From a virus: a DNA stretch of 64,000 nucleotides. Of the stretch, positions 1 to 64,000 are shown in pieces. The position numbers were made by a program, and so were the translations under genes. The notes under the pieces were generated by a model that saw only the letters and a program-made list of their open reading frames with translations, was not told the DNA's origin and searched no databases. Every line of letters begins with the position of its first letter. Position 1 is the stretch's first letter. The stretch covers positions 1 through 64,000 of IMG/VR virus record IMGVR_UViG_3300028571_002036, one strand, 5' to 3'.

Positions 1-1
1 T

Positions 2-439
2 AAAAACAAATTTCTAACTCTCCCCAAAAATAATAACGGTTACATTCTTTTTGTGGGTACTGTTGACTACTTGAGAGAAATGGCAATTAAAGATGCTGCC
101 GAATATGCAATTTCCATAGGTAAAGAATTGTGGTTAGTTGGTGAAGATAAATCTATTTATTTAAAAAGTTACTTGGAACATCCCACAATTAAACATTTTC
201 CTTCCACATGGAATCTCAAACCATTTATCGAAGGTGCATATGAAACCGCAGGTATCCAACTTGGAAGAACAACAATTGAGAGTTGGATGAGTGGGAAAGA
301 TTCTTGGATTTATAAGGTTAATGAAAATGGAGATATCCTTTCCAAAGAAAAAACATCACCTCCTGAAGATATAGAAAAGTTTTATTCCGAAAATGTTGCA
401 AAACAAATAAAAGAAGAATATATCAAGATTTTGTCATGA
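2..439 (+). CDS. Glycosyltransferase, GT4-like C-terminal part (5' truncated by window edge)
   Basis: The frame is open from base 2 to a stop at 439, so the gene begins outside the window; an apparent GTG start at 53 lies inside the domain. The visible part reads like the C-terminal Rossmann half of a GT-B glycosyltransferase: a strand ending in FVGTVDYLRE, then a helix rich in Ala/Ile and the strand ELWLVGEDKS, as in group 1 (GT4) enzymes where this half binds the nucleotide-sugar donor. The stop overlaps the next start by four bases, so it belongs to the glycan operon. Donor and acceptor cannot be read from the sequence. Confidence 0.6.
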   Translation, partial: KNKFLTLPKNNNGYILFVGTVDYLREMAIKDAAEYAISIGKELWLVGEDKSIYLKSYLEHPTIKHFPSTWNLKPFIEGAYETAGIQLGRTTIESWMSGKDSWIYKVNENGDILSKEKTSPPEDIEKFYSENVAKQIKEEYIKILS

Positions 440-1164
440 TTAAAGTTGTAAGTTGTTTTTGGAATGCGGAAAAATACATTGGAAAGTGTATTGAATCGTT
501 ACAAATGCAAAAGTATAAGGACTTTAAAGTTTACCTTATTGATGACATGTCTACGGACAATTCGGTTTCTAAAATACAAAATTTAATTGATGATGATTCA
601 AGATTTGAATTAATTATTAATCAGGAAAAAAAATTCAAATTAAAAAACTTGGATGAACTGATACAAACCTTTGATGACGATGATGTTGTAATCGAATTAG
701 ACGGTGACGATTGGTTATATTTACCAACCGTATTAGAGGAGATTAACAAAACTTATCAAGACCCATTAGTTTGGATTACCAATGGTTCTTTTATTTATTC
801 AAATGGTTCTAAAGGATTTTCCGCAAAATGTAATCCTCAGACCATCCGAAGAGAAACTTTCAGATTTTCACACTTAAGAACATGGAAGGTCTTTCTTTGG
901 AAGAACATCCCCGTAGAAAACTTTAAAGAAACCAATGGGGAATACTTTAAATCAGGTGTTGATGTTGCATATACCTTCCCTTTACTAGAGTTGGCCGGTG
1001 AAAAACACTACAAATTTATATCTAGTGTATTATATGTTTATAATGCAAACTCGCCTTACAATGACCATAAAGAAGGAAGCGCCAGTGGTGGTTTGAATGA
1101 ACAGTCTAGAGTGGCCAATATTATAAGAAAAAAAACACCCCTAAAACAACTTTTTATAGAATGA
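436..1164 (+). CDS. Family 2 glycosyltransferase
   Basis: A 242-residue GT-A enzyme predicted to transfer a sugar from a nucleotide donor. The N-terminus is a typical GT2 first strand and helix (VVSCFWNAEKYIGKCIESL), followed by LIDDMSTDNS near residues 34-43, where the paired Asp bind the nucleotide, and DGDDW at 89-93, the DxD-type metal site. It has no membrane segment, so it is probably cytosolic. It overlaps the neighbours by four bases on each side. The acceptor is unknown. Confidence 0.85.
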   Translation: MIKVVSCFWNAEKYIGKCIESLQMQKYKDFKVYLIDDMSTDNSVSKIQNLIDDDSRFELIINQEKKFKLKNLDELIQTFDDDDVVIELDGDDWLYLPTVLEEINKTYQDPLVWITNGSFIYSNGSKGFSAKCNPQTIRRETFRFSHLRTWKVFLWKNIPVENFKETNGEYFKSGVDVAYTFPLLELAGEKHYKFISSVLYVYNANSPYNDHKEGSASGGLNEQSRVANIIRKKTPLKQLFIE

Positions 1165-1910
1165 AAATAAAACAACACGAAAGAATATCTGAATGGGTAA
1201 AATCTTATGCTAAAGAAAATAAAATAAAATCATTGGTTGTTGGAGTTTCGGGGGGTATAGATTCTGCTGTGGTTTCCACCTTATGTGCTATGACAGGTTT
1301 ACCCACGCATTGCGTGTTAATGCCAATTCATCAAAATCCCGAACACACTAAAAGAGGTTCGAACCACATAAATTGGTTACAAACTAAATTTGAAAAGATT
1401 GATTTACATGAGTTTAATTTATCGGGGGTTTATGATATCTTTGTTGATACTATGTCTTATGCAAAAAGTGACTTAGGGTTTGCAAATTCTCGTTCACGAT
1501 TAAGAATGACCGCACTATATCAAATAGCTTCAAGTACTAATGGTATTGTTGTGGGGACCGGAAATAAAATCGAGGATTTTGGCGTTGGATTTTTTACCAA
1601 GTATGGAGATGGTGGTGTGGACATTTCACCAATTGCAGATTTCACGAAAACTGAAGTATACGAAATCGCTAAACATTTAGGTATAAATCAAGAAATTATT
1701 GATGCAACACCAACAGATGGTTTATGGGGGGATGATAGAAATGACGAAAACCAAATTGGTGCTACTTATCCTGAGTTAGAATGGGCCATGGAATTTAAAA
1801 ACAATAGAAATATTACGGAAAGAGAACAGGAGGTTTTATCGATTTACAAAAAATTAAATTCTCAAAATAAACATAAAATGTTACCAATACCAATTTATAA
1901 AAAATCATGA
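1161..1910 (+). CDS. nadE: Ammonia-dependent NAD+ synthetase-like protein (NadE family)
   Basis: An N-type ATP pyrophosphatase that would amidate nicotinic acid adenine dinucleotide to NAD+. The P-loop SGGIDSA is at 30-36. The family signatures GTGNKIED (132-139), FTKYGDGG (145-152) and the PIADFTKTEVYEIA stretch that follows are all present. At 249 residues it is the short form without a glutaminase domain, so ammonia would be the nitrogen donor. It lies directly before a nucleotide-sugar dehydrogenase that consumes NAD+. Within a glycan operon it could also be a diverged amidotransferase acting on a sugar, but the NadE motifs argue for NAD+ synthesis. Confidence 0.8.
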   Translation: MKIKQHERISEWVKSYAKENKIKSLVVGVSGGIDSAVVSTLCAMTGLPTHCVLMPIHQNPEHTKRGSNHINWLQTKFEKIDLHEFNLSGVYDIFVDTMSYAKSDLGFANSRSRLRMTALYQIASSTNGIVVGTGNKIEDFGVGFFTKYGDGGVDISPIADFTKTEVYEIAKHLGINQEIIDATPTDGLWGDDRNDENQIGATYPELEWAMEFKNNRNITEREQEVLSIYKKLNSQNKHKMLPIPIYKKS

Positions 1911-3076
1911 AAATAGGTGTAATAGGTGCTGGAAGGCTAGGAATTACGTTTGCATTACTCTGTGAAAAAGCGGGTTATGATGTTATTGTTTCAGATATCA
2001 GAGAGGAATACATAGAAAAACTCAATAATAAGACTATTGATACGGCTGAGCCAGAAGTATTATTAATGCTACAAAAATCAAAAAACTTAAGAGCAACTCA
2101 AAAAAACAGTGAAGTAATTTTAGAGTCAGATGTGATTTATACTTTTGTACAAACACCATCTCTTCCATCTGGAGAATATGACACTACGTATCTAATGGAA
2201 GTAGTTAAAGATTTCAAAAAATTTGAAAATTATGACCAAAAAACTCAAAACAAACTTTTTGTAATTGGTTGCACAACAAATCCAGGAGATACAAAAACAG
2301 TTGAAGAAAAATTAAAACCCCTTGGTGTTATTGTCGCCTACAACCCAGAATTTATTGCTCAGGGAGAAATAGTTAAAGGTCTTGAATATGCGGATTTAGT
2401 TCTTGTTGGAACTGAAAACTTGGAAACAATAAACATTTTAAAACAAATATACGAGAAAATTCAAAAAACAGATGTTAAAATGTGTCCAATGTCCCCAACA
2501 GCGGCTGAAATTACAAAAATAGGTATTAATTGTTTTTTGACAACAAAAATAAGTTATGCTAATATGATTGGTGAAATTTTAATATCATCAAAATTACATA
2601 ATGAAGTTGATGAAGTTTTGACTACAATTGGTAAAGACAGTAGAATTGGGCATAAATATTTGAACTACGGTTTCGGTTTTGGAGGACCCTGCTTACCAAG
2701 AGATAATCGAGCTTTAGGTAATTATGCAAAAAAATTGGGTCTTGAAACAAATCTTCCTTATACAATCGACAACTTCAATTTAGAACATTCAAATTTTTTA
2801 AAAAGTTATTTCATAAGTCAAAACCCAAACAAAAAAGTCCCCTTTGTTTTCAACTACATTTCATACAAAAAAGGAACAGATATGTTAGTAGAGTCCCAAC
2901 AACTAAAATTAGCTAAAGACTTACTAAATGAAGGATATTCTGTTAATATTATCGAAGAAGATTCCATTTTAAACAATTCGGAATTTGTTAATGAAATTGA
3001 ATCCAACTATCCTAATCAAGTCAAATTTTATAAATTAGGCTCAAATCCAAAAGGATTTAAAATAAATATAAATTAA
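1907..3076 (+). CDS. UDP-glucose/GDP-mannose dehydrogenase family protein
   Basis: A 389-residue NAD-dependent nucleotide-sugar dehydrogenase that oxidises a sugar C6 hydroxyl to a carboxylate. The Rossmann motif GVIGAGRLG opens the protein. YNPEFIAQGE (about 145-154) and GFGFGGPCLPRD (about 256-266, catalytic Cys near 262) match the UDP-glucose dehydrogenase family. The C-terminal domain (from about 300) is more diverged than in cellular Ugd. It overlaps nadE by four bases. The substrate (UDP-Glc, UDP-GlcNAc or GDP-Man) cannot be decided by eye. Confidence 0.85.
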   Translation: MKIGVIGAGRLGITFALLCEKAGYDVIVSDIREEYIEKLNNKTIDTAEPEVLLMLQKSKNLRATQKNSEVILESDVIYTFVQTPSLPSGEYDTTYLMEVVKDFKKFENYDQKTQNKLFVIGCTTNPGDTKTVEEKLKPLGVIVAYNPEFIAQGEIVKGLEYADLVLVGTENLETINILKQIYEKIQKTDVKMCPMSPTAAEITKIGINCFLTTKISYANMIGEILISSKLHNEVDEVLTTIGKDSRIGHKYLNYGFGFGGPCLPRDNRALGNYAKKLGLETNLPYTIDNFNLEHSNFLKSYFISQNPNKKVPFVFNYISYKKGTDMLVESQQLKLAKDLLNEGYSVNIIEEDSILNNSEFVNEIESNYPNQVKFYKLGSNPKGFKININ

Positions 3077-3081
3077 AAATT

Positions 3082-3906
3082 ATGAACACAAACAATATTT
3101 TTGGAACTTGTTATTTCATGGGCGGTTTAGGTAATCAAATGTTTCAAGCCGCACACGCATTATCGCAAGTATGGAAAAAAGGAGTTGAATCGAAATTCAA
3201 AGCAGAATCTTGGACACCAATGCAAGGTAGGCAAACAGATAACTATCGTAACAATATTTTTAGAAATTTAAATTTTGTTGAAGATTTTGGTCATGTTGGA
3301 AGAGTGAGTGAAGGTCCGTGGGAATACACCGAATTAAATCCTCAGTGGGACCAACCACAAGAATTTTATGGTTATTTTCAAAGTAGTAAAAACTTTTTAG
3401 GATACGATAAAGAAATACAAAAAACATTTGAACCTACTGAGGAGTTTATTGACCGAATGATAAACAGGTATCCAGAACTTACTCAAGAAAAGACATTATC
3501 TGTTCATATAAGACGTGGAGATTGTTTTATGAACCCGGATATACACCCAATGGTTACAAAAGAATATGTTGAAAGAGCCCTTGAATTGGTACCAGAATAT
3601 TCAAATATTTTTATTTTTTCTGATGACAAAATTTGGATAAAAGAAAATTTTAATTTTCCAAATATGATAATTGTCGATGAATTAGAAGATTATGAGGAAA
3701 TGTGGTTAATGTCACTTTGTAAAAATCACATAATATCAAACTCAACATTTTCTTGGTGGGGAACTTTTTTAAATAAAAAAGAAAATAAAAAAATTATTGC
3801 TCCTTCAATATGGTTCGGGCCACGAGGTCCTCAAAATTTTAAAGATATTTACGAACCTTACTGGACCGTATTAGAGGTTACATATAAAGATGGTTGGTTA
3901 TATTAA
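3082..3906 (+). CDS. GT11 family (alpha-1,2-fucosyltransferase-like) glycosyltransferase
   Basis: A 274-residue GT-B enzyme of the GT11 type. All main motifs are visible: GGLGNQMFQ at 14-22, HIRRGDC at 142-148 (the Arg contacts the GDP-sugar phosphate) and SNSTFSWWG at 219-227. GT11 enzymes use GDP-L-fucose. Because this operon also encodes a GDP-mannose 3,5-epimerase-like protein, GDP-L-galactose is an alternative donor; that is inference. The leader is A/T-rich (aattaaaaattATG) with no Shine-Dalgarno sequence. Confidence 0.9.
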   Translation: MNTNNIFGTCYFMGGLGNQMFQAAHALSQVWKKGVESKFKAESWTPMQGRQTDNYRNNIFRNLNFVEDFGHVGRVSEGPWEYTELNPQWDQPQEFYGYFQSSKNFLGYDKEIQKTFEPTEEFIDRMINRYPELTQEKTLSVHIRRGDCFMNPDIHPMVTKEYVERALELVPEYSNIFIFSDDKIWIKENFNFPNMIIVDELEDYEEMWLMSLCKNHIISNSTFSWWGTFLNKKENKKIIAPSIWFGPRGPQNFKDIYEPYWTVLEVTYKDGWLY

Positions 3907-3910
3907 AGAT

Positions 3911-4720
3911 ATGGTTAAAATTAATATGTTATCAAGAAATTTTGCTCATGACAAAGGGTCAACAGCAAATAAAGCTCCCATAAATATTGAGTGGGCATTC
4001 AATTCTTATGAAAATCCAATATCAGTATATTTGGATAATGACGCTATGCAAGGGGTGCAAGATAAATCAAACGGTAAACTAAGTTTTTTGTGGCTAATAG
4101 AATCAAAAAAATTTGATGGAGGTGCAAGTGAGACGATAAAAAATAATTTAGAAGCTATCTTGGACACTTATGAACAAATTTGGACACACAATGATGAGTT
4201 GTTAGCTTTAAACTCAAAATTTAAATGGGCACCAGCATATGGAAGCTACATTACTGATTTTGGTATTCATGAAAAAACAAAGTTAGCTTCGATGATAGTC
4301 TCAAATAAAAGATGGACCAAACAACATGAAATACGACATGATTTTGCAATGGCTAACCAAACACGAATTGATGTATTTGGTAGAGGCATTGCAGAAATAC
4401 CAAAAAAAGAAATGGGTTTAAATGATTATATGTTTTCTTTTGCAGCTGAAAATGATACCTACGACACTTATTTTACGGAAAAAATTTTAGATTGTTTTGC
4501 CACAGGTACTATACCCATTTACATGGGAACAAAAAAAATTGTTGAATATTTCAATCCAGAAGGTATTTTATTTTTTGATGGTACTTATGATTTGGACTCT
4601 TTAACCCCCGACCTATATTACTCCAAAATGGATGCAATAAAAGACAATTATGAAAGAGTACAAAAATATAGTATTTTGGATGATTGGTTATATGAAAATT
4701 ATTTGATTCATTATGTCTAA
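3911..4720 (+). CDS. GT10 family (alpha-1,3-fucosyltransferase-like) glycosyltransferase
   Basis: Start set at 3911, just after the upstream stop; an in-frame ATG at 3890 would overlap it needlessly. The protein has 269 residues. The C-terminal half carries the GT10 signature: FAAENDTYDTYFTEKI, then GTIPIYMG and NPEGILFF, which in Helicobacter FucT-type enzymes form the GDP-sugar site. It follows the GT11 gene, so two GDP-sugar-dependent transferases are adjacent. This suggests a Lewis-like or L-galactose-containing glycan. Confidence 0.85.
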   Translation: MVKINMLSRNFAHDKGSTANKAPINIEWAFNSYENPISVYLDNDAMQGVQDKSNGKLSFLWLIESKKFDGGASETIKNNLEAILDTYEQIWTHNDELLALNSKFKWAPAYGSYITDFGIHEKTKLASMIVSNKRWTKQHEIRHDFAMANQTRIDVFGRGIAEIPKKEMGLNDYMFSFAAENDTYDTYFTEKILDCFATGTIPIYMGTKKIVEYFNPEGILFFDGTYDLDSLTPDLYYSKMDAIKDNYERVQKYSILDDWLYENYLIHYV

Positions 4721-5420
4721 AATTTGTTTGATACAACAACCAGCAGGGATAGGAGATATTTTTTTTATACAAAAAATTGCTAACCACTTTATAAACAAAG
4801 ATTATGATGTGTGGATTCCAGTAATACCTCAATTTGAATATATCAAAGATTATATTAAAATACCGAGGCTTCATTTAATCTCAGAACTTGAAAATTTCCC
4901 TTACAAAAACCTTTATGGTACTGGAAGTTCAGTTCCAGTAAAATTTGATAATGAAGATGTGTTTCTTCCAATTCAAAATTTTGATAGAAATTTCCCTGGA
5001 ATGTCAGTCATGATTGCAAAATACAAAATGTTAGGTATAGACCATTCTGATTGGGTAAACTTTTTTGATTTTGAGAGAGATTTGGAAAGAGAAGAAAAAT
5101 TGTTTCAATTTAAAAATCCCGACAACAAAGAATACATTTTTGTAAATCGAAATTTTGGTTCCCCGCCAGATTCAAAAACATGTCCCCACATGGGTGATTA
5201 TGACAACTCTATTGAAATGGAATATTTAGGTTGGGATAACTTATTCGATTGGATTGGATTGGCCATTAAAGCTAAAGAAATTCATACTGTTGAGACCTCT
5301 CTTTTGTATATTCTATACAAACTAGGTGTTGAAAATGTTACCGTATATTCAAGACATAATCCGCCTTCTTTTGCCCAAGTAGAAGGATTTTTCAACAAAA
5401 ATTGGGTATACAAATTATGA
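4713..5420 (+). CDS. Unassigned glycan-operon protein (possible GT9-like)
   Basis: 235 residues. The N-terminus (KICLIQQPAGIGDIFFIQKIANHF) recalls the first strand and Gly-rich loop of ADP-heptose/GT9-type GT-B transferases (GxGDxxxxxP), and near 185-205 an alternating E/T-rich segment (KAKEIHTVETSLLYILYKL) resembles the helix lining the donor pocket. The match is weak and the protein is shorter than typical GT9 enzymes. It overlaps the GT10 gene by eight bases and the next gene by four, so it is almost certainly translated with them. Confidence 0.5.
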   Translation: MSKICLIQQPAGIGDIFFIQKIANHFINKDYDVWIPVIPQFEYIKDYIKIPRLHLISELENFPYKNLYGTGSSVPVKFDNEDVFLPIQNFDRNFPGMSVMIAKYKMLGIDHSDWVNFFDFERDLEREEKLFQFKNPDNKEYIFVNRNFGSPPDSKTCPHMGDYDNSIEMEYLGWDNLFDWIGLAIKAKEIHTVETSLLYILYKLGVENVTVYSRHNPPSFAQVEGFFNKNWVYKL

Positions 5421-6088
5421 ATACAAATTTAAAAAACCAACTGAAAAACTATTTTGAAGATGAAAGTCTAATTAATCCACTTGGAACTCCAGGTCATGAA
5501 ACTGGATACCCTGAAAGAGACGTCAATTGGATGGAATCAAATTTAGTTCCAAGAATTGAAAATATTATTGATAAAAGCATACATAAAAATTGTTTGGACG
5601 TCGGTTGTGCTTTTGGATACTTTACAAAAATATTAAACAATACTTTTGATAATTCCTATGGAATAGACTTGTCCGAAAACAGAATCAATTATGCTAAGCA
5701 ATATGAAACAAACACCTTGAAGTTTGTTCAAGCAGATTTAACTGAAAGTTTCAATGATAAATTTGACATCAGATTTGATTTCATGTTCACTAACGCGGTA
5801 TTACCCCACATACCATTAGAATTCAAAGCGTCTGTTTTCAAGAACTTAGCAGAAATAGCAAATCCAGGATGCTTACTCGTTATGTATGACGGAATGTTAA
5901 ATGACGATAATACACATAAACATGATAGTAAACAACAAGCTAATTTCGATGGTTGGAATAATTCAGAAATTATCAGAGTTGTTTTTATTAGTGAAAAATG
6001 GTTAAAAGAAAACGCTGAGGATTGGGAAATAATTAGGATTACAAATGTTGGTATTGCAACTGAAGAAATAATATTAAAAAGAAAATAA
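5417..6088 (+). CDS. Class I SAM-dependent methyltransferase
   Basis: Start chosen at 5417, where ATG overlaps the previous TGA (ATGA). The 223-residue protein has the SAM-binding motif I LDVGCAFGYF, the acidic end of strand 2 (GIDLSENRI) and a motif near QADLTE, all typical of class I methyltransferases. A motif IV-like FMFTNAVLPHIP follows. The position within the glycan operon suggests methylation of a sugar or lipid intermediate, but the substrate cannot be read. Confidence 0.8.
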   Translation: MNTNLKNQLKNYFEDESLINPLGTPGHETGYPERDVNWMESNLVPRIENIIDKSIHKNCLDVGCAFGYFTKILNNTFDNSYGIDLSENRINYAKQYETNTLKFVQADLTESFNDKFDIRFDFMFTNAVLPHIPLEFKASVFKNLAEIANPGCLLVMYDGMLNDDNTHKHDSKQQANFDGWNNSEIIRVVFISEKWLKENAEDWEIIRITNVGIATEEIILKRK

Positions 6089-6090
6089 TT

Positions 6091-6753
6091 ATGAGTCTAT
6101 TTGGTGCATTTTGGGACAAAGACCCAAATCCTGTTGGTGAACAACAATTTGGTAATAATAAAGGACTATTTTACAATTTGAATTGGTATCCAAAAGGTGT
6201 TTTGCACATTGGAGCTTGGGATGCTTGGGAAGCAAAGCAATATGCTAATTATTGCGGAAATAATTCTGTGTTTATAGAAGCAAATCCACAATCATTCGAA
6301 AGATTTAGAAATGAAATTGAGCAATTTGGACAAAAGATTTATAATTTTGCTGCTTGGGATATTGATGACATAGAAATGAATTTATATTGTCCTAGTGGTA
6401 ATGAAGATTCAAGTTCTTTGTTAGAACAAAAAGGGTATGTTCTTAAAACAAAAACAATTACTATCAAAACTCTTTTTGAAAGAGAAGCTCTACAATTCGA
6501 AAATTTTGATTTACTTAATATTGACACTGAAGGTGCTGAATTACAAGTACTCAAAGGAATCGGTGATAACATTAAAAATTTCACATACATAATCATCGAA
6601 GTCAGTGACATTGGAAGTGAATTCGACAACAATGTTAACCAATATATTATTGATAAGGGCTTTAAATTTATTCGTGATAGCACACATCACAAGAGTAGCA
6701 TAAACGGAAAAACTTTTTGTGACAAATTGTATAAAAGAAATGACAATATCTGA
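6091..6753 (+). CDS. FkbM family methyltransferase
   Basis: 220 residues. VLHIGAWDAWEA is the diverged motif I, FIEANPQSFERF is the strand 2 segment with the acidic SAM ribose ligand, and NIDTEGAELQVLKG is the FkbM hallmark that follows the central strand. FkbM proteins O-methylate sugars and polyketides. A second FkbM gene lies at 12544. There are two bases between the previous stop and this start, and the 3' end overlaps the next gene by 14 bases. Confidence 0.85.
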   Translation: MSLFGAFWDKDPNPVGEQQFGNNKGLFYNLNWYPKGVLHIGAWDAWEAKQYANYCGNNSVFIEANPQSFERFRNEIEQFGQKIYNFAAWDIDDIEMNLYCPSGNEDSSSLLEQKGYVLKTKTITIKTLFEREALQFENFDLLNIDTEGAELQVLKGIGDNIKNFTYIIIEVSDIGSEFDNNVNQYIIDKGFKFIRDSTHHKSSINGKTFCDKLYKRNDNI

Positions 6754-7411
6754 AAAATACAAATTTATTTTTGTTGAAGTTGGCTCTTCTGCTTCAACCG
6801 CAATCAGAAACGCACTAAATCAATATAGGGATACAAAAGTAAATGTTATTGATGAATTTCCGTTTGGAATTGACCATAATGCAAATGTCGCACATTTACC
6901 GATATGGACTCTTAAAAATGATATAAATACTAACGAATATTTTAAATTTGCTTTTTTTAGAAATCCTTGGGAAGTTGCGGTTAGCAAATTTTTTTTCCAT
7001 CATGGTTGGCATGTTGTAAATACTCATAAGATACCCAAAAGCGAAAGAGTACACTCACATTTTAGTTGTGATTTTAATCAATGGGCACAAGAACCTGGGT
7101 TTTTGGATATGCATTATGAAAGTAAAACAAAAACTATGTGGGATATGGTCGCAAAAGGAGACAATCTGTTGGTTGATAAAATTTTTGATTTCAAACATCT
7201 CGAAGAAAATTGGGAAATAGCAACAAAAATAATTGGAATCCCCCATCAAAAATTGATAAACAATAAAATAGAATCGAATAACGAAGCCTGCGGTACAAGA
7301 AAGGACAAACACTATTCGTTATATTATGACAATAAAACAATTGAAGTTGTGAGAGAGCAATTCGCACGAGAAATTGAGTATTTTAATTACGAATTTGAAG
7401 ACCAAAGATGA
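6740..7411 (+). CDS. Sulfotransferase-like protein
   Basis: Start set at 6740, an ATG inside the end of the preceding gene. The 223-residue protein has a 5'-PSB-like loop after the first strand (FIFVEVGSSASTAIRNAL, in place of the usual P-K-x-G-S/T-S-W) and a 3'-phosphate-binding segment (FFRNPWEVAVSKFF), the two PAPS-contacting motifs of carbohydrate sulfotransferases. No transmembrane anchor is seen, unlike Golgi enzymes. It would add sulfate to a glycan if PAPS is available from the host. Confidence 0.7.
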   Translation: MTISEKYKFIFVEVGSSASTAIRNALNQYRDTKVNVIDEFPFGIDHNANVAHLPIWTLKNDINTNEYFKFAFFRNPWEVAVSKFFFHHGWHVVNTHKIPKSERVHSHFSCDFNQWAQEPGFLDMHYESKTKTMWDMVAKGDNLLVDKIFDFKHLEENWEIATKIIGIPHQKLINNKIESNNEACGTRKDKHYSLYYDNKTIEVVREQFAREIEYFNYEFEDQR

Positions 7412-8238
7412 AAACTTCAGTTGTAATTCTTGCTAAAAACGACAATTACGGGGGTAATCTAACTCACCGTGCAAAAATGTGTATCAACTCAATGGTCGAA
7501 AACTTTGATGAGGTTGTGGTCGTGGATTGGAAAACAAGAAACAAAAATACTTTGTTATCCACCATCATCAATGAAATACCTCACGTTGGAAAAATAAAAA
7601 GTATAGAAGTAGGTAGTGAACTTCTAAAATACAAATACCCCAACTTGTATCAATGGAATATTTTGGAAGCTATTGGTCGAAACATTGGTATCAGAAGAGC
7701 AACAGGAGATTGGATAGCATCTTCAAATATTGATATCGTAACAACTCCGCTAGATATTTCGCAGCTCAACACTTCAGAATTCTATACAACATCAAGAAAA
7801 GATGTTGAAGAAAATTTTCACTTAGGGCAAACTGATTATCAGGTCTTAAAAAATCACCTTTGGGAAAATCAAAATAATTACTCGGATAAACCACAAATTG
7901 ATAGCCCAACTGACAAATGGTCTTTGGTTGTTTGCTGTGGGGATTTTCAAATAGGATACAGAGACATTTGGTACAAAATCAAAGGATTTGAGGAATCTGT
8001 TTTGTATGGATGTGGTATTGACACTAATATAATGAAGAAAGCATCCAGTTATGCGCAAATTAAAATTCTACCCTATAATGTTTTTCATTTAAACCATGGA
8101 AAAAGTGGTGATAGATTTGAGGGTGAGCTAACGCCCCCTATGTCGGACCAAAACTCAATAATCCGAGATTTTGTTGAGACAACTAACTTAGAAACTTGGG
8201 GACTTATAAATGAAGAATTTATAACCGAAATAATATGA
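7408..8238 (+). CDS. Glycosyltransferase family 2-like protein
   Basis: 276 residues with a GT-A-like start (TSVVILAKNDNYGG). EVVVVDWKTRNKNT is in the place of the nucleotide-binding strand, and GRNIGIRRATGDWIASSNIDIV matches the conserved helix and metal-binding strand of GT2 enzymes, with N-I-D in place of DxD. A late GCGIDTNIMKKA resembles the catalytic-base region. It overlaps the flanking genes by four bases. The donor is unknown. Confidence 0.7.
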   Translation: MKTSVVILAKNDNYGGNLTHRAKMCINSMVENFDEVVVVDWKTRNKNTLLSTIINEIPHVGKIKSIEVGSELLKYKYPNLYQWNILEAIGRNIGIRRATGDWIASSNIDIVTTPLDISQLNTSEFYTTSRKDVEENFHLGQTDYQVLKNHLWENQNNYSDKPQIDSPTDKWSLVVCCGDFQIGYRDIWYKIKGFEESVLYGCGIDTNIMKKASSYAQIKILPYNVFHLNHGKSGDRFEGELTPPMSDQNSIIRDFVETTNLETWGLINEEFITEII

Positions 8239-8870
8239 AAATAATAATTGTCGGGGGAAATGCCGGAGCTAAAATAGCCGCAGAAATATTTACAATAAAT
8301 TTTCCTCATTGCGATATTTTATATGCGGAAACTTACCTTGAACGTGAAAAAGAAACTCAAGTAGTCAGTGACTATAAAAAAGTTCCGGACCTTCTAAGAG
8401 AGGGGGGATATGAATACTTTATCGCAACTGGTGATAATTTTCAAAGAGCTGAGATTTACAAATACATTTGGACCAATACCACTTTAGAACCCCTAAACTG
8501 CATTCACCCATCTTCAGTAATATCATCTTCTGCTAAGATAGGATATGGCAATTTGATTTGTCCTACGGCGGTAATTCACACAGACGCTGAAATTGAAAAC
8601 TGCACAGTAATTAACACTGGAGCAATCATCGAACACGATTGCAAGGTTAGAAACTTTGCCCAGATTTCACCAAACGCAACTCTCTGTGGTAGAGTAAGCG
8701 TTGGTGAGTATTGTTTTATTGGTGCTGGCTCAACAATAATCCCCAACAAACAAATAAGCAATAAATCAGTTGTTGCGGCAGGAAGTGTCGTAATTGATTA
8801 CATCTCCCAAAATGTAATGGTTGCTGGTGTTCCTGCTAAAATTAAAAAGAAAGATTATCATGAAATTTAA
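8235..8870 (+). CDS. PglD/NeuD-like sugar O/N-acyltransferase (left-handed beta-helix)
   Basis: 211 residues with the two-domain PglD/NeuD layout. An N-terminal Rossmann-like nucleotide-sugar pocket (IIIVGGNAGAKIAAEIF) is followed, from about 90, by imperfect hexapeptide repeats (IHPSSVISSSAKIGYG, ICPTAVIHTDAEI, ISPNATLCGRVSVG) that build the beta-helix binding acetyl-CoA. A His in IIEHDCKV is in the place of the catalytic base. It precedes a DegT aminotransferase, the usual partner in making acetamido sugars such as di-N-acetylbacillosamine. Confidence 0.85.
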   Translation: MKIIIVGGNAGAKIAAEIFTINFPHCDILYAETYLEREKETQVVSDYKKVPDLLREGGYEYFIATGDNFQRAEIYKYIWTNTTLEPLNCIHPSSVISSSAKIGYGNLICPTAVIHTDAEIENCTVINTGAIIEHDCKVRNFAQISPNATLCGRVSVGEYCFIGAGSTIIPNKQISNKSVVAAGSVVIDYISQNVMVAGVPAKIKKKDYHEI

Positions 8871-9990
8871 TATTCCGATTTTTAGACTTAAGTTTTCCCT
8901 TGGATTCAAATTAAAGTTTCTACGTGGTGCTTGGGATATTTTATCCTCTGATAGACCCCTGGGAGAATCAAAATATGTTAAAGAATTTGAAACCAAGTTT
9001 TCCTCCCTGGTAGGAAGCAAATATGCTATTGCATGCAGCAACGGAACAACTGCTATTGAACTTGCTCTCAAAGCAATCGATGTTAATGGAAAAAAAGTGC
9101 TATGTCCCTCTAATACCTTTTTTGCAACAACTGTTGCAATAAATAACGCAGGTGCCGAGGTTGTATTAGCGGATTGCGAGAAGGAAACCTTTTCAATTTC
9201 ATACAATCATCTCAAAAAAATCATATCAGAGAATGAAATTGCTGCTGTGGTTATAGTTCATATTGGGGGAATAATATCAAAAGATATTGCAAAGATTGCT
9301 AGTCTTTGCAAGAAACATAATATAACCCTTATCGAAGATGCTGCTCACGCACATGGTTCTCAAACTTTGGGTTACACAGCAGGAACAATTGGAGACATTG
9401 CATGCTTCTCTTTTTTCCCAACAAAGGTAATGACCACCGGAGAAGGGGGAATGTTAACAACAAACAACAAAGACTATTTTGAAAAAATCAAATCTTTAAA
9501 AAACTTCGGAAGAGACAATCAAAACGCAGGCATAATAGTAAATCCTCACGGTAACAATTTCAAAATCCATGAGTTTACTGGATTAATGGGGTCACTCGAA
9601 TGTGATAGAGTATTGGGCAGGATTTTAATAAGAACAAATTTGCTCAAAAGATATGAACAAAACTTGGAAGACACCTCATTTAAAGTAATTATCCAAAAAG
9701 AAGGTAGATGTTCTTACTACAAGTGTATTCTGCTTTCCCCATACAATACCGATGAGCTAAAACAATATTGTAAAGAACACTCAATCTCACTAACTGGAGA
9801 GGTATACAAAATACCTGTACATCATCAACCTCTCTATGCAAACCTCATTGATTCTATACAACTTAAAAACACAAACTATATTGCTAATAAACACATTTGT
9901 CCCCCACTTTATCCAGAACTTACTTTTAAAGAAGTGGATTACATCTGTGATGTTTTGAAAAAATTTGATAATGAAAAACAGAGTCGCTAA
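8860..9990 (+). CDS. DegT/DnrJ/EryC1 family PLP-dependent sugar aminotransferase
   Basis: Start set at 8860, overlapping the acyltransferase end; earlier in-frame codons lie within that gene. The 376-residue protein has the fold-type I motifs: ACSNGTTAIELAL (phosphate cup), IEDAAHAHGS (Asp contacting the PLP ring) and FFPTKVMTTGEGGM, with the Schiff-base Lys near residue 189. These enzymes aminate nucleotide 4-keto sugars. No 4,6-dehydratase is seen in the window, so the keto substrate must come from the host or from outside this segment. Confidence 0.9.
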   Translation: MKFNIPIFRLKFSLGFKLKFLRGAWDILSSDRPLGESKYVKEFETKFSSLVGSKYAIACSNGTTAIELALKAIDVNGKKVLCPSNTFFATTVAINNAGAEVVLADCEKETFSISYNHLKKIISENEIAAVVIVHIGGIISKDIAKIASLCKKHNITLIEDAAHAHGSQTLGYTAGTIGDIACFSFFPTKVMTTGEGGMLTTNNKDYFEKIKSLKNFGRDNQNAGIIVNPHGNNFKIHEFTGLMGSLECDRVLGRILIRTNLLKRYEQNLEDTSFKVIIQKEGRCSYYKCILLSPYNTDELKQYCKEHSISLTGEVYKIPVHHQPLYANLIDSIQLKNTNYIANKHICPPLYPELTFKEVDYICDVLKKFDNEKQSR

Positions 9991-11002
9991 GCTAGTAGAA
10001 ATACAAAGAATAGAAATATTTGAAGAAGAACTTCCTAAACTCCAACCAGGACAAATTCTTGTTGCAATGAAATCGGTGGGTATCTGTGGCTCAGATATGC
10101 ACTACTTCAAAGAGGGGGGATTGGGGTCTTTTAAAACCCCACTGCCAATGTATATGGGGCATGAACCTGCAGGACAGGTAATAGATGCAAATGGTTCCCT
10201 TAAGTTTAAAGAGGGGGACAGAGTAGCTGTTGAACCTGGTATGCCTTGTATTACAAGTTTTTGGTCGTTAAAGGGTAAACATAATCTGTGTGACAAAGGC
10301 ACATTTATGGGTGCAAATGCTCAGGGTGCTTTTGCAGATTATGTTATTGTTGAAGAACTTCAGTTGGTAAAAATACCAGATTCCATGTCTTACGATTTGG
10401 CATCACTAATGGAACCTTTAGGGGTTTGTCTTCACACCGCCAACCTTATTGAACCCAAGTTCATTGAAAGTGCAACTATTTTTGGTGCGGGACCAATAGG
10501 TTTGTCTATGTTTTCAATTTTAAAAAAGATGGGATTAAAAAACATATTTATGGTTGATAAGTTGAAATACCGTGTTGATTTTGCAAAAAAGTTTGGAGCA
10601 ACAGATGCTTTCCTTTTAAGTGATGATTGGATTAAAAAAATTAAAAGTCAAACAGAAAACTTAGGCACAACATTAGCAATTGACACTGGTGGAACTACCG
10701 ATTCTATTGATGGATGTATTAATGTGGCCGCTGTCAATGGTAGAGTTGCTTTGATTGGTATACCCGAAGCAGACTGGGTTAGCTACAATCCTCATCGAAT
10801 GAGAAGTAAAGAATTGACAATTAAAAACGTAAGAAGGTCAAATCAGACTCTTGATGATTGTGTGATAAACTACGGCGAAGACTCTGAGATGGAACAAATA
10901 ATAACCCATAAATATGAATTCGAAAAAATTCAACAAGCCTTCGAGTTGGTTGCACAATATAATGACAAGGTCATAAAATGCATTATAACAAATAATAGAT
11001 GA
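9971..11002 (+). CDS. Zinc-dependent medium-chain alcohol/polyol dehydrogenase
   Basis: Start at 9971 inside the end of the aminotransferase gene. 343 residues with MDR features: GICGSDMHYFKEGG (catalytic zinc Cys), GHEPAGQV (zinc His and Glu), and the Rossmann loop GAGPIGLSMFSILKKMG. The four-Cys structural zinc cluster is mostly absent (only PCITSF and LCDKG remain), as in sorbitol dehydrogenase. The closest relatives by motif are sorbitol/threonine dehydrogenases. In this context it probably oxidises or reduces a sugar or sugar-alcohol precursor. Confidence 0.8.
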   Translation: MKNRVAKLVEIQRIEIFEEELPKLQPGQILVAMKSVGICGSDMHYFKEGGLGSFKTPLPMYMGHEPAGQVIDANGSLKFKEGDRVAVEPGMPCITSFWSLKGKHNLCDKGTFMGANAQGAFADYVIVEELQLVKIPDSMSYDLASLMEPLGVCLHTANLIEPKFIESATIFGAGPIGLSMFSILKKMGLKNIFMVDKLKYRVDFAKKFGATDAFLLSDDWIKKIKSQTENLGTTLAIDTGGTTDSIDGCINVAAVNGRVALIGIPEADWVSYNPHRMRSKELTIKNVRRSNQTLDDCVINYGEDSEMEQIITHKYEFEKIQQAFELVAQYNDKVIKCIITNNR

Positions 11003-11604
11003 AACTTAATTTAGATTACAAAGATGACCCACGATGGGCAAGAATGGGTGACAATCACAAAAATTTAAGATTACCAAATTTGTTTATTCATATCCTTTAT
11101 GAATATCAAAACCAAATTTCAAATTTAAATGAGATAAAATTTGCTGTTGAAACGGGAACCTTTGAGGGACAAACAACAGAAATTATGGCAGAGCACTTTG
11201 ATAGTGTATTTACGGTAGAAAAATTTGTTACAAAAAATCCATATACCGGTAAAAACAACTGGCATCTCTATCAGACATTAAAAGAAAAATATAAGAATAT
11301 ATCATTTACTGAGGGTGATTCAGAAATTTTTCTCGAAAAACTTTTTGAAGAGTTTCCTGACGATAGATTTTTTATTTTACTTGACGCTCACCACAATGAA
11401 AAGGGGCCACTACAAAGAGAGCTTGAGGTAATTCGTGATTTTAGTAAATGTAAAAACCATGTTATTATTGTTGATGACGGGGCTGATTTGGGTAGAGGAG
11501 ATTTTCCAAGTAAAGAAACCTTTGAAAGAATTATTATGGAAATAAATCCAAAATATAAAACTATAAACACCGGCTTAGGGAATCAAATATATTTAATTTT
11601 TTGA
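10999..11604 (+). CDS. Class I methyltransferase-like protein
   Basis: 201 residues. FAVETGTFEGQTTEIM resembles motif I (E/DxGxxxG), SVFTVEKF is in the place of the acidic strand 2, and FFILLDAHHNEKGPLQREL followed by HVIIVDDGADLG matches macrocin-O-methyltransferase-like or MTase_24 proteins. It overlaps the dehydrogenase by four bases. It could methylate a sugar, but catalytic assignment is not possible here. Confidence 0.6.
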   Translation: MKLNLDYKDDPRWARMGDNHKNLRLPNLFIHILYEYQNQISNLNEIKFAVETGTFEGQTTEIMAEHFDSVFTVEKFVTKNPYTGKNNWHLYQTLKEKYKNISFTEGDSEIFLEKLFEEFPDDRFFILLDAHHNEKGPLQRELEVIRDFSKCKNHVIIVDDGADLGRGDFPSKETFERIIMEINPKYKTINTGLGNQIYLIF

Positions 11605-11606
11605 AA

Positions 11607-12542
11607 ATGAAAAAATACATTATTACAACTACAATCAACAGTCCCACGGAGGCAACAATTAAATTTTGTGAAATTGCGGATAAAAAAGATTTTACATTTG
11701 TGATTATTGGAGACACAAAAACTCCGCATGACGAATACAGATTACTTGAAAAAAAGTATCAGAATGTAATTTATCTTGCGCCTGAAAATCAGGAACTTTT
11801 GTATCCGGAACTTTCAGAAATAATAGGTTGGAAGACAATTCAAAGGAGAAACATTGGATTTGTGTATGCTTATCAACATGGTGCAGATGTTGTTGCTACC
11901 GTAGATGATGACAATATTCCCTACGATATCTGGGGAGATAATATCATGGTAGGTAAAGAGATGATTGTTGACTTGTATGAAAACATTTCATGTCCCTACT
12001 TTGATGCAATATCAACAACCGAACATAACGACTTATGGCATAGAGGATTTCCGATTGAATATCTTCAGGTAAAAAATAACATCGAATATAAAGGTCAAAC
12101 AACAATTACACCTTTAGTTCAAGCTGAGTTTTGGGATGGTGACCCCGACATTGATGCTATTTGTCGATTAAGTAAAAAACCAATTGTGAAATTTAATAAA
12201 TTTGCACCTTTTACTACTAACCAACTAACCCCTTTTAATTCACAAAACACATTCCTCCACAGAAGTGTTTTAAAAAATTATTCAGTTTTTCCTTACACAG
12301 GTAGAATGGATGATATATGGGGTGCATATGTAATGCAACATTACCACCCAAATTCAGTAATCTTTACAAGTGCCTCAGTATACCAAGCAAGAAATCCACA
12401 AGACTTGGTAAAAAACTTAGAGAACGAAGTAATCGGATACAGAAACACTTTAAAATTATTAGAAAACATAAATGATTACGAAACTATTTTACCGGAACAA
12501 ACCGTAAAGTATTTTGAAATCTACCAAAAACATTTTAATTAA
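11607..12542 (+). CDS. Glycosyltransferase, STELLO/DUF288-like
   Basis: Start at ATG 11607, just after the previous stop; a TTG six bases earlier is less likely. 311 residues: IITTTINSPTEATIKF opens a GT-A-like fold, FVIIGDTKTPHDEY is a typical STELLO strand, and ATVDDDNIPY holds an acidic DDD metal motif. RRNIGFVYAYQHGADVVATVDDD is interrupted by no gap and resembles the family core. STELLO homologues occur in plants and in microbial surface-glycan clusters. The 3' end is two bases from the FkbM start. Confidence 0.65.
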   Translation: MKKYIITTTINSPTEATIKFCEIADKKDFTFVIIGDTKTPHDEYRLLEKKYQNVIYLAPENQELLYPELSEIIGWKTIQRRNIGFVYAYQHGADVVATVDDDNIPYDIWGDNIMVGKEMIVDLYENISCPYFDAISTTEHNDLWHRGFPIEYLQVKNNIEYKGQTTITPLVQAEFWDGDPDIDAICRLSKKPIVKFNKFAPFTTNQLTPFNSQNTFLHRSVLKNYSVFPYTGRMDDIWGAYVMQHYHPNSVIFTSASVYQARNPQDLVKNLENEVIGYRNTLKLLENINDYETILPEQTVKYFEIYQKHFN

Positions 12543-12543
12543 A

Positions 12544-13170
12544 ATGAATATTATTTTTGACATTGGGGCCAATAGAGGACGTACAGCAGAGATTTTCCTA
12601 AATCATGCGGAAAAAGTTATTAGTTTTGAACCAAATCCTAGTTTGGTTAATCATCTGAAACATCTTTTTCCTAATTCGAAACTTCACATTGACAATCGTG
12701 CAATTTCTCACGCAAGAGGAACACAAGAATTCAAACTTGCAAATGTGGATACAATTTCTACATTATCAACTGACTGGGTTGAAAACTCAAGATTCACAGG
12801 TGAATATACCTGGGATAACTCAATTATGGTTGAGACATTAACATTGTCCGATGCAATTGCCAAATACGGAATTCCAGATTACATCAAAATTGATACTGAA
12901 GGGTATGAATATGAAATATTAACTAACTTTCATGAGTTTTTACCCAATACCTTATTTGCTTTCGAATGGGCAGAAGAACAAAAAGAAAAAATTGTTAAAA
13001 TCTTGAATCACATAAATGCGTTAGGCTACAAAAATTTTGCGTATACTGAGGGTGACCCAGTATTATTTGATGAGCAAATAAGTTGGTCAGATTTTGATAA
13101 TTTTAAATTGATTGACACTTTAGACTCAAGTAGAAAAGCCTTGTGGGGTATGATTTACTTCAAAAAATAA
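12544..13170 (+). CDS. FkbM family methyltransferase (second copy)
   Basis: Start at 12544 (aaaATGaat). 208 residues. IIFDIGANRGRTAEIFLNHA is a clean FkbM motif I, VISFEPNPSLVNHL is strand 2, and YIKIDTEGYEYEILTNF is the hallmark segment. It is only distantly similar to the FkbM protein at 6091, so the two probably methylate different positions. A 30-base A/T-rich gap separates it from the epimerase gene. Confidence 0.85.
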   Translation: MNIIFDIGANRGRTAEIFLNHAEKVISFEPNPSLVNHLKHLFPNSKLHIDNRAISHARGTQEFKLANVDTISTLSTDWVENSRFTGEYTWDNSIMVETLTLSDAIAKYGIPDYIKIDTEGYEYEILTNFHEFLPNTLFAFEWAEEQKEKIVKILNHINALGYKNFAYTEGDPVLFDEQISWSDFDNFKLIDTLDSSRKALWGMIYFKK

Positions 13171-13200
13171 AAACTTATGATTTTTAAAAAATAGATTAGA

Positions 13201-14292
13201 ATGAAAAAAATAGTTGTTCTTGGCGGTGGTGGTTTTATTGGTGGACACCTTGCACACAAATTAAAAAAAGATGGACATTGGGTCCGCATCTGTGATATCA
13301 AAAGACATGAATATTGGGACAATGAAGATATTTGTCAAGAATTTATTGTTGGTGACCTTCGTAATCCTGAAGTAGTATCTTTAGTTATCGACGACACTAT
13401 TGATGAAGTTTATCAACTTGCCGCTGACATGGGTGGCGCTGGTTACATCTTTACAGGTGATAATGATGCTAATGTAATGCACAATTCTGCGTTAATAAAC
13501 TTGAATGTGGTACATGAATGTGTTAGGAAAAAAGTTGGTAAAGTTTTTTATTCGTCATCAGCGTGTATGTACCCTGAACACAATCAATTAGACCCTAATA
13601 ACCCAAATTGCGAAGAATCGTCAGCTTATCCAGCAAACCCAGACTCCGAATACGGATGGGAAAAACTTTTTTCTGAAAGATTGTTTTTAGCTTTCCACAG
13701 AAACTACGGACTTGATGTAAGAGTCGCTCGTTTTCATAATATCTTCGGACCAATGGGGACATGGATTGGTGGTAAAGAAAAGGCGCCAGCTGCAATGTGT
13801 AGAAAAGTTGCTGAAGGGGAATCAGAAATCGAGGTTTGGGGTGATGGACAACAAACCCGTTCGTTCCTTTATGTTGACGAATGTGTTGAAGCTGTTTTGA
13901 AAATGATGGAATCTGATTTTATAGGTCCTGTCAATATAGGTTCAGAAGAAATGGTAACTATTAACCAATTAGCAGAAATGGCAATTAACATTTCTGAAAA
14001 AGATATTAAAATCAAAAATTTGGGAGGTCAAGATTTTCTTGAAAAATATGGTTTTAGTTGTCCAGTTGGTGTTCGTGGTAGAAACTCAGACAACAAATTG
14101 TTCAGAGAAAAGATTGGTTGGGAAGTTTCACAACCACTAAGAGTTGGAATGGAAAAAACTTACTCTTGGATTCAAGAACAAGTTGAAAAAAAGAACTCAG
14201 AAAAAGTTTTCATTTATGAAAGTCCTGACGGTGGAAATACTGTCTATCGTCGTGAATTTGGTAAACCACATTCTGAAAGAGAAATTGTGTGA
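13201..14292 (+). CDS. GDP-mannose 3,5-epimerase-like SDR protein
   Basis: 363 residues of the extended SDR family. GGGGFIGGHLAHKLKKDGH binds NAD. LAADMGGAGYI, YSSSACMYPE and YGWEK (Tyr151/Lys155) follow, then RFHNIFGPMGTWIGG, EKAPAAMCRK and WGDGQQTRSFLYVDECVEAV. This full series matches plant-type GDP-mannose 3,5-epimerase more closely than GalE or dTDP-glucose dehydratases. Known members convert GDP-D-mannose to GDP-L-galactose/L-gulose. With GT10 and GT11 genes upstream, it implies an L-galactose- or L-fucose-like decoration (inference). Confidence 0.85.
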   Translation: MKKIVVLGGGGFIGGHLAHKLKKDGHWVRICDIKRHEYWDNEDICQEFIVGDLRNPEVVSLVIDDTIDEVYQLAADMGGAGYIFTGDNDANVMHNSALINLNVVHECVRKKVGKVFYSSSACMYPEHNQLDPNNPNCEESSAYPANPDSEYGWEKLFSERLFLAFHRNYGLDVRVARFHNIFGPMGTWIGGKEKAPAAMCRKVAEGESEIEVWGDGQQTRSFLYVDECVEAVLKMMESDFIGPVNIGSEEMVTINQLAEMAINISEKDIKIKNLGGQDFLEKYGFSCPVGVRGRNSDNKLFREKIGWEVSQPLRVGMEKTYSWIQEQVEKKNSEKVFIYESPDGGNTVYRREFGKPHSEREIV

Positions 14293-14729
14293 TTAAACAT
14301 TACATTTCACACCGAGGTAATATAGACGGGAGAATAATGAATGCCGAAAATTCTCCCCAACATATCTCAAATGCTTTATCTCGAGGATATGAAGTGGAAA
14401 TCGATGTGTGGTTCGTCAATGACTCATTTTATTTGGGTCACGACGAACCTCTTTATTTGGTGGATGAAGAGTTTTTAGAGAATGAAAAATTTTGGTGTCA
14501 CGCTAAAAATGGAGAATCGTTTCACAAAATGTTATCTAATTCAAAAATACATTGTTTTTGGCATCAAACTGATGACTACACCCTAACCTCAAAAGGGATA
14601 CCTTGGGTTTTTCCCGGTAAAAAAGTTTACGATAACGCCATTTGGGTTTTACCCGAGAAGACCACCTATAAAAATATTATGTTAAATTGTTTAGGAATTT
14701 GTTCAGATAATATTTTGAGATACAAATGA
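14289..14729 (+). CDS. Glycerophosphodiester phosphodiesterase-like small protein
   Basis: Starts with GTG at 14289, which overlaps the preceding TGA. 146 residues. ISHRGNIDG, ENSPQHISNAL, YEVEIDVWFVND and YLGHDEP follow the GDPD order: first catalytic His-Arg, Glu-Asn, Glu-x-Asp metal ligands, and a second His. It is about half the usual GDPD length and lacks the later TIM-barrel strands. It may be a minimal phosphodiesterase or a repurposed fold. Confidence 0.65.
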   Translation: MIKHYISHRGNIDGRIMNAENSPQHISNALSRGYEVEIDVWFVNDSFYLGHDEPLYLVDEEFLENEKFWCHAKNGESFHKMLSNSKIHCFWHQTDDYTLTSKGIPWVFPGKKVYDNAIWVLPEKTTYKNIMLNCLGICSDNILRYK

Positions 14730-16090
14730 TAAAATTAATTGTTTTTGATTTAGACGGTGTGTTAATTGAGGCAAAACAATTACACTATGAAGCTCTCAAT
14801 GATGCCCTAAATCTACATTCACCAAATTGTGTAATATCTTGGAATGAACACCTATCTAAATATGATGGTTTAAAAACCAAACAGAAACTTGAAATGTTAA
14901 GTAAAGAAAAAGGTTTTGACCGTGATTTACATAATGTTGTTTGGGAAGAAAAACAAAAAATCACGAACGAAAAATTAAAAAATATTTCCCCCCATTCTAA
15001 TTTGATAGACCTACTAAAAAAACTATCAGAAGATGGGTTTAAAATTGCGTGTTGTAGTAATTCAATAAGAAAGACTGTACTCACGGTTTTATCAAAGTTA
15101 GATATTATCGAATACTTCGACCAAATACTATCTAATGAGGATGTTAAAAACAGCAAGCCCCACCCTGAGATTTATTGGAAGGTCATCTCTGAGATGGGTG
15201 TCATTGCAGAGGAGACTTTAATTGTTGAGGACTCTCCTTACGGACTTTTAGCCGCGTCAAGAACACATGCTCCAATACTGAGGGTAAAGTCCCCCAAAGA
15301 GGTTAATATTGATAATCTGTATAGAAAATTAAACGAATTAAATAACAAGTTCAAAATGAAGAAACCCAAATGGACTGACGAGACCCTTAATGTATTAATT
15401 CCCATGGCGGGTGCTGGCTCAAGATTCGAAAAAGCGGGTTATACCTTTCCTAAACCTCTTATTGATGTTGAAGGTGACCCTATGATTAAAGTAGTAACTG
15501 AAAACTTAAACATCAAAGCCAACTACATCTATATTGTTCAAAAATCCCACAGGGAGAAGTATAACTTGGACACATTACTTGGTATGGTTTCTCCTGGGTG
15601 TAAAATCGTTGAAGTTGAAGGAATTACTGAGGGCGCTGCCAGTACCACACTTTTAGCAAAAGAATATATCGATAATGATAACCCATTGGTTATGGCAAAC
15701 TCAGACCAATTTATTGAGTGGGATTCAAACGAGTTTATGTATAAGATGTCAGAGACCGATTGTGATGGGGGTATTGTAACATTTGAATCGACACACCCTA
15801 AATGGTCTTTTGCAAAGGTTAACGAAAGCGGATTAGTCACGGAAGTTGCAGAGAAGAATCCTATTTCAAACATTGCAACAGTGGGGGTGTACTATTGGAA
15901 GAAAGGTTCTGACTATGTTAGGTATGCAGAACAGATGATTGAAAAAAATCTAAGGGTCAATAACGAATTTTATGTATGTCCTGTATTCAATGTTGCTATA
16001 CAGGACAATAAAGAAATTAGAACTTTTGAAATCACAAAAATGTGGGGATTGGGTACTCCTGAGGATTTAAATACCTACCTAAGACGATAA
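14726..16090 (+). CDS. Bifunctional HAD phosphatase - nucleotidyltransferase fusion
   Basis: 454 residues in two parts. Residues 1-190 are a HAD hydrolase of the beta-phosphoglucomutase/GmhB-like type: FDLDGVL with nucleophile Asp8 and Asp10, CCSNSIRKT (motif II), KPHPEIY (motif III Lys) and VEDSPYG (motif IV). Residues 221-454 are a sugar-phosphate nucleotidyltransferase: LIPMAGAGSRF (signature loop), FPKPLI, ANSDQFIEW (Asp for metal) and VGVYYW. Such a fusion could dephosphorylate one sugar phosphate and activate another in one pathway. It is the last gene before the hairpin at 16090. Confidence 0.85.
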   Translation: MIKLIVFDLDGVLIEAKQLHYEALNDALNLHSPNCVISWNEHLSKYDGLKTKQKLEMLSKEKGFDRDLHNVVWEEKQKITNEKLKNISPHSNLIDLLKKLSEDGFKIACCSNSIRKTVLTVLSKLDIIEYFDQILSNEDVKNSKPHPEIYWKVISEMGVIAEETLIVEDSPYGLLAASRTHAPILRVKSPKEVNIDNLYRKLNELNNKFKMKKPKWTDETLNVLIPMAGAGSRFEKAGYTFPKPLIDVEGDPMIKVVTENLNIKANYIYIVQKSHREKYNLDTLLGMVSPGCKIVEVEGITEGAASTTLLAKEYIDNDNPLVMANSDQFIEWDSNEFMYKMSETDCDGGIVTFESTHPKWSFAKVNESGLVTEVAEKNPISNIATVGVYYWKKGSDYVRYAEQMIEKNLRVNNEFYVCPVFNVAIQDNKEIRTFEITKMWGLGTPEDLNTYLRR

Positions 16091-16136
16091 AATGTTTTTT
16101 TTCTATATTTTACCACTATTTTGGTAAAAAAACATT
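16090..16136 (+). terminator. Hairpin between glycan island and next gene
   Basis: TTTTACCA (16108-16115) pairs with TGGTAAAA (16122-16129) around a six-base loop, and outer T-rich and A-rich arms extend the stem towards AATG/CATT. The stem is A/T-rich and abuts the next ATG at 16137. It may be a terminator for the glycan operon, or a structure that hides the following start. Confidence 0.45.
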
Positions 16137-16523
16137 ATGATTACAACTCCTATTAGTGTGGGTGAACTTTTGGACAAATTATCGATTTTGTCAATCAAAA
16201 AAAACCGATTAACAAATCCTGACAAATTGTTTCAGGTTGAAAAAGAATTTTCTTTTCTATATGAATTGTCCACACAATTTTTAACCGTTAAAGATTATTT
16301 TAACTTATATGACGATTTAGTTTTGATTAACTCTAAACTATGGGAAATAGAAGATAAGTTACGAGTTCGTGAAAAAAATAAAAAATTCGATGAGGAATTC
16401 ATCGAGCTTGCCAGGTCGGTCTATTATACTAATGATGAGAGATTCGAACTGAAAAATAAAATTAATCTTCTGTCAAATTCAGAAATACAAGAGCAAAAAA
16501 GTTACGAAGATTACAAAAACTAA
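16137..16523 (+). CDS. DUF6165-like small protein
   Basis: 128 residues. The opening ITTPISVGELLDKLSILSIKKNRL and the predicted all-helical fold with a K/E-rich heptad pattern resemble DUF6165 proteins, often found beside glycosyltransferases; this recognition is by eye and not firm. No catalytic motif is seen. It is the first gene after the hairpin and is followed by PhoH after three bases. Confidence 0.5.
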   Translation: MITTPISVGELLDKLSILSIKKNRLTNPDKLFQVEKEFSFLYELSTQFLTVKDYFNLYDDLVLINSKLWEIEDKLRVREKNKKFDEEFIELARSVYYTNDERFELKNKINLLSNSEIQEQKSYEDYKN

Positions 16524-16526
16524 TAT

Positions 16527-17252
16527 ATGAGAAAAAAACCATCTCCAACACCATCTTACATGGTACAAGAAACCTCTAAAACCAAAAAGGAAATTATCGG
16601 CTCTATTTTAAAGAAAAAAACAAAAGAAAAATTTTTAACTGAAAGTCAAAAAGAATATTATAAAAAATTAAACGAAGCACAGATAACAATTTGTGCGGGT
16701 CCTGCTGGTGTTGGAAAAAGTTACATAGCCATGAAAGCGGCAATTGACTTGTTGGTAGACCCTTTGAGTCCTTATGAAAAAATTATTATTGTTCGACCTG
16801 CAGTTGAGGCGGAAGAAAAACTTGGTTCACTACCAGGTAATGTTGAAGAAAAACTCGACCCATACATTTTCCCAACATACTACCTCCTTAATAAAATTAT
16901 CGGTAAAGATGCAAGAGAAAAATTGAAGGAGCTTGAAGTCATCGAAGTTTTCGCTCTTGCATATATGAGAGGGATGAACATTGATAACTCAATTTTAATT
17001 TTTGAGGAGGCTCAAAACTCCACACCAAATCAAATGAAACTTCTTTTAACAAGAATTGGTTTTAATTCCAAATTCTTTATTTCGGGTGATTTGGAACAAA
17101 CAGACCGATACAAAGACAAAACACATTCAGGTCTCTATGATGCAATTACTCGATTTAAATCGGTTGACTCAATCTTGTGTCATGAGTTTAGTCAATCAGA
17201 TGTTGTTAGAAATTCATTAATAACAAAAATCTTAGAAAAATACGACCAATGA
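16527..17252 (+). CDS. phoH: PhoH-like ATPase
   Basis: 241 residues with a single P-loop NTPase domain: Walker A GPAGVGKS at 58-65, Walker B ILIFEEAQN at 156-164, and a late ISGDLEQTDR that contains the sensor region. IIIVRPAVEAEEKLGSLPG is the PhoH hallmark. PhoH is common in large tailed phages and is thought to couple ATP use to RNA handling, though its role in infection is unsettled. It overlaps the next gene by four bases. Confidence 0.92.
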   Translation: MRKKPSPTPSYMVQETSKTKKEIIGSILKKKTKEKFLTESQKEYYKKLNEAQITICAGPAGVGKSYIAMKAAIDLLVDPLSPYEKIIIVRPAVEAEEKLGSLPGNVEEKLDPYIFPTYYLLNKIIGKDAREKLKELEVIEVFALAYMRGMNIDNSILIFEEAQNSTPNQMKLLLTRIGFNSKFFISGDLEQTDRYKDKTHSGLYDAITRFKSVDSILCHEFSQSDVVRNSLITKILEKYDQ

Positions 17253-17848
17253 AAATTGCAATAGAAATCAACGGTGTTCTAAGAGATACCGTTAAAAAAA
17301 TTGAACAGGTATACGAAAAGTTTTATGTTGAGAATATTCTCAATGAAAAAAGAGATTTTGAGTACGAGATTCTTTCACCAATAACTTCATTGAGATTACA
17401 AGACCATCTAAAGTTCAGAGACAACGACGAACTTTATGATTTTCTTTATACCGAACATTGTATGGAAATCTTCGGACACGCATCGTCAACTGAATACAGT
17501 ACTTTTATCGACTTAAATGATTTCTATGTGGACATGAGGGACAACCACGATATCATACTTATTTCTGATGAAATTGGAAAGTCGAAACCCGCAACATTAT
17601 TTTTCCTTTCCAAGTTTGGTTGCCAGATAGAAAAAATCGTTTTCTATAGCCAATTTACTCTACAAACAGTTTGGAACGAAATAGACCTTTTACTTACGGC
17701 AAATCCCGACTTATTATTAAATCATCCTACAGATAAAAAAATTATCAAGTATAATACAAACTATAACACTAATATAACAGATTTACCGAACATTGATAAT
17801 ATCAAAGAACTTAAAAATTTAATAGAAAATGATACCAATTTGGAATGA
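17249..17848 (+). CDS. HAD-like hydrolase-related protein
   Basis: 199 residues. KIAIEINGVLRDT is in the place of the HAD DxDG nucleophile strand, but the first Asp is Glu and the second is Asn, so phosphatase activity is doubtful. DIILISDEIGKSKPATLFFL resembles motifs II and III, and FGCQIEKIVFYSQ resembles the strand before motif IV. It may be an inactive HAD fold. It overlaps PhoH and the next gene (20 bases). Confidence 0.5.
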   Translation: MKIAIEINGVLRDTVKKIEQVYEKFYVENILNEKRDFEYEILSPITSLRLQDHLKFRDNDELYDFLYTEHCMEIFGHASSTEYSTFIDLNDFYVDMRDNHDIILISDEIGKSKPATLFFLSKFGCQIEKIVFYSQFTLQTVWNEIDLLLTANPDLLLNHPTDKKIIKYNTNYNTNITDLPNIDNIKELKNLIENDTNLE

Positions 17849-18107
17849 AAATTACTATATCGATTTAGAAAGAATCGAAGAATTCATTGATTTAACTAAT
17901 GTTATCAATGAAGAGCTTAGTGGTAACACTAACGAACATAAAATTAATGTTGTCAAGTTTGAAATGGTAAAGATGATGTTAGAGGTCATTATGACTGAAC
18001 ATCCTGAAGGTGATGAAAAACTCGGAATTAAAAATTCAGAATTATCCATACCATTTAGATTAGCGTTTAACTCGTTACTAAATAAAAAAATTATTAACAA
18101 ATATTAA
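17829..18107 (+). CDS. Hypothetical acidic helical protein
   Basis: 92 residues, not recognised. It starts inside the preceding gene (MIPIWNENYYIDLERIEEFIDL) and has an acidic, helix-rich composition with MVKMMLEVIMTEHPEGDEKLG in the middle. It has no signal peptide, Cys cluster or catalytic motif. One base separates it from the next gene, so it is co-transcribed with the 18-20 kb glycosyltransferases. Confidence 0.6.
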   Translation: MIPIWNENYYIDLERIEEFIDLTNVINEELSGNTNEHKINVVKFEMVKMMLEVIMTEHPEGDEKLGIKNSELSIPFRLAFNSLLNKKIINKY

Positions 18108-18108
18108 A

Positions 18109-19164
18109 ATGGACCAACCACAAATAGACAAAGTCAAACTTTCAATTAGTAATCTAAGAGAGAAAAAATCAAAACTATATTTTTTCATTCACGATACTAA
18201 AGGTAATGCCAAATCCTCTATCAAATACATTTATGATTTGGCATTCACACTTAAACGCAGTGGATTTAATTCAATTATCCTACATGAGAAACCCGATTAT
18301 ACAGGAGTTGGTTCATGGTTGGGTGAAGAATATATGACTGAAATTCCACACCAAGTAATCGATGGGCAAAATGTTGAAATTGCACCTGAAGATTTCTTGA
18401 TTGTTCCCGAAATTTTCGGTTTCATGATGGACCAAGTTAAAAACCTACCTTGTGGTAAAATTGTGTTGACACAGTCTTACGCATATATGTTGGAAACTCT
18501 TCAACCTGGTCAGACTTGGAATCAGTATGGATTCTTTAAAACCATTACCACATCTGAAGTACAAAAAGATTACATCAATAAAGTAATGAGAGGTCAATCG
18601 TATGATATCATCGAACCATTTATTTCTGATATTTTCAAAAAAAGAAATTTACCACCACTACCTATTATTGGTATTCACTCTAGAGAACAAGAAGACACTA
18701 TCAATCTTATCAAAACATTCTATCTAAGATTTCCACAATACAGATGGTTTACCTTCCGTGATTTAAGGGGTCTTTCCCAAGAAGAATTTGCTAATGCAAT
18801 TTCGGAGTGTTTCGTTTCAGTTTGGATTGACAGACAAAGTGCCTACGGTACTTTCCCATTAGAATCCATGAAAGTAGGTGTTCCAGTAATTGGTATTACA
18901 CCCAACTTGGTTCCTGAGTGGATGAATGAAAATAACGGTATTTGGATAAAAGATGAAATTCTTCTATCAGACATTATTGCTGATTGGACCCAAAATTGGT
19001 TAGAAGATAACATTTCTCAAGAAATGTATACGAATATGCAAGAAACTGTCGATAAACTTCCGACAAAAGAACAGTTTGAAAATAAAACCATAGATTTATT
19101 CACAGAATATCTCGAATTAAGAGCACAATCTATGGAAGAACAAATCTCTAAATTTAACGATTAA
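18109..19164 (+). CDS. GT-B (GT4-like) glycosyltransferase
   Basis: 351 residues. The N-terminal half begins KLYFFIHDTKGNAKSSIKYI, a GT-B acceptor domain pattern. The C-terminal half has PIIGIHSREQEDTINLI, a run of WFTFRDLRGLSQEEFANAISECFVSVWID, and GTFPLESMKVGVPVIGITPN, which matches the E(x7)E-type donor site of GT4 enzymes. There is no membrane anchor. It lies next to a GT2-like gene but is separated from the main glycan island by PhoH. Confidence 0.7.
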   Translation: MDQPQIDKVKLSISNLREKKSKLYFFIHDTKGNAKSSIKYIYDLAFTLKRSGFNSIILHEKPDYTGVGSWLGEEYMTEIPHQVIDGQNVEIAPEDFLIVPEIFGFMMDQVKNLPCGKIVLTQSYAYMLETLQPGQTWNQYGFFKTITTSEVQKDYINKVMRGQSYDIIEPFISDIFKKRNLPPLPIIGIHSREQEDTINLIKTFYLRFPQYRWFTFRDLRGLSQEEFANAISECFVSVWIDRQSAYGTFPLESMKVGVPVIGITPNLVPEWMNENNGIWIKDEILLSDIIADWTQNWLEDNISQEMYTNMQETVDKLPTKEQFENKTIDLFTEYLELRAQSMEEQISKFND

Positions 19165-19166
19165 TT

Positions 19167-19973
19167 ATGAACACACCTTTAGACATTACAATTGTATTAC
19201 CAATTAAATCTGCGGTATCCCGAGATTTCGAAGATTACTTCGAAAAAGCGATTACATCGATAAAGAATCAAAAAGTATCTGTAAAAGAACTATTGATTGT
19301 TACTACAACAGAAGAAAAATTAAACAATTATGTTGATGGATTCGATTTTGGAGAAATTAATATGAGAAAAATTGTTTGGGACAAGGAAGCAACCTTTGCA
19401 TCTCAAGTTAACTTTGGTATCGAAAACGCAACTACAAAATGGGTTTCATTTTTTGAGTTTGATGATGAATACTCAACAATTTGGTTTGACAATGTTCGTA
19501 AGTACATGGGATATTACCCAATGGTACAGGCATTCCTACCAGTTGTTGTTGATACCGATGAAAAAGGTACCTTCGCTGGTTTTACAAATGAAGCGGTATT
19601 TGCCGCAAACTTCGCACAAGAAGTTGGTTTTTTAACTAACGATATCCTTCAAGACTATCAAAATTTCCAAACCTCGGGTATGGTTATTCGTAAAGATGTT
19701 ATTGATGATTTTGGTGGTTTTAAATCATCAATCAAATTGACTTTTGTATATGAGTTCTTACTTAGACTTACATACAATTCTACATCAATTATGACAATTC
19801 CAAAACTTGGATACAAACACACCAACATGAGAGAGGGTTCTCTATTTTGGAATTACAAATTCGGTCAAGAAAAAATGTTGGATGAAGAAGTCAAGTTTTG
19901 GGTTCAATCGGCAAAAAAAGAGTACTTCTTCAAAGAAGATAGAACAATAAATTTCCAAGCAAGTAATGATTGA
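19167..19973 (+). CDS. Glycosyltransferase family 2-like protein
   Basis: 268 residues. ITIVLPIKSAVSRDFEDYFEKAITSIKNQ is a GT2 first strand and helix (shown here as a description of residues 5-33), ELLIVTTTEE is in the place of the nucleotide-binding strand, and FFEFDDEYS gives a D-D metal motif. The start lies in gattaattATG, an A/T-rich leader. The last codons overlap the sigma-like gene by four bases, which links glycosyltransferase and regulator expression. Confidence 0.7.
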   Translation: MNTPLDITIVLPIKSAVSRDFEDYFEKAITSIKNQKVSVKELLIVTTTEEKLNNYVDGFDFGEINMRKIVWDKEATFASQVNFGIENATTKWVSFFEFDDEYSTIWFDNVRKYMGYYPMVQAFLPVVVDTDEKGTFAGFTNEAVFAANFAQEVGFLTNDILQDYQNFQTSGMVIRKDVIDDFGGFKSSIKLTFVYEFLLRLTYNSTSIMTIPKLGYKHTNMREGSLFWNYKFGQEKMLDEEVKFWVQSAKKEYFFKEDRTINFQASND

Positions 19974-20719
19974 TGTTAGAAACATTAACGGCAAATACCG
20001 AAGATGTTTCATCAAAAAAAAGGGGTAGGAAGGCAACTACTACCAACTATTTTGATGTTCGAGAGGAAGATGCGGTAAAAGCCTTCCTTTTAGAGGAAGA
20101 CTATGAGGAAAGAAATAAGATTTATAATGAATTTTTAAAAGACCCTTTGGATAAAATGATTTCATCAATTATCCGAAGGTATAAATTATATCGTAAAGAT
20201 ATGGATTTCAGAGAAATTCATGTGGATACTCATTCATTTTTAATAACTAAAGTTGATAAGTTTCAACCAGCAAAAAACAAAAAGGCATATTCCTATTTTG
20301 GTACCATTTGTAAAAATTATTTGATGGGTCAAATCATCAAAGACCAAAAAGATATGAATCGAAAAGTTTCCTATGAAGATATTTCACTTTCATTGGAACA
20401 AAGACCTGATATGATTTATACTATTGATTCCGACCAATTGGATATGGAGGTTGTAATCAAGAAATATTTGAATGATTTGAGAGAATTTATTAATTCAGAA
20501 TCTTTGTCCGACAACGAAGTAAAATTGGGATATGCCTTAATAGACTTATTCGAAAACTACGAAAGTATTTTTTCAAGCACTGACAATAACAAATTCAACA
20601 AAAATATTATTCTTCTGTCTCTGAGAGAAATGACAAATTTATCAACAAAGGAGATAAGAAATTCGATGAAAAAGTTCAAAAAGTTGTATACTGTTCTACA
20701 AACAAAGATGAAATATTAA
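19970..20719 (+). CDS. Phage sigma-like factor (T4 gp55-like late sigma)
   Basis: 249 residues. After a basic N-terminal tail (KKRGRKATT), residues about 55-125 resemble sigma region 2: DPLDKMISSIIRRYK, then FREIHVDTHSFLITKVDKFQPAKNKKAYSYF, which ends in a helix KNYLMGQIIKDQKD. This mirrors T4 gp55, where an AYIT..FNAFV..IKKE segment marks region 2. The C-terminus (ILLSLREMTNLSTKEIRNSM) looks like a region-4-type helix-turn-helix. It is positioned directly before the virion genes, so a role in late transcription is likely. Confidence 0.65.
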   Translation: MMLETLTANTEDVSSKKRGRKATTTNYFDVREEDAVKAFLLEEDYEERNKIYNEFLKDPLDKMISSIIRRYKLYRKDMDFREIHVDTHSFLITKVDKFQPAKNKKAYSYFGTICKNYLMGQIIKDQKDMNRKVSYEDISLSLEQRPDMIYTIDSDQLDMEVVIKKYLNDLREFINSESLSDNEVKLGYALIDLFENYESIFSSTDNNKFNKNIILLSLREMTNLSTKEIRNSMKKFKKLYTVLQTKMKY

Positions 20720-20754
20720 CTTTTCGTTTTTTTAAGTGATATTATAGTTAATAC

Positions 20755-20763
20755 TATTTATAA
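20755..20763 (+). promoter_or_regulatory. TATTTATAA element before virion gene
   Basis: TATTTATAA ends two bases before the ATG at 20766. It is the first of a recurring set upstream of virion genes and may be a late -10 element. Confidence 0.4.
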
Positions 20764-20765
20764 GT

Positions 20766-21131
20766 ATGCCAAGACCGCAACGAAAAGAAATTAAATTTTC
20801 CAAGGACTCAATTTTGTCTTTGATGCAAGAGATTTACAATGAACTTGTAGAACAAAGAAACACTGCCATAAGGATTCAAAACAAAATGATATCTATGATG
20901 AAAGACGCCGAGGATATGAAAGAAATCGGAACTGTGTTAGAAAAACAACAAAAAATTGTTAATGATTGTGTGGAGAAAAAAATTAGTCTATCTCGACTAC
21001 AAAGCTCTATTTGGGAAAAAACTACCAATCAAGAAGAGTCTTTCTCACTTTCAGATATGGATGATGATTTATTTGAAAAACTTTTAGAAAAAGATTCCGA
21101 TGTTTCCGACGAACCAAAATATCGAATGTAA
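20766..21131 (+). CDS. Hypothetical coiled-coil virion-region protein
   Basis: 121 residues, not recognised. Basic N-terminus (PRPQRKEIKFSKDS), then long helices with heptad hydrophobics (ILSLMQEIYNELVEQRN, MISMMKDAEDMKEI, VLEKQQKIVNDCV), and an acidic tail ending near DVSDEPKYRM. It looks like a coiled coil that could be a chaperone or small structural subunit. It is the first gene after the TATTTATAA element and is five bases before the 718-residue gene. Confidence 0.6.
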   Translation: MPRPQRKEIKFSKDSILSLMQEIYNELVEQRNTAIRIQNKMISMMKDAEDMKEIGTVLEKQQKIVNDCVEKKISLSRLQSSIWEKTTNQEESFSLSDMDDDLFEKLLEKDSDVSDEPKYRM

Positions 21132-21136
21132 TATCC

Positions 21137-23293
21137 ATGCCAATATTCAACAATCAATCTATAGACATCTCAAGTGGGTTTGAAAGTATCTCATCAAGGA
21201 TATCAGCGCTTCAAGCCTATAATGAAGCTCGTCAAGGTCAAATAGAGAGTGATAAAACTCGAGGAGACAGTTTAGCCCGTTCTTTAGAAATATTGGCAGG
21301 ACAAAAGTCATCGGTTGAGGCAAATCAGTCACGAAATAAAAGAAATCAAGAATCGAGTTTTGATAAATTAATTTCTTTAATTAATCAAAGTAGTTCTAAC
21401 TCTACCGCGTCGAATACTGCAACTCTTATACGACAAGAACTCTTAGGGTTGGTTTTCAAAATGAAAGACGAGATAAAAAAAATTATCTCCGAGGAAGCTT
21501 TTAAAGTACTCAACTGCGCACAACAAGAAACTTATCAAGGATTTCCAACCACACTTCTTGCAACTGGTTCAACATTTTCACTCTTACCACAACAAGATGG
21601 AATTTATGTAAAGGTAAGTGAGGTTGATTTTAATAGTTCGTTAAAGATAAAACCACAAACTGAGATAGGTAAATTATACTACGAAACCACCGGTATAACA
21701 TCCTTGGCGGTTTACAATAACTATGCTGGTAGACAACCTTTTCCAATGAACTTTGAACTCAATCAAAGGATTCAACAACAAAATACTACCTTTCGTGATG
21801 AATTTTCAGTTCCTTATAATGGTCGAAGTAGACAAGGTGTTTTTGATATTGAGTACACCACACAAGATAGTTTTGGGGCAACAGGTGACTATTTTCGAGT
21901 TTTTTTGTTAGATAGAGAAGGTACAGCCCCACCCCCCACAGGAGGCACCGTCAGTCAATTACTATATTCTGCAAATACAATTGCAGATACCTTGGGTGAT
22001 TACTACCAATCAATTGAAATATACAACTCTAAAATATTTTTGGGTAATTTATTAAATTTGGTTTCGGGCACTCTTTCACAATCCATTTCAATTCAACAAA
22101 TTGAAAATCAAAATAGATTTGTGACGATTCTTAATAGAATTATCGGAAGATGTGAACCAGGTCAAAGTGAAATTGATGTTTCAGGTGTTGCTAAACTTTC
22201 GGAGTTAGATTTAGATGATGATGAATTTTTCACATTTACAGAAACAGAATTAAACGATATTAATACAGAATCTGTAAATCAAAAACAAGGCGTAATTGAA
22301 TTTATAGATTGTGATACGGTCAAACTCCCAATAAATAATAGTATCTTACTTCAAGAGGCACAAAATCTTGCAGATAACATAGACAACCTTAGTGTCGAAC
22401 AACAAGTCCTCGAGATTGACAGAATTTTAGATTCAATAACCCAAGAGTTTTCACAAACTGGTTTTGGGGGTGTTTCGTTCAATGCTACCAACCCATTTAA
22501 CCAAAGTTTGTTAAAAAAAATTCTGTTGGCTTTATTATCATCACTTTTCACTCCCAAGGTCTTACTACCAATTTTTGTTTTCAAACAATATCTTAATAAC
22601 CAAGTTGTTGGATTTGCAAACACACTTATTACATCCGCTAACACGATAATCACCTCAGCAAATACCTTAATTAATTCCGCAAACACAATTAATAATATAA
22701 TTGCCGCCCAAATTAATAATGGTGTGGATTTTGCTCGCCAATACAAAAAGTTTGTCTTCAATGTTGTGGGGAGAATCGTAAATAGATTCTTGGAACTTCT
22801 TTTCAATATGTTAAAGAAAAATTTATTAAGACTTTTAAGGGAAATCCTAAGAGACATTGCCCGTTCAAGTAAAGACGCAAGACTTAAAGCGATTAACGCA
22901 ATATTGGACTATGCCCAACCCCTAATACAAGGGTTTTTAAACTATAGAGAATGTAAGTCTTTAATACAACAAATTCAAAGAATCATTTCCCTACTTAGAG
23001 GTACACCAAGAACTCCACAATCAGGGGTTAATTTGGCACTTTTAGCTTTGTCAGATTTTCTTCCAGGTATAAGTCCCGAAAGGGGTGTCTTGAATTCCAT
23101 TGAATATATGGAGGCATATGGACTCAAAGTGGGTGCATTACCTGACGGGTCACCAAATAGAATGATAAGATTCAACACTGCAATTCAAAAAGGTGGTTAC
23201 GACGAATTTATTCAAAATGGAAAAATAAATGGTGGGGTGATTGTACCACCAGTTACTGGTGGTATTGTTAAAATATTTGGTAAAGCATTTTGA
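21137..23293 (+). CDS. Large putative virion/baseplate protein
   Basis: 718 residues, not assigned to a family. The N-terminus is a Gln/Ser/Asn-rich coiled coil (about 10-110). The middle is beta-rich. From about 490 there is a series of near repeats of the type ANTLITS / ANTIITS / ANTLINS, then a long amphipathic helix with NRFLELLFNMLKKNLLRLLREIL. The C-terminus ends in a Gly-rich tail. Size, helices and the baseplate gene next door suggest a baseplate or tail-associated protein. Confidence 0.5.
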   Translation: MPIFNNQSIDISSGFESISSRISALQAYNEARQGQIESDKTRGDSLARSLEILAGQKSSVEANQSRNKRNQESSFDKLISLINQSSSNSTASNTATLIRQELLGLVFKMKDEIKKIISEEAFKVLNCAQQETYQGFPTTLLATGSTFSLLPQQDGIYVKVSEVDFNSSLKIKPQTEIGKLYYETTGITSLAVYNNYAGRQPFPMNFELNQRIQQQNTTFRDEFSVPYNGRSRQGVFDIEYTTQDSFGATGDYFRVFLLDREGTAPPPTGGTVSQLLYSANTIADTLGDYYQSIEIYNSKIFLGNLLNLVSGTLSQSISIQQIENQNRFVTILNRIIGRCEPGQSEIDVSGVAKLSELDLDDDEFFTFTETELNDINTESVNQKQGVIEFIDCDTVKLPINNSILLQEAQNLADNIDNLSVEQQVLEIDRILDSITQEFSQTGFGGVSFNATNPFNQSLLKKILLALLSSLFTPKVLLPIFVFKQYLNNQVVGFANTLITSANTIITSANTLINSANTINNIIAAQINNGVDFARQYKKFVFNVVGRIVNRFLELLFNMLKKNLLRLLREILRDIARSSKDARLKAINAILDYAQPLIQGFLNYRECKSLIQQIQRIISLLRGTPRTPQSGVNLALLALSDFLPGISPERGVLNSIEYMEAYGLKVGALPDGSPNRMIRFNTAIQKGGYDEFIQNGKINGGVIVPPVTGGIVKIFGKAF

Positions 23294-23294
23294 T

Positions 23295-23504
23295 ATGACA
23301 CAAGAAGAATTTAAAATATTAGTTGAGGTTGCAAAAGACGCAAAGAATGTTCCCAATATGAGGTTGGAACAGACCATGGACCAATTATCAAAAGAATTTG
23401 AAACAACAAAACAGAGTATTTTGGGGTTAAGTTTTTATTTGGACAAAATTGAGGAATTGTATAACACAATGTTAAAAGAGTACCAAGAAAGAAATGGCGA
23501 GTAG
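23295..23504 (+). CDS. Hypothetical small helical protein
   Basis: Start at ATG 23295, right after the previous stop; an upstream in-frame ATG at 23241 lies within that gene. 69 residues, mostly helix (EEFKILVEVAKDAKNV, LEQTMDQLSKEFETTKQS, YLDKIEELYNTMLKEY). It overlaps the next gene by 11 bases. It could be a small tail chaperone-like or baseplate accessory protein; nothing specific is recognisable. Confidence 0.6.
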   Translation: MTQEEFKILVEVAKDAKNVPNMRLEQTMDQLSKEFETTKQSILGLSFYLDKIEELYNTMLKEYQERNGE

Positions 23505-24993
23505 AATTTGGTTTTATGCCGTAGTAATTGATAACCAAGACCCCCTTAACTTGGGTAGAGTCAGAGCAAATCTGCTTACTGACGATGTCAGCGCTATCAA
23601 AAAAAGTTATGATGGTTTTGGTCCTCAAGACTATTGGACAGCAAAAGACCCTTTTGTATTTAATTCACTCTTACCACTTTATGTTTGGACCGTACCGAAA
23701 GTTGATGAGTTAATCCAAATTTATTATCACGAGCCAGAAACAACTCAGTTTCTCAACGCATACTACATCCAAGGACCTTTCAACAGGATACAGAATATAG
23801 TACAAGAAAACTTTAATGAATCTCAAAAGTACACCGATATCTCAGGGGTTCAAATCATTGGAGCTCAGAATTTAAGAAATCCTGATGGCACCTACAAAAA
23901 TCCTGACCCTGATGGAGTATTTCCTGACCCAGGTGATGTAGCCGTATTAGGTAGAGGTAGTACCGATATTATTTTCAAAGAACATACAACCCTTATAAGG
24001 GCTGGAAAATATTCAGGTGAGTTAGTATCAAACCGAGACCCCAAAGGAAACAAGAACAGAGCATTTATTCAACTGAGCAAATTTCAGAACAAAACATCAA
24101 TTGGGGATACTGTAAGACAAGCCGACATCGGTATTCAAAACTTACAGGTAAATTACCTTATAGAGTACGATATCAACAACCCTGAGAATACATTCAACCT
24201 TTTTAACGGAACAATCCGTCTTTATAGACTCATACCCAACACAGCAACCACATCTCAGAATCTAAAGGTAGATTCCGATGTTGAACAATATAAGTTTATC
24301 AAAGCTTCTCAGAGTTTTAGTTTTTTAAATTTAGACAACACCATTAAATTTATTAATCAATTCATTAGTGATTGTAATAGTAAATTGAAAACCGAAACAG
24401 GAGTTGTATTGTTTAATGTATTGGATGAGAAATTCCCGATGTATTTTAGACCATCAAACAATTTCTACAACCAAATGAAAACCACATCACAGAATGTGAT
24501 TAGACAAAACCTTACAACAATATTTTCAAAGGTTAAACTCATCCCCACCGATAAAGTGGGGGGTTATGGTTTGATATTTCAGCAAGGAAGAGTCGGAGAC
24601 CCGATTAAAATTACACCCAAGAGTTTTAGAAAAATCGAAACAAATGCGTTACCTGAAACCTATGGTTCATTCGGGGCACAACATGTTTACCTTCTTTCCC
24701 AACTTTCTCAAATACCGGGAAAAGGAAAAATTAATTTTGACAATAGTCTCTACGGAATCGACGAACAAAAATTTTCATTAGAAATTGAACCTAACACCTC
24801 AAGTATGGTAAGGGGTGAAGAACTACTTCAACTACTTAATGTAATTGTAAGGTTCTTAGTTTCACACACCCACGGATTTCCTGGTGAACCCCCAATTTCA
24901 ATTACCGAGGACGGTTCAACTGTTGACAACCTTATCAGAGAACTCAATGACGCATATAATAAAGTACTGAATCAATATATTCGTTTGAATTGA
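23494..24993 (+). CDS. Baseplate hub protein with gp5/VgrG-like OB-fold
   Basis: 499 residues. The N-terminus carries the pattern of the T4 gp5 / P2 gpV OB-fold: IWFYAVVIDNQDPLNLGRVRANLL at about 4-28 (here two strands around D-P-L-N-x-G-R-V), then LPLYVWTVPKVDELIQIYY, the 'P.A.vP..ge.V.v.f' strand. After a linker with PDGTYKNPDPDGVFPDPGD it becomes beta-rich. A later VRFLVSHTHGFPGEPP is a His-rich turn. No lysozyme domain is present. The OB-fold assignment is by motif only. Confidence 0.6.
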   Translation: MASRIWFYAVVIDNQDPLNLGRVRANLLTDDVSAIKKSYDGFGPQDYWTAKDPFVFNSLLPLYVWTVPKVDELIQIYYHEPETTQFLNAYYIQGPFNRIQNIVQENFNESQKYTDISGVQIIGAQNLRNPDGTYKNPDPDGVFPDPGDVAVLGRGSTDIIFKEHTTLIRAGKYSGELVSNRDPKGNKNRAFIQLSKFQNKTSIGDTVRQADIGIQNLQVNYLIEYDINNPENTFNLFNGTIRLYRLIPNTATTSQNLKVDSDVEQYKFIKASQSFSFLNLDNTIKFINQFISDCNSKLKTETGVVLFNVLDEKFPMYFRPSNNFYNQMKTTSQNVIRQNLTTIFSKVKLIPTDKVGGYGLIFQQGRVGDPIKITPKSFRKIETNALPETYGSFGAQHVYLLSQLSQIPGKGKINFDNSLYGIDEQKFSLEIEPNTSSMVRGEELLQLLNVIVRFLVSHTHGFPGEPPISITEDGSTVDNLIRELNDAYNKVLNQYIRLN

Positions 24994-25002
24994 TATTTAT
25001 AA
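24994..25002 (+). promoter_or_regulatory. TATTTATAA element before virion gene
   Basis: TATTTATAA lies 12 bases upstream of the ATG at 25015, in the short gap after the baseplate gene. Second member of the recurring set. Confidence 0.45.
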
Positions 25003-25014
25003 AGAAAAAGTATA

Positions 25015-26529
25015 ATGTCAATTTATCGGTCGTATTTCAATAGAAATAATACTTTATTATCGAATCTCTACACCAACACCGCGAGAAACCCCGTGGTACA
25101 ACTCAATTTTGGTAGTAGTGACCTTGTTGTACCCAATTTTGGATTCACCCGTTTTATATTTGATTTGGACTTAGAGGGTCTAGAGGAAATGATTGCCGAT
25201 AAGGTTATCTCCACAGGTTGTACCACAGGGATGACACACACACTTATGATGACAAACACATCATCATTTGACGATGAACTCCTTAACACCAACATGACTG
25301 ACGGAAGAAAAAGAGCAACATCATTTGATTTAATACTCTTTAGAATACCAAAATTCTCAGGAACCACAGGTTCACCACAAATATGGGATGAAGGTGTTGG
25401 ATACGACTATAATGATTTTGGGACAACCCAAAATGGTCTTGCAGGGATGCAATCATCATTGGAACAACTTAACAATAAAAGTTTTTCTTTAAGACCATCA
25501 AACTGGTACCAAACAACTACCGTAACAAATTGGTCTGAACCGGGAATCTACAACAATACAAACTCCCTTACAGGACTTACAGGTCTTAACTACTCATCAA
25601 TTACAATTGTAGATGAACAAAGATTTGAATTGGGTAACGAAGATATCCAATTTGATATGACCAATGAAATTAACGGAATATTAAACGGGTCAATAACAGG
25701 AGTCACAGGATGGGGTATCGCCTATAAACCCGATATCGAAAACATCACAGGTCTAACAGAATCATACTCTGTTGGATTTTTTGGAAAATATACACAGACA
25801 TTCTATCAACCATATCTTCTTACCGATTACGATGATTTGATTAAAGACGACAGAAACCTGTTCCTTAAAAACCAAACAAACAGACTCTACCTTTATGTTT
25901 ACCAAAATGGTGATTTTGCCAATTTAGATAATCTACCAGGTGTAAACATAGAAAACCAAAATGGGGACATCGTACCGGGGGGGTCAGGACTTACAACTTG
26001 TCAGGTCACAAAAGGTGTATATGAGGTTACTGTTCCAAATATTTTTACCAATCAACCTGTACCATGTTTGTTTTATGATATATGGACAGGTCTTACAATC
26101 AACGGACAATCCTTACCTAATGTAACAAACCAATTTGTTCTTCAAGCCTACAGTGCGGGAATTCAAATAGGTAGTAACTCCCAAGAACCGAGTAAATACG
26201 GATTCAGTTTCTACGGTATTTTACAAAATGAAAAAGTACTCAATACAGAAATTAGAAAGATTGGAGTTGTTGCTAAGAAACAATGGACTTCCCAACATCA
26301 GTTGGAAAACATTGACATTTACTATAGAGTTTATGTGAGAGAGGGAACTACTGAAGTTCAGGTACAAAATTGGACCCCTGTAAATCGTACTCCTAATGAA
26401 TATTATTTCATCTTTGATATGAAAGACAAGATTCCGAATGAATATTTTGTTGACATCCGAGTGAATACTAGTGGTGAAAAAGATATTTATAAAGACACAA
26501 TTCAATTCCAAATTGTTAACAAAAAATGA
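25015..26529 (+). CDS. Putative virion structural protein
   Basis: 504 residues, not recognised. It is beta-rich with abundant Thr, Asn and Gly (TGTTGSPQ, TGLTGLNYSS, GSITGVTGWG), typical of tail-fibre, neck or baseplate wedge proteins. The C-terminal third (IDIYYRVYVREGTTEVQVQNW) looks like an immunoglobulin-like or fibre domain. It is the second gene behind a TATTTATAA element and overlaps the next by four bases. Confidence 0.55.
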   Translation: MSIYRSYFNRNNTLLSNLYTNTARNPVVQLNFGSSDLVVPNFGFTRFIFDLDLEGLEEMIADKVISTGCTTGMTHTLMMTNTSSFDDELLNTNMTDGRKRATSFDLILFRIPKFSGTTGSPQIWDEGVGYDYNDFGTTQNGLAGMQSSLEQLNNKSFSLRPSNWYQTTTVTNWSEPGIYNNTNSLTGLTGLNYSSITIVDEQRFELGNEDIQFDMTNEINGILNGSITGVTGWGIAYKPDIENITGLTESYSVGFFGKYTQTFYQPYLLTDYDDLIKDDRNLFLKNQTNRLYLYVYQNGDFANLDNLPGVNIENQNGDIVPGGSGLTTCQVTKGVYEVTVPNIFTNQPVPCLFYDIWTGLTINGQSLPNVTNQFVLQAYSAGIQIGSNSQEPSKYGFSFYGILQNEKVLNTEIRKIGVVAKKQWTSQHQLENIDIYYRVYVREGTTEVQVQNWTPVNRTPNEYYFIFDMKDKIPNEYFVDIRVNTSGEKDIYKDTIQFQIVNKK

Positions 26530-27005
26530 GAAAAGTTATCAGACTAACCGAAACAGATATTAAAAATATAGTTCTAAGAGCTTTAAAAGAGGCGGAACAT
26601 GAACATAACCGTTACATGTTTTTTAGTAACTTAGAACAACTAAAAAGACAGGCTGAGAGGTTATTAGAACTTGACTCAGACGAAATTCATTCTATTTTGG
26701 AGGATGGACACGATTGGGCAGATGACCATATCACCGTTGCTAAAGAAAATCTTGACCAAGTATTTGATTTTATGATGAATGAAATTCACGGGGAAGATGA
26801 CGAAGACATGATGATTGATGATATTGCTGTTATGGAAGGTAGGAAAAAAGCGGGTACTAAATTATGCGCTCGTGGTAAAGCCGCCGCCATGGCGAGGTAC
26901 GACGTATTTCCCAGCGCATATAGTAATGGTCACGCAGTACAAGTCTGTAAAGGTAAAATCAAAGGTTTGGACGGTAAGAAAAGATGTTCAGGAGCCTATT
27001 GTTAA
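26526..27005 (+). CDS. Small virion-region protein with N-terminal LKE helix and C-terminal CARGKAAA domain
   Basis: 159 residues. The N-terminus (RKVIRLTETDIKNIVLRALKEAE) is a basic amphipathic helix ending in L-K-E, a pattern like a head-targeting peptide with a protease site. The middle is acidic (EIHGEDDEDMMIDD). The C-terminus KLCARGKAAAMARYDVFPSAY followed by VQVCKGKIKGLDGKKRCSGAYC has four Cys and resembles the DUF5872 type found in large phages. It may be an internal head protein. Confidence 0.55.
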   Translation: MRKVIRLTETDIKNIVLRALKEAEHEHNRYMFFSNLEQLKRQAERLLELDSDEIHSILEDGHDWADDHITVAKENLDQVFDFMMNEIHGEDDEDMMIDDIAVMEGRKKAGTKLCARGKAAAMARYDVFPSAYSNGHAVQVCKGKIKGLDGKKRCSGAYC

Positions 27006-27029
27006 TTTGAAAAGTTTTATTTACCTTTG
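26999..27029 (+). promoter_or_regulatory. Bacteroidota-type promoter
   Basis: TTG at 26999-27001, a 20-base spacer, and TACCTTTG at 27022-27029, fitting the TTG / TAnnTTTG consensus. It overlaps the end of the upstream gene and faces the 27042 gene. Confidence 0.55.
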
Positions 27030-27041
27030 TTGTCAAATACA

Positions 27042-27449
27042 ATGGTAATGAAAAATCTCAAACACACATTTCGTCGTTTTATTCAAAAACAGGCTTTGAA
27101 ATTATTTCGGTATCTGAATACCGAACAAGAGAGGTCAATTTATGAACGGGACTGTATTGCTATTTGTAAAAAGTTTATTTATGAACCCGATTCAATAATG
27201 TTATTAACACCCATTTCTGGTAAAAGATACATTAGAAGTGAAAACAATCAAATTTTTATTATTTTAGAATCACATCGTGTAAAAATTATCAATCATGTAT
27301 ATGCTTATGATGTACTTATGAATGACAGGTCATGGAACCAATTAATCAAACTTTTTGATAACGAAGTTGAAAAACGAAGAGAGGATTTCGAAAAACAAAT
27401 CACGAAAAATATTAAAACTTCACTCCAAAAAATTATTGCCGAAAAATGA
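27042..27449 (+). CDS. Hypothetical protein
   Basis: 135 residues if started at ATG 27042; a second ATG six bases later is as good. Not recognised. The N-terminus is strongly basic (KNLKHTFRRFIQKQALKLFRYL), and a VYAYDVLMNDRSWNQLIKLFDNEVEKRREDFEK helix follows. It has its own promoter-like element 13 bases upstream, which separates it from the virion genes. The 3' end overlaps the membrane protein gene by four bases. Confidence 0.55.
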   Translation: MVMKNLKHTFRRFIQKQALKLFRYLNTEQERSIYERDCIAICKKFIYEPDSIMLLTPISGKRYIRSENNQIFIILESHRVKIINHVYAYDVLMNDRSWNQLIKLFDNEVEKRREDFEKQITKNIKTSLQKIIAEK

Positions 27450-27799
27450 AACATCCATTTCACACTCTATACTATACAGGTCTTTCCGTTCTAATTTCAC
27501 TATTAATTTTTGGTGGATTATTAATTTATAATCTTTCAAATATTGTACACCTTATACCGAAAGAAAAAACATTTAAAAAACATTCAGATATATTAATGAA
27601 CCCTATTGTGTTGGAAACATTTACACCAAAACCTTTTATCGAGGTCAAGGTGTCTAAAGTTGAACCAAAAATTGAATCTAATCTCGAGAGCCCTAAACCA
27701 AAAGTTGTTGGTGACTCAATACCAAAATCAACCCCTAAGGACTCAAATCATATAACGGAACAAATGCGACAAGTAAAAGGAACTAACGATTCAATATAG
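27446..27799 (+). CDS. Hypothetical single-span membrane protein
   Basis: 117 residues. One hydrophobic segment at about 11-32 (GLSVLISLLIFGGLLIYNL) follows a short basic N-terminus, giving an N-in anchor. The rest is a Lys/Pro/Ser-rich periplasmic-type tail (SKVEPKIESN, KPKVVGDSIPKS). It might be spanin-like or a holin accessory, but no lipobox is present. The 3' end overlaps a convergent gene by 17 bases. Confidence 0.55.
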   Translation: MKHPFHTLYYTGLSVLISLLIFGGLLIYNLSNIVHLIPKEKTFKKHSDILMNPIVLETFTPKPFIEVKVSKVEPKIESNLESPKPKVVGDSIPKSTPKDSNHITEQMRQVKGTNDSI

Positions 27800-28412
27800 A
27801 CTCTTTGAGAACTTTTTGAATTAAGTCCCTTAATCCCTCATTTTTTTTCTTTGGTTTGTAAGAGGTCATAGTTGGTTTGTTACCTTTTCCAACTTTTGGG
27901 TCCTTTTTCTCAGCCGCTCTTTTTTGTGCACAAGCCGCTTTCTTCTCGGAATCAGACATCTTAGAAGCAACTCCCGCAGCTCTACATTTAGGGTATCCTT
28001 TAGATTCCCCTTCAGGTCGACCGCAAGGAGGATGTCCACCACCTTCTTTTTTTCTACAAATATTAACCCAAGGACCTGAAGGTTGTTTACTACCTTTAGG
28101 TTTTTTTTTAGTACCAAACCAAACCGCCAAATCCTCTTTTAAAATATCTTCTTTAAAAATTTTCTTTCTCATATTTTCAACTTTTTTAACATTTGATTTA
28201 GTTTGTTTTTCATCTTTGGCAATTTCTTGTTTTGTTTTTTTTATCTCACCATCATACGAATCAAAGGCGGTTCCATTATTGATATAACCCGAAACTTTCT
28301 CGGTGTAAGGTATTAGTTCTTTATCTTTCCAAATTCGTGGAGTAATATTCAATTTACCTTTAAAAACACCATCGCTCGATGATGTAGTACTCTCGTTGAT
28401 TTTTATTTTCAT
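27783..28412 (-). CDS. Lys-rich protein with Cys cluster and C-terminal LKE helix
   Basis: 209 residues, very basic. It has an N-terminal KIKINESTTSSSDG, a central K/E coiled coil (KQEIAKDEKQTKSNVKKVE), a Cys-rich patch with WVNICRKKEGGGHPPCGRPE, GYPKCRAAG and AACAQKRAA, and a C-terminal helix GLRDLIQKVLKES. The Cys patch resembles small basic proteins in other large phages, probably DNA-associated or internal head proteins. The stop overlaps the plus-strand membrane gene. Confidence 0.5.
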   Translation of the reverse strand: MKIKINESTTSSSDGVFKGKLNITPRIWKDKELIPYTEKVSGYINNGTAFDSYDGEIKKTKQEIAKDEKQTKSNVKKVENMRKKIFKEDILKEDLAVWFGTKKKPKGSKQPSGPWVNICRKKEGGGHPPCGRPEGESKGYPKCRAAGVASKMSDSEKKAACAQKRAAEKKDPKVGKGNKPTMTSYKPKKKNEGLRDLIQKVLKESILNR

Positions 28413-28444
28413 AATCCTATATTTTAATAAATATTTAAATTTTT

Positions 28445-28681
28445 ATGCAAGACTTAAATTCTTTACCTTTATTCGATAGAATTCAAATTCAAAATTCAGA
28501 AGATTTTGATAATTTAATAGACGCTCTGACAAAGGAACAGGGAGATTATATTATTAAAATTGCTCTTGAGAAGGCGTTCAATTCAGGTATCTATAGTTTA
28601 AGTGAAAGTGAAATACTTTCAAAATCTCTCAGATTAAAAAATAAAAATACTGAAACAATTTCAGAAAATGACACTGAATGA
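28445..28681 (+). CDS. Hypothetical small protein
   Basis: 78 residues, not recognised. MQDLNSLPLFDRIQIQNSEDFDN leads to two helices, the second Ser/Glu-rich (SLSESEILSKSLRLKNKN). The start is 33 bases from a divergent start, with an aataaatatttaa motif between. It overlaps the next gene by 14 bases. Confidence 0.5.
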   Translation: MQDLNSLPLFDRIQIQNSEDFDNLIDALTKEQGDYIIKIALEKAFNSGIYSLSESEILSKSLRLKNKNTETISENDTE

Positions 28682-28853
28682 GATAAGTAAAAGAATAATA
28701 GATGGGGAATACATTTTAACCGAAGTTGTCAGAAATGGACACAAACCTTTTTTTGGTGATGAATATGAAAAAATAAGAACTGAAGTTGGTGTATTAAGGT
28801 GTCTATATTTTGGTGAAGATTCACCATATTGTAATTCAAGATATAAAAAATAA
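28668..28853 (+). CDS. Hypothetical small protein
   Basis: 61 residues, not recognised. TLNEISKRIIDGEYILTEVVRN then FGDEYEKIRTEVGVLRCLYFGED with two Cys late. It is coupled to the preceding gene by overlap and is followed within three bases by a strong hairpin terminator, which supports its being the last gene of a short plus-strand unit. Confidence 0.5.
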   Translation: MTLNEISKRIIDGEYILTEVVRNGHKPFFGDEYEKIRTEVGVLRCLYFGEDSPYCNSRYKK

Positions 28854-28855
28854 AA

Positions 28856-28877
28856 AAAGGGGACCGAAGTCCCCTTT
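28856..28877. terminator. Bidirectional hairpin terminator
   Basis: AAAGGGGAC (28856-28864) pairs with GTCCCCTTT (28869-28877) around a CGAA loop, flanked by A-runs and T-runs. It serves the plus-strand pair on the left and the minus-strand capsid gene on the right. Confidence 0.85.
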
Positions 28878-28896
28878 CTTTTTGTAGTTTGAGATA

Positions 28897-30711
28897 TTAT
28901 CTCAATTCTCTCAAGTCGAACGTTCTAACACCATCAACAGTGATTCTACCATAGAACCTGTTATTTACAACCTTCTTAGCGTATCTGGTCATGATACCCT
29001 TGATAGGTGTAAAGTTGAATGGGTTGTACATTGTTGGAGTGAGTTGTAAAGGTACATATGGAGCGTAGATGTATCCAGTATCCAATAATGAAGTACCTTT
29101 GTGTCCTAACAACACCTGGTTTGCAGGGAAGTAAGGGTCACGGTAAACTTGGTATCTACCAGCCAATGTTCCAACTCTCTCAATACCCATGTTATATTGG
29201 TCTTGCTCAGGAGCTGCGTTTGATACGTGGAAGTACTCCAAGTCATCAAAGATTGCAGAAACCTCAGAAGATACAACAATCCAGTTTGCGCCTCCTCTAA
29301 GAGTTGACTTGTGGATTTGAGCTGAAATTTGGTTGATTGCAGTGATAAGAGTTTGGTTCCAGTCCTTTTGAGTGTAAGGAGTTGTACCAGCGTTAAATCT
29401 CTTCCATCCGTTGTAGTCCCAACGAAGGTTCCAAGAAGCAGCTTTTCTCAAGTCTCTTAAGATTTCGCGGTCGATTTCAGCAGCCACTTGCTCAGACAAC
29501 AAAGCTGTCAATTCAGCTTCAGCGTCGATGTTGTGGAACGCAGCTACGTCCTGAGCCATTTCAGGTGACCATTGAGCTCTAAGTTTTCTTTCAGTAACCG
29601 AAACAGTCACAGACTGAAGGTCAAAAGAAACTTCACCAATTTTATCTTCAAATTCAAGATTCTTGTAGATTCTGTAAGTTGCTAAGAACGCGTTGTTGTT
29701 AGCGGTTGAAGAGGAGAATGTTGAACCCGTGTACCCGTCGAGTGATGAATCACCACAAGAAATACAAACAGGAACTTGAAGGTCAACTTCGAGGTAGATT
29801 TTACCTTCAGCGTCACAAACATTGTAGTAAGTACCACCGTCAGTCAAACTATTTGGGAATGCTAAAGGTACATTCTCACCATACTCAACAATACCCTTAC
29901 CGTATCTTTGTGTTACAACTCTGAACAAGTAGTTGTTCGAAGTGTTTCCAGAAGTGTAAGCGTTTCCAGCAGCACCACGGATTTGAAGGTCAGTTAAGAA
30001 TTCTTCGGTATCCATCGGTTGACCGTTTGGTCCGATAAGTTGACCAGCACCTGCAGATGCAAATCCCGATAACATAATAAGAACTTTTCTGTAGTTGTCA
30101 GACGCATATGCAGAAACAACTAATTGGTCAGCTAGCCAAGCAACTGTTCTTGTTCCACCATCAACTCCTGATGTAACACCTGGAGTTAATGCCGAAAATG
30201 AACCTTTAGAGTAGTCGTAAAGACCTGGAGGGTCTAAAGCAGGTTCGTTACCTTCGTAGAATCTATCGTAAAGGTCTTTTTGTGTGTTATAGTCATAACC
30301 ACTGTTTGGGGTTTGACCAGCAGCTGCATTAGGTGCTCCAAAAGGTGCAAAGTGCTCAGTTGTTCCTGGTTGATATGACTGAATGTTTGGTACGAAGTAG
30401 AACAACTTACCGATAGGAAGGTTCATTGCTTGTACAGAAACGATGTCGTTAGCCAAAAGCTTAGAGAATACTCTCCTTACAATTGGGAATACAACAGTTT
30501 CGAATGAACCGGTATCAGCAGTCGAAGCCGCTTCGTTAATCAAATATGACGCTTGGTTTTCATACAACTGTGCGATATTTTCTTTTAGGTGTCCGTTAAG
30601 CCCGTCAAGGAAACCTAACTTGTCCCATTTGTTAATTGTATCTTCTTTGATAACTTTAAGGTGCTTAAGACCGATGTTACCAACAAGACCACTTTCTAAT
30701 AATGCTCCCAT
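28897..30711 (-). CDS. Major capsid protein (T4 gp23-like)
   Basis: 604 residues, in the T4 gp23 size range. LGFLDGLNGHLKENIAQLYENQASYL matches the gp23 N-terminal arm by pattern, and FPIVRRVFSKLLANDIVSVQAM then LPIGKLFYFV is the conserved family core. A propeptide is likely: T4 gp23 loses 65 residues, and here LINE at 57-60 followed by AAST fits the L/I-x-E cleavage rule of gp21-type proteases. It is followed by a terminator and lies downstream of the core and protease genes, as in T4-like head modules. Confidence 0.93.
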   Translation of the reverse strand: MGALLESGLVGNIGLKHLKVIKEDTINKWDKLGFLDGLNGHLKENIAQLYENQASYLINEAASTADTGSFETVVFPIVRRVFSKLLANDIVSVQAMNLPIGKLFYFVPNIQSYQPGTTEHFAPFGAPNAAAGQTPNSGYDYNTQKDLYDRFYEGNEPALDPPGLYDYSKGSFSALTPGVTSGVDGGTRTVAWLADQLVVSAYASDNYRKVLIMLSGFASAGAGQLIGPNGQPMDTEEFLTDLQIRGAAGNAYTSGNTSNNYLFRVVTQRYGKGIVEYGENVPLAFPNSLTDGGTYYNVCDAEGKIYLEVDLQVPVCISCGDSSLDGYTGSTFSSSTANNNAFLATYRIYKNLEFEDKIGEVSFDLQSVTVSVTERKLRAQWSPEMAQDVAAFHNIDAEAELTALLSEQVAAEIDREILRDLRKAASWNLRWDYNGWKRFNAGTTPYTQKDWNQTLITAINQISAQIHKSTLRGGANWIVVSSEVSAIFDDLEYFHVSNAAPEQDQYNMGIERVGTLAGRYQVYRDPYFPANQVLLGHKGTSLLDTGYIYAPYVPLQLTPTMYNPFNFTPIKGIMTRYAKKVVNNRFYGRITVDGVRTFDLRELR

Positions 30712-30741
30712 TTTAATTTTTGTTTTTAGGAATTTATATTT

Positions 30742-32265
30742 TTAGAGTTTATTCATCAAATCCTTAATTCTTAAGAATTGTGGATTCTCATATGTTTTAG
30801 ACTCAATCAAGGTTGTAGATGAACCAGAAGTTTTTGCTGTGTTCAACTGTCTTTCAACACTTTCAGAAATATTTTTCGTTTCAGTGTTGGAAAGTTCATC
30901 CTTGACAGTTTTGTAGAGTTGTTTTGATTCTTTAAGTGATTCTACAGAATCAAATCTTCTCAGAATATTTATTTTTTCTTTTTTGGTAGTGGAATGCTCA
31001 GTAAACAATCTTGTAGCATATGCCAAGTTCGAGTTAAAAACAGCAACTTCGTTGAGTTTTTCTCTAAAGACATTAAGAGCCTTTCTGTACTCTTCATTCT
31101 TTTCTCTTAACAAATTTAATTCTACTTCAACAGCTTCTACTTTTACACCTTTATCACCATAAACATAATTTCTGTTATTTGTGATACCTTTTCTTAACCC
31201 TCTACCTTCTTTTGACCCCATACCATAAGTTCTAGCAGCCTCTTTTGTTTCCTCCTTGGTTTCATAGTCTTTCTTGCCAGGATTAGTTTCAGATTTGTCA
31301 CCTTTGTTACCACCGAACTTTCCTTCGTAGTCTTTGTAGTGTCCATCTTTACCTTCACCAGCTTTCTTTTCAACACCGTCTACTTTCTTACGTCTGTATT
31401 CGCGTTTCTTAGAATCTTCTTCCATTTCACCCTCTTTAAATTCAAATTTTGCTTTACCAGTACCCATAGTTTTAGGTCCAGCCTTTTTGTGGTCATCAAA
31501 TCCTTTTTTTGGTAAAGTACTGTCGTACTTAAATTTAGGATGACCCATACCTACGCCTTTTGGTTTTACAGTCATTTTAGCTTCTTCAAGGTTATATTCC
31601 TCATGTGAGGATTCTCCCATCTCTTCCATAGATTCTTCATCCATGTACTCAGAAAGGTCTAATTCTTCCTCATCCATTTCTATCTCATACATGATTTCGT
31701 CTTCTTCCATAGTTTCAGACGACGAATAAAGAGCATCTAAAACAGCATCTAAGTCGGGGTCTTCTTCAACATCAAGTTCATTGAATTCCATTTCTTGTTC
31801 TTCCATTTCCATCTCTTCCATCATATCCTCTTCCTCATCCATTTCAGACTCGTCAAGTTTTACAATGTATTCAACATCTTCATTATCGTCGGTAATGTGA
31901 ACCATACCTTCGTCTTTTACAACTACAATTCCATCTTCAGGTCCCATAGCTTTAAAAGCCTTAATAACTTCATCATCAGACATATCTGTCATATCGATAG
32001 TTTCTTCATCCGAATCAAAATCCATATTGAATTCATTATCAGAATCTTCCATATTATCAACATCGCTATCCATGTCAAAATCCATGTCTAGCTCAGTATC
32101 AACTTCAACCTCATCTTCTTGTTCGGAAAGAGATTCCTTTACTAACTGACTGATTTCTTCCTTCATTGTAGAAGCAAGTATTCCTTTTGCGTTTTCGGCA
32201 ATGACTTCTTCAACATTTCTCATTTGAATAAGTGCCTCTTCAACTAAATTTTTAGTTTTTTGCAT
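30742..32265 (-). CDS. Prohead core scaffold protein (T4 gp22-like)
   Basis: 507 residues. After a helical N-terminus (KNLVEEALIQMRNVEEVIAENA), residues about 55-230 are extremely Asp/Glu-rich with DMDFDMDSD-like runs. A Lys/Gly-rich zone with KGVGMGHPKFKYD and MGTGKAKFEFKEGE motifs follows, then a coiled-coil C-terminus. Acidic, coiled and placed between protease and capsid genes, it fits the scaffolding core that is degraded during maturation. It is longer than T4 gp22. Confidence 0.75.
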   Translation of the reverse strand: MQKTKNLVEEALIQMRNVEEVIAENAKGILASTMKEEISQLVKESLSEQEDEVEVDTELDMDFDMDSDVDNMEDSDNEFNMDFDSDEETIDMTDMSDDEVIKAFKAMGPEDGIVVVKDEGMVHITDDNEDVEYIVKLDESEMDEEEDMMEEMEMEEQEMEFNELDVEEDPDLDAVLDALYSSSETMEEDEIMYEIEMDEEELDLSEYMDEESMEEMGESSHEEYNLEEAKMTVKPKGVGMGHPKFKYDSTLPKKGFDDHKKAGPKTMGTGKAKFEFKEGEMEEDSKKREYRRKKVDGVEKKAGEGKDGHYKDYEGKFGGNKGDKSETNPGKKDYETKEETKEAARTYGMGSKEGRGLRKGITNNRNYVYGDKGVKVEAVEVELNLLREKNEEYRKALNVFREKLNEVAVFNSNLAYATRLFTEHSTTKKEKINILRRFDSVESLKESKQLYKTVKDELSNTETKNISESVERQLNTAKTSGSSTTLIESKTYENPQFLRIKDLMNKL

Positions 32266-32286
32266 AAAAATTGTTTTTAATTTACC

Positions 32287-32295
32287 TTATAAATA
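32287..32295 (-). promoter_or_regulatory. TATTTATAA element before core gene
   Basis: Read on the minus strand, TATTTATAA lies 21 bases upstream of the scaffold start at 32265, downstream of the terminator at 32361. It is well placed as a start point for core and capsid transcription. Confidence 0.5.
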
Positions 32296-32360
32296 GTTCT
32301 GTAAATAAAAAAATCCGTTTATAAACCCCCTTCTTTACGAAAAAGATTTAAAACGGACAA

Positions 32361-32386
32361 AAAAAAGGTGGAAAACCACCTTTTAA
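32361..32386 (-). terminator. Hairpin terminator
   Basis: AAGGTGG and CCACCTT around an AAAA/TTTT loop. On the minus strand it is followed by a run of eight T, directly after the stop of the DUF4494-like gene. Confidence 0.8.
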
Positions 32387-32387
32387 G

Positions 32388-32597
32388 TTATTCGATTACT
32401 TCGTCAATTTTGCTTTCCACAACTGAAACGATACGCCATTCGTGTTGGAACCCCGTATATTTCTTTGTTACTTTAGCTTCGACATCGGTAACTGAGAAAC
32501 CATTAACAAGTTTCTCTTCTCTGATTTTTTTAAATCGTCCTGAATTTTCATCAGGTAAATCATAAACCACTTTAGCTACAAAAAATTTCTCATCCAT
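32388..32597 (-). CDS. DUF4494-like small protein
   Basis: 69 residues. EKFFVAKVVYDLPDENSGRFKKIREEKLVNGFSVTDVEAKVTK shows the DUF4494 layout (shown as a descriptive stretch of residues 3-45): a strand, a turn with K-K-x-x-E, then a V-x-G-F-S-x-T-D-x-E-A helix. DUF4494 is a small domain mostly known from Bacteroidota, which agrees with the host guess. It sits between the protease gene and a terminator. Confidence 0.6.
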   Translation of the reverse strand: MDEKFFVAKVVYDLPDENSGRFKKIREEKLVNGFSVTDVEAKVTKKYTGFQHEWRIVSVVESKIDEVIE

Positions 32598-32616
32598 AAT
32601 TATTAATTCATTTTAG

Positions 32617-33333
32617 TTAACGATTTAAATAATCGGTTAATTTTTTCATTAAATCAACTGACTTGTTCATTCCTGAGTCAGAAATTTTTTGATTTTTTTC
32701 TTCATCGAGGTTTTCCTCGTACATTGACCTCTCTTCGGGGGAGTTAAATAGGTAAGCACCAGGGGTTGACGGGGAAGAGACCAAGTCAAAGCAAATTAAC
32801 TCAAAATCGTCTTGAACTTCATTTTGTTCTCCTTTTTTTGCCAATGACCCTACACCACGAGATGAAACACCCATTGTCACACCTTGTCTAATGAGGTTTG
32901 CGGCGATATCTCCTTTAGTTGATACAATACCACTCTCGTGGAATCCAGGTGATGTTAGAAGTTTTAATTTACCCATAAGAATGTGACCATCCCACCATAT
33001 GTCTGTAATAAGGTGTGATACTCTATCCAAATCAATCAAAGATGATTCTGGGTGATTTAACTCAGAGGTTGATAAACCTTTTTTGATTGCGGTTTTGTAT
33101 CTATCGGATTCTCTTTTTAATATTCTTTCAGGGTATACTCTTCCATTTCTATTTGGGACACCATATTTTTGAAGAACAGCATAAAACTCAAATGGGTTTC
33201 TATAATCCATTTGTTTTTGTTCCTTCAAAAAAGATTCGTTAAGTGGGTCAGATGGTGAAATGTAACCTGCGTCCATTTCGATTAAAATCCCCTTACCTGT
33301 TTCTCTTGGCCCAAGAATGCGTAAATCTTTCAT
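32617..33333 (-). CDS. Prohead maturation protease (T4 gp21-like)
   Basis: 238 residues. YAVLQKYGVPNRNGRVYP, TSELNHPESSLID (catalytic His) and GVTMGVSSRGVG (catalytic Ser) are the conserved order of gp21-type serine proteases. WDGHILMGKLKLLTSPG is the linking strand. It would cleave core, capsid and internal proteins after L/I-x-Glu. It lies in the expected place directly upstream of the core and capsid genes. The acidic C-terminal tail may be removed by self-cleavage. Confidence 0.9.
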   Translation of the reverse strand: MKDLRILGPRETGKGILIEMDAGYISPSDPLNESFLKEQKQMDYRNPFEFYAVLQKYGVPNRNGRVYPERILKRESDRYKTAIKKGLSTSELNHPESSLIDLDRVSHLITDIWWDGHILMGKLKLLTSPGFHESGIVSTKGDIAANLIRQGVTMGVSSRGVGSLAKKGEQNEVQDDFELICFDLVSSPSTPGAYLFNSPEERSMYEENLDEEKNQKISDSGMNKSVDLMKKLTDYLNR

Positions 33334-33359
33334 TATATTGTTTTAAAATAAATATAATG

Positions 33360-33812
33360 TTAGTTCATAGTTTTTATTTTTATCTTTTCTTTACTCGAAG
33401 TAAATGTGAAGTAATCATTTTTAATAACACAATCTTTATAAATTTCTCTTATAATTTTTTTTATTGCATCTTTAAGAATTGAACCTTTGAAATCTATTTC
33501 TGTTTTTGTAAAAAGATTTATCTCAAGATTCATAAAAGATTTTTTACCTAATTGAATCCCACTAGTTCTAAGGTCTAAATCAACAATAAATTTTTCTGCG
33601 AAAAGTTCTCTATTAATACTCTCATAAACACTGTGTTTAACATTTCTTGAAAGACCACCCACTATACGGTCCCAATTTTCCATTTCGACTTTTGGGGCTA
33701 CCCATGTTTGCATGTTTATGTAAAGTGATTTTAGCTGTTTTGAATCTACTGTTCCGTATTGAGTTTTAATTGATTCATATTGGTTAATCTTAACCGTTTT
33801 TCCTTTTTTCAT
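33360..33812 (-). CDS. Hypothetical head-region protein
   Basis: 150 residues, not recognised. Basic start (KKGKTVKINQYESIKTQYG), then YINMQTWVAPKVEMENWDRIV, and a beta-rich second half with KFIVDLDLRTSGIQLGKKSFM and lysine-rich ending KEKIKIKT. It is in the head operon between the portal-side genes and the protease, and 78 bases of divergent spacer separate it from bS21. Confidence 0.55.
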   Translation of the reverse strand: MKKGKTVKINQYESIKTQYGTVDSKQLKSLYINMQTWVAPKVEMENWDRIVGGLSRNVKHSVYESINRELFAEKFIVDLDLRTSGIQLGKKSFMNLEINLFTKTEIDFKGSILKDAIKKIIREIYKDCVIKNDYFTFTSSKEKIKIKTMN

Positions 33813-33890
33813 TCATATTCAGATTGGAATCTGTTTATTTTTTTATAAATCATAACAAACTTTTACCCCAAATCCAAATATTTCTATTAT

Positions 33891-34076
33891 ATGTTAATAG
33901 TACAGGTAGACAAAAATATTGAAAAAGCACTCAAGATGCTTAAGTCTAAAGTAATTAAAACCAAACAGAATCAGAAACTAAATTCTTTAAAAGAATACCA
34001 AAAAAAATCTGTTAAAATAAGAGCCGAAAAAATCAAAGCTTCTTATGTTCAAAAGTTTAAGAATCAAGAAGAATAG
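33891..34076 (+). CDS. rpsU: Ribosomal protein bS21 homologue
   Basis: 61 residues, close in size to bacterial bS21. IVQVDKNIEKALKMLKSK, SLKEYQKKSVKIRAEKIKA and SYVQKF match the bS21 pattern (VxxxEnxEkALkrfKrk, R..fxKpSvkrReKkkaay). It differs from cellular forms by having Lys/Asn where the central Arg-rich segment (ELRRRQ) usually is. bS21 binds near the 3' end of 16S rRNA; in Bacteroidota it helps bury the anti-Shine-Dalgarno. It stands alone on the plus strand within the minus-strand head block, and its 3' end overlaps the next gene by 20 bases. Confidence 0.85.
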   Translation: MLIVQVDKNIEKALKMLKSKVIKTKQNQKLNSLKEYQKKSVKIRAEKIKASYVQKFKNQEE

Positions 34077-34764
34077 ACTCTTCTAATCTTTTTAACTTTA
34101 CATAATTAACTTGGTCAAATTTTTCAATCTCAATCCTTTCAATCGTTTCGTTAATTTTGGATTGAATATCCGATTCCTCTTGTTTGTTAAGTAATACTTT
34201 CAATTTGTTAATTGTTGATTCTTTAAGTGTTGTGTACTCGATTTCTAAATCTTCATTCTTTGATGCCAAAATATAGAATACCTCTTTTTTTGTTGCCTCG
34301 TCTAAACTCTCAATATATTTTCCAATAGTTTGATTGGCAATCAAAACCATTGATTTTAAAGGAATTTTAGGGGTTTCATTTAAACCTTTTGTGGTTAACA
34401 TAAGATTATCGATTAACATTTTCTTTGACGACAACCTTTCGTGAATATTCACATTTTCAAAATATACCAAATTATCAATATTTTGGTAAATATTTGGGGA
34501 TTTTTCCCCATTTTTTGGTAATGAAGTATTTTCTAATAAATGTCTAATTACATTTACAGACTCTTCTAAGAATTCTTTAGCATCGTTTTCAGATAAACCT
34601 TGTGGTAAATTAAGGTCATCATAAATGGAATAAACCTTTGAAAATGATTTATTTTTCAAAACATTATGTTTGAATTCTTTTAATGTTTGCTTGAAAGTAG
34701 AGGAATCTTTGTAAGACTCTACCAAGTTTTTTTCGATAATAGATTTGATTTGTCCGAAAGTCAT
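34057..34764 (-). CDS. Hypothetical head-region protein
   Basis: 235 residues, not recognised. It is helical and acidic, with FGQIKSIIEKNLVES at the start, NDAKEFLEESVNVIRHLLEN in the middle and TTLKESTINKLKVLLNKQEES late. No enzyme motif or membrane segment. It lies downstream of the portal gene in the head operon, so a core or connector-associated role is possible. Its stop overlaps the convergent bS21 gene. Confidence 0.5.
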   Translation of the reverse strand: MTFGQIKSIIEKNLVESYKDSSTFKQTLKEFKHNVLKNKSFSKVYSIYDDLNLPQGLSENDAKEFLEESVNVIRHLLENTSLPKNGEKSPNIYQNIDNLVYFENVNIHERLSSKKMLIDNLMLTTKGLNETPKIPLKSMVLIANQTIGKYIESLDEATKKEVFYILASKNEDLEIEYTTLKESTINKLKVLLNKQEESDIQSKINETIERIEIEKFDQVNYVKLKRLEESILLDS

Positions 34765-34791
34765 GAGGTCGTATTTATTCTCTAATAAATA

Positions 34792-37617
34792 TTAGGAATT
34801 TAACAACTTATCTAACTCGTCTTCTATTTTACCTAAACTTTGTTGTGCAATACCTAAATTTAAAAACTGATTACCATACAAACCAGTTTCTATCAAAATA
34901 TTCATATCTTTATTTTGTGTTGATTCTGGCGTAATTTCACCCTCTTCAGGGGTTGTTGCACCCAAGTCTGGTGTTTCACCAGCTAAGTCACCACCAAGGT
35001 CTCCACCAAGGTCCGCACCAACATCAAAACCACCACCACCAAACGCAGCAGCGGCTGGTTCAGAGGTTTCACCAGGAGGTGCTTGTGGCGCCCCTTCACC
35101 AGGTTTATTTCCATACAACTTATCAAGTTGGTCAAACAATCCTGTTTTAGAGATTACTGTCGGAGTGTTTTTTAATTCCTCACCAATGGCTCTTTCCATT
35201 CTCTGTTGTAGAAGGTCAGTTCTGATTTCATCATCTGACCAATTGAAAATGTGTTTCTTAGCCCAAGTAGATGAAGCTGGTTGAATACCATTTCCGGGGT
35301 CTGAAACTAAATCACGATACAAAAGAACTTTTTCTTTCCATATATCAACCTTCAGTAAGTCAGCTTGTGTTGATGGATTTGTAAGACCTAAAGTAAAATT
35401 AGAAATCTCTTCTTCAAAACCAAGTAGAAATAAATGGATAATTGCAACCTTATTAAGTTCTTGCAACATCGACTTTTGAATTCTATTAATGGTTCTCGCA
35501 AATCGGATATCCATCAATGCTAAAGTTTTACCGTCACCGACAACTTCTTCAAAACCTAAAAAGGCCTTAGGAATTCTAAGTGCAGTAACAAGTTTTTTCT
35601 GAATGTATTCAATGTCAGCAATCTCTGAAAGATTCTGTGCTCCAGGCAAAGTTTCAATTGGAGATGGTTGTGCTGGGTCTCTAACAGGAATAAAGAAATC
35701 TTGGTCTACAGCCATTTGGTTAAACCTCATATCAACATTGCCTGTTTTGGAATCAACAATTTGTTCCCTTTTGAACTTGTTAGCAACACGTTGTACATAA
35801 GCCTCGACATCATCATCGTTCATGTTTCCAACATAAACTTTGAAAATTCTTCTTTCAGGGGCTCGTGAGGTACGATAAATTAACATCGCATCTTCAGATA
35901 ACAAAAGTTGTTTCCAAATACGGCGAGATTTTTCCAACATTGAGGTACCATATGGGAGTTTTCTGTCGTCCCCTAATAATCTGAAGTGAGCAATTTCCCA
36001 AGTTTGAAATTCCATATTTTGGGTTTTCCAAGTAAACCTTAACCCTTTGTCTTCAGTATCATTTTTTGTGACACCAACCGATGCATTTCTTGTTGACAAA
36101 CCTTGTTCAAATCTCTCAATTTCGATGTTAGGTAGTTGTTGACATCCAACAACACCTTTTTCAGGGTCTAATCTCATATAAACGAAATTATCACCGTACT
36201 TACAGGTGTTTCTTGTCCACATGGGTAGATTAGTATTGATGTCTAAAGAATTATTAAATAAATCTGATAAAACGGATTTAATTCTTTTTGATTCAGAATA
36301 AATTTGAAGAATTTGACCATCTTCGTTAGGTGTGGTAGATTCTTCAGCGTAGATATCTAAGGCCGCAGAAATTTCCGGAGTATTATGTGAAAAAATAGTG
36401 TCGGTGGCAAAATTTTTATAACCAGGAACTGTCAAGTCATACACAGGAATAACACCATAAGGTTCAATAGATTCAATTTTGTGATTTAAATTGATTACAT
36501 CACCTTTTGATTTTGCTGTGGAATATTTTGACTTTTCAATACCATAAGCATCTAAAAATGTTTGCCAATCAGAATATCCTGAATTAACAACTTCTCTTTG
36601 TATTTTTCTATATGAAACATTTAATTTTGTTGCAGTTTTTTTAAGAGTTTTTTCACCTCTAGCAGCTTCAATAATATTGTCAAAACCAATTGTAAAATAC
36701 GATGGATTGTTTACACCAGAACGCTTACCATCCCAGGACATTTTACCTTTTCTTCTCGCAACCTCAGACATTTTTTCCCTGAATTTGGGATTAGACCATA
36801 ATTTTTCGTTGTTCAATTTTGCATGATAAGCCCTATGTTCAGAGATTTTCATTATTTGAAGATTTTCTGGTTGATTATTTTTACCATTAAAATCAATATG
36901 ATGAACTTCTTCGTCTTTTTCTATCGAAATGTCATAAAACCATTGTGCAATTAAATTATGTTCGGAAATCCAACCATTATGCCCTTCATTAGAATTACAG
37001 GTATAAATCCAATTATACTTTTCATTATTGTAAAAAGATTTACGATAAAATGGCATCATTGAATCACCTTTTCGTAAATTCATCACTCTTTCAAAAGAAC
37101 CATCCCGTTTCATTAATTGATGTTCCCATGTTGCAATTATAAATGAACCATCATCAAAGGTGACTTTATATGTCATTTCATCCCTTGTGTAATGAGCATT
37201 TCTTGCTTTTGCTGGTACAACCTTTTTTAAATTGTGGTCATAAGAGTATGTTATAAATTCGTAGTTTATCCCTTTATCTGCAAGCTCCTTAATGGTAATA
37301 AATCCATCAGGCGTGGCTATTTTAGTATCACCATGAATACAATATTCCATAGATTCGTAATCGTAATACGAAGCCAAACGATTTGGTTCATAATATACGG
37401 CTTGAGTGTAGAGGTTATTTTCAACTTTAGCAAATTGATTTGCTAAATAAAATGATTGTTTGGCTTGAAGTTTTTCCCTTTCGTATTCAGTTTTATCAGT
37501 AGTTCTGAGTAATTCCTTTTTATCTAACTTGTAAACAGGAAAATCTTGATTCATCAAGGCATTAGGACCCAAAGCCCTTGTTAACCTCTGCCAAACCGTT
37601 AAATTTCTATTTTTCAT
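34792..37617 (-). CDS. Portal protein (T4 gp20-like) interrupted by an intein
   Basis: 941 residues. Without the intein (93-412) it is about 621 residues, near gp20 size. N-extein: YYEPNRLASYYDYESMEY; C-extein: TPEISAALDIYAEES, a highly conserved portal motif, then LPYGTSMLEKSRRIWKQL and a LVTALRIPKAFLGFEE segment typical of T4-like portals. The C-terminus is Gly/Ala/Glu-rich and disordered (GGGGFDVGADLGGD). It forms the dodecameric vertex for DNA entry and meets the terminase encoded just upstream. The reading frame continues through the intein, so protein splicing is needed for a working portal. Confidence 0.92.
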   Translation of the reverse strand: MKNRNLTVWQRLTRALGPNALMNQDFPVYKLDKKELLRTTDKTEYEREKLQAKQSFYLANQFAKVENNLYTQAVYYEPNRLASYYDYESMEYCIHGDTKIATPDGFITIKELADKGINYEFITYSYDHNLKKVVPAKARNAHYTRDEMTYKVTFDDGSFIIATWEHQLMKRDGSFERVMNLRKGDSMMPFYRKSFYNNEKYNWIYTCNSNEGHNGWISEHNLIAQWFYDISIEKDEEVHHIDFNGKNNQPENLQIMKISEHRAYHAKLNNEKLWSNPKFREKMSEVARRKGKMSWDGKRSGVNNPSYFTIGFDNIIEAARGEKTLKKTATKLNVSYRKIQREVVNSGYSDWQTFLDAYGIEKSKYSTAKSKGDVINLNHKIESIEPYGVIPVYDLTVPGYKNFATDTIFSHNTPEISAALDIYAEESTTPNEDGQILQIYSESKRIKSVLSDLFNNSLDINTNLPMWTRNTCKYGDNFVYMRLDPEKGVVGCQQLPNIEIERFEQGLSTRNASVGVTKNDTEDKGLRFTWKTQNMEFQTWEIAHFRLLGDDRKLPYGTSMLEKSRRIWKQLLLSEDAMLIYRTSRAPERRIFKVYVGNMNDDDVEAYVQRVANKFKREQIVDSKTGNVDMRFNQMAVDQDFFIPVRDPAQPSPIETLPGAQNLSEIADIEYIQKKLVTALRIPKAFLGFEEVVGDGKTLALMDIRFARTINRIQKSMLQELNKVAIIHLFLLGFEEEISNFTLGLTNPSTQADLLKVDIWKEKVLLYRDLVSDPGNGIQPASSTWAKKHIFNWSDDEIRTDLLQQRMERAIGEELKNTPTVISKTGLFDQLDKLYGNKPGEGAPQAPPGETSEPAAAAFGGGGFDVGADLGGDLGGDLAGETPDLGATTPEEGEITPESTQNKDMNILIETGLYGNQFLNLGIAQQSLGKIEDELDKLLNS
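36382..37341 (-). mobile_element. Intein with HNH homing endonuclease domain, inserted in portal gene
   Basis: Intein residues 93-412 of the fused protein, 320 in all. Block A is CIHGDTKIATPDG (Cys1). Block B is FIIATWEHQLMKRDG with T163 and H166. Block F is VYDLTVPGYKNF. Block G is IFSHN followed by Thr at +1, giving the standard Cys1, penultimate His, terminal Asn and Thr+1 set. Between B and F lie HHIDFNGKNNQPENLQI, an HNH nuclease core, and a helix-turn-helix-like TKLNVSYRKIQREVV. All splicing residues are present, so the intein should be active. Confidence 0.93.
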
Positions 37618-37647
37618 TCTTACTCAAACTTAATCCCTTATGGATTA

Positions 37648-37656
37648 TTATAAATA
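37648..37656 (-). promoter_or_regulatory. TATTTATAA element before portal gene
   Basis: On the minus strand TATTTATAA lies 30 bases upstream of the portal start at 37617 and within the gap that follows the terminase stop. Confidence 0.45.
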
Positions 37657-37659
37657 CTT

Positions 37660-39420
37660 TTACCTTCCAAATAACCAACCATACTTTTGATAATCATTTC
37701 GGGTAGCCTCATAATTTTTAGAGTGATTCATCCCCGAATGATTAAATTGTGGTAAAGAAGGATTAAAATATTCGGATTTTTCTTTATTTTCGGTAACAAT
37801 AGTAGACCAAGAATCCAACATTGCTTTTGTATGGTTTACCACCTTAACCAATGAGGGGAATGCCGCTTCCGCAACATAAGTCGCCATTGCAATTGACATA
37901 ATACAATCATCATGGTGACCTTTTTGGTGGTCAGGTCGACCATTGATATAAATAAAAGTCCCCATTTCATTTACCAGCCTACTCGACCTTACTTTAAATT
38001 CATGACGGAGGGATTCTTCAAAGGAAGCGATGATTTGAACCCTTTTATTGTTAAAATTGATTCCAGGTATTTTTTCTTTAACTCTTGGGTCATATTTCCA
38101 TTTATTTGACATGTCAACCCCATCATAGAAAAAATTTTCATAACCCATTTCTTGAAGTTTTCTTGCCGTTGCAACCCCCATACCACCAGTCAAATCTATA
38201 ACACACAAGGCACTATACATAATACCCCACTTATATGCAATTTCGGCTAATGTATCGGGTGGTAATTTTCCAACAAATTCTAATACTTGTTCTTTTTCAT
38301 CAAAATCAATAATTACAAAACAAGAAAAGTCTTCAGAATCTCCCCGAGAAACATCTATACCCATGACATATTTGTGACCATTTACAGGTTCTTTCCATAT
38401 CCATAACTGTCCACCTATTAATTTGGCACTTGGTTCCTTAATATCATTTTTTTGGATATTCTGTAAAAGTTCAGAATCAAATACATTGTCACCTGAACCT
38501 AAAAAGTTACATTCTAATTCTTGTGCAACTTTTCTTCTATCATATTTTAGTTTTTTAACCATACTTTCCAACCAAGATGAGCATGGTTTATAACCGTCTT
38601 CAATATATTTGTGTAAAGTATCTAAATTTCTTTCTTTTCTATTTTCAAGTGATAAATCAATAATACTATCTAATGTGTATTCATGTTTGTTAAGAAGGTA
38701 ATGAACTAAGTCTTTAGTTTTAACCATATACAAATCTTTGGTATATCTAGGGTCACGATACCAATACATTTCAGTGATTTTGAAATCATTCATACCACGA
38801 AGCGCTTGGTCATAAATTTCATAGTAAATTGCATCAAAACCATTAGGGGTTGAAATTACAACCACTTTACCTCCTGTAGAAAGAGATGCCATACAAGCCG
38901 CCCAAAAATCACTATCGGCCTCAATAAAAGCTGCTTCGTCAAAAATTAATGTTGTGGGGGTGTAACCACGAAGTGCATCTTTTGAAGTTGCAACAGCTTT
39001 TACTTCACATCCGTTTGATAATTTAAAGTGACGAGCGGAATTTTTTTCAGGTGCAAACCCTATTCCGACCCAACTTGGCCATTGTTCGGTGAATCCACGG
39101 ATTTTGTTTGCAAATTCCACCGAAGTATCTAATTTATTTGCAATTATAAGAACTTTCTCGGGTTTTTCTTTTCTTGCAAATGCTAGTCGTTTACTTGCCC
39201 AAGCGGCGGTAACTGTCGATACCCCCGCTTGACGATACTTCAGGGCAATATTTTCATTGTACTCCTCATAATCCTCGACAAGTTGAACTTGGTCTTGAAA
39301 CAATTCCAAAGGTACATAACGGGAAACCGTATTATCGTAAGTTTGTAAATAAGTCTTCAGCGCATACGGAGTGCTTTTCATGCACTTTTTATACTCAATA
39401 ATAACTTGTTCTTTTGTCAT
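37660..39420 (-). CDS. Terminase large subunit (T4 gp17-like)
   Basis: 586 residues. ATPase part: YRQAGVST at 62-69 as the deviant Walker A (no Lys in the usual place; a form seen in other gp17-like proteins), and TLIFDEAAFIE as Walker B with the catalytic Glu, then VVVISTPNG as the coupling motif. Nuclease part: VMGIDVSRGDSEDF, FVVIDL-like VIDLTGGMG and HQKGHHDDCIMS supply the acidic RNase H-fold ligands. It packages DNA into the prohead through the portal encoded next. Confidence 0.93.
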   Translation of the reverse strand: MTKEQVIIEYKKCMKSTPYALKTYLQTYDNTVSRYVPLELFQDQVQLVEDYEEYNENIALKYRQAGVSTVTAAWASKRLAFARKEKPEKVLIIANKLDTSVEFANKIRGFTEQWPSWVGIGFAPEKNSARHFKLSNGCEVKAVATSKDALRGYTPTTLIFDEAAFIEADSDFWAACMASLSTGGKVVVISTPNGFDAIYYEIYDQALRGMNDFKITEMYWYRDPRYTKDLYMVKTKDLVHYLLNKHEYTLDSIIDLSLENRKERNLDTLHKYIEDGYKPCSSWLESMVKKLKYDRRKVAQELECNFLGSGDNVFDSELLQNIQKNDIKEPSAKLIGGQLWIWKEPVNGHKYVMGIDVSRGDSEDFSCFVIIDFDEKEQVLEFVGKLPPDTLAEIAYKWGIMYSALCVIDLTGGMGVATARKLQEMGYENFFYDGVDMSNKWKYDPRVKEKIPGINFNNKRVQIIASFEESLRHEFKVRSSRLVNEMGTFIYINGRPDHQKGHHDDCIMSIAMATYVAEAAFPSLVKVVNHTKAMLDSWSTIVTENKEKSEYFNPSLPQFNHSGMNHSKNYEATRNDYQKYGWLFGR

Positions 39421-39426
39421 AATTTC

Positions 39427-40716
39427 TTAGTCAGGACGGGAAATTCCCAAACCTGATAAGAAATCTAAACCATCATCTTCGGAATCTTCGTCCGTGTCAA
39501 AACTTTCGTATTCCTCCTTATTTTGTTTTGCAATTGTAATCAACTCACGAAAAGAGTCGGTAGCCTTTGCAATTTTTTTGGTGTCTTCGGAAATTGCATT
39601 TCCAACAATTTCTAAGAATTCCTCAGCAGGGAGTTTATAAAGTTCCATTTGGAACCAATTAATCAAACCTTTGTTTTGTTCATCATAAACTTCATCAGGT
39701 AACGCAAAACGAATTTTTTCAACAATTTGCGGTCCAATTCTAAGGGACCATGCTTCCATAGGTAAAGTATCGGTTTGACCCATAACTTTTTCACGAGTTG
39801 TGGGGTCTTCAGGTAAACCATAACGACCTTTAGCCTCTTCCAATCCTTTGATTATTTCATGACACACAATGGGAAACAACATCCCGTAAGCTTTAATTAC
39901 CGTATCGGGAGAACTATCACCATCCTCGTCTTCAAAACCATCATCTCCGGCGTCCTCAAGTTCAACCTTCCCAGCAACTCCTTGACCTGTAGCACCCATC
40001 ATCTCAATCATTTGTTCCATGGTAAAGTACATAAAATCATTTAAGGACATTATCTCCAAATATGCGGGATAAAGTCTTGGGTCTATTTCATCGAGTTTTT
40101 TTCTAATTTCAGGTTTTTGAAAAAGATAGTGACCTTTTTTTGCTGACCCTTGGATAATTGCGTTGATAATATTTCTCTTATGCTTTTCTAATTCTAAAAC
40201 TTCTTCAGGGGTTACCTCATCGATGTCAAAACCTGAGTCAATCATAATCTTTTGAGCGTCCTCTTCGTTTTTTTCCTCTAACTCCTCGGCTTCGTATCTA
40301 AAGTTACTAACATCGATTGTTTCACGATTCAAATTTGCCTCAACAATAAACCAATCAGAGGGTACTTGGGTATCTTCCAAACAAGCCTCGATTGCCAAGT
40401 TTTCCAAAGCATCCCTGTGTCTTGATTCAATTTGCATAACTTGGGGTACTTTCTGATACATTTCTGAAATTAACATCCTTCCCAACATTTGAGAATTAAT
40501 TGTTTCTCTTCCTGTAACCTCTCGAACTTTGTCCACAACTTGTTTAAATCGGTTTGTAACCAATCTTTGTACATCTTCAGAACCTTTTCCCATTGCAGGA
40601 TTTTTTGCGTAAGGACTCTCAGGGTCTCGGAGTTTTCTTTCGAGACTTGGGTCCATACGCTCGGGATAATCCCCGTAATCGATTTGTTCTCGAATTTTTC
40701 TATTTTTTGCCATCAC
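39427..40716 (-). CDS. Hypothetical virion/packaging-region protein
   Basis: 429 residues, not recognised. There is a charged N-terminus (KNRKIREQIDYGDYPERMDP), a helical middle (EEVLELEKHKRNIINAII), MNDFMYFTMEQMIEMMG-like Met-rich helices and an acidic C-terminus (DTDEDSEDDGLDFLSGLG). It is directly upstream of terminase with six bases between and overlaps the preceding gene by 17 bases. The start could be the second Met. A head-completion or neck role is possible. Confidence 0.55.
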   Translation of the reverse strand: MMAKNRKIREQIDYGDYPERMDPSLERKLRDPESPYAKNPAMGKGSEDVQRLVTNRFKQVVDKVREVTGRETINSQMLGRMLISEMYQKVPQVMQIESRHRDALENLAIEACLEDTQVPSDWFIVEANLNRETIDVSNFRYEAEELEEKNEEDAQKIMIDSGFDIDEVTPEEVLELEKHKRNIINAIIQGSAKKGHYLFQKPEIRKKLDEIDPRLYPAYLEIMSLNDFMYFTMEQMIEMMGATGQGVAGKVELEDAGDDGFEDEDGDSSPDTVIKAYGMLFPIVCHEIIKGLEEAKGRYGLPEDPTTREKVMGQTDTLPMEAWSLRIGPQIVEKIRFALPDEVYDEQNKGLINWFQMELYKLPAEEFLEIVGNAISEDTKKIAKATDSFRELITIAKQNKEEYESFDTDEDSEDDGLDFLSGLGISRPD

Positions 40717-41569
40717 GAAGAATACTTTGAATTAGTTGTAATACATCTTTTTTAGCACCTTCCATTTCTTTATTAGAGGCCTTTGGTTTGGGATTTGGTC
40801 CTTCGAATGGTTTTTTACCAGGATGTGCAGGACGAATAGAGGGTCTCGTACCAGGTTTGGTAGTTGGTTTAACAGGTGCAGTTTCAGTTTCTGCCTCACC
40901 CATAGATTGTAACATCCCTAAATCCCCAATAGGACGACTCATACGAACACTCTTTCCTCTTTTAGATTTTGGTTTGTAAACCGAGCGACGAATGACACCT
41001 TGTTCGGCAATCATATTCAATATTTCTGTTTTTGTCATTTTTGGTTCTAAATAATTTTCAACCAAAGATACAATTTCTTCTTCAATAAAAAAATCCATCG
41101 GAGATTTTCCTTCCTTTAAACTTTTTTTAACTTGTTTAACACATCTTTCAAACTTGGCGTTTTTCTTAGGACCTAATTGTGCGTGGCATATTGCCCAAGG
41201 ATTGTTTTCATCTTTTTCTTCTTCTGACATATCCTCCTTTTTATCAATCTCGGTATCACCTAAATCACCCATACCATCAGGGGCTTGAACTTGGTGTGGT
41301 GCTTGAGTGGTGGCACCACCTTGAGAACTACCCATATAGTCCACATCATCTTCAGTCATCTCAGTTTCAATACGAACATTAATACCTCTTGAAGTTAAAT
41401 CTTTGAGTTTCTGTGGTTCCGCTTTTTCAGGGGAAATAATAACAGCACCTTGTTCTAAGATTGCAAGTTTTTCTAAGAGCACATCGATTTGAGTTTCATT
41501 TAATTTTACAACGGTTGTTGGTGATAACCCCATTTCTACCAATTTAACAATTTTTTCCTTAGTTTTCAT
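40700..41569 (-). CDS. Hypothetical acidic protein with Pro-rich tail
   Basis: Start at ATG 41569, inside the end of the upstream gene; an earlier ATG at 41593 is less likely. About 289 residues. It has a helical N-terminus (KTKEKIVKLVEMGLSP), an acidic-Gly linker (GDLGDTEIDKKEDMSEEEKDE), NNPWAICHAQLGPKKNAKFERCVKQVKKSLKEGKS with two Cys, a basic Pro-rich zone (TKPGTRPSIRPAHPGKK) and a C-terminal helix VLQLIQSILRDGKK. It is unassigned; the composition suggests an internal or scaffold-linked protein. Confidence 0.5.
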   Translation of the reverse strand: MKTKEKIVKLVEMGLSPTTVVKLNETQIDVLLEKLAILEQGAVIISPEKAEPQKLKDLTSRGINVRIETEMTEDDVDYMGSSQGGATTQAPHQVQAPDGMGDLGDTEIDKKEDMSEEEKDENNPWAICHAQLGPKKNAKFERCVKQVKKSLKEGKSPMDFFIEEEIVSLVENYLEPKMTKTEILNMIAEQGVIRRSVYKPKSKRGKSVRMSRPIGDLGMLQSMGEAETETAPVKPTTKPGTRPSIRPAHPGKKPFEGPNPKPKASNKEMEGAKKDVLQLIQSILRDGKK

Positions 41570-41954
41570 ATACAACTTTTTTTTCGAACTCAAGAATTAG
41601 GTCTTTTTCGTAAAGTTTATTTTTTACCGATTCTTCTTCTTCACCAAATTTAAACACCAATCGATTGTTTTCATCATACTCTTCAATTTCCCAACCTAAA
41701 GCAATAACACCGTCCATGGCATCGGACATATTGAAATAATCTGAGTTTTGAACAAGTTCCAATTTGACATCTGAGTTTCTAAGTACTCCGACTTTATTGA
41801 TATGTTCTAATTTAGGTGGTGTGGGATATCCACCCGAAGGTGACGACTCCCATGAATCACCCCACACATCTAAGTTTTCAGAAAATATAAATTCGTAGAG
41901 ATTGTTTCCCTTATAATCAGGACCTAGTCCATTGATATAAGTTAGATATCTCAT
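41559..41954 (-). CDS. Hypothetical protein
   Basis: 131 residues, not recognised. RYLTYINGLGPDYKGNNLYEFIFSENLD at the start, a Ser/Gly/Pro turn (SSPSGGYPTPPK), then an alternating acidic/hydrophobic second half (ALGWEIEEYDENNRLVFKFGEEE). It overlaps its neighbours on both sides by 4 to 11 bases, which implies coupled translation in the head operon. Confidence 0.55.
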   Translation of the reverse strand: MRYLTYINGLGPDYKGNNLYEFIFSENLDVWGDSWESSPSGGYPTPPKLEHINKVGVLRNSDVKLELVQNSDYFNMSDAMDGVIALGWEIEEYDENNRLVFKFGEEEESVKNKLYEKDLILEFEKKVVYEN

Positions 41955-43087
41955 AAAACTATTCCTTCAACAGAGATTTTAATTTGTTTATTTTTATTTT
42001 CAAATACCAAATTCTTTTTATTTGTTCTACCAACAAATTCAAAATTTGAGTTTTCTTCTAAAAACTTCTTACTTGCCAACTCTTGTTCGATGGTCTCTGA
42101 TAAAGTTTCAATTTTTGAAATAAACGAATTAACTTTTTTCTTGTTTTCATTTTTTCTTTCCTCAAACAACTTTTTTGAAAGTTCTACTTCTGAATCCGTA
42201 ACCTCAAAATACTTACTAAGGACTTTGTCGATATTGCTTTCCCTAACCGAGTTGTAGTCATAGTCTTCAGAACCCATACCTTCCATAGGTTCTTCCATAG
42301 AAACTTCATCCTCAAAATCTAAATCCATTTCAACATCAGCTTCCACATCTTCAAACTTAGACATAATGTCCTCCATGTCCTCAGGGTCTAATTTAGTCAA
42401 ATCAAGAGCTGAAAGAACCATGTTAATAACATATTTAATGTCCTCAGAAGACATTCCTTCTTGGTCTTCGAGGGCTCTCATTTTTTGAGTCAATTTACCA
42501 GTAAGTTTTTGAATTACTTTAAAAGAAACTCTTTCTTCCATATCTTCACCACCTGTCATAGGTTCTTCAGCAGGAACATCCAAATCTAGTTCTGTGTCCA
42601 TACCTAAATCAAGTTCATCGTCACCACCCATGTCGTCCATAGGTAGTTCAGGTGCGGGAAGCGCCATTGGTTCTGCGGGAACCGCAGGTGTAACAACTTC
42701 AGGTGTTGGTGGGGTTGGTGTTTTTAAAACAAATTTCTTTTGTTCACCAAACAATTTAACTTCTTCGTTTTGTCCGTTAAGCTCATTGTTTTCTTTAATT
42801 ATTAAATTTAACTTTCTAAGAGCTTGTGAGTATGAGGAGTGATACTTTCTATTTTTCATTGGTTCCATGTAATCTAAAGTGGATTCGTTAATCCCCTTTT
42901 TGATAATGTAACCTTGTTTTTCTTTTACAATGTGGTAATCCATTCCATCCGGTAAATTAATGGAATATTCTGTTGCACCTTCTTTAATGCCTGTTGATGA
43001 CGTACGGTAGGTGGCAATCTCCATAATTCTTTTTAATTTATCGGCTCCTTCGAGTTTTTCGCTACCGATTGCTTTTAATTTTGCCAT
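41951..43087 (-). CDS. Acidic scaffold-like protein
   Basis: 378 residues. The N-terminal 110 residues look folded (YSINLPDGMDYHIVKEKQGYI). A Pro-rich hinge (TPPTPEVVTPAVPAEP) leads to an acidic Met-rich stretch (DELDLGMDTELDLDVPAEE) and a coiled coil (ELSKKLFEERKNENKKKV). The acidic Met-Asp-rich segment resembles the gp22-like protein at 30742, so it may be a second core component. Confidence 0.5.
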   Translation of the reverse strand: MAKLKAIGSEKLEGADKLKRIMEIATYRTSSTGIKEGATEYSINLPDGMDYHIVKEKQGYIIKKGINESTLDYMEPMKNRKYHSSYSQALRKLNLIIKENNELNGQNEEVKLFGEQKKFVLKTPTPPTPEVVTPAVPAEPMALPAPELPMDDMGGDDELDLGMDTELDLDVPAEEPMTGGEDMEERVSFKVIQKLTGKLTQKMRALEDQEGMSSEDIKYVINMVLSALDLTKLDPEDMEDIMSKFEDVEADVEMDLDFEDEVSMEEPMEGMGSEDYDYNSVRESNIDKVLSKYFEVTDSEVELSKKLFEERKNENKKKVNSFISKIETLSETIEQELASKKFLEENSNFEFVGRTNKKNLVFENKNKQIKISVEGIVL

Positions 43088-43106
43088 GGTTTTTTTTAAT
43101 TAATTT

Positions 43107-43916
43107 TTAGTTGTTAAGGCCGTGCATACCCCCTAGTTGTACCGCACTTAAATCGATTACAGTTCCTTGTTTCCCACCATCGGGACCAACAGGAACCCAA
43201 TCGGCTGGATGTGGGTATGGAGCAGTGGTTGGTGCAGCATCTCCACAAGTTACACAAGCCTCGGCTTCATACTGAACATTTACATCAAATACACCAAAAG
43301 GTGTTGGTGTAGGTGTTGGAGTTGAAGTTGTCGTTGCCGTAGGACTAGCGGTAATACTTGGAGTTGGTGTTCTTGTGAGGGTCGCTGTTGGGGTGTTGGT
43401 AACTGTTGCGGTATTAGTGGGGGTAATTGTTTGTGTTGCGGTAATACTTGGTGTTGGTGTCTTGGTAGAACTTGGTGTTTGAGTGACAGTTGAGCTTGGT
43501 GTTTGTGTTTGAGTATTTGTTGGAGTGGTGGTTGGTGTACTAGTATTTGTGGGCGTTGCAGTGGCGGATGAAGTTATACTTGGTGTTGGTGTACGAGAAG
43601 CTGTTATACTTGGTGTTGGAGTCACCGTGTTCGTAGGGGTGTTTGTTGGTGTTCGTGTGGGTGTTGATGTTGGTGATTCCGTTGGTGTTGGTGTTAAGTC
43701 TCCCAAACAATCAACACAATTTTCCCATGGACCATTGAATACTGTTACAATTTGTGCAAGTGGAGTTTCATCAAAAGTAGTAAGGGTCCAACAACCAATG
43801 TTTGTTGCCCCTGCTAATAATTCATAAATTCTACCCGAAACAATTGTAGCTTCAGTAGCTAAATATCTGAAGGGTTGCCCCGTACAAGAAATTCCAATAA
43901 AATAATTCAACGCCAT
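43107..43916 (-). CDS. Thr/Pro-repeat protein, probable virion decoration or fibre
   Basis: 269 residues. An N-terminal domain of about 73 residues ([19 protein letters not shown], with paired Cys near CWTL and CVDCLG) is followed by about 130 residues of TPTPT/TPSIT/TNTPT-type low-complexity repeats, then a C-terminal domain ([17 protein letters not shown]). The repeats form an extended mucin-like linker and could carry O-linked sugars made by the glycan island. A similar linker occurs in the gene at 56860. Confidence 0.6.
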
Positions 43917-43926
43917 GGACTTTTTT

Positions 43927-43935
43927 CTATAAATA
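43927..43935 (-). promoter_or_regulatory. TATTTATAG element before Thr/Pro-repeat gene
   Basis: On the minus strand TATTTATAG lies about 10 bases upstream of the start at 43916. Confidence 0.45.
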
Positions 43936-43980
43936 TTGTCAGTTAATAATAACTTTAATAAATAAATATCTAAAATGGTA

Positions 43981-44733
43981 TTAATCTACCAATTTTACTT
44001 CAACTGATAATTCTTTGTCTGTTTGACGACTAACAGTATTATAGAGTTTTTCCAACAATCCTGACCTACGAAGGTACTTAAACACCAAATTTTCATAGGA
44101 ATATTCCCCCTCTTTTTCGAGTCCCGACTTACGATAATCTTTTAATTTTTTTTTCAGTTTCTCAACTTTTTCTTCGTTGGCTTTGAGTCCTTCTTTTTTG
44201 ATGTTGGTAATAAGATTTTCTATTTTGTCTTTCCAACCATCGATTTTGGTCGTTAGAACACCTCTTTCGAGTTGTGGTTTTTCTTTTGAGGGTTTAGAAA
44301 TCCACTCATCATTTAACACCGAATATACTCCCGAGGCAAAATGCATCTCCTGAGAATCTTGTGGGTATAGTTCAACTTCGTAACCAAAAATTTTAATATC
44401 GTGTTTGTCGTTAAATATCTGTTTTTTAAGACCAAATAAATCTCTGTAAAGTTGAGATTGTTTTCCGAATTGTTTGTAATCGATAATAAGATGTAGGTCA
44501 AAGTCTGAATATTCTGACCAGTTGTAGTTTGATAGACTACCTGTTAGGACTACATCTTCAACTTCCAAGTCATCTATTAATGTATCGCCAAATGCTTCGG
44601 CAATTTTCATAAGAGCGTCTCTTACTTTTGGTTTAATCACCGCTTCTGAGGCATCGTCATAGTTTTCCCATACCTTTGGGTTAAGGGTGTCTCTAACTGT
44701 GAAGCTCTGAAGTATGGTTGATAGTTGGGCCAT
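43981..44733 (-). CDS. Nucleotidyltransferase-fold protein
   Basis: 250 residues. [18 protein letters not shown] at 65-82 is the pol-beta superfamily signature (G-S then D-x-D with Asp77 and Asp79), and a later YEVELYPQD supplies the third acidic position. The C-terminal part is a Lys/Glu coiled coil. Such minimal nucleotidyltransferases occur in many large phages with unknown substrates. Unusually for this window, AAGGAGGT, a full Shine-Dalgarno sequence, lies upstream at 44745-44752, eleven bases from the start. Confidence 0.7.
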
Positions 44734-44753
44734 CTGAGATAAATACCTCCTTG

Positions 44754-44996
44754 TTAGAGTTTGGTGTATTTAAATTTTTTGGCAATATCACTTGAAAAGT
44801 ATTTCCCTTGAGATTCTGCCATTCTAAACTTTGTGTAGGTTTGATGTGGAACTTCATTATATTGGTATTTTGTTCCATTTTTAAATTCTACGACCATTTC
44901 TTTTGACTCCGTATCATAGACACTTTTAATGATTGTTGTTGAATCAATCTCATTGATGATTTTTGTTCCGTCTATAGTTTCTTTTTTTACTCCCAT
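44754..44996 (-). CDS. KTSC domain protein
   Basis: 80 residues. A 25-residue lead (GVKKETIDGTKIINEIDS) is followed by VYDTESKEMVVEFKNGTKYQYNEVP and TKFRMAESQGKYFSSDIAKKF, which follow the KTSC pattern (Y-D-x-x-x-x-L-x-V-x-F-x-x-G-x-x-Y-x-Y-x-x-V-P, then G-x-Y-F). KTSC domains are small beta structures with possible nucleic-acid or lysyl-tRNA-linked roles. It is directly upstream of the nucleotidyltransferase gene. Confidence 0.75.
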   Translation of the reverse strand: MGVKKETIDGTKIINEIDSTTIIKSVYDTESKEMVVEFKNGTKYQYNEVPHQTYTKFRMAESQGKYFSSDIAKKFKYTKL

Positions 44997-45098
44997 TGTA
45001 AAGATGTTTTTATAAGTTAATTTACTAGTGTATTGTTAATTGATAAATACAAAAAACCCCCAACTTACGCGGAGGGTCAAAAACAGGGTCTTTGATTA

Positions 45099-45524
45099 TT
45101 AGGAAAGTTTCTTTATTTCATCTCTTAATTGAATTGCTTTTTCATAGTCTTGTTGGTCAACTGCTTTTGTCAGTTGTAAGTTAAGGTCTTCAAGTTTAAC
45201 TTTATTGTCTTCCAAGTTTTTAATCTTGTCACGAAGCTCCACCGCTTTTTCAAACTCTTGAAGGTTCACCGCATTTTGGAGTTCTTTTCTAAGACGCTCC
45301 AAGGTATTTTGTTCTTCGGGTTGTGGAGTGTTCCCGTAGGTTGACCTAAAAATCGTGGTGAATTGAATCATACCATCTTCAGAGGTAAAGGTTTCTTTTG
45401 ACCAATCACCATTCTCATCCTTACCATTCTCTTTTTGCGTTTTACCTTTAAAGATAAATGGGTCTTGGTTTAACAGTGAGTTAAAAAGGTTGTCAAATTC
45501 ATTAAATAATTTTCTTCTAAACAT
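45099..45524 (-). CDS. UVR-motif protein, possible Clp adaptor
   Basis: 141 residues. The N-terminus (FRRKLFNEFDNLFNSLL) is followed by a strand region and then two tandem UVR motifs at about 77-107 and 112-141 (FEKAVELRDKIKNLE and DYEKAIQLRDEIKKL). UVR motifs mediate contacts in UvrB/UvrC and in the ClpC adaptor McsA. The divergent neighbour is a ClpC-like unfoldase that has its own UVR-type linker, so an adaptor function is more likely than repair. The Cys clusters of McsA are absent. Confidence 0.65.
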   Translation of the reverse strand: MFRRKLFNEFDNLFNSLLNQDPFIFKGKTQKENGKDENGDWSKETFTSEDGMIQFTTIFRSTYGNTPQPEEQNTLERLRKELQNAVNLQEFEKAVELRDKIKNLEDNKVKLEDLNLQLTKAVDQQDYEKAIQLRDEIKKLS

Positions 45525-45591
45525 TTTTTGTATTTTTTAATTTTTTTATTTGAACCTGATAAGTCAATCCCCGTACCAAATCAAAATAACT

Positions 45592-45602
45592 GACAAAATG
45601 TC
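45592..45602. promoter_or_regulatory. GACA-N3-TGTC inverted repeat (operator candidate 1)
   Basis: GACA AAA TGTC, an inverted repeat in the divergent spacer between the UVR-protein gene and the Clp ATPase gene. Confidence 0.4.
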
Positions 45603-45631
45603 TGAATTAGTTTTATTTAGAAATATTTTTA

Positions 45632-45644
45632 TGACATCTTGTCA
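45632..45644. promoter_or_regulatory. TGACA-N3-TGTCA inverted repeat (operator candidate 2)
   Basis: TGACA TCT TGTCA, 41 bases centre-to-centre from the first copy. A half-site TGACA follows at 45661. The arrangement suggests a repressor site for the divergent Clp/UVR pair. Confidence 0.45.
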
Positions 45645-45722
45645 ATTACTAACAAAATTCTGACAGGGGTTTGGAATTGTCCTTTTTTTGATTAACCTTT
45701 GTACAAATCAATTCTATAAATT

Positions 45723-47723
45723 ATGAACGACACATTAGGCGACGACGATAAGACACTCTCAAGGAAGAAACCTACCTCCGAATCGGGTACTCCCGTATTG
45801 GATAACTTTTCTCGTGACTTGAACAAATTGGCAGAACAAGGAAAACTTGACCCAGTGATAGGTCGGGAGAAAGAGATTATTCGTATTGCTCAAATCCTTT
45901 CCCGTAGAAAGAAGAACAACCCTATTATCTTGGGGGAACCAGGCTCAGGTAAAACCGCTTTGATTGAGGGATTGGCGTCTCTTATTATCAATGGAGAATG
46001 TCCCAAAAATCTTCTTGACAAGCGTATTGTCAATTTAGACCTCACCGCTGTGGTGGCAGGGACAAAGTATCGTGGTCAGTTCGAGGAGCGTCTAAAGGTT
46101 ATCCTTGAGGAACTCTCCAACAATCCCAACATCATTGTCTTTATCGATGAGATACACACATTGATTGGTTCAGGTAACTCAACAGGTAGTTTAGACGGTT
46201 CAAACATCTTTAAACCCGCACTTGCTCGTGGAGAAATTCAATGTATCGGTGCAACTACCTTGGATGAGTATCGTAAGTCATTTGAAAAAGACGGAGCTTT
46301 GGAGCGTAGATTCCAAAAGGTCATTGTAGACCCCTCATCAGTTGAGGAGACCATCCAAATTCTCACTCACATTAAAGACCGATACGAATCGTTCCACAAA
46401 GTGGCATACTCTCAAGAAGTAATCGAACTTTGTGTGAAGCTCGCAGACCGATATATCACCGACCGTGAGTTCCCCGACAAAGCCTTTGACATTTTGGATG
46501 AAGTTGGTGCTCGTAGTCAAACCGAGCAAAAGATTCCTGAAGTAATTGAAGAACTAAAACTCAAGGCTTCGGAAATCAAACAACAAAAGATGGATGTTGT
46601 AAAGAAACAGAACTACGAAGAAGCGGCAGCACTAAGGGACAAGGAGCGTAAAATCCTTGCTAAACTCGAAGAGGAAAAGCGGAAATACGCGGAAGAATCC
46701 TCAACAACTCGTATCCCTATCTCGGTGGAACAAGTCTACGATGTTGTTTCCAATATGACCAAAATTCCTGTGAGTAAAATGTCAGTTGACGATATTAACG
46801 CTCTTATTAATATGGACAAATCCCTTATGGAAAAGGTAATTGGTCAAGACGATGCGGTGTCTATGATTGTCAAATCAATCCGTCGTAACCGAATCGGAAT
46901 CAAAGACCCTAACCGTCCTATTGGTTCATTTATCTTCTTGGGTTCAACAGGTGTGGGTAAGACCCACTTAGCAAAACAGATTGCTAAGGAGATGTTCGGG
47001 TCAGAGGATGCGTTGATTCGAGTCGACATGAGTGAATATCAAGAGAAGCACACACTGTCTCGTTTGGTGGGAGCACCCCCAGGATATGTCGGTTACGAAG
47101 AAGGTGGACAGCTTACCGAACAGGTAAAAAACAAACCATATGCGGTTATCCTATTCGATGAGGTTGAGAAAGCCCACAAGGACATTTTCTCTATTCTCCT
47201 TCAGATTCTTGATGATGGTCACGCAACCGATTCCCTCGGTCGAAAAATCAACTTCAAGAACACCCTTATCATCATGACCACCAACCTCGGAGTCAAGAAA
47301 CTTCAAGACTTTGGAGCTGGTATCGGGTTCTCCTCTAACAAGTACTCAAACGAGGAGGCTAAAAAACAAATCTTGATGAAGGAAATGAAGAACTTCTTTT
47401 CCCCCGAGTTCCTAAACCGTATCGATGACACCATTGTGTTCCAAACACTCACAAAGGAGAACATCGAGAAGATTGTAGGACTAGAACTTAGTAAACTCTC
47501 CAAGCGACTAGGTCACATGAAGTACAAAGTGGTGATGGACCCCACCCTCACAGAGTACATTGCAAAAGTCGGTTTCGATGATGAATACGGAGCTCGTCCA
47601 GTAAAACGAGCCATCCAAGACAAAATCGAAGATTACCTATCGGAACTTATCCTAATAGGTAAACTTAAAGAAAATCGAAAATACACCCTAAAGGTGGTAA
47701 ATGAAGAGGTGAAAATCTCTTAA
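45723..47723 (+). CDS. ClpC/ClpA-like AAA+ unfoldase lacking the N-domain
   Basis: 666 residues with two AAA modules. D1 has Walker A GEPGSGKT at 71-78 and IVFIDEIHTLIGSG. D2 has GSTGVGKT at 407-414, RVDMSEY and VILFDEVEKAH. A UVR-like linker (KKQNYEEAAALRDKERK, about 290-306) marks it as ClpC-type. The ClpP-docking loop IGF is at 534-536, so it should dock on a ClpP, presumably from the host. It lacks the usual N-terminal Clp repeat domain of about 140 residues and begins with a short acidic tail. Its GC and codon use are visibly higher than its neighbours. Confidence 0.92.
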   Translation: MNDTLGDDDKTLSRKKPTSESGTPVLDNFSRDLNKLAEQGKLDPVIGREKEIIRIAQILSRRKKNNPIILGEPGSGKTALIEGLASLIINGECPKNLLDKRIVNLDLTAVVAGTKYRGQFEERLKVILEELSNNPNIIVFIDEIHTLIGSGNSTGSLDGSNIFKPALARGEIQCIGATTLDEYRKSFEKDGALERRFQKVIVDPSSVEETIQILTHIKDRYESFHKVAYSQEVIELCVKLADRYITDREFPDKAFDILDEVGARSQTEQKIPEVIEELKLKASEIKQQKMDVVKKQNYEEAAALRDKERKILAKLEEEKRKYAEESSTTRIPISVEQVYDVVSNMTKIPVSKMSVDDINALINMDKSLMEKVIGQDDAVSMIVKSIRRNRIGIKDPNRPIGSFIFLGSTGVGKTHLAKQIAKEMFGSEDALIRVDMSEYQEKHTLSRLVGAPPGYVGYEEGGQLTEQVKNKPYAVILFDEVEKAHKDIFSILLQILDDGHATDSLGRKINFKNTLIIMTTNLGVKKLQDFGAGIGFSSNKYSNEEAKKQILMKEMKNFFSPEFLNRIDDTIVFQTLTKENIEKIVGLELSKLSKRLGHMKYKVVMDPTLTEYIAKVGFDDEYGARPVKRAIQDKIEDYLSELILIGKLKENRKYTLKVVNEEVKIS

Positions 47724-47727
47724 CATA

Positions 47728-47756
47728 AAAGGGGGGACGAAAGTCCCCCTTTTTTA
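47728..47756 (+). terminator. Rho-independent terminator after Clp gene
   Basis: GGGGGAC (47732-47738), GAAA loop, GTCCCCC (47743-47749), then a run of T. A strong stem. Confidence 0.9.
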
Positions 47757-47770
47757 TTTATACAGAATTG

Positions 47771-47779
47771 TATTTATAA
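47771..47779 (+). promoter_or_regulatory. Tandem TATTTATA elements
   Basis: TATTTATAA at 47771-47779 ends three bases before the ATG at 47783, and a second TATTTATA lies at 47755-47762, overlapping the terminator T-run. Confidence 0.45.
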
Positions 47780-47782
47780 CAT

Positions 47783-48472
47783 ATGAGGGACATTATAATC
47801 AAGATATTAAAAGAAGAAGTTAGTAAAGGTAAGGTTACTTGTGACAATTGTGGTTGGTCTTGGAAACTATCCGAGGGGGGTCATGACCCATATATTTGTC
47901 ATCAGTGTAATCACAACAACGAACCCAAAAATTTAAAAGAATCTTACAAACACCCCAATCAAGAAAGTTTCGACAAATACTTTCTTTTAGTAAAAAAATA
48001 TTGGGATAAAGTTGGTCTCTCTCGGAAATCGGAAAAAATGGCTGGTAAATATATTTTAGATTCTTCACTAACATTTCCTTTTGCCATAGAGTATCTTGGT
48101 GGTACCAAAAAATTTATAAAAGAAATATCAGATAAAATTCAAAATCAAGTTTTTGATTGTAAAGAATGTGGGGGATATAATTTCAAGTATTATGTTGATG
48201 AGTTTGATGTGGAAAGAAACTATAATTTTCACGAAATTAATGTTTCGGTAGTTGTTGATACCTCAATATCAGGTAGTACTTACAGCTCCGAAGATTTCAG
48301 TTTTACAAATGTAGATTACCAATTATTGTCAAACTTAGAAGGTTCTGAATTTTATGGTGAGGTAATCCAAGAACTCAAGGCAATAATTAGTGAAGAATTA
48401 GAAAAAAAGATAGATGCACCGTTTGAACTTTGGGCTGACATTGTACGATTAGATTTTGAAACTTTTAATTAG
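47783..48472 (+). CDS. Zinc-ribbon protein with N-terminal LKE helix
   Basis: 229 residues. RDIIIKILKEEVSKGK is an amphipathic helix ending in L-K-E, as at 26526. Cys20-x-x-Cys23 and Cys39-x-x-Cys42 form a zinc ribbon (TCDNCGW, ICHQCNH). A second CxxC (FDCKECGG) lies near the middle, and the C-terminal half is beta-rich. Function is unknown. The LKE start and TATTTATAA element suggest a late, head-associated protein. It converges with the metallopeptidase gene, overlapping it by four bases. Confidence 0.55.
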   Translation: MRDIIIKILKEEVSKGKVTCDNCGWSWKLSEGGHDPYICHQCNHNNEPKNLKESYKHPNQESFDKYFLLVKKYWDKVGLSRKSEKMAGKYILDSSLTFPFAIEYLGGTKKFIKEISDKIQNQVFDCKECGGYNFKYYVDEFDVERNYNFHEINVSVVVDTSISGSTYSSEDFSFTNVDYQLLSNLEGSEFYGEVIQELKAIISEELEKKIDAPFELWADIVRLDFETFN

Positions 48473-49296
48473 AACACCCACGGATTTGTTTGAGGTTTCA
48501 AATCTTTTTGATGTTTACGATATCCCAATTTTTCAATCATTTTTTTACCCATCTCAATTCCATTAAAAACATCTTCGATTACAACATATTCGTAGGGGGT
48601 GTGGTAGTCGTAGTACCCAATAGAGAAATTAATACAGGAGATGTCAAATTTACCCCGTAAAGCCCATACATCTGTATAGGGGTGAACCATATACTCTAAG
48701 TCTTCACCAATACCCTCAGTTAAAATGTTATTACAAACATCAAAGAATTCAGAATCACGGTTGAACAATTGCTGACCCCAACAATATTCAGTCACCATCC
48801 AATTTTCGGGAGCATCGAACTGAATACCATATCCAACATTTTCAAAGAACTCGGGACTAGCTTTTTTTGAACCATGACAACCCGTTTCTTCAGAAACAAA
48901 AAATGTCGCTTTCAGATTCGGTAGTTCCTCCAATAATTCCAAACAAGCAAAAACACCAGCTTTGTCATCACCCCCAATTCCTGTGGGCTCGTCATGGTCG
49001 TTATAAGCTTTAAGAGAAGGGCGTTGCTCCCCTTGAGCATTTACCAAAAATTCCTCACGGATATTGATAGGTCCCAACCCATGTACGGTGTCGGTATGAG
49101 AAATCACACAAGGGAAATATTCAATATTCTCATCAGTTTGTTTAGTTGCATAAACATTTAGATGTTCATCCACGAAATATGGGATTTGTTTTTCCTTTAA
49201 CCACTCACAAATAAACTCGACCATCATACCCTCTCGGTATGTTGCGGTTGGAACGGATAAGACTTTCTTTAAGAATTCAATTTTACTGTGAGTCAT
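48469..49296 (-). CDS. M20/M28/M42-like metallopeptidase
   Basis: 275 residues with the co-catalytic zinc-peptidase order. SHTDTVH gives His67 and Asp69, GIGGDDKAG gives bridging Asp110, VSEETGCHGS gives catalytic Glu136 and ligand Glu137, FDAPE gives another Asp, and YDYHTPYE supplies the final His. It lacks the inserted dimerisation domain of PepT-like M20 enzymes, so it is compact. It could be an aminopeptidase or amidase; its use in infection is unclear. It overlaps the upstream gene by 14 bases and has its own promoter inside that gene. Confidence 0.8.
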   Translation of the reverse strand: MTHSKIEFLKKVLSVPTATYREGMMVEFICEWLKEKQIPYFVDEHLNVYATKQTDENIEYFPCVISHTDTVHGLGPINIREEFLVNAQGEQRPSLKAYNDHDEPTGIGGDDKAGVFACLELLEELPNLKATFFVSEETGCHGSKKASPEFFENVGYGIQFDAPENWMVTEYCWGQQLFNRDSEFFDVCNNILTEGIGEDLEYMVHPYTDVWALRGKFDISCINFSIGYYDYHTPYEYVVIEDVFNGIEMGKKMIEKLGYRKHQKDLKPQTNPWVF

Positions 49297-50431
49297 GAGA
49301 TAATATTTTACGCAAAGATAGTAAAATATTCTTTGATTCCAAAGTCAGCTCATAATTGTGGTACCAGTTGTAAAAATTCAGAGGGGATATTTTTAGTTCA
49401 TCACTACCCCATCTACGAATTGGTAAATCAGAATATCTACCGTCTGTTACCTTATTAACAAAAAGAATGAGTTTATTAGAACCTGCGTCATAGTGACTTA
49501 TCGCGAATCTGATATTCTTCTGTGGCACATTGATGGGTTTACCCGTTCCGAATTGTTTTAATATTTTTGTCAAAATTTCTGTTCTCTGAGGTGAAACTTC
49601 CTCGTCCACTTTCTCAAGTAAATCCGTAATCATTCGATTAGTCTCAGAGACATACCTCGGATTCTTCTTAAATACATGAACATCAATGTTCCATCTTTCT
49701 TCTTCCCAACCCCCTATATCTTTTCCTCGAGTCAATCCATTCATTGTTGAATAGATACTTACCGAATCTGATTGTTCCTCTTTTTTGTTCGGATAAATTT
49801 TCATCAAATAGTATAAATTTCCTGCCGATATAGACACATTGAAATAATTACTATATTTCTCATTGGTTTCTATATTCACACCATAAGGTCCTAATACCTC
49901 ACTCAATTGATTTGATATCAATTTCCCCATTTTTTCGGTAAACTCCTCATTTTGATATTCATAAATGACATCTAAAATTTGAGTAATTTCTCTTGGATAT
50001 GATTTTAAGATTGTTTCGTTGATAGGCCTTGTATCCGTATTTGCGGTAAAATTTTCGTTGAACTTCCGATACAACTTCAAAATCATCTGATATTCCTCAC
50101 CGTTTCTATCGAAATAATCTCCAAGGAAAAAATCAGTCTCCGCCATCCTATCATAGATGATATCAGGACCTTCATACTCCATGTTGCCCCCATCCAAAAA
50201 CATAGATAACCACCAATAATCAAACTCGCCCAAATTGAAAAAATCTACCAACTCGTTACCATCCATCTTTATTTCAAAGATAGATTTTACCCTATTGGGA
50301 TTTTCTATTATTTTATCTACCACACTCTGAGCTAAAACATCCTCTGCAGATACTTTACCTTTGATGTAATCGTAAACCAACTGAGGAAAATCCTTAGTAC
50401 TTTCTGAAATTATTCTTCGGGACTTGGTCAT
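49283..50431 (-). CDS. Hypothetical protein
   Basis: 382 residues, not recognised. It starts with basic TKSRRIISESTKDFPQLVYD, has an acidic helical middle (EFDYWWLSMFLDGGNMEYEG) and a beta-rich second half (NVSISAGNLYYLMKIYPNKK, RFAISHYDAGSNKLILFVN). No membrane segment or catalytic signature. A TATTTATA element lies just before the start, which suggests late expression. Confidence 0.55.
   Translation of the reverse strand: MTKSRRIISESTKDFPQLVYDYIKGKVSAEDVLAQSVVDKIIENPNRVKSIFEIKMDGNELVDFFNLGEFDYWWLSMFLDGGNMEYEGPDIIYDRMAETDFFLGDYFDRNGEEYQMILKLYRKFNENFTANTDTRPINETILKSYPREITQILDVIYEYQNEEFTEKMGKLISNQLSEVLGPYGVNIETNEKYSNYFNVSISAGNLYYLMKIYPNKKEEQSDSVSIYSTMNGLTRGKDIGGWEEERWNIDVHVFKKNPRYVSETNRMITDLLEKVDEEVSPQRTEILTKILKQFGTGKPINVPQKNIRFAISHYDAGSNKLILFVNKVTDGRYSDLPIRRWGSDELKISPLNFYNWYHNYELTLESKNILLSLRKILSHDSQ
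49313..49343 (-). promoter_or_regulatory. Bacteroidota-type promoter for metallopeptidase
   Basis: On the minus strand TTTG (49343-49340), a 19-base spacer and TATCTTTG (49320-49313), ending 16 bases before the start at 49296. Confidence 0.6.
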
Positions 50432-50454
50432 ATTAATATAAATACTTATATTTG
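50424..50454 (+). promoter_or_regulatory. Bacteroidota-type promoter for tmRNA
   Basis: TTG at 50424-50426, a 20-base spacer, and TATATTTG at 50447-50454, ending 19 bases before the tmRNA 5' end. It overlaps the start of the divergent gene. Confidence 0.65.
50437..50444 (-). promoter_or_regulatory. TATTTATA element for the 49283 gene
   Basis: Minus-strand TATTTATA five bases upstream of the start at 50431, lying inside the divergent tmRNA promoter. Confidence 0.4.
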
Positions 50455-50473
50455 TAGAGTTCTTTGAAATATG

Positions 50474-51074
50474 GGGGTGAACGGTATTGATTGGCAGGGT
50501 TAATCATACGGGGCATGCAGTGAGATGTTTCCTATCACTTTAATCTATGGGAGTGCTTTTTAAGTGGCAACACTTTTGAAAAGCTTCAGGCTGTAGGTCT
50601 TCTTACAACTGAAGCGGTTACTGTAGCTTAGGCTATAATAACCGTGGGTCGATGGGGACATATACCTTGAAACAGAAGTCCTTATGGTGTGGTTTCTACC
50701 TTAAAAGAAATGGAGGTAATGTTTGGTGTTCTACCGATTTGAGTGAACACTCCACAGTTTCTGATGACGATGGCAAAATAGGAATCAGATATTTCGGAGG
50801 GTTAAACAAACCCTGACCTAAGCATGTAGTCCTTTATGGGTAAACTGAGCAAGACGTGGGTTAAAAATCGAGCCCCTTCATATCGTGAGATATGTCGAAA
50901 ATCGGATGAATTCAGGGGAAGTCTTTCGGGATTATCCTGAGCCAAGCCTGGTAGGAATAGGAAGGTGCAGAGACTAGTGGGTGGTAGACGCTTCTACCGT
51001 AATACCACATTAGCGTCCGACATCTTGAAAAAGATGATGATATAGTCCACTTGTGTCGAATCCCACCACCTCCA
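50474..51074 (+). ncRNA. ssrA: tmRNA (ssrA), interrupted by a group I intron in its T-loop
   Basis: The 5' GGGGGTG (50474-50480) pairs with CACCTCC (51067-51073) and gives the G3-U alanine identity pair; discriminator A is at 51074. GTGGG (50856-50860) and CCCAC (51062-51066) form the T-stem, and the spliced loop reads TTCGAAT. After a first pseudoknot (AGTGA/TCACT) and an eleven-base spacer, the resume codon GGC at 50566 opens a 21-codon tag that starts GNTFEKLQAV, ends TEAVTVA and stops at 50629-50631 in a hairpin loop. Mature length without the intron is about 407 nt. A tag starting with Gly agrees with Bacteroidota tmRNAs. CCA is not encoded. Confidence 0.92.
50862..51055 (+). other. Group I intron within tmRNA
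   Basis: 194 nt, no ORF. The upstream exon ends GTGGGT and the intron ends in G, the usual U / omega-G pair. GGGU pairs with GCCC (50872-50875) as P1. The core elements are clear: a P-like ATTCAGGGGAAG, a Q-like ATCCTGAGCCAAGC, R as GTGCAGAGACTA (P7 GACTA 50972-50976) and S as GATATAGTCC (TAGTC 51043-51047), with P8 CATCTT-GAAA-AAGATG. The core wording resembles the tRNA-Leu (IC3-type) introns of cyanobacteria. Removal restores a perfect T-loop. Confidence 0.92.
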
Positions 51075-51088
51075 CCGTGGACAAATTT

Positions 51089-51117
51089 GAAAGGGTCTTT
51101 AATTAGACCTTTTCATT
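51089..51117 (+). terminator. tmRNA terminator
   Basis: AAAGGGTCT (51090-51098) pairs with AGACCTTTT (51105-51113) with one G-U pair, around a six-base loop. Confidence 0.75.
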
Positions 51118-51181
51118 TGTTCATAAATTAGATTTATAATTTATGTAAAATTTGATGTTAAGTTTTATTATTTTTTACTAC

Positions 51182-51209
51182 TTGACAGATAATTATTGTC
51201 GATTATAAT
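51182..51209 (+). promoter_or_regulatory. Consensus sigma70-like promoter of lipoprotein gene
   Basis: TTGACA (51182-51187), a 16-base spacer and TATAAT (51204-51209), 21 bases before the ATG at 51231. GACA..TGTC within the spacer region also forms an inverted repeat. Confidence 0.6.
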
Positions 51210-51230
51210 ATTCAATATAATTTATACAAA

Positions 51231-51401
51231 ATGAAAAACATCATCGCATCTATTTTTGCTGCTGTCGTTTTAACTTCTTGTGGCGGTGAATCAACAGTTG
51301 AAGAAACTGTTATTGACACCACAACTGTTGTTACCGAGGAGGATACCCTTGTAACTGAAGAAGTTGTTGAAACTTTAGGAGAAGAAGCTACCGCAGAGTA
51401 A
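51231..51401 (+). CDS. Small secreted lipoprotein
   Basis: 56 residues. KNIIASIFAAVVLTSCGGE is a lipoprotein signal peptide: short basic start, hydrophobic core and lipobox L-T-S-C, with Cys19 as the lipidated residue. The mature part is only about 38 residues, all Thr/Glu/Val-rich (EETVIDTTTVVTEEDTL, VTEEVVETLGEEA), with no fold visible. It has a strong promoter and its own terminator, so it is probably a stand-alone, well-expressed gene. It could act in superinfection exclusion or lysis, but that is a guess. Confidence 0.8.
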   Translation: MKNIIASIFAAVVLTSCGGESTVEETVIDTTTVVTEEDTLVTEEVVETLGEEATAE

Positions 51402-51423
51402 TTTACATTTCTCTTTGACGCAG

Positions 51424-51447
51424 AGGGGTCTTCGGACCCCTTTTTTT
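51424..51447 (+). terminator. Lipoprotein gene terminator
   Basis: AGGGGTC-TTCG-GACCCCT followed by T7. A strong tetraloop stem. Confidence 0.92.
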
Positions 51448-51475
51448 ATCACTAATAATTTTCTATATTTTAACT

Positions 51476-51877
51476 ATGAGTAAACACGCAAATATTTGTA
51501 GTAACAATTGTTTTGGTAGGAAAGATTATGATGGTAGTTGTTGTCACATAGAAGACAGAGATTACATAATTGGACCTCACACGGACCCCGAAGAGTTTCT
51601 TGAAAGATTATCTGATAGATTCAATAGAAAAGTAAAATTTGAAGAAATATTTTATTCATTCGAGGAAGGTTCAAGTTTATTTCCTGAAAGAAGTTCATGG
51701 CAAAATCCTAATTCGTATCCGGCGTTAAAAATCGATATCGAAAAAGAACGGAAACCATGTATATTTTATAATTCTACATTGCGTTCTTGTTCTATTTATG
51801 ATATCCGACCACAGATTTGTAGAAAATATTATTGTCAGTTTCTGTTTGATGTTTTAAATCCTGTTGACAAAAAATAA
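51476..51877 (+). CDS. YkgJ-type Cys-cluster protein
   Basis: 133 residues. Eight Cys in the YkgJ (UPF0153) spacing: Cys8, 12, 22, 23 near the N-terminus, then Cys95, 105, 115 and 120, with SIYDIRPQICRKYYC as the family signature. The cluster probably binds zinc or an iron-sulfur centre. YkgJ-like proteins occur in several large phages with unknown function. The 3' end contains TTGACA of a promoter for the next tRNA. Confidence 0.8.
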   Translation: MSKHANICSNNCFGRKDYDGSCCHIEDRDYIIGPHTDPEEFLERLSDRFNRKVKFEEIFYSFEEGSSLFPERSSWQNPNSYPALKIDIEKERKPCIFYNSTLRSCSIYDIRPQICRKYYCQFLFDVLNPVDKK

Positions 51878-51892
51878 TTTATTTATTATGGT
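51864..51892 (+). promoter_or_regulatory. Promoter-like sequence for tRNA-Leu
   Basis: TTGACA (51864-51869), a 17-base spacer and TATGGT (51887-51892), eight bases before the tRNA. Confidence 0.4.
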
Positions 51893-51899
51893 TTCTCAC

Positions 51900-51987
51900 G
51901 GAAAAGTATCCAAGTTGTTGTACGGCACCTGACTTAAAATCAGACATAAGGTAAACCATATCGGGGAATCAAATCCCTCCTTTTCCG
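51900..51987 (+). tRNA. tRNA-Leu (anticodon TAA)
   Basis: Acceptor GGAAAAG pairs with CTTTTCC (51980-51986), discriminator G. Anticodon loop CTTAAAA gives TAA. A class II variable arm (AAGG-TAAA-CC) fits Leu. The T-loop reads ATCAAAT in place of TTCRANN and the T-stem has an A-C mismatch, so it is somewhat degenerate. Confidence 0.75.
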
Positions 51988-51997
51988 CAGAAAAATA

Positions 51998-52029
51998 TTT
52001 GAAAGTTTATAAATTATTTATTATATTTG
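51998..52029 (+). promoter_or_regulatory. Bacteroidota-type promoter for tRNA-Arg
   Basis: TTTG (51998-52001), a 20-base spacer and TATATTTG (52022-52029), ten bases before the tRNA. Same form as the tmRNA promoter. Confidence 0.65.
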
Positions 52030-52039
52030 TACAGACAAA

Positions 52040-52111
52040 GGGCCCATAGGTAAAGGGATATACCCTCTCACTTCTAATGAGATATTTCAGGTTCGAATCC
52101 TGGTGGGCCTA
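52040..52111 (+). tRNA. tRNA-Arg (anticodon TCT)
   Basis: GGGCCCA pairs with TGGGCCT with one G-T. Anticodon arm TCTCA-CTTCTAA-TGAGA gives TCT. T-arm CAGG-TTCGAAT-CCTG is standard. CCA is not encoded (ACA follows). Confidence 0.92.
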
Positions 52112-52119
52112 CAAAAGTT

Positions 52120-52296
52120 ATGAAATCAAGTCAAGAAGACATAAAAAAAACCCGATACAATGGTGTGGCACCTGAGGGCTATACCTTGCTTCGAAATGAA
52201 GTTTTAGCAGAACTAAAAAATTTTGATAATTGGAAAGCTTGGAAAAACGACGAAATTTCCCTCTACGACCTCGATAAGACGGATATTTCGGAATAG
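52120..52296 (+). CDS. Hypothetical small protein
   Basis: 58 residues, not recognised. KSSQEDIKKTRYNGVAPEG leads into a helix (LLRNEVLAELKNFDNWKAWKN) and an acidic end (ISLYDLDKTDISE). It begins nine bases after tRNA-Arg, so it would share that transcript. Composition looks like a genuine protein; Trp and aromatic residues are spaced as in a small globular domain. Confidence 0.55.
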   Translation: MKSSQEDIKKTRYNGVAPEGYTLLRNEVLAELKNFDNWKAWKNDEISLYDLDKTDISE

Positions 52297-52338
52297 AATT
52301 CATAATTTTGATATATTTAAACCTAAACCCCCCTTTCT

Positions 52339-52467
52339 ATGAATCCTGAAATTCTCAACACCACTGATATCCTCTTCCAAAGCGGTCAAATTATTGACAA
52401 AGCTCAATGTGAGATTTATCTTTGTGAATGGGATAATATCCATGGTGATATTGTCTTGTTTGTATAA
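52339..52467 (+). CDS. Hypothetical very small protein
   Basis: 42 residues, not recognised. NPEILNTTDILFQSGQIIDKA followed by CEIYLCEWDNIHGDIVLFV. It lies between the 58-residue gene and tRNA-Gly, eight bases from the tRNA. Short, but its composition is protein-like; real coding is uncertain. Confidence 0.4.
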   Translation: MNPEILNTTDILFQSGQIIDKAQCEIYLCEWDNIHGDIVLFV

Positions 52468-52474
52468 ATAAAAA

Positions 52475-52547
52475 GCGGTAATAGCTCAGTTGGTAGAGCA
52501 CGTTCCTTCCAAGTACGGGGTCGCAGGTTCGAATCCTGTTTACCGCT
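52475..52547 (+). tRNA. tRNA-Gly (anticodon TCC)
   Basis: GCGGTAA pairs with TTACCGC. D-arm GCTC-AGTTGGTA-GAGC. Anticodon arm CGTTC-CTTCCAA-GTACG gives TCC. T-arm CAGG-TTCGAAT-CCTG. A clean 73-nt tRNA. Confidence 0.93.
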
Positions 52548-52550
52548 CAA

Positions 52551-52756
52551 AGTAGACCTTCAAAAGGGCCCTTCCGTATTTATACGGCTTGTTGGGCCCG
52601 GGTCTATTTTAAAATAAACAGTACCTCGAGGCTTCCCGTAAGAACAGCTCTAAATTCTGAGGTCTTATAGTGATACAAGTGAATAACCCAAGGCATAAGA
52701 TACAATCACACCCCCAACCTCTCCTTGGAGGACGCTTCAAGGATGTTGGGGTTTTA
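52551..52756 (+). ncRNA. Structured RNA of unknown family
   Basis: A 200-nt stretch between two tRNAs with no credible ORF. TAGACC (52553-52558) pairs with GGTCTA (52601-52606), enclosing GGGCCC / GGGCCC (52566-52571, 52594-52599) and a CCGTAT / ATACGG hairpin. Then ACCTC / GAGGT (52623-52627, 52659-52663), TCTTAT / ATAAGA (52663-52668, 52695-52700), and CCCCAAC / GTTGGGG (52712-52718, 52745-52751) followed by TTTT like a terminator. It does not match 6S, RNase P or a ribozyme that I know. Confidence 0.55.
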
Positions 52757-52832
52757 GCCGAAGTAGCTCAGTGGTAGAGCAGCTTTCGTAAAAGATGGTG
52801 TGACGCGATAGGTTCGATTCCTGCCTTCGGCT
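52757..52832 (+). tRNA. tRNA-like element, anticodon unclear (possibly Thr-CGT)
   Basis: GCCGAAG pairs with CTTCGGC, the D-arm GCTC-AGTGGTA-GAGC is standard, and the T-arm ATAGG-TTCGATT-CCTGC is near standard. The anticodon arm is irregular: the best stem CTTT/AAAG leaves a four-base loop, and with TTCGTAAA as loop the anticodon would be CGT. The arm-to-T-stem interval is four to five bases too long. It is a real tRNA family member but perhaps non-functional. Confidence 0.65.
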
Positions 52833-52862
52833 CTTAATTACTCAATAAACTATTTATTGATT

Positions 52863-53495
52863 ATGAACAGTAGATTATTGAAAGAAATTTCTGAGATTAA
52901 AAAACAAATCTCTTTATTGGAAGACTATGTAAGAGTGGATGAAACAGGATTTTCATTCATTACTACCGATGATGATGCAACCAAAACTGACAAAATCTCA
53001 AGGGCTTTGTTACAAGATATCAACACCGCCGCTAAAAGAGCTGGTGTTAAAGCGGTTATAACTACCGCCAGCTCGGGACACTCTGAAAAAACTATTAGTG
53101 GAACTCGTAGTAGACATCCCGATAATAACGCGGTTGATATTTCAAATATCAATGGAGAAGCCGCTCAGGGTGCGAGTTCAAACAACCCAGGTAACCCAAA
53201 ATTCAAAAAACTTGGTGATGCTTTGGTGAATGAATTGGTTGATATGGGTTATTCTTTAAATGTCGAGAGTGGAAAAGATAAGGCAGTTTTATGGCAAACA
53301 AATACAGGTGGAAACCACTACAATCACATCCACATTTCAAATATTACGGATACACCAAGCGAAGAGTCAGAAACTGAAGATACCGAAACTACGACTGCCG
53401 GTGTCAGAGATGGTCAGTTTCAACAGGAAAAACCATCTTTTGATATCTCACAAACTTTAAAATCATTCCAAAAGTTCAAAGATATTTTCAAGTGA
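52863..53495 (+). CDS. M15-like D-Ala-D-Ala peptidase, probable endolysin
   Basis: Start at ATG 52863 (a TTG six bases earlier is less likely). About 210 residues. An N-terminal helix (NSRLLKEISEIKKQISLLEDYV) precedes a peptidase part with SRHPDNNAVDIS, equal to the SxHxxGxAxD zinc motif except that Gly is replaced, and NHYNHIHIS, which supplies the last zinc His and catalytic residue. A Glu/Thr-rich linker follows. No signal peptide, so a holin is needed. M15 peptidases cut peptidoglycan peptides. Confidence 0.7.
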   Translation: MNSRLLKEISEIKKQISLLEDYVRVDETGFSFITTDDDATKTDKISRALLQDINTAAKRAGVKAVITTASSGHSEKTISGTRSRHPDNNAVDISNINGEAAQGASSNNPGNPKFKKLGDALVNELVDMGYSLNVESGKDKAVLWQTNTGGNHYNHIHISNITDTPSEESETEDTETTTAGVRDGQFQQEKPSFDISQTLKSFQKFKDIFK

Positions 53496-53542
53496 CTTGT
53501 GGAAGGTGAGGGATTTGCTCTATCAAGTAAGTTTTCTGTGAC

Positions 53543-53707
53543 TTAAATCATATCAGGATTATCACCATCATTATCCTTTATCGAATTCAATATACTTGGT
53601 AATGCAAGTGCCAACAAAGACCACCAAGGATTCTCAAAGTGGTAAACAATATATCCAATTAATAGAATAAATGCGAGTCCCAAAACAATTATCGCTAATT
53701 CTTTCAT
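53543..53707 (-). CDS. Small single-span membrane protein (holin-like?)
   Basis: Start at 53707, an ATGA overlap with the preceding stop. 54 residues: KELAIIVLGLAFILLIGYIVYHF is one clear membrane span (residues 2-24), then WWSLLALALPSILNSIKD forms a second half-hydrophobic helix and an acidic tail ends the protein. Two short hydrophobic helices next to an endolysin gene (on the other strand) make a holin possible. Confidence 0.55.
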   Translation of the reverse strand: MKELAIIVLGLAFILLIGYIVYHFENPWWSLLALALPSILNSIKDNDGDNPDMI

Positions 53708-53994
53708 TGTTCCCAATCTGAAAATTTCAAACCCCACATCAAACCAATCATAGCCATTTCCCTTTCCGCAAGGTGTTTGTTGATTCTAAGATTTTTTCTT
53801 ATAAATTCAGTACCCCACAACTGCCATTCATCATTTTGAGCTTTGGTCATTTCCCATTCCTGATACCAAGAATCTTTTCTGTCTTTAATATCCTCGTAAG
53901 AAATATTATGACCTGCAATATAAAACATTTTGTTGATTAGTTCTTCAACAACTTTCTGATTTTTTTCCTGTTTTGATAATCGCTTCTTTGTCAT
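53704..53994 (-). CDS. Hypothetical protein
   Basis: 96 residues, not recognised. Basic N-terminus (TKKRLSKQEKNQKVVEELINK), then a Trp-rich helical part (DSWYQEWEMTKAQNDEWQLW) and a C-terminus with AMIGLMWGLKFSDWEQ. It is joined to the HAD gene upstream by a one-base overlap and to the membrane protein downstream by four. Confidence 0.55.
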   Translation of the reverse strand: MTKKRLSKQEKNQKVVEELINKMFYIAGHNISYEDIKDRKDSWYQEWEMTKAQNDEWQLWGTEFIRKNLRINKHLAEREMAMIGLMWGLKFSDWEQ

Positions 53995-54584
53995 TACATT
54001 AAAAATTTTATAATTTTATCCTTTATACCTGATTGCTTTATACCTTCCCAAGACCTTGGTGTTTGAACAAAATTACTTAAGCCTGGTTTGTTATCTGAAC
54101 CATCTCTGTCAGAAAATTGAGCACCCAAAAAATCTATAGACATATCCAAATCATCAACCGCAACCCAATGAGTAATCTCAGGATGAGATTCCAACCAATG
54201 TTGAATTTCCATGAATCTCTCTAATTCCAAATCAGCCCTGAATCTTAGTTTAGCCCATTCAGATGGAAATAAATCTTTAAACATTCCTGTGGTATCTATT
54301 GGTCTTTTAATAACACCCTGTGATAAGTAATAATCTCCAAGTTCCTCGAGTGTTGCGTGAAACCTCCAATCTGAACTCACCACATATTCTGCGCCTGTTT
54401 TCTCAAGAATTTTGTTGAAAACCTTAATCGCTTTTGGGTCGAAGTTATCAAATCGAACATATACAGGTAAGTCATTTGCTGATGTACCCATAGTTCTACC
54501 CTCTTTGATTTGTTTCTTCCTACGAGAACCCCAGTTCTCTGCCAAGCAGATTACACCATCATTATCTAAGAATATTACTTTCAT
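53994..54584 (-). CDS. HAD-superfamily hydrolase
   Basis: Start taken at 54584, where KVIFLDNDGVICLAENWG begins; an ATG at 54611 would add nine unrelated residues. 196 residues. LDNDGV has the nucleophile Asp and the Asp+2. YVVSSDWRFHATLEEL is motif II (Ser), and HWVAVDDLDMSID with later DGSDN gives the C-terminal acidic pair. It resembles the HAD proteins of the DUF2608/HAD_18 type that dephosphorylate small molecules. Confidence 0.75.
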   Translation of the reverse strand: MKVIFLDNDGVICLAENWGSRRKKQIKEGRTMGTSANDLPVYVRFDNFDPKAIKVFNKILEKTGAEYVVSSDWRFHATLEELGDYYLSQGVIKRPIDTTGMFKDLFPSEWAKLRFRADLELERFMEIQHWLESHPEITHWVAVDDLDMSIDFLGAQFSDRDGSDNKPGLSNFVQTPRSWEGIKQSGIKDKIIKFLM

Positions 54585-54744
54585 CTTGAATTGATTTGTA
54601 GTGAGATTCATAATATGTGAGTGGCATCAAATGTCCCTTTTCACCTGATATTGCTTCTTTGAGTGTTGAATAATGAAACACTTGGTCATTGGAAACAACA
54701 ACCCAATTTTTTTGGTTTGCTAAGTTTGGTCTAGTTAAATACAT
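54562..54744 (-). CDS. Hypothetical small protein
   Basis: 60 residues from ATG 54744. YLTRPNLANQKNWVVVSNDQ looks like a short beta unit followed by VFHYSTLKEAISGEKGHLMP. It overlaps the HAD gene by 23 bases and the upstream membrane-protein gene by 14 bases. Not recognised. Confidence 0.5.
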   Translation of the reverse strand: MYLTRPNLANQKNWVVVSNDQVFHYSTLKEAISGEKGHLMPLTYYESHYKSIQDESNILR

Positions 54745-54886
54745 AATACAACAAAGATACAACAAAAATTACTACCAAACTAATAAAGGCGATTTTATAT
54801 CCTCCTTGAATTTTGTGTTTTGACCTACCTTGCCAATCCTCGGGGTTCCAAGATTCTTTCCAATTGTCAGAATATTTGTTTCTCAT
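54731..54886 (-). CDS. Small C-terminally anchored membrane protein
   Basis: 51 residues. A charged, Trp-rich start (RNKYSDNWKESWNPEDWQGR) and a single C-terminal span (KIAFISLVVIFVVSLLYYVF, residues 31-50). No signal peptide. Possibly an inner-membrane protein with its N-terminus in the cytoplasm. Overlaps the next gene. Confidence 0.55.
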   Translation of the reverse strand: MRNKYSDNWKESWNPEDWQGRSKHKIQGGYKIAFISLVVIFVVSLLYYVFN

Positions 54887-54915
54887 ATTTTTTTTAGTTA
54901 TTACAGAATGACTTG

Positions 54916-54981
54916 TAGCCCGACGGGGAATCGAACCCCTGAGTAAAAACCAGGTGCTCTATCTATTTGAGCTAATATCCC
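54916..54981 (-). pseudogene. Degenerate tRNA-Lys (TTT)-like element
   Basis: D-arm GCTC..GAGC and anticodon arm CCTGG-TTTTTAC-TCAGG (anticodon TTT) are intact, and a T-loop TTCGATT is present. But the element has only 66 nt. The anticodon stem and the T-stem share bases, as if about nine bases of variable loop and T-stem were deleted. The acceptor strands GGGATAT and TCGGGCT do not pair. It is probably a relic, although it retains a promoter. Confidence 0.6.
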
Positions 54982-54993
54982 TATTTGTTATTA

Positions 54994-55024
54994 CAAATAT
55001 AGAATAATAACATAAAAGACCAAA
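54994..55024 (-). promoter_or_regulatory. Bacteroidota-type promoter for tRNA-Lys-like element
   Basis: Minus strand: TTTG (55024-55021), 19-base spacer, TATATTTG (55001-54994), 12 bases before the tRNA-like element. Confidence 0.6.
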
Positions 55025-55807
55025 TTATTTTTCGATTCTTTTATTGAATGTGAAAACAGGATTTTGACAAAATCTTTGGTCGGTGACATAACATCGGTCT
55101 AAACCCATGATAATGTTGACATCATTTTCTAATGAAATTAATGGATGCAAGTCTTTTATCATTCCATGGAGTGAAACATGTTCCATCCAAAAATAAGCCA
55201 AAAAAGTTTTGATATATTTTTTTGGGACAACATTAAAAACATTTCCAGTTACCCTATTGTATGTATTCCAAAACCAAAACTCGCTTCCCAATGATTCAAC
55301 CATACTTTCTTTTTCATCCGTATAAAAACGAAAATCAGTCTCCGCCCACAAAAAGTTCATTTTGTTTTCGTTAATATTCAATTTTGAGATTGGGAGTTTG
55401 AATTGAGTGTCCGCCCTAACAAATACATACAAATCATATTCGGGAATTTCATCGTGTAATTTAAGAAATCTTCCACCACTTCTGAAATTTCCAGGACCCC
55501 ATTGCATGGGTACTTTTAATTGGTATAATTTACCAAGAAACTTTAAATCTTGATTAGAGATTTCATCGTAATCCAAATCAATTGCATAATATTCCTCTTT
55601 GAATTGTTGAAAATATTTGTGTTTGTTTGTTACCAAAGCGGTGTCAATCTTATAACCTAAACTCCTAAGAGGTTTGTAAATCATTTTCTGATGATTCGGA
55701 CGATTGTCCCTCATGTCAACAGAATAGGTATAAGAACCACTATAATCCAAAACCTTTTCGGAATATCCATTTCCGATATAGATTACTAAACAAGTTTTAT
55801 TAAACAT
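55025..55807 (-). CDS. Hypothetical protein, possible GT-A-like glycosyltransferase
   Basis: 260 residues. The start CLVIYIGNGYSEKVLDYSGSY is a Rossmann-like first strand, DLYVFVRADTQFKLP could be the GT-A metal strand (R-A-D-T in the DxD place), and GSEFWFWNTYNRVTGNVF follows. A late ISLENDVNIIMGLDRCYV may be an acceptor or base segment. These are weak signs; the family is not recognised. Confidence 0.45.
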   Translation of the reverse strand: MFNKTCLVIYIGNGYSEKVLDYSGSYTYSVDMRDNRPNHQKMIYKPLRSLGYKIDTALVTNKHKYFQQFKEEYYAIDLDYDEISNQDLKFLGKLYQLKVPMQWGPGNFRSGGRFLKLHDEIPEYDLYVFVRADTQFKLPISKLNINENKMNFLWAETDFRFYTDEKESMVESLGSEFWFWNTYNRVTGNVFNVVPKKYIKTFLAYFWMEHVSLHGMIKDLHPLISLENDVNIIMGLDRCYVTDQRFCQNPVFTFNKRIEK

Positions 55808-55843
55808 ACTTGTAGTAAAATAGTTATTTCTGCGGTAAAGTAA

Positions 55844-56785
55844 TTATATCTGTCCACCTTCAGCCGTATTTGCTTCGGGTTCATATAAATCCACCTCTAC
55901 TGGGAAATCTCTTAATTCAGTTTGTATTGCTCGGACCATTGGAGTTTCTTCCTGATACGACTTTTCAAGCTCTTTATAGAGAGAATAAGAAGTTTGCCAC
56001 GATTGTTCATTGAGTTGCCTGTTAGTGAAAGAATCTTTTACAAACAAAATGTCTTTTATTACATCCATAATCGCATTTGGTAATTCACACAACATGGAAT
56101 CAACTCTGTCGTCAACCATATTCCAAAAACTTAGCTCGGTTCCCTTATCTGAATGATTTCTATAAAAAACGGCAACTTTTTTTCCACTAATCTTATTGAT
56201 ACAATATACAAGTTTTCCATCTTCTGTATAATTGAAAAACTGACCCTGATATTTTTCAGAGGCGGTACACCATTTGGTCCCATAACCGTATTTTTGAGAA
56301 GCCTCAGCGGTAAATGGTCGAACAATTAACCATTCATCATCCTCATAATCTCTGAAAACTTGTTTTTGTAGTTTTTTTGAAATGTTCTTGAGTTTAATCA
56401 AACTTATTAATTGATGAATTTCTGAAATGTCCTTGATTTGCGTGACATCCATACCAGGTAATTGATTCTTTTCGGCAGCATCAATGAGATTTACCATCGA
56501 CCTAACCAACTCAGATTCGAAAGAACCTAAAAACTGATAAATCAAAGGTATTTGTTCGTCTGAAATATTTTTTAACTCCAAATTATAGATATCTCGTATT
56601 TCTCTACGAAAATCATCTATATGGTTTTTTTTAAAATTCCTCTGACTATAATTCTTCGTAAATAGTTTAACCATTAGGGGTGTATACTTGTTAGTTTTAC
56701 TTGGGTCAAGTAACATAATCACATCCAACAAATTCATTTTCATGAACTCCGAAGTTTGTTCTATAATGTCAGTTCGTTTTGCCAT
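55844..56785 (-). CDS. Hypothetical protein with TKWCTA motif
   Basis: 313 residues. The middle reads WLIVRPFTAEASQKYGYGTKWCTASEKYQ (residues about 163-191 in outline), then FFNYTEDGKLVYCIN and KVAVFYRNHSDKGTELSFWN. The G-T-K-W-C-T-A then Y-x-x-x-G-x-L-x-Y pattern recurs in proteins of large phages and mobile elements, with no known function. The N-terminal 150 residues are helical. A TTTG-N20-TATCTTTA promoter-like pair precedes it. Confidence 0.5.
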   Translation of the reverse strand: MAKRTDIIEQTSEFMKMNLLDVIMLLDPSKTNKYTPLMVKLFTKNYSQRNFKKNHIDDFRREIRDIYNLELKNISDEQIPLIYQFLGSFESELVRSMVNLIDAAEKNQLPGMDVTQIKDISEIHQLISLIKLKNISKKLQKQVFRDYEDDEWLIVRPFTAEASQKYGYGTKWCTASEKYQGQFFNYTEDGKLVYCINKISGKKVAVFYRNHSDKGTELSFWNMVDDRVDSMLCELPNAIMDVIKDILFVKDSFTNRQLNEQSWQTSYSLYKELEKSYQEETPMVRAIQTELRDFPVEVDLYEPEANTAEGGQI

Positions 56786-56836
56786 AATAAAATAATTTAT
56801 GTAAAGATAAGAAAGAAAAAAGTCACAACCAAAGAC

Positions 56837-56845
56837 TATTTATAA
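56837..56845 (+). promoter_or_regulatory. TATTTATAA element before Thr/Pro-repeat gene
   Basis: TATTTATAA lies 14 bases upstream of the ATG at 56860. Confidence 0.45.
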
Positions 56846-56859
56846 TAAGTTATTAAAAA

Positions 56860-58368
56860 ATGCCCACAGCTCGTCCTTTTGCTTATAATCCAGGTTCCCC
56901 TATTGCTGGAACTGAACAAGTCGGTGATATTGCCGTGGGTATAACTCCACAAAACTATTCGGGAGGATACGGAGGAGTCCGTTGGTGGAATGGACCCGAC
57001 GAAGACTTGGGATATATTATTTGTTACTCAGTTCCAACAGAGGACCACCCAAGCCCTGACGGACCAATTGCTGGTGTTGGATTTTTTAGGTCAAAATTCT
57101 TAACTGAACCATCCTTTATTGAAATTGCAGAATATGTTTCAAATGGACAAACATTTGCAACTGGTGCTGATGCAAAAATTTGGTTGAATGCAAATGGTTA
57201 TTGGACCTCCTATGATGCTGTTAGTGTTACACCTACTCCAACACCAACCCCTACCGAAACTATACCGGTTACCCCAAATCCAACAGGAACTCCAACACGA
57301 ACTCCAACACGAACTCCAAGACCTACGGTTACTCCAACTAACACACCTTACCCACCTAACACATATAAATTCTATTTGACTGAGGGTTCAAATCCTGTTG
57401 TCCCACAAAGTAATGGTGATATCATGTTTATCACTTCAGGAGATACGATAACATACAATCCAAATGATAGTTTTGAATTTGTGTTTACGGCAATCGATAA
57501 ATCAGGAACTTCACATCCTGAATATGATGATTTATTAATTTATGGTGGAACAATTACATTGACACAAGATACCAATACTTACATTGCAAGTGGTGACAGT
57601 GGATTTTTCTCTTATACTTCAACAATTGTAAGTTACTATTCAGCAAATTCTTTAGATGTAACACAGCTTTCGGCAAATCCGTTTGTTTCTGGAAGTCCAA
57701 TCTATTTAACTGCCTCTATTAATTATCCACCAACACCAACTCCAACAAATACTCCAACTAACACAGAAACACCTACCGAAACTCCAACTCAAACTCCTAC
57801 ACCAAGTGTAACTGTTGGACTAACTCCAACAATGACGCCAAGTAATTCGCCGACTCCTTCGGTAACGGCGTATATTACTCCAAACCCAACTGAAACTCCG
57901 ATAAATACGCCAACTAATACGGAAACATCAACCCCAACTCCAACACCTGCTGGACCAGGACAATATTTTTTCTTCCTTCCTGATGGGGCTACACCATCCA
58001 ATCCAGATAGTCCAGGTAATATAATGTTTCTTTCAGAAACTAGTGGACCTCAACTTGTAACATATAATTGGAATTTAGCTTTCTCTGCTTATATTAATGC
58101 AACAGATGCTTCTGGATTAAACCATCCTGATTATTACGATACTTTAACTTATGGAGGTACAGTAACAATGACTCAAGGGGCAAATACAATAATCTTCAGT
58201 GGTAATCCTTCAGTGTTTGTTGATTACGGAAGTGGTATTCTTGCAGTTGACCCTGTAACAATTCAAAGTAGTAGTTTTGTTTCAAGTACTCCGATAAACG
58301 TATTAGTTGAGGTAAATTATCCTCCAACACCCACACCAACAAATACAGTTACCCCAACACCATCATAA
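56860..58368 (+). CDS. Thr/Pro-repeat protein with two related beta-domains
   Basis: 502 residues. An N-terminal domain (about 1-120; [17 protein letters not shown]) is followed by a TPTPT linker. A first 120-residue beta-domain opens with [20 protein letters not shown] and contains [19 protein letters not shown] second T/P linker and a second domain with the same order follow ([38 protein letters not shown]). It ends in [13 protein letters not shown]. The domains look like an internal duplication. Probably a fibre or decoration protein. Confidence 0.65.
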
Positions 58369-58578
58369 ATCCCATCCTCAGGATTTACAGTCACAGTACA
58401 AGAAATTGGGTCTGATGTTGTTTGGTCGGGTTCCGGTAATTTGAACCTGACTAACTTAACATTTCAAAATAGCAGCACATTGACCGCAGGATTTTCAGCT
58501 ACTCAAGCAATTTGGGCTGCAGGTCCGAGGTTTTCAAAATATATTTTGCCATGTTTTTTTTTTCTTAAAATTAGTTAA
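58369..58578 (+). pseudogene. In-frame 3' extension after a stop codon (remnant domain)
   Basis: Directly after the TAA of the repeat protein the same frame continues for 69 codons with a protein-like sequence: SGFTVTVQEIGSDVVWSGSG, NLNLTNLTFQNSST and an AGFSATQAIWAAG stretch. This resembles N-terminal repeats of PEP-CTERM-type exported proteins. It has no start of its own and looks like a former C-terminal domain cut off by the stop, or a readthrough extension. Confidence 0.45.
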
Positions 58579-58614
58579 TTAAAAATTTAAAGTCAAATAG
58601 CGGAAAAACTTTAG

Positions 58615-58688
58615 GGTGAATAATGGGAATCGAACCCACGACGCTCGGAACCACAAACCGATGCTCTACCAACTGAGCTATATCCACC
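58615..58688 (-). tRNA. tRNA-His (anticodon GTG)
   Basis: GTGGATA pairs with TATTCAC, and the extra G-1 pairs with C73, the tRNA-His hallmark. Anticodon arm TCGGT-TTGTGGT-TCCGA gives GTG. T-arm GTGGG-TTCGATT-CCCAT. Confidence 0.92.
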
Positions 58689-58695
58689 GTAAAAA

Positions 58696-58801
58696 ACGTC
58701 GGGGTAGGAATCCCACCTACAAGCGAGAACAACCCTTTAAAAGGGTCTTGATGTTCTCCATTCAAAATTGAATGTGCCTTTGTCAATTCAGCCACCCGAC
58801 T
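58696..58801 (-). tRNA. Class II tRNA-like element (Ser-type) with very long variable arm
   Basis: GTCGGG pairs with CCCGAC, TG-GCTGA..AAAGGC is a Ser-type D-arm, and the anticodon stem CATTC/GAATG closes a six-base loop (AATTTT), so no anticodon can be named. The variable arm is about 38 nt: GAGAACA/TGTTCTC with an inner ACCC/GGGT hairpin. The T-arm GTAGG/CCTAC has an odd loop TGGGATT. About 106 nt in total. Confidence 0.6.
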
Positions 58802-58810
58802 AACCTATTT

Positions 58811-59353
58811 TTAATTTTTACCCACGACTTCAGCAACAACAAATCGTTCACCCGATAACACAGGTGTCACTTCATGAAATAGACTTCCATCAAAAAGAAT
58901 CGCCATTCCTTTTTCTTTAGGTACAACTTTATTATTAACAATTAATTCGCCACCCTCAAAGTCATCATTTAACATCAATATCACAAGCCATCTTGTATCG
59001 GATGAGGGAATGAAATCAATGTGTCTAGTATGTTTACCACCTAAAGGATAATGAGTAAAATAATGTGGGAATTCCAAAATAAAATTTGTAAGAATACATC
59101 CAAAACATTTTAAAAAAATATCCGATAGAAAAGGTAAATCATTTTTTTGTATCCCAACAATATCAACAACTCTATTTGGAGCATTTATTCTTGTAATAGA
59201 TTTTGAAGTAGTGTCCCACACATTTTTATCAATATCAATAAAAGAATTAAAACTATTCCAAAAGTTTATAACACTTTTAATTTCGTCATTAGAAATCACA
59301 TTTCGGATTATTTTAAAATCACCATAGTCTTCTATATTTTTACAAATATCCAT
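58811..59353 (-). CDS. 2OG-Fe(II) oxygenase
   Basis: 180 residues. HYPLGGKHTRHIDFIPSSDTRW carries the H-x-D iron ligands (His and Asp of HIDF), LVILMLNDDFEGGELIV is the core strand pair, and ILFDGSLFHEVTPV then GERFVVAEVV gives the distal His and the 2-oxoglutarate-binding Arg. The pattern matches prolyl-hydroxylase-like proteins, common in large phages. It might hydroxylate a phage or host protein or a nucleic acid. It follows a 53-residue gene and precedes the tRNA pair. Confidence 0.85.
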   Translation of the reverse strand: MDICKNIEDYGDFKIIRNVISNDEIKSVINFWNSFNSFIDIDKNVWDTTSKSITRINAPNRVVDIVGIQKNDLPFLSDIFLKCFGCILTNFILEFPHYFTHYPLGGKHTRHIDFIPSSDTRWLVILMLNDDFEGGELIVNNKVVPKEKGMAILFDGSLFHEVTPVLSGERFVVAEVVGKN

Positions 59354-59383
59354 TTGAAATTGTTTTGTAGAATAATAAATTAA

Positions 59384-59545
59384 TTATTTTTTTTCTTCAA
59401 TTTGAGACTCCATCAATTCAATTGCCCTTTTTAAGTGATTAACATAAAAAGGTATGTCAAATTTGTCTTCCTTTCCATATGATTTAACTGAATCTTGAAC
59501 ATATTTCAGTTCCCAAAGTATTTCATTTACGGTTTCTTTTGTCAT
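59384..59545 (-). CDS. Hypothetical small helical protein
   Basis: 53 residues. TKETVNEILWELKYVQDSVKS and VNHLKRAIELMESQIEEKK form two helices with heptad hydrophobics, probably a small helical hairpin. The ATG lies 16 bases downstream of tRNA-Phe on the same strand. Not recognised. Confidence 0.5.
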   Translation of the reverse strand: MTKETVNEILWELKYVQDSVKSYGKEDKFDIPFYVNHLKRAIELMESQIEEKK

Positions 59546-59561
59546 AATTTAATAATTTAAG

Positions 59562-59659
59562 TGGTGTGAGCGGGATTCGAACCACGCGGCACGGTCTTTT
59601 TCACGGACTTGCTCTACCATGGGAGTATCATATGAGTACTCCACCTGAGCTATCACACC
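59562..59659 (-). tRNA. tRNA-Phe (anticodon GAA) with a hairpin inserted in the D-loop
   Basis: GGTGTGA pairs with TCACACC, discriminator A. The D-stem GCTC/GAGC encloses AGGT, then GGAGTA-CTCATATGA-TACTCC, a 21-nt hairpin, and GGTA. The anticodon loop GTGAAAA gives GAA, with a C-A mismatch closing the loop. The T-stem GCG-T-GG/CCCGC has a bulged T; T-loop TTCGAAT. 98 nt in total. Confidence 0.7.
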
Positions 59660-59666
59660 ATTTTTG

Positions 59667-59747
59667 TACCGGAAGAGGGACTCGAACCCCCACGCTAAAA
59701 AGCAGATGCTCCTAAGGCATCCGTGTCTACCATTCCACCACACCGGC
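59667..59747 (-). tRNA. tRNA-Leu (anticodon TAG)
   Basis: Anticodon arm GATGC-CTTAGGA-GCATC gives TAG. GCCGG pairs with CCGGT, with a T-T mismatch low in the acceptor. T-arm GGGGG-TTCGAGT-CCCTC. A short class II variable arm (TGCTTTTTAGCGT). Confidence 0.88.
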
Positions 59748-59752
59748 ACTTA

Positions 59753-59900
59753 GTTGGTAGTAGTTGACTTTATCAGGAATCCCGCCTAACCCCCAAAAGA
59801 GGTTCAGCTTCACACACCATTAGAGAGAGGGTATATTCTTAGTGTGTACCCTTGCGATATGCTCTCTCATACTGTCAACTCACGCATTGTTACTACCAAC
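59753..59900 (-). ncRNA. Structured RNA of unknown family
   Basis: 148 nt closed by a 10-bp helix: GTTGGTAGTA (59753-59762) with TACTACCAAC (59891-59900). Inside are GTTGAC / GTCAAC (59763-59768, 59874-59879), GAGAGAG / CTCTCTC (59823-59829, 59862-59868) and GGGTA / TACCC (59829-59833, 59847-59851), and CACACA / TGTGTG can form a pseudoknot. A T-arm-like hairpin TCAGG-AATCCCG-CCTAA (59773-59789) resembles that of the Ser-type element. Strand assigned from its neighbours. The 83 nt that follow, up to 59983, show nothing further. Confidence 0.55.
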
Positions 59901-59983
59901 CGTTATTTGTTTTTAACATTTCAAAGACCTTATGTCTTAACAACACCACAAATATATGTCGACATTTTTATAAAACCAAATGT

Positions 59984-60472
59984 CTAAAAAACTTTTTCCG
60001 AATTTTGTTCAACCCAAGACAAACTTATAGAAACATGTTTAGAAGATTTCTTCTTAGACAACTCTATTTTGGTTTTAACAATTTCCAAAACCTTGTCAGT
60101 TGTACATTTCCAAATATTCTTACAAGTTAGACCATCTTTTTTATCAAACAAGGCAAAAAAGAAAGCATCGTTTCTTTCGACTCTATGAAGGTTGTCTTCG
60201 TGGATTCTGTCAAGTTGAAAGGTCCCCCCCTCTTTACAAGATAGGTATTCGTACTTTTCTTTACCGTCTTTAGAATATGCATCAGCACCATGTTTTGTCT
60301 TATGACATTTATGGTCGAGAATTTCAGACACCATCCATTCTTTAATAAATCCTGGTGTTAACAGGTCTTGTTCGAACCCATTTTCTTTTTTATACAGGTT
60401 TAAAGTTCCCACTAGTAGAAGGAGGGGGTTTTCCTGTTGTCTTATTAAATTTATCAATTCTTCTTGGGTCAT
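59984..60472 (-). CDS. Hypothetical protein, possible PD-(D/E)xK-like
   Basis: 162 residues. The N-terminal half is helical (TQEELINLIRQQENPLLLL). KTKHGADAYSKDGKEKYEYLSCKEGG looks like a nuclease-fold strand pair, with Asp of GADA and a Tyr-Leu-Ser-Cys-Lys strand in the ExK place, but the Glu is displaced. The C-terminal half is Lys-rich. It may be a restriction-endonuclease-fold relic; confidence is low. Confidence 0.45.
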   Translation of the reverse strand: MTQEELINLIRQQENPLLLLVGTLNLYKKENGFEQDLLTPGFIKEWMVSEILDHKCHKTKHGADAYSKDGKEKYEYLSCKEGGTFQLDRIHEDNLHRVERNDAFFFALFDKKDGLTCKNIWKCTTDKVLEIVKTKIELSKKKSSKHVSISLSWVEQNSEKVF

Positions 60473-60487
60473 AAGGGTATATGTTGG

Positions 60488-60561
60488 TGGGCCTGGCAGG
60501 AATCGAACCCGCGACCTCGAAATTATGAGTTTCTCGCTCTAACCGTCTGAGCTACAGGCCC
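60488..60561 (-). tRNA. tRNA-Met (anticodon CAT), CCA encoded
   Basis: GGGCCTG pairs with CAGGCCC, then A and an encoded CCA (60487-60485). Anticodon loop CTCATAA gives CAT. D-arm GCTC..GAGC; T-arm CGGG-TTCGATT-CCTG. It could also be tRNA-Ile with a lysidine at position 34. Confidence 0.92.
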
Positions 60562-60574
60562 TGATGTTTTGTCA

Positions 60575-60603
60575 ATTATAGAAAATCAATTTCATATTGT
60601 CAA
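60575..60603 (-). promoter_or_regulatory. Consensus sigma70-like promoter of tRNA-Met
   Basis: On the minus strand TTGACA (60603-60598), a 17-base spacer and TATAAT (60580-60575), ending 13 bases before the tRNA. A perfect consensus pair. Confidence 0.7.
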
Positions 60604-60722
60604 ATCGTTTACCTTGAAAGAGTTGAATTTCCGACATTTTTTATCTGAGTTAAAAGTGTTTAGTAAACTTTTTTTTGTTACAATAAACCTCATTAGTTTA
60701 TTGAGCAATTTTTAGTTTATTG

Positions 60723-60794
60723 TGACCCCGAGGCGATTCGAACGCCCGACTAGTATGTTAAGACACACTGCTCTACCATCTGAGCTACGGGGTC
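60723..60794 (-). tRNA. tRNA-Lys (anticodon CTT) with a six-base anticodon loop
   Basis: GACCCCG pairs with CGGGGTC, discriminator A. D-arm GCTC-AGATGGTA-GAGC. The anticodon stem GTGTG/CATAC closes TCTTAA, one base short of seven, so nucleotide 32 is missing while U33, CTT and A37 remain. T-arm GGGCG-TTCGAAT-CGCCT. 72 nt. Confidence 0.8.
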
Positions 60795-60875
60795 AGATTA
60801 TTCGGTTAAAACTTAGTTGTTTACGCATCAAAATCTTAAAAAATGAACGATAAAACAAACCAAAATGACCGAAAA

Positions 60876-61110
60876 ATTTAACAAAGTATAACCAAGATTC
60901 TGTATTTAATCTATCATTAGTCTATTTGCCCCCACCTTACCCGACCAGCTCACCGTCGTGGGTTGTTTTGGGTTGCATCCTCGGTGGTAATGACGATATA
61001 AGGATGTGGACTTATAACTGACCATTATAAGTTTGTTCCCTTATATCTCCCACCTTAAGCGTGTGATGTCCTGAGTTTCCTCTCCTAAGAGCGACAGAAC
61101 TTTGTTAAAT
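60876..61110 (-). ncRNA. rnpB: Candidate miniature RNase P RNA (rnpB)
   Basis: Minus strand, 235 nt. P1 is 12 bp (ATTTAACAAAGT with ACTTTGTTAAAT). P2 is CTGTC/GATAG and P3 a small CTC-TTAG-GAG hairpin. CR-I reads AGAGGAAACTCAGGAC, against the usual GAGGAAAGTCCGGGC, and CR-V reads ACAGAATCTTGGTTATA. P4 forms with the universal bulged U: AAC-U-CAGGA with UCUUGGUU, changed on both strands together. GGGTAAGGTGG and GGCAAATAG match CR-IV. A domain GATATAAGG/CCTTATATC with an inner CTTATAA/TTATAAG hairpin stands for P10-P12. It is far smaller than cellular type A RNAs. It probably matures the phage tRNAs. Confidence 0.8.
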
Positions 61111-61192
61111 TTTTTTTTTCAGGTTTAGGTTCAGGTTCTTCGGGTTTCGGTGGAACATTCCACATTTCATCCCAAAAGGTATATTCACTCAT
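61085..61192 (-). CDS. Small acidic/Pro protein overlapping the rnpB 5' end
   Basis: 35 residues: SEYTFWDEMWNVPPKPEEPE then KPEKKNLTKFCRS. Its ATG overlaps the end of the upstream gene (ATGAGTGA), the usual coupling arrangement, so it may be translated. Its last 26 bases lie inside the RNase P RNA. It may be a real small protein, or only the leader from which the RNA is processed. Confidence 0.4.
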   Translation of the reverse strand: MSEYTFWDEMWNVPPKPEEPEPKPEKKNLTKFCRS

Positions 61193-61775
61193 TGTTGTCA
61201 GGTTTAGAAAATGTTTCTTCGGCTTTACCGCCAAATTTACTGTTGTTAAACAAATCATCATAGTCTTTGAATCCCCTTGTACGGGCATAATCATCGTTTT
61301 TCTTTCTACGATACTCCTTGATTTTTTCAGGGTCGCTCATCTCATCAGGGGTTTCAAAACCAAGTGATTTGGCACACTCGTTTTCACACCACTTATGAGA
61401 ACCGATTTCAATGTGAATTGGTAAATCGGTCTGTAGTGAATCAATGAACTCTTCGAATTGGTTTGCGGCAATGAACGGCATCGTGTAGATACCCTCATCA
61501 ACAGCATATCCTGATTCGTCCTGACTGTCAAAGATTTCAACCCTTCCCATACGGTATTTTTCACCCATCAAAGAGAATACTCCATAACCAACGGTTGAAT
61601 AATAAAACCTACCAGGGTCACTAACACCATGAATATCAATACACCCTGGATTTTTTTCTATCCAAGTTCCAAGATGATTGGCAATGTCCGTATTGGTGAG
61701 TTTAATATTATCCTTCTCAGCATCGTGACGGATATTTGTTAAAAACCAAGCAAGTTTCTTTCTATCTATTTTCAT
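61185..61775 (-). CDS. Hypothetical protein
   Basis: 196 residues, not recognised. KIDRKKLAWFLTNIRHDAEKD starts a helix, SLMGEKYRMGRVEIFDSQDESG is a beta pair, and the C-terminus is charged (EYRRKKNDDYARTRGFKDYDDL). A few Cys and His (HKWCENECAK) might bind zinc. The upstream region contains TATATTTG, a Bacteroidota-type -7 box. Confidence 0.5.
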   Translation of the reverse strand: MKIDRKKLAWFLTNIRHDAEKDNIKLTNTDIANHLGTWIEKNPGCIDIHGVSDPGRFYYSTVGYGVFSLMGEKYRMGRVEIFDSQDESGYAVDEGIYTMPFIAANQFEEFIDSLQTDLPIHIEIGSHKWCENECAKSLGFETPDEMSDPEKIKEYRRKKNDDYARTRGFKDYDDLFNNSKFGGKAEETFSKPDNNE

Positions 61776-61795
61776 AATTGCAAATATAGTAATTT

Positions 61796-62734
61796 TTAAT
61801 AGGGTTTAGGTAGCTGGTCTTTGAAATAGGTGAATATTTTACCAACCTTTTCCCAACTACCAATTTCCCTGAGGTATTCTTCACCCCTTAGTGTTACCGT
61901 CTCATAAGCGTTCACATAAAAAAAATGAGAAGGATTTTCGATGAAATTCTTAGCACCCCACAAATGATAGATATATTTCCCCAAAGGAGAATCCACAGGT
62001 AAATCGAAATCTCCGTTATCGTAATAATGTCCAAAGGAATGAACAGTGTCAGACAAAGACCTTGATTTGAAATTACCATCGATTTCTTTATGGTATTTTA
62101 AAACCATCGACGATAACAAATACTGCTCAGCAAAAGTCTGCATCGCAGTCTTGTCAACATAATCATCATCCTTGTAATCAAATTCACCTGAGTTATCCAA
62201 CACAAAATCAAAATATGACTTAATATAAAAATCCTTAAACTCTTGATGATTGAAATATAAAACCGATACATTAATCGGAAGTGACTGCTTGAAGTATTTC
62301 TTGTCTTTACCCCATTTCCAAGAAGGAGAAACACTTACCTCTGAGGGTCTTAAATAACCCGATTGTAACTCCCTGTGAAGATATACCATTTGATTGTCAT
62401 TGAACTTACTAATGGGTGTGTTTAAAATCAAATCGGTATCAATAACCAAAAAAGGTGTTTTTACCTTAGACATAACCCATAGTTTTGGCGTCGCCCAAAA
62501 AGCATCACTAACCCTTTCATATGGATAATCATCAAAAAAATCAGTAACCACCTCATCGTAGAAATCTAACATCCCCAATTTTTCGTAAAAACCTAAAGAC
62601 TTCTTATCCGTGGCAAAGACAAACGGAACATCAGGGTTCACATATTTGTGATTGCACACGGAGATAAGTTGAACCAAAAGTTCCAAATAAGAGGGGGGGT
62701 CATTATGAATGATATATGTGTGATACACTTTCAT
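61796..62734 (-). CDS. Hypothetical protein, glycosyltransferase-like
   Basis: 312 residues. KVYHTYIIHNDPPSYLELLVQLI is a GT-A-like start. FLVIDTDLILNTPI holds a D-T-D metal motif with the typical preceding hydrophobic strand, and YLHRELQSGYL and VLYFNHQEFKDFYI recall glycogenin-like or DUF6734-like proteins. No membrane segment. The substrate is unknown. It is separated by 54 bases from the next gene upstream, where the tRNA remnant lies. Confidence 0.5.
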   Translation of the reverse strand: MKVYHTYIIHNDPPSYLELLVQLISVCNHKYVNPDVPFVFATDKKSLGFYEKLGMLDFYDEVVTDFFDDYPYERVSDAFWATPKLWVMSKVKTPFLVIDTDLILNTPISKFNDNQMVYLHRELQSGYLRPSEVSVSPSWKWGKDKKYFKQSLPINVSVLYFNHQEFKDFYIKSYFDFVLDNSGEFDYKDDDYVDKTAMQTFAEQYLLSSMVLKYHKEIDGNFKSRSLSDTVHSFGHYYDNGDFDLPVDSPLGKYIYHLWGAKNFIENPSHFFYVNAYETVTLRGEEYLREIGSWEKVGKIFTYFKDQLPKPY

Positions 62735-62748
62735 GATAAAGGTATTTG

Positions 62749-62786
62749 TAGCGTCGAGTGGATTTAAAACATTGAGCTACTACGCC
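62749..62786 (-). pseudogene. tRNA remnant with central deletion
   Basis: 38 nt. The 5' part GGCGTAG-TA-GCTC is joined almost directly to a T-stem-like ATCCACT and CGACGCT, so the acceptor strands still pair (six of seven) while the anticodon arm and variable loop are gone. Confidence 0.5.
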
Positions 62787-62789
62787 ATA

Positions 62790-63281
62790 CTATGAGAATT
62801 CAGTTGATGTAGAAACCCGAAGACCATCAAGATATTCCTCGTGTTTTTTATTGTGAATAAAACTAATACGGTGCGAAGGATTTTCCTTGTAATATGTTTC
62901 AATATCCCATCCATCCTCTTGACCCCACTGAAGAGCCATTTGAATGAATTCTTCTTGACCCATAAGTTCTCCGTATTCATCAACCACACGACCATTTCGG
63001 ATAAACTCAAAGAGTTCTTCTTTGGTCTTATAGTGTTTTGAATCATTCCAATTCCACAGGAACTTCCAACCCGAACTTCGTTTACCCAAATGAATATTGG
63101 TTTCATCCAAGAATTCTTCCCAAGGTGACATGTAATCCCACTCACCAACTGATATTGAACGAAATCCTCGTTCGATTTGAGACGGATTGATTGAATCCAT
63201 CTCATTGATACGCCGTCTCAGTTTTTGCTCCCGCTTTATCATTTCATCACCTTTCGGTACTCTGTAATAGTTAGTTCCCAT
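62790..63281 (-). CDS. Hypothetical MGTNYY-type phage protein
   Basis: 163 residues. It opens GTNYYRVPKGDEMIKREQKL, a start seen in small proteins of many phages, and has IHLGKRSSGWKFLWNWNDSKH in the middle, which resembles a metal-binding or RNA-binding loop with many Trp and His. The rest is helical and acidic. Function unknown. Confidence 0.55.
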   Translation of the reverse strand: MGTNYYRVPKGDEMIKREQKLRRRINEMDSINPSQIERGFRSISVGEWDYMSPWEEFLDETNIHLGKRSSGWKFLWNWNDSKHYKTKEELFEFIRNGRVVDEYGELMGQEEFIQMALQWGQEDGWDIETYYKENPSHRISFIHNKKHEEYLDGLRVSTSTEFS

Positions 63282-63309
63282 AGTTTATTTTTTTTTCAAA
63301 GTTAACAAA

Positions 63310-63954
63310 TTATTCTTCTTCGTCGGCATCCCAATCATCGTCACTGTCAAGGTCGTCCATTGTAAAGAGTTCCACAGTCAAACTTTTACCCCGAAAGAAT
63401 TCTTCATCGAAACTTCGCTCGAGTTCAGTCCCCTTAAAAAATACTTTCGAAACAAGTTCTTCTTCGTATTGGGGTGTTTCCATAGATTGGACGGTCACCG
63501 CAAAATCTGTTGGTTTTGGTTCTTCTTCAGACTCGATTTCAAGATTCAACATTGTTCCTTTAACTGTCTCATAAACCAAAAGAATGTTTTCTTTACCTTC
63601 ATGAGGATATGCATCGATTTCTTTAGTGTGGTCATCGGCGTTTTCAGGATATTCAAAATTTTCCATTGTTCGGTCCAAATCTTCAAATTTAACGTCCCAA
63701 ATCACCTCGTCCTTTTCGTTTACCAAAACAAAATGGCAACTGTCATTAGCCAGAGTAGTTGTGGTAACCCAATAGTTGGTCATGTAGTGGTCGTAATCCT
63801 CCAAGATTTCAGGGAGGTCCATATACATTTCATCCAAAGTTTTATGTCCTTCTTTTTCTTTGAAAGACAGAATTGCTTGGACTTCTTCGTCAGTTAAGGT
63901 GTGGGCGGAACCATCAAGTCCGTATCCGTTCACCAATAATTTATATTTTGCCAT
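63310..63954 (-). CDS. Hypothetical acidic protein
   Basis: 214 residues, not recognised. KYKLLVNGYGLDGSAHTLTD starts a small beta-alpha unit, YWVTTTTLANDSCHFVLVNE is a central strand pair, and the C-terminus is very acidic (DDLDSDDDWDADEEE). It may be a nucleic-acid mimic or a regulatory protein. Upstream, at 63985-63978 on the minus strand, TATCTTTG forms a Bacteroidota-type -7 box; its -33 box would fall outside the window. Confidence 0.5.
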   Translation of the reverse strand: MAKYKLLVNGYGLDGSAHTLTDEEVQAILSFKEKEGHKTLDEMYMDLPEILEDYDHYMTNYWVTTTTLANDSCHFVLVNEKDEVIWDVKFEDLDRTMENFEYPENADDHTKEIDAYPHEGKENILLVYETVKGTMLNLEIESEEEPKPTDFAVTVQSMETPQYEEELVSKVFFKGTELERSFDEEFFRGKSLTVELFTMDDLDSDDDWDADEEE

Positions 63955-64000
63955 AATTTAAAATTTTATCTTTACCACAAAGATATTAAAAATTTTTTTA

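What the first reader, a model, noticed from the sequence alone, without database searches (positions are those of the whole stretch)
60876..61110. Ph​age-encoded miniature RNase P RNA
A 235-nt minus-strand RNA has P1, P2, a P4 helix with bulged U, CR-I, CR-IV and CR-V like RNase P RNA. The otherwise near-universal P4 bases are changed on both strands in a compensatory way. Few, if any, phage RNase P RNAs are well described to my knowledge. It lies among the phage tRNAs it could process.
Basis: partly seen in the sequence, partly recalled or inferred. Interest (0 to 1): 0.92.

Follow-up and report, generated by a model that had tools for sequence, protein, structure and literature searches.

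The report
Phage-encoded minimal RNase P RNAs
This T4-like phage, and well over a hundred other phage contigs, carry their own stripped-down copy of the RNA enzyme that trims transfer RNAs; it usually sits inside the phage's tRNA gene cluster, which suggests that these viruses bring part of their own tRNA-maturation machinery.

Summary
The minus-strand RNA at about 60872-61114 is a true RNase P RNA homologue. The Rfam bacterial type A model finds it at E = 4.4e-11, although its 35.7 bits lie under the 100-bit gathering cut-off and ordinary scans miss it. It keeps P1-P7, P15-P17, the P6 pseudoknot, CR-I, CR-IV, CR-V, the bulged U of P4 and the GGU that binds the tRNA CCA end. The specificity domain (about 150 nt in E. 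coli) is replaced by one hairpin.

Pattern scans of IMG/VR gave about 142 distinct related cores. Three cultured Microbacterium phages (A3Wally, Big4, Zooman) have it, unannotated, between tRNA genes. In a 22-member alignment P4 pairs in 99.4% of cells, with G-C, C-G and U-A at a position that is near-universally G-C in bacteria. P5, P6, P7, P15 and P17 covary equally well. In the loci, 1681 of 1692 tRNAs share its strand. In 45 loci a tRNA starts 11-23 nt after CR-V, so one RNase P cut would make both ends. No record tested encodes the protein subunit.

Best reading: a catalytic-domain ribozyme that works with host RnpA on phage tRNAs. Activity is inferred. The papers held describe no phage RNase P RNA.

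The parts
60872..61114 (-). phage RNase P RNA, about 243 nt, P1 to P1
   Evidence: RF00010 E=4.4e-11, RF00373 E=1.6e-8, z=-4.3, own model R1 157.5 bits (window is in the training set)
61099..61114 (-). P1 5' strand (AAAAATTTAACAAAGT)
   Evidence: 16 bp perfect complement to 60872-60887
60872..60887 (-). P1 3' strand (ACTTTGTTAAATTTTT)
   Evidence: pairs with 61099-61114
61093..61098 (-). P2 5' strand (TCTGTC), pairs with 60910-60915
   Evidence: poorly aligned in A1, so weak covariation support
61082..61091 (-). P3 small stem-loop
61069..61082 (-). CR-I (GAGGAAACTC) and P4 5' strand, bulged U at 61074
   Evidence: P4 99.4% of cells paired, 5 of 8 pairs with double-sided changes
60889..60903 (-). 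CR-V (ACAGAATCTTGGTTA) with P4 3' strand 60890-60897
61065..61068 (-). P5 5' strand (CATC), pairs with 60976-60979 (GATG)
   Evidence: 97.7% paired, all 4 pairs covary
61057..61063 (-). J5/7 strand of the P6 pseudoknot, pairs with the L17 loop 60946-60951
   Evidence: 100% paired in 22 sequences, UA/AU/CG exchanges
61050..61054 (-). P7 5' strand, pairs with 60983-60987
   Evidence: 99.1% paired, 4 of 5 pairs covary
60988..61049 (-). hairpin that replaces the specificity domain (P8-P14, CR-II, CR-III absent)
   Evidence: reduced to about 10 nt in relatives such as L151, L158
60970..60975 (-). CR-IV part: CAA (invariant) then P15 5' strand CCC, pairs with 60930-60932
   Evidence: CAA invariant in 26 of 26; P15 98.5% paired
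60934..60936 (-). J15/16 GGU motif (binds tRNA 3' CCA in type A RNase P RNA)
   Evidence: invariant in 26 of 26 sequences
60939..60963 (-). P16/P17 stem with L17 loop GGUGAGCUG
   Evidence: P17 100%, P16 80% paired with covariation
60722..60794 (-). nearest downstream phage tRNA, probable substrate
60485..60561 (-). tRNA-Met (cat) of the same minus-strand cluster
59666..59747 (-). tRNA-Leu (tag) of the same cluster
59562..59659 (-). tRNA with an enlarged D-loop, same cluster
58614..58687 (-). tRNA-His (gtg) of the same cluster

Best explanation
It is a phage-encoded RNase P RNA reduced to the catalytic domain of the bacterial type A ribozyme. Shown here: homology, conserved fold and covariation, loss of the specificity domain, conservation of the bases that bind the tRNA CCA end and the catalytic P4 region, co-orientation with phage tRNA genes, and absence of a phage-encoded protein subunit. 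Inferred: during infection the RNA binds host RnpA and cuts 5' leaders off phage pre-tRNAs. In many phages the P RNA and the next tRNA form one transcript, so the cut at the tRNA 5' end also makes the 3' end of the P RNA. The phage thereby keeps its tRNA supply when host RNA synthesis is shut down or host RNase P is limiting.
For: RF00010 E=4.4e-11 in the window's record, and 28 of 34 related records hit (28 real placements, E from about 1e-11 to 1e-46, three over the gathering score). Covariation: 84.4% of cells paired against 34.7-44.1% with partners slid by 1-3 columns; covariation score 0.474 against at most 0.127 slid and 0.182 shuffled; P4, P5, P6, P7, P15, P17 at 97.7-100%. GGU and CAA invariant in 26 of 26. 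A model built from 26 members finds held-out L089, L088, L095, L096, L098, L141, L118, L131, L109 and cultured Microbacterium phages plus two huge phages, but not T4, KVP40, XacN1, CcrColossus. Selection: window against L112 is 92% identical over 236 nt that coincide with the RNA, against 77% in the upstream gene and nothing alignable between. tRNAs in 128 of 142 loci, 1681 of 1692 on the same strand, 45 of 110 downstream tRNAs starting 11-23 nt after CR-V and none at 0-10. E. coli catalytic domain alone cleaves, about 120-fold slower, helped by a P6-like pairing (PMC5839562); P6 is kept in all 22 here. No RnpA in 46 records or in the window's record.
Against: No activity data. Without the specificity domain, cleavage by the RNA alone should be slow (PMC5839562). 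Most of the phage tRNAs in the window do not encode CCA, so the GGU contact would need host CCA addition or work without it. The 50 records with the closest capsid relatives lack it (nearly all fragments), so it is accessory. Some phages with many tRNAs (XacN1, KVP40) do without it. P2 and P1 are not well supported by the alignment used.
Confidence: 0.8

Rival explanations
1. Decoy: the RNA binds host RnpA (or host pre-tRNAs) without cutting and so inhibits host RNase P.
For: It keeps the catalytic-domain regions (P2, P3, P15, CR-V) that in bacteria contact RnpA (general knowledge), and the phages encode no RnpA of their own.
Against: A decoy would not need the bulged U, covarying P4, the P6 pseudoknot and an invariant GGU, all kept in every member of the alignments. 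Placement inside tRNA arrays on the same strand fits making tRNA, not blocking it.
Confidence: 0.08
2. An active RNase P RNA whose main substrates are not tRNAs (phage mRNA leaders, tmRNA, other small RNAs), made possible by loss of the T-loop-binding specificity domain.
For: The specificity domain that recognises the tRNA T-loop region is gone in the short forms; some loci also hold a tmRNA gene (L105, L125); 14 of 142 loci show no tRNA in the DNA held.
Against: 128 of 142 loci have tRNAs, nearly all co-oriented, often fused to the P RNA; the CCA-binding GGU is invariant.
Confidence: 0.09
3. A decaying remnant of a captured host gene or a chance resemblance, without function.
For: Low Rfam score (35.7 of 100 bits) and a missing domain.
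Against: Strong covariation in 22-26 members, the RNA block is the most conserved DNA of its neighbourhood, and the window subfamily is found in 19 viral contigs but only one contig of 84,980 bacterial and archaeal genomes, itself phage-like.
Confidence: 0.03

Closest known systems
Bacterial type A RNase P RNA (rnpB; Rfam RF00010; E. coli M1 RNA, NC_000913 3270216-3270592)
   Same: Same helix order and conserved regions CR-I, CR-IV, CR-V; P6/P16/P17 of type A; J15/16 GGU; bulged U in P4
   Different: 194 against 301 nt from CR-I to CR-V; P8-P14, P18, CR-II and CR-III absent; P4 pairs exchanged; virus-encoded, next to tRNAs
Archaeal type T (also called type P) RNase P RNA of Pyrobaculum (Rfam RF02357)
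   Same: Catalytic domain only, specificity domain nearly lost, P6 proposed (PMC4919922; PMC5839562)
   Different: RF02357 does not match the window. Here the type A GGU and P15-P17 are kept and the context is phage, so the loss looks convergent
Engineered E. coli catalytic-domain RNase P RNA (Eco CP RPR, PMC5839562)
   Same: Catalytic domain without specificity domain; active; depends on a P6-like pairing
   Different: Laboratory construct; here a natural, evolved version
Diverged RNase P RNAs of CPR bacteria (PMC8172020)
   Same: Missed by Rfam cut-offs; several helices missing
   Different: Bacterial essential gene; about two-thirds lack the UGG motif that binds CCA, whereas here the GGU is invariant

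Membership tests
RNase P RNA (broad sense) | Significant covariance-model match | tested here: met
   RF00010 E=4.4e-11; RF00373 E=1.6e-8
RNase P RNA (broad sense) | P4 long-range helix with bulged U, formed by CR-I and CR-V | tested here: met
   99.4% of cells paired, 5 of 8 pairs with changes on both sides; bulged U invariant
RNase P RNA (broad sense) | CR-IV and CR-V invariant bases (CAA; AG...AAUG; ACAGAA) | tested here: met
   invariant or nearly so in 26 sequences
RNase P RNA (broad sense) | Catalyses pre-tRNA 5' cleavage | not testable with these tools
   needs in vitro assay
Bacterial type A RNase P RNA (RF00010) | Score at or above the curated gathering score (100 bits) | tested here: not met
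   window 35.7 bits; 3 of 34 related records pass
Bacterial type A RNase P RNA (RF00010) | P6 pseudoknot between J5/7 and L17, with P16/P17 | tested here: met
   P6 100%, P17 100% paired with covariation
Bacterial type A RNase P RNA (RF00010) | J15/16 GGU that binds tRNA CCA | tested here: met
   invariant in 26 of 26
Bacterial type A RNase P RNA (RF00010) | Specificity domain P8-P14 with CR-II and CR-III | tested here: not met
   replaced by one hairpin in the window; CR-II-like and CR-III-like both found in only 4 of 85 cores under 200 nt
Bacterial type A RNase P RNA (RF00010) | Acts with RnpA protein | not testable with these tools
   no RnpA encoded by the phages; host protein would be needed
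Bacterial type B RNase P RNA (RF00011) | Significant match to RF00011 at the locus | tested here: not met
   no match at the locus
Archaeal type T RNase P RNA (RF02357) | Significant match to RF02357 | tested here: not met
   no match in the record

The most novel reading that the evidence does not exclude
Many unrelated phages encode a dedicated, specificity-domain-free RNase P ribozyme that is transcribed head-to-tail with their tRNAs and frees itself: its cut at the neighbouring tRNA's 5' end is also its own 3'-end maturation. The exchanged P4 pairs would belong to a viral branch of RNase P that evolves free of host constraints and may work without, or with little, protein.
Probability: 0.35. 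Interest if true: 0.94.

Novelty: new variant of a known kind. Interest (0 to 1): 0.88.

Why it matters
RNase P RNA is one of the few near-universal ribozymes, and phage tRNAs have been assumed to rely on the host's. A large viral family supplies natural catalytic-domain-only RNase P RNAs, with exchanges at P4 positions that are near-universal in bacteria. These are new material for understanding the active site, minimal RNase P and the evolution of domain loss. It also changes the picture of why phages carry tRNA arrays. Cultured phages (Microbacterium phages A3Wally, Big4, Zooman on M. foliorum NRRL B-24224) make it testable now. Annotation pipelines that use Rfam cut-offs miss nearly all of them.

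Tried and rejected
Rfam gathering scan of the window and a 701-nt E-value scan: no RNase P hit; this is a threshold and filter effect, not absence (against 9, 10). blastn of the window RNA against named phages: only chance matches. RF00010 search of 50 records with the closest capsid relatives: none; with the more sensitive R1 on 35 of them still no convincing one (best E=9e-4 over 65 nt), so it is patchy. blastn of L092, L107, L138, L113, L131 RNAs against named phages: nothing useful. Type B and type T models rejected. Phage-encoded RnpA sought and not found. sigma70-type promoter scan near the RNA gives nothing above chance in number. Ten literature searches found no phage-encoded RNase P RNA; subscription journals and bioRxiv are not held. 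The count of 142 cores uses P4 pairing as a filter, so it is not itself evidence for P4; that evidence comes from A1 and A2. Fifteen of the first 61 pattern matches were judged chance or coding sequence and dropped.

Full report
WHAT WAS CHECKED. The window is bases 1-64000 of an 84,612-base IMG/VR virus record. It encodes a T4-type major capsid protein (Gp23, E 1.8e-73), a T4-type portal (E 2.9e-73) interrupted by an intein, and a T4-type terminase, so it is a tailed phage and not a bacterial fragment. The minus strand at 61114-60872 was read and folded: z-score -4.3 to -4.5, no shuffle as good.

IS IT AN RNASE P RNA. At Rfam's curated cut-off the window shows tRNAs and a group I intron but no RNase P RNA, and a 701-base scan with E-values misses it too. 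Scored directly, the bacterial type A model places 60873-61109(-) over its whole length at 35.7 bits, E = 4.4e-11. On 241 bases the archaeal model gives 34.1 bits, E = 1.6e-8, matching GAGGAAA, GCAA, UAG..AAUG, ACAGAA and UUA. The likely reason for the low score is that a whole domain is missing.

ANATOMY. Helices drawn by hand on the window: P1 16 bp; P2; a short P3; P4 of 8 pairs with a bulged U; P5; P7; P15; P16; P17; and the P6 pseudoknot between GCUU after P5 and GAGC in the P17 loop, which is the type A arrangement. Between the two strands of P7, where E. coli has the specificity domain with CR-II and CR-III, there is only a hairpin of 62 nt. In some relatives it shrinks to GAC-UUUG-GUC or GAC-GAAA-GUC (L151, L158). 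From CR-I to CR-V the window has 194 nt, E. coli 301 (on the sequence).

RELATIVES. A pattern that joins CR-I to CR-V at short distance hit 61 IMG/VR stretches. Forty-six were judged RNase P RNAs. The Rfam type A model then rang in 28 of 34 records tested (33 of these plus A3Wally), E about 1e-11 to 1e-46, three over the gathering score. Records range up to several hundred kilobases. A pattern specific to the window's subfamily matched 19 viral contigs, but only one contig among 84,980 bacterial and archaeal genomes, and its neighbouring genes look phage-like.

CULTURED PHAGES. blastn of a related RNA found Microbacterium phage A3Wally. There the RNA (93852-94072, RF00010 E = 5e-23) fills the unannotated gap between two tRNA genes. 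Big4, Zooman and one more Microbacterium phage have it too. With the model R1 built here, the huge phages LR756511 and LR756508 also match (E 3e-25 and 5e-15), while T4, KVP40, XacN1, CcrColossus, RM378, immuto, Mel-JY01 and XbC2 do not.

COVARIATION. In the 22-sequence alignment A1 the named structure has 84.4% standard pairs. Sliding the partners by 1-3 columns gives 34.7-44.1%, and shuffling 67.9%. There are 195 cells with a change on both sides, against 40-65 when slid and 73 when shuffled. P4 is 99.4% paired, P5 97.7%, P6 100%, P7 99.1%, P15 98.5%, P17 100%. P1, P2 and P3 are less well aligned and are supported mainly by the window itself. At the third P4 pair, G-C in most bacteria (general knowledge), the members show C-G 12, G-C 7, U-A 2, U-G 1. 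Across the 142 cores it is G-C 63, C-G 42, U-G 32, U-A 5, and even the second pair shifts from A-U (96) to G-C (41) and C-G (5).

SELECTION. Compared with relative L112, identity is 92% over 236 nt whose ends coincide with the RNA, against 77% in the upstream gene and no alignable sequence in between. Relatives L140, L114 and L139 show the same trend.

CONTEXT AND LIKELY MECHANISM. 128 of 142 loci hold tRNA genes; 1681 of 1692 tRNAs lie on the strand of the P RNA; 103 loci have one within 500 nt. Where a tRNA follows, its 5' end is 11-23 nt after CR-V in 45 of 110 loci and never 0-10 nt, which is just the room P1's 3' strand needs. An RNase P cut at the tRNA 5' end would therefore also define the P RNA's 3' end. 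In the window the tRNA lies 94 nt on. No RnpA gene was found in 46 records or in the window's record, so a host protein, or RNA-alone activity, is needed. The literature gives support by analogy: the E. coli catalytic domain alone cleaves about 120-fold slower than the full RNA, and this depends partly on a P6-like pairing (PMC5839562); P6 is kept in all members of A1 here. Pyrobaculum shows that an RNase P RNA without the specificity domain can serve a cell (PMC4919922).

WHAT IS SHOWN AND WHAT IS INFERRED. Shown by computation: homology, fold, covariation, domain loss, distribution, linkage to tRNAs, absence of phage RnpA in the records held. Inferred: transcription, catalysis, host RnpA as partner, phage tRNAs as substrate, self-release from dicistrons. 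Several structural classes appear (window-type, actinophage-type, types with part of the specificity domain such as L093, L109, L113, L124), which suggests several acquisitions or repeated reduction; no tree was made.

PLACE AMONG KNOWN THINGS. It is a member of the RNase P RNA superfamily and has the type A catalytic core, but fails the type A definition on the specificity domain and on the Rfam cut-off. It resembles Pyrobaculum type T in anatomy but not by model. Ten literature searches in the held library found no report of a phage-encoded RNase P RNA; the library is incomplete, so a report elsewhere is possible.

Noticed in passing
window 50852-51068 (+): Group I intron (RF00028, 75 bits, E 3e-17) upstream of the plus-strand tRNAs.
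   Followed up: no
window 34792-37617 (-): T4-type portal gene interrupted by an intein with an HNH-type domain (Pfam Intein_splicing, HNH_3).
   Followed up: no
window 60722-60794 (-): tRNA with an 8-nt anticodon loop (GUCUUAAC; ARAGORN calls a 4-base anticodon ctta), kept in L143 and odd also in L133; might be a suppressor or frameshift tRNA.
   Followed up: no
window 59562-59659 (-): tRNA with an extra hairpin (GGAGTACTCATATGATACTCC) inserted in its D-loop.
   Followed up: no
window 60575-60603 (-): Perfect sigma70-type promoter (TTGACA, 17 nt, TATAAT) just before tRNA-Met, unlike the usual Bacteroidota promoter; bears on the unknown host.
   Followed up: no
window tRNAs: Most window tRNAs lack an encoded CCA end, so they need the host's CCA-adding enzyme.
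   Followed up: partly
L105 6827-7193, L125 1926-2242: tmRNA genes beside the phage RNase P RNA and tRNA array.
   Followed up: no
L096 2041-2114: tRNA with amber-reading anticodon CUA in a phage that carries an RNase P RNA, possible stop-codon recoding.
   Followed up: no
window 56860-58368, 43107-43916: Proteins with long T/P-rich repeats (TPTPTNTPT...), probably surface-exposed virion proteins.
   Followed up: no
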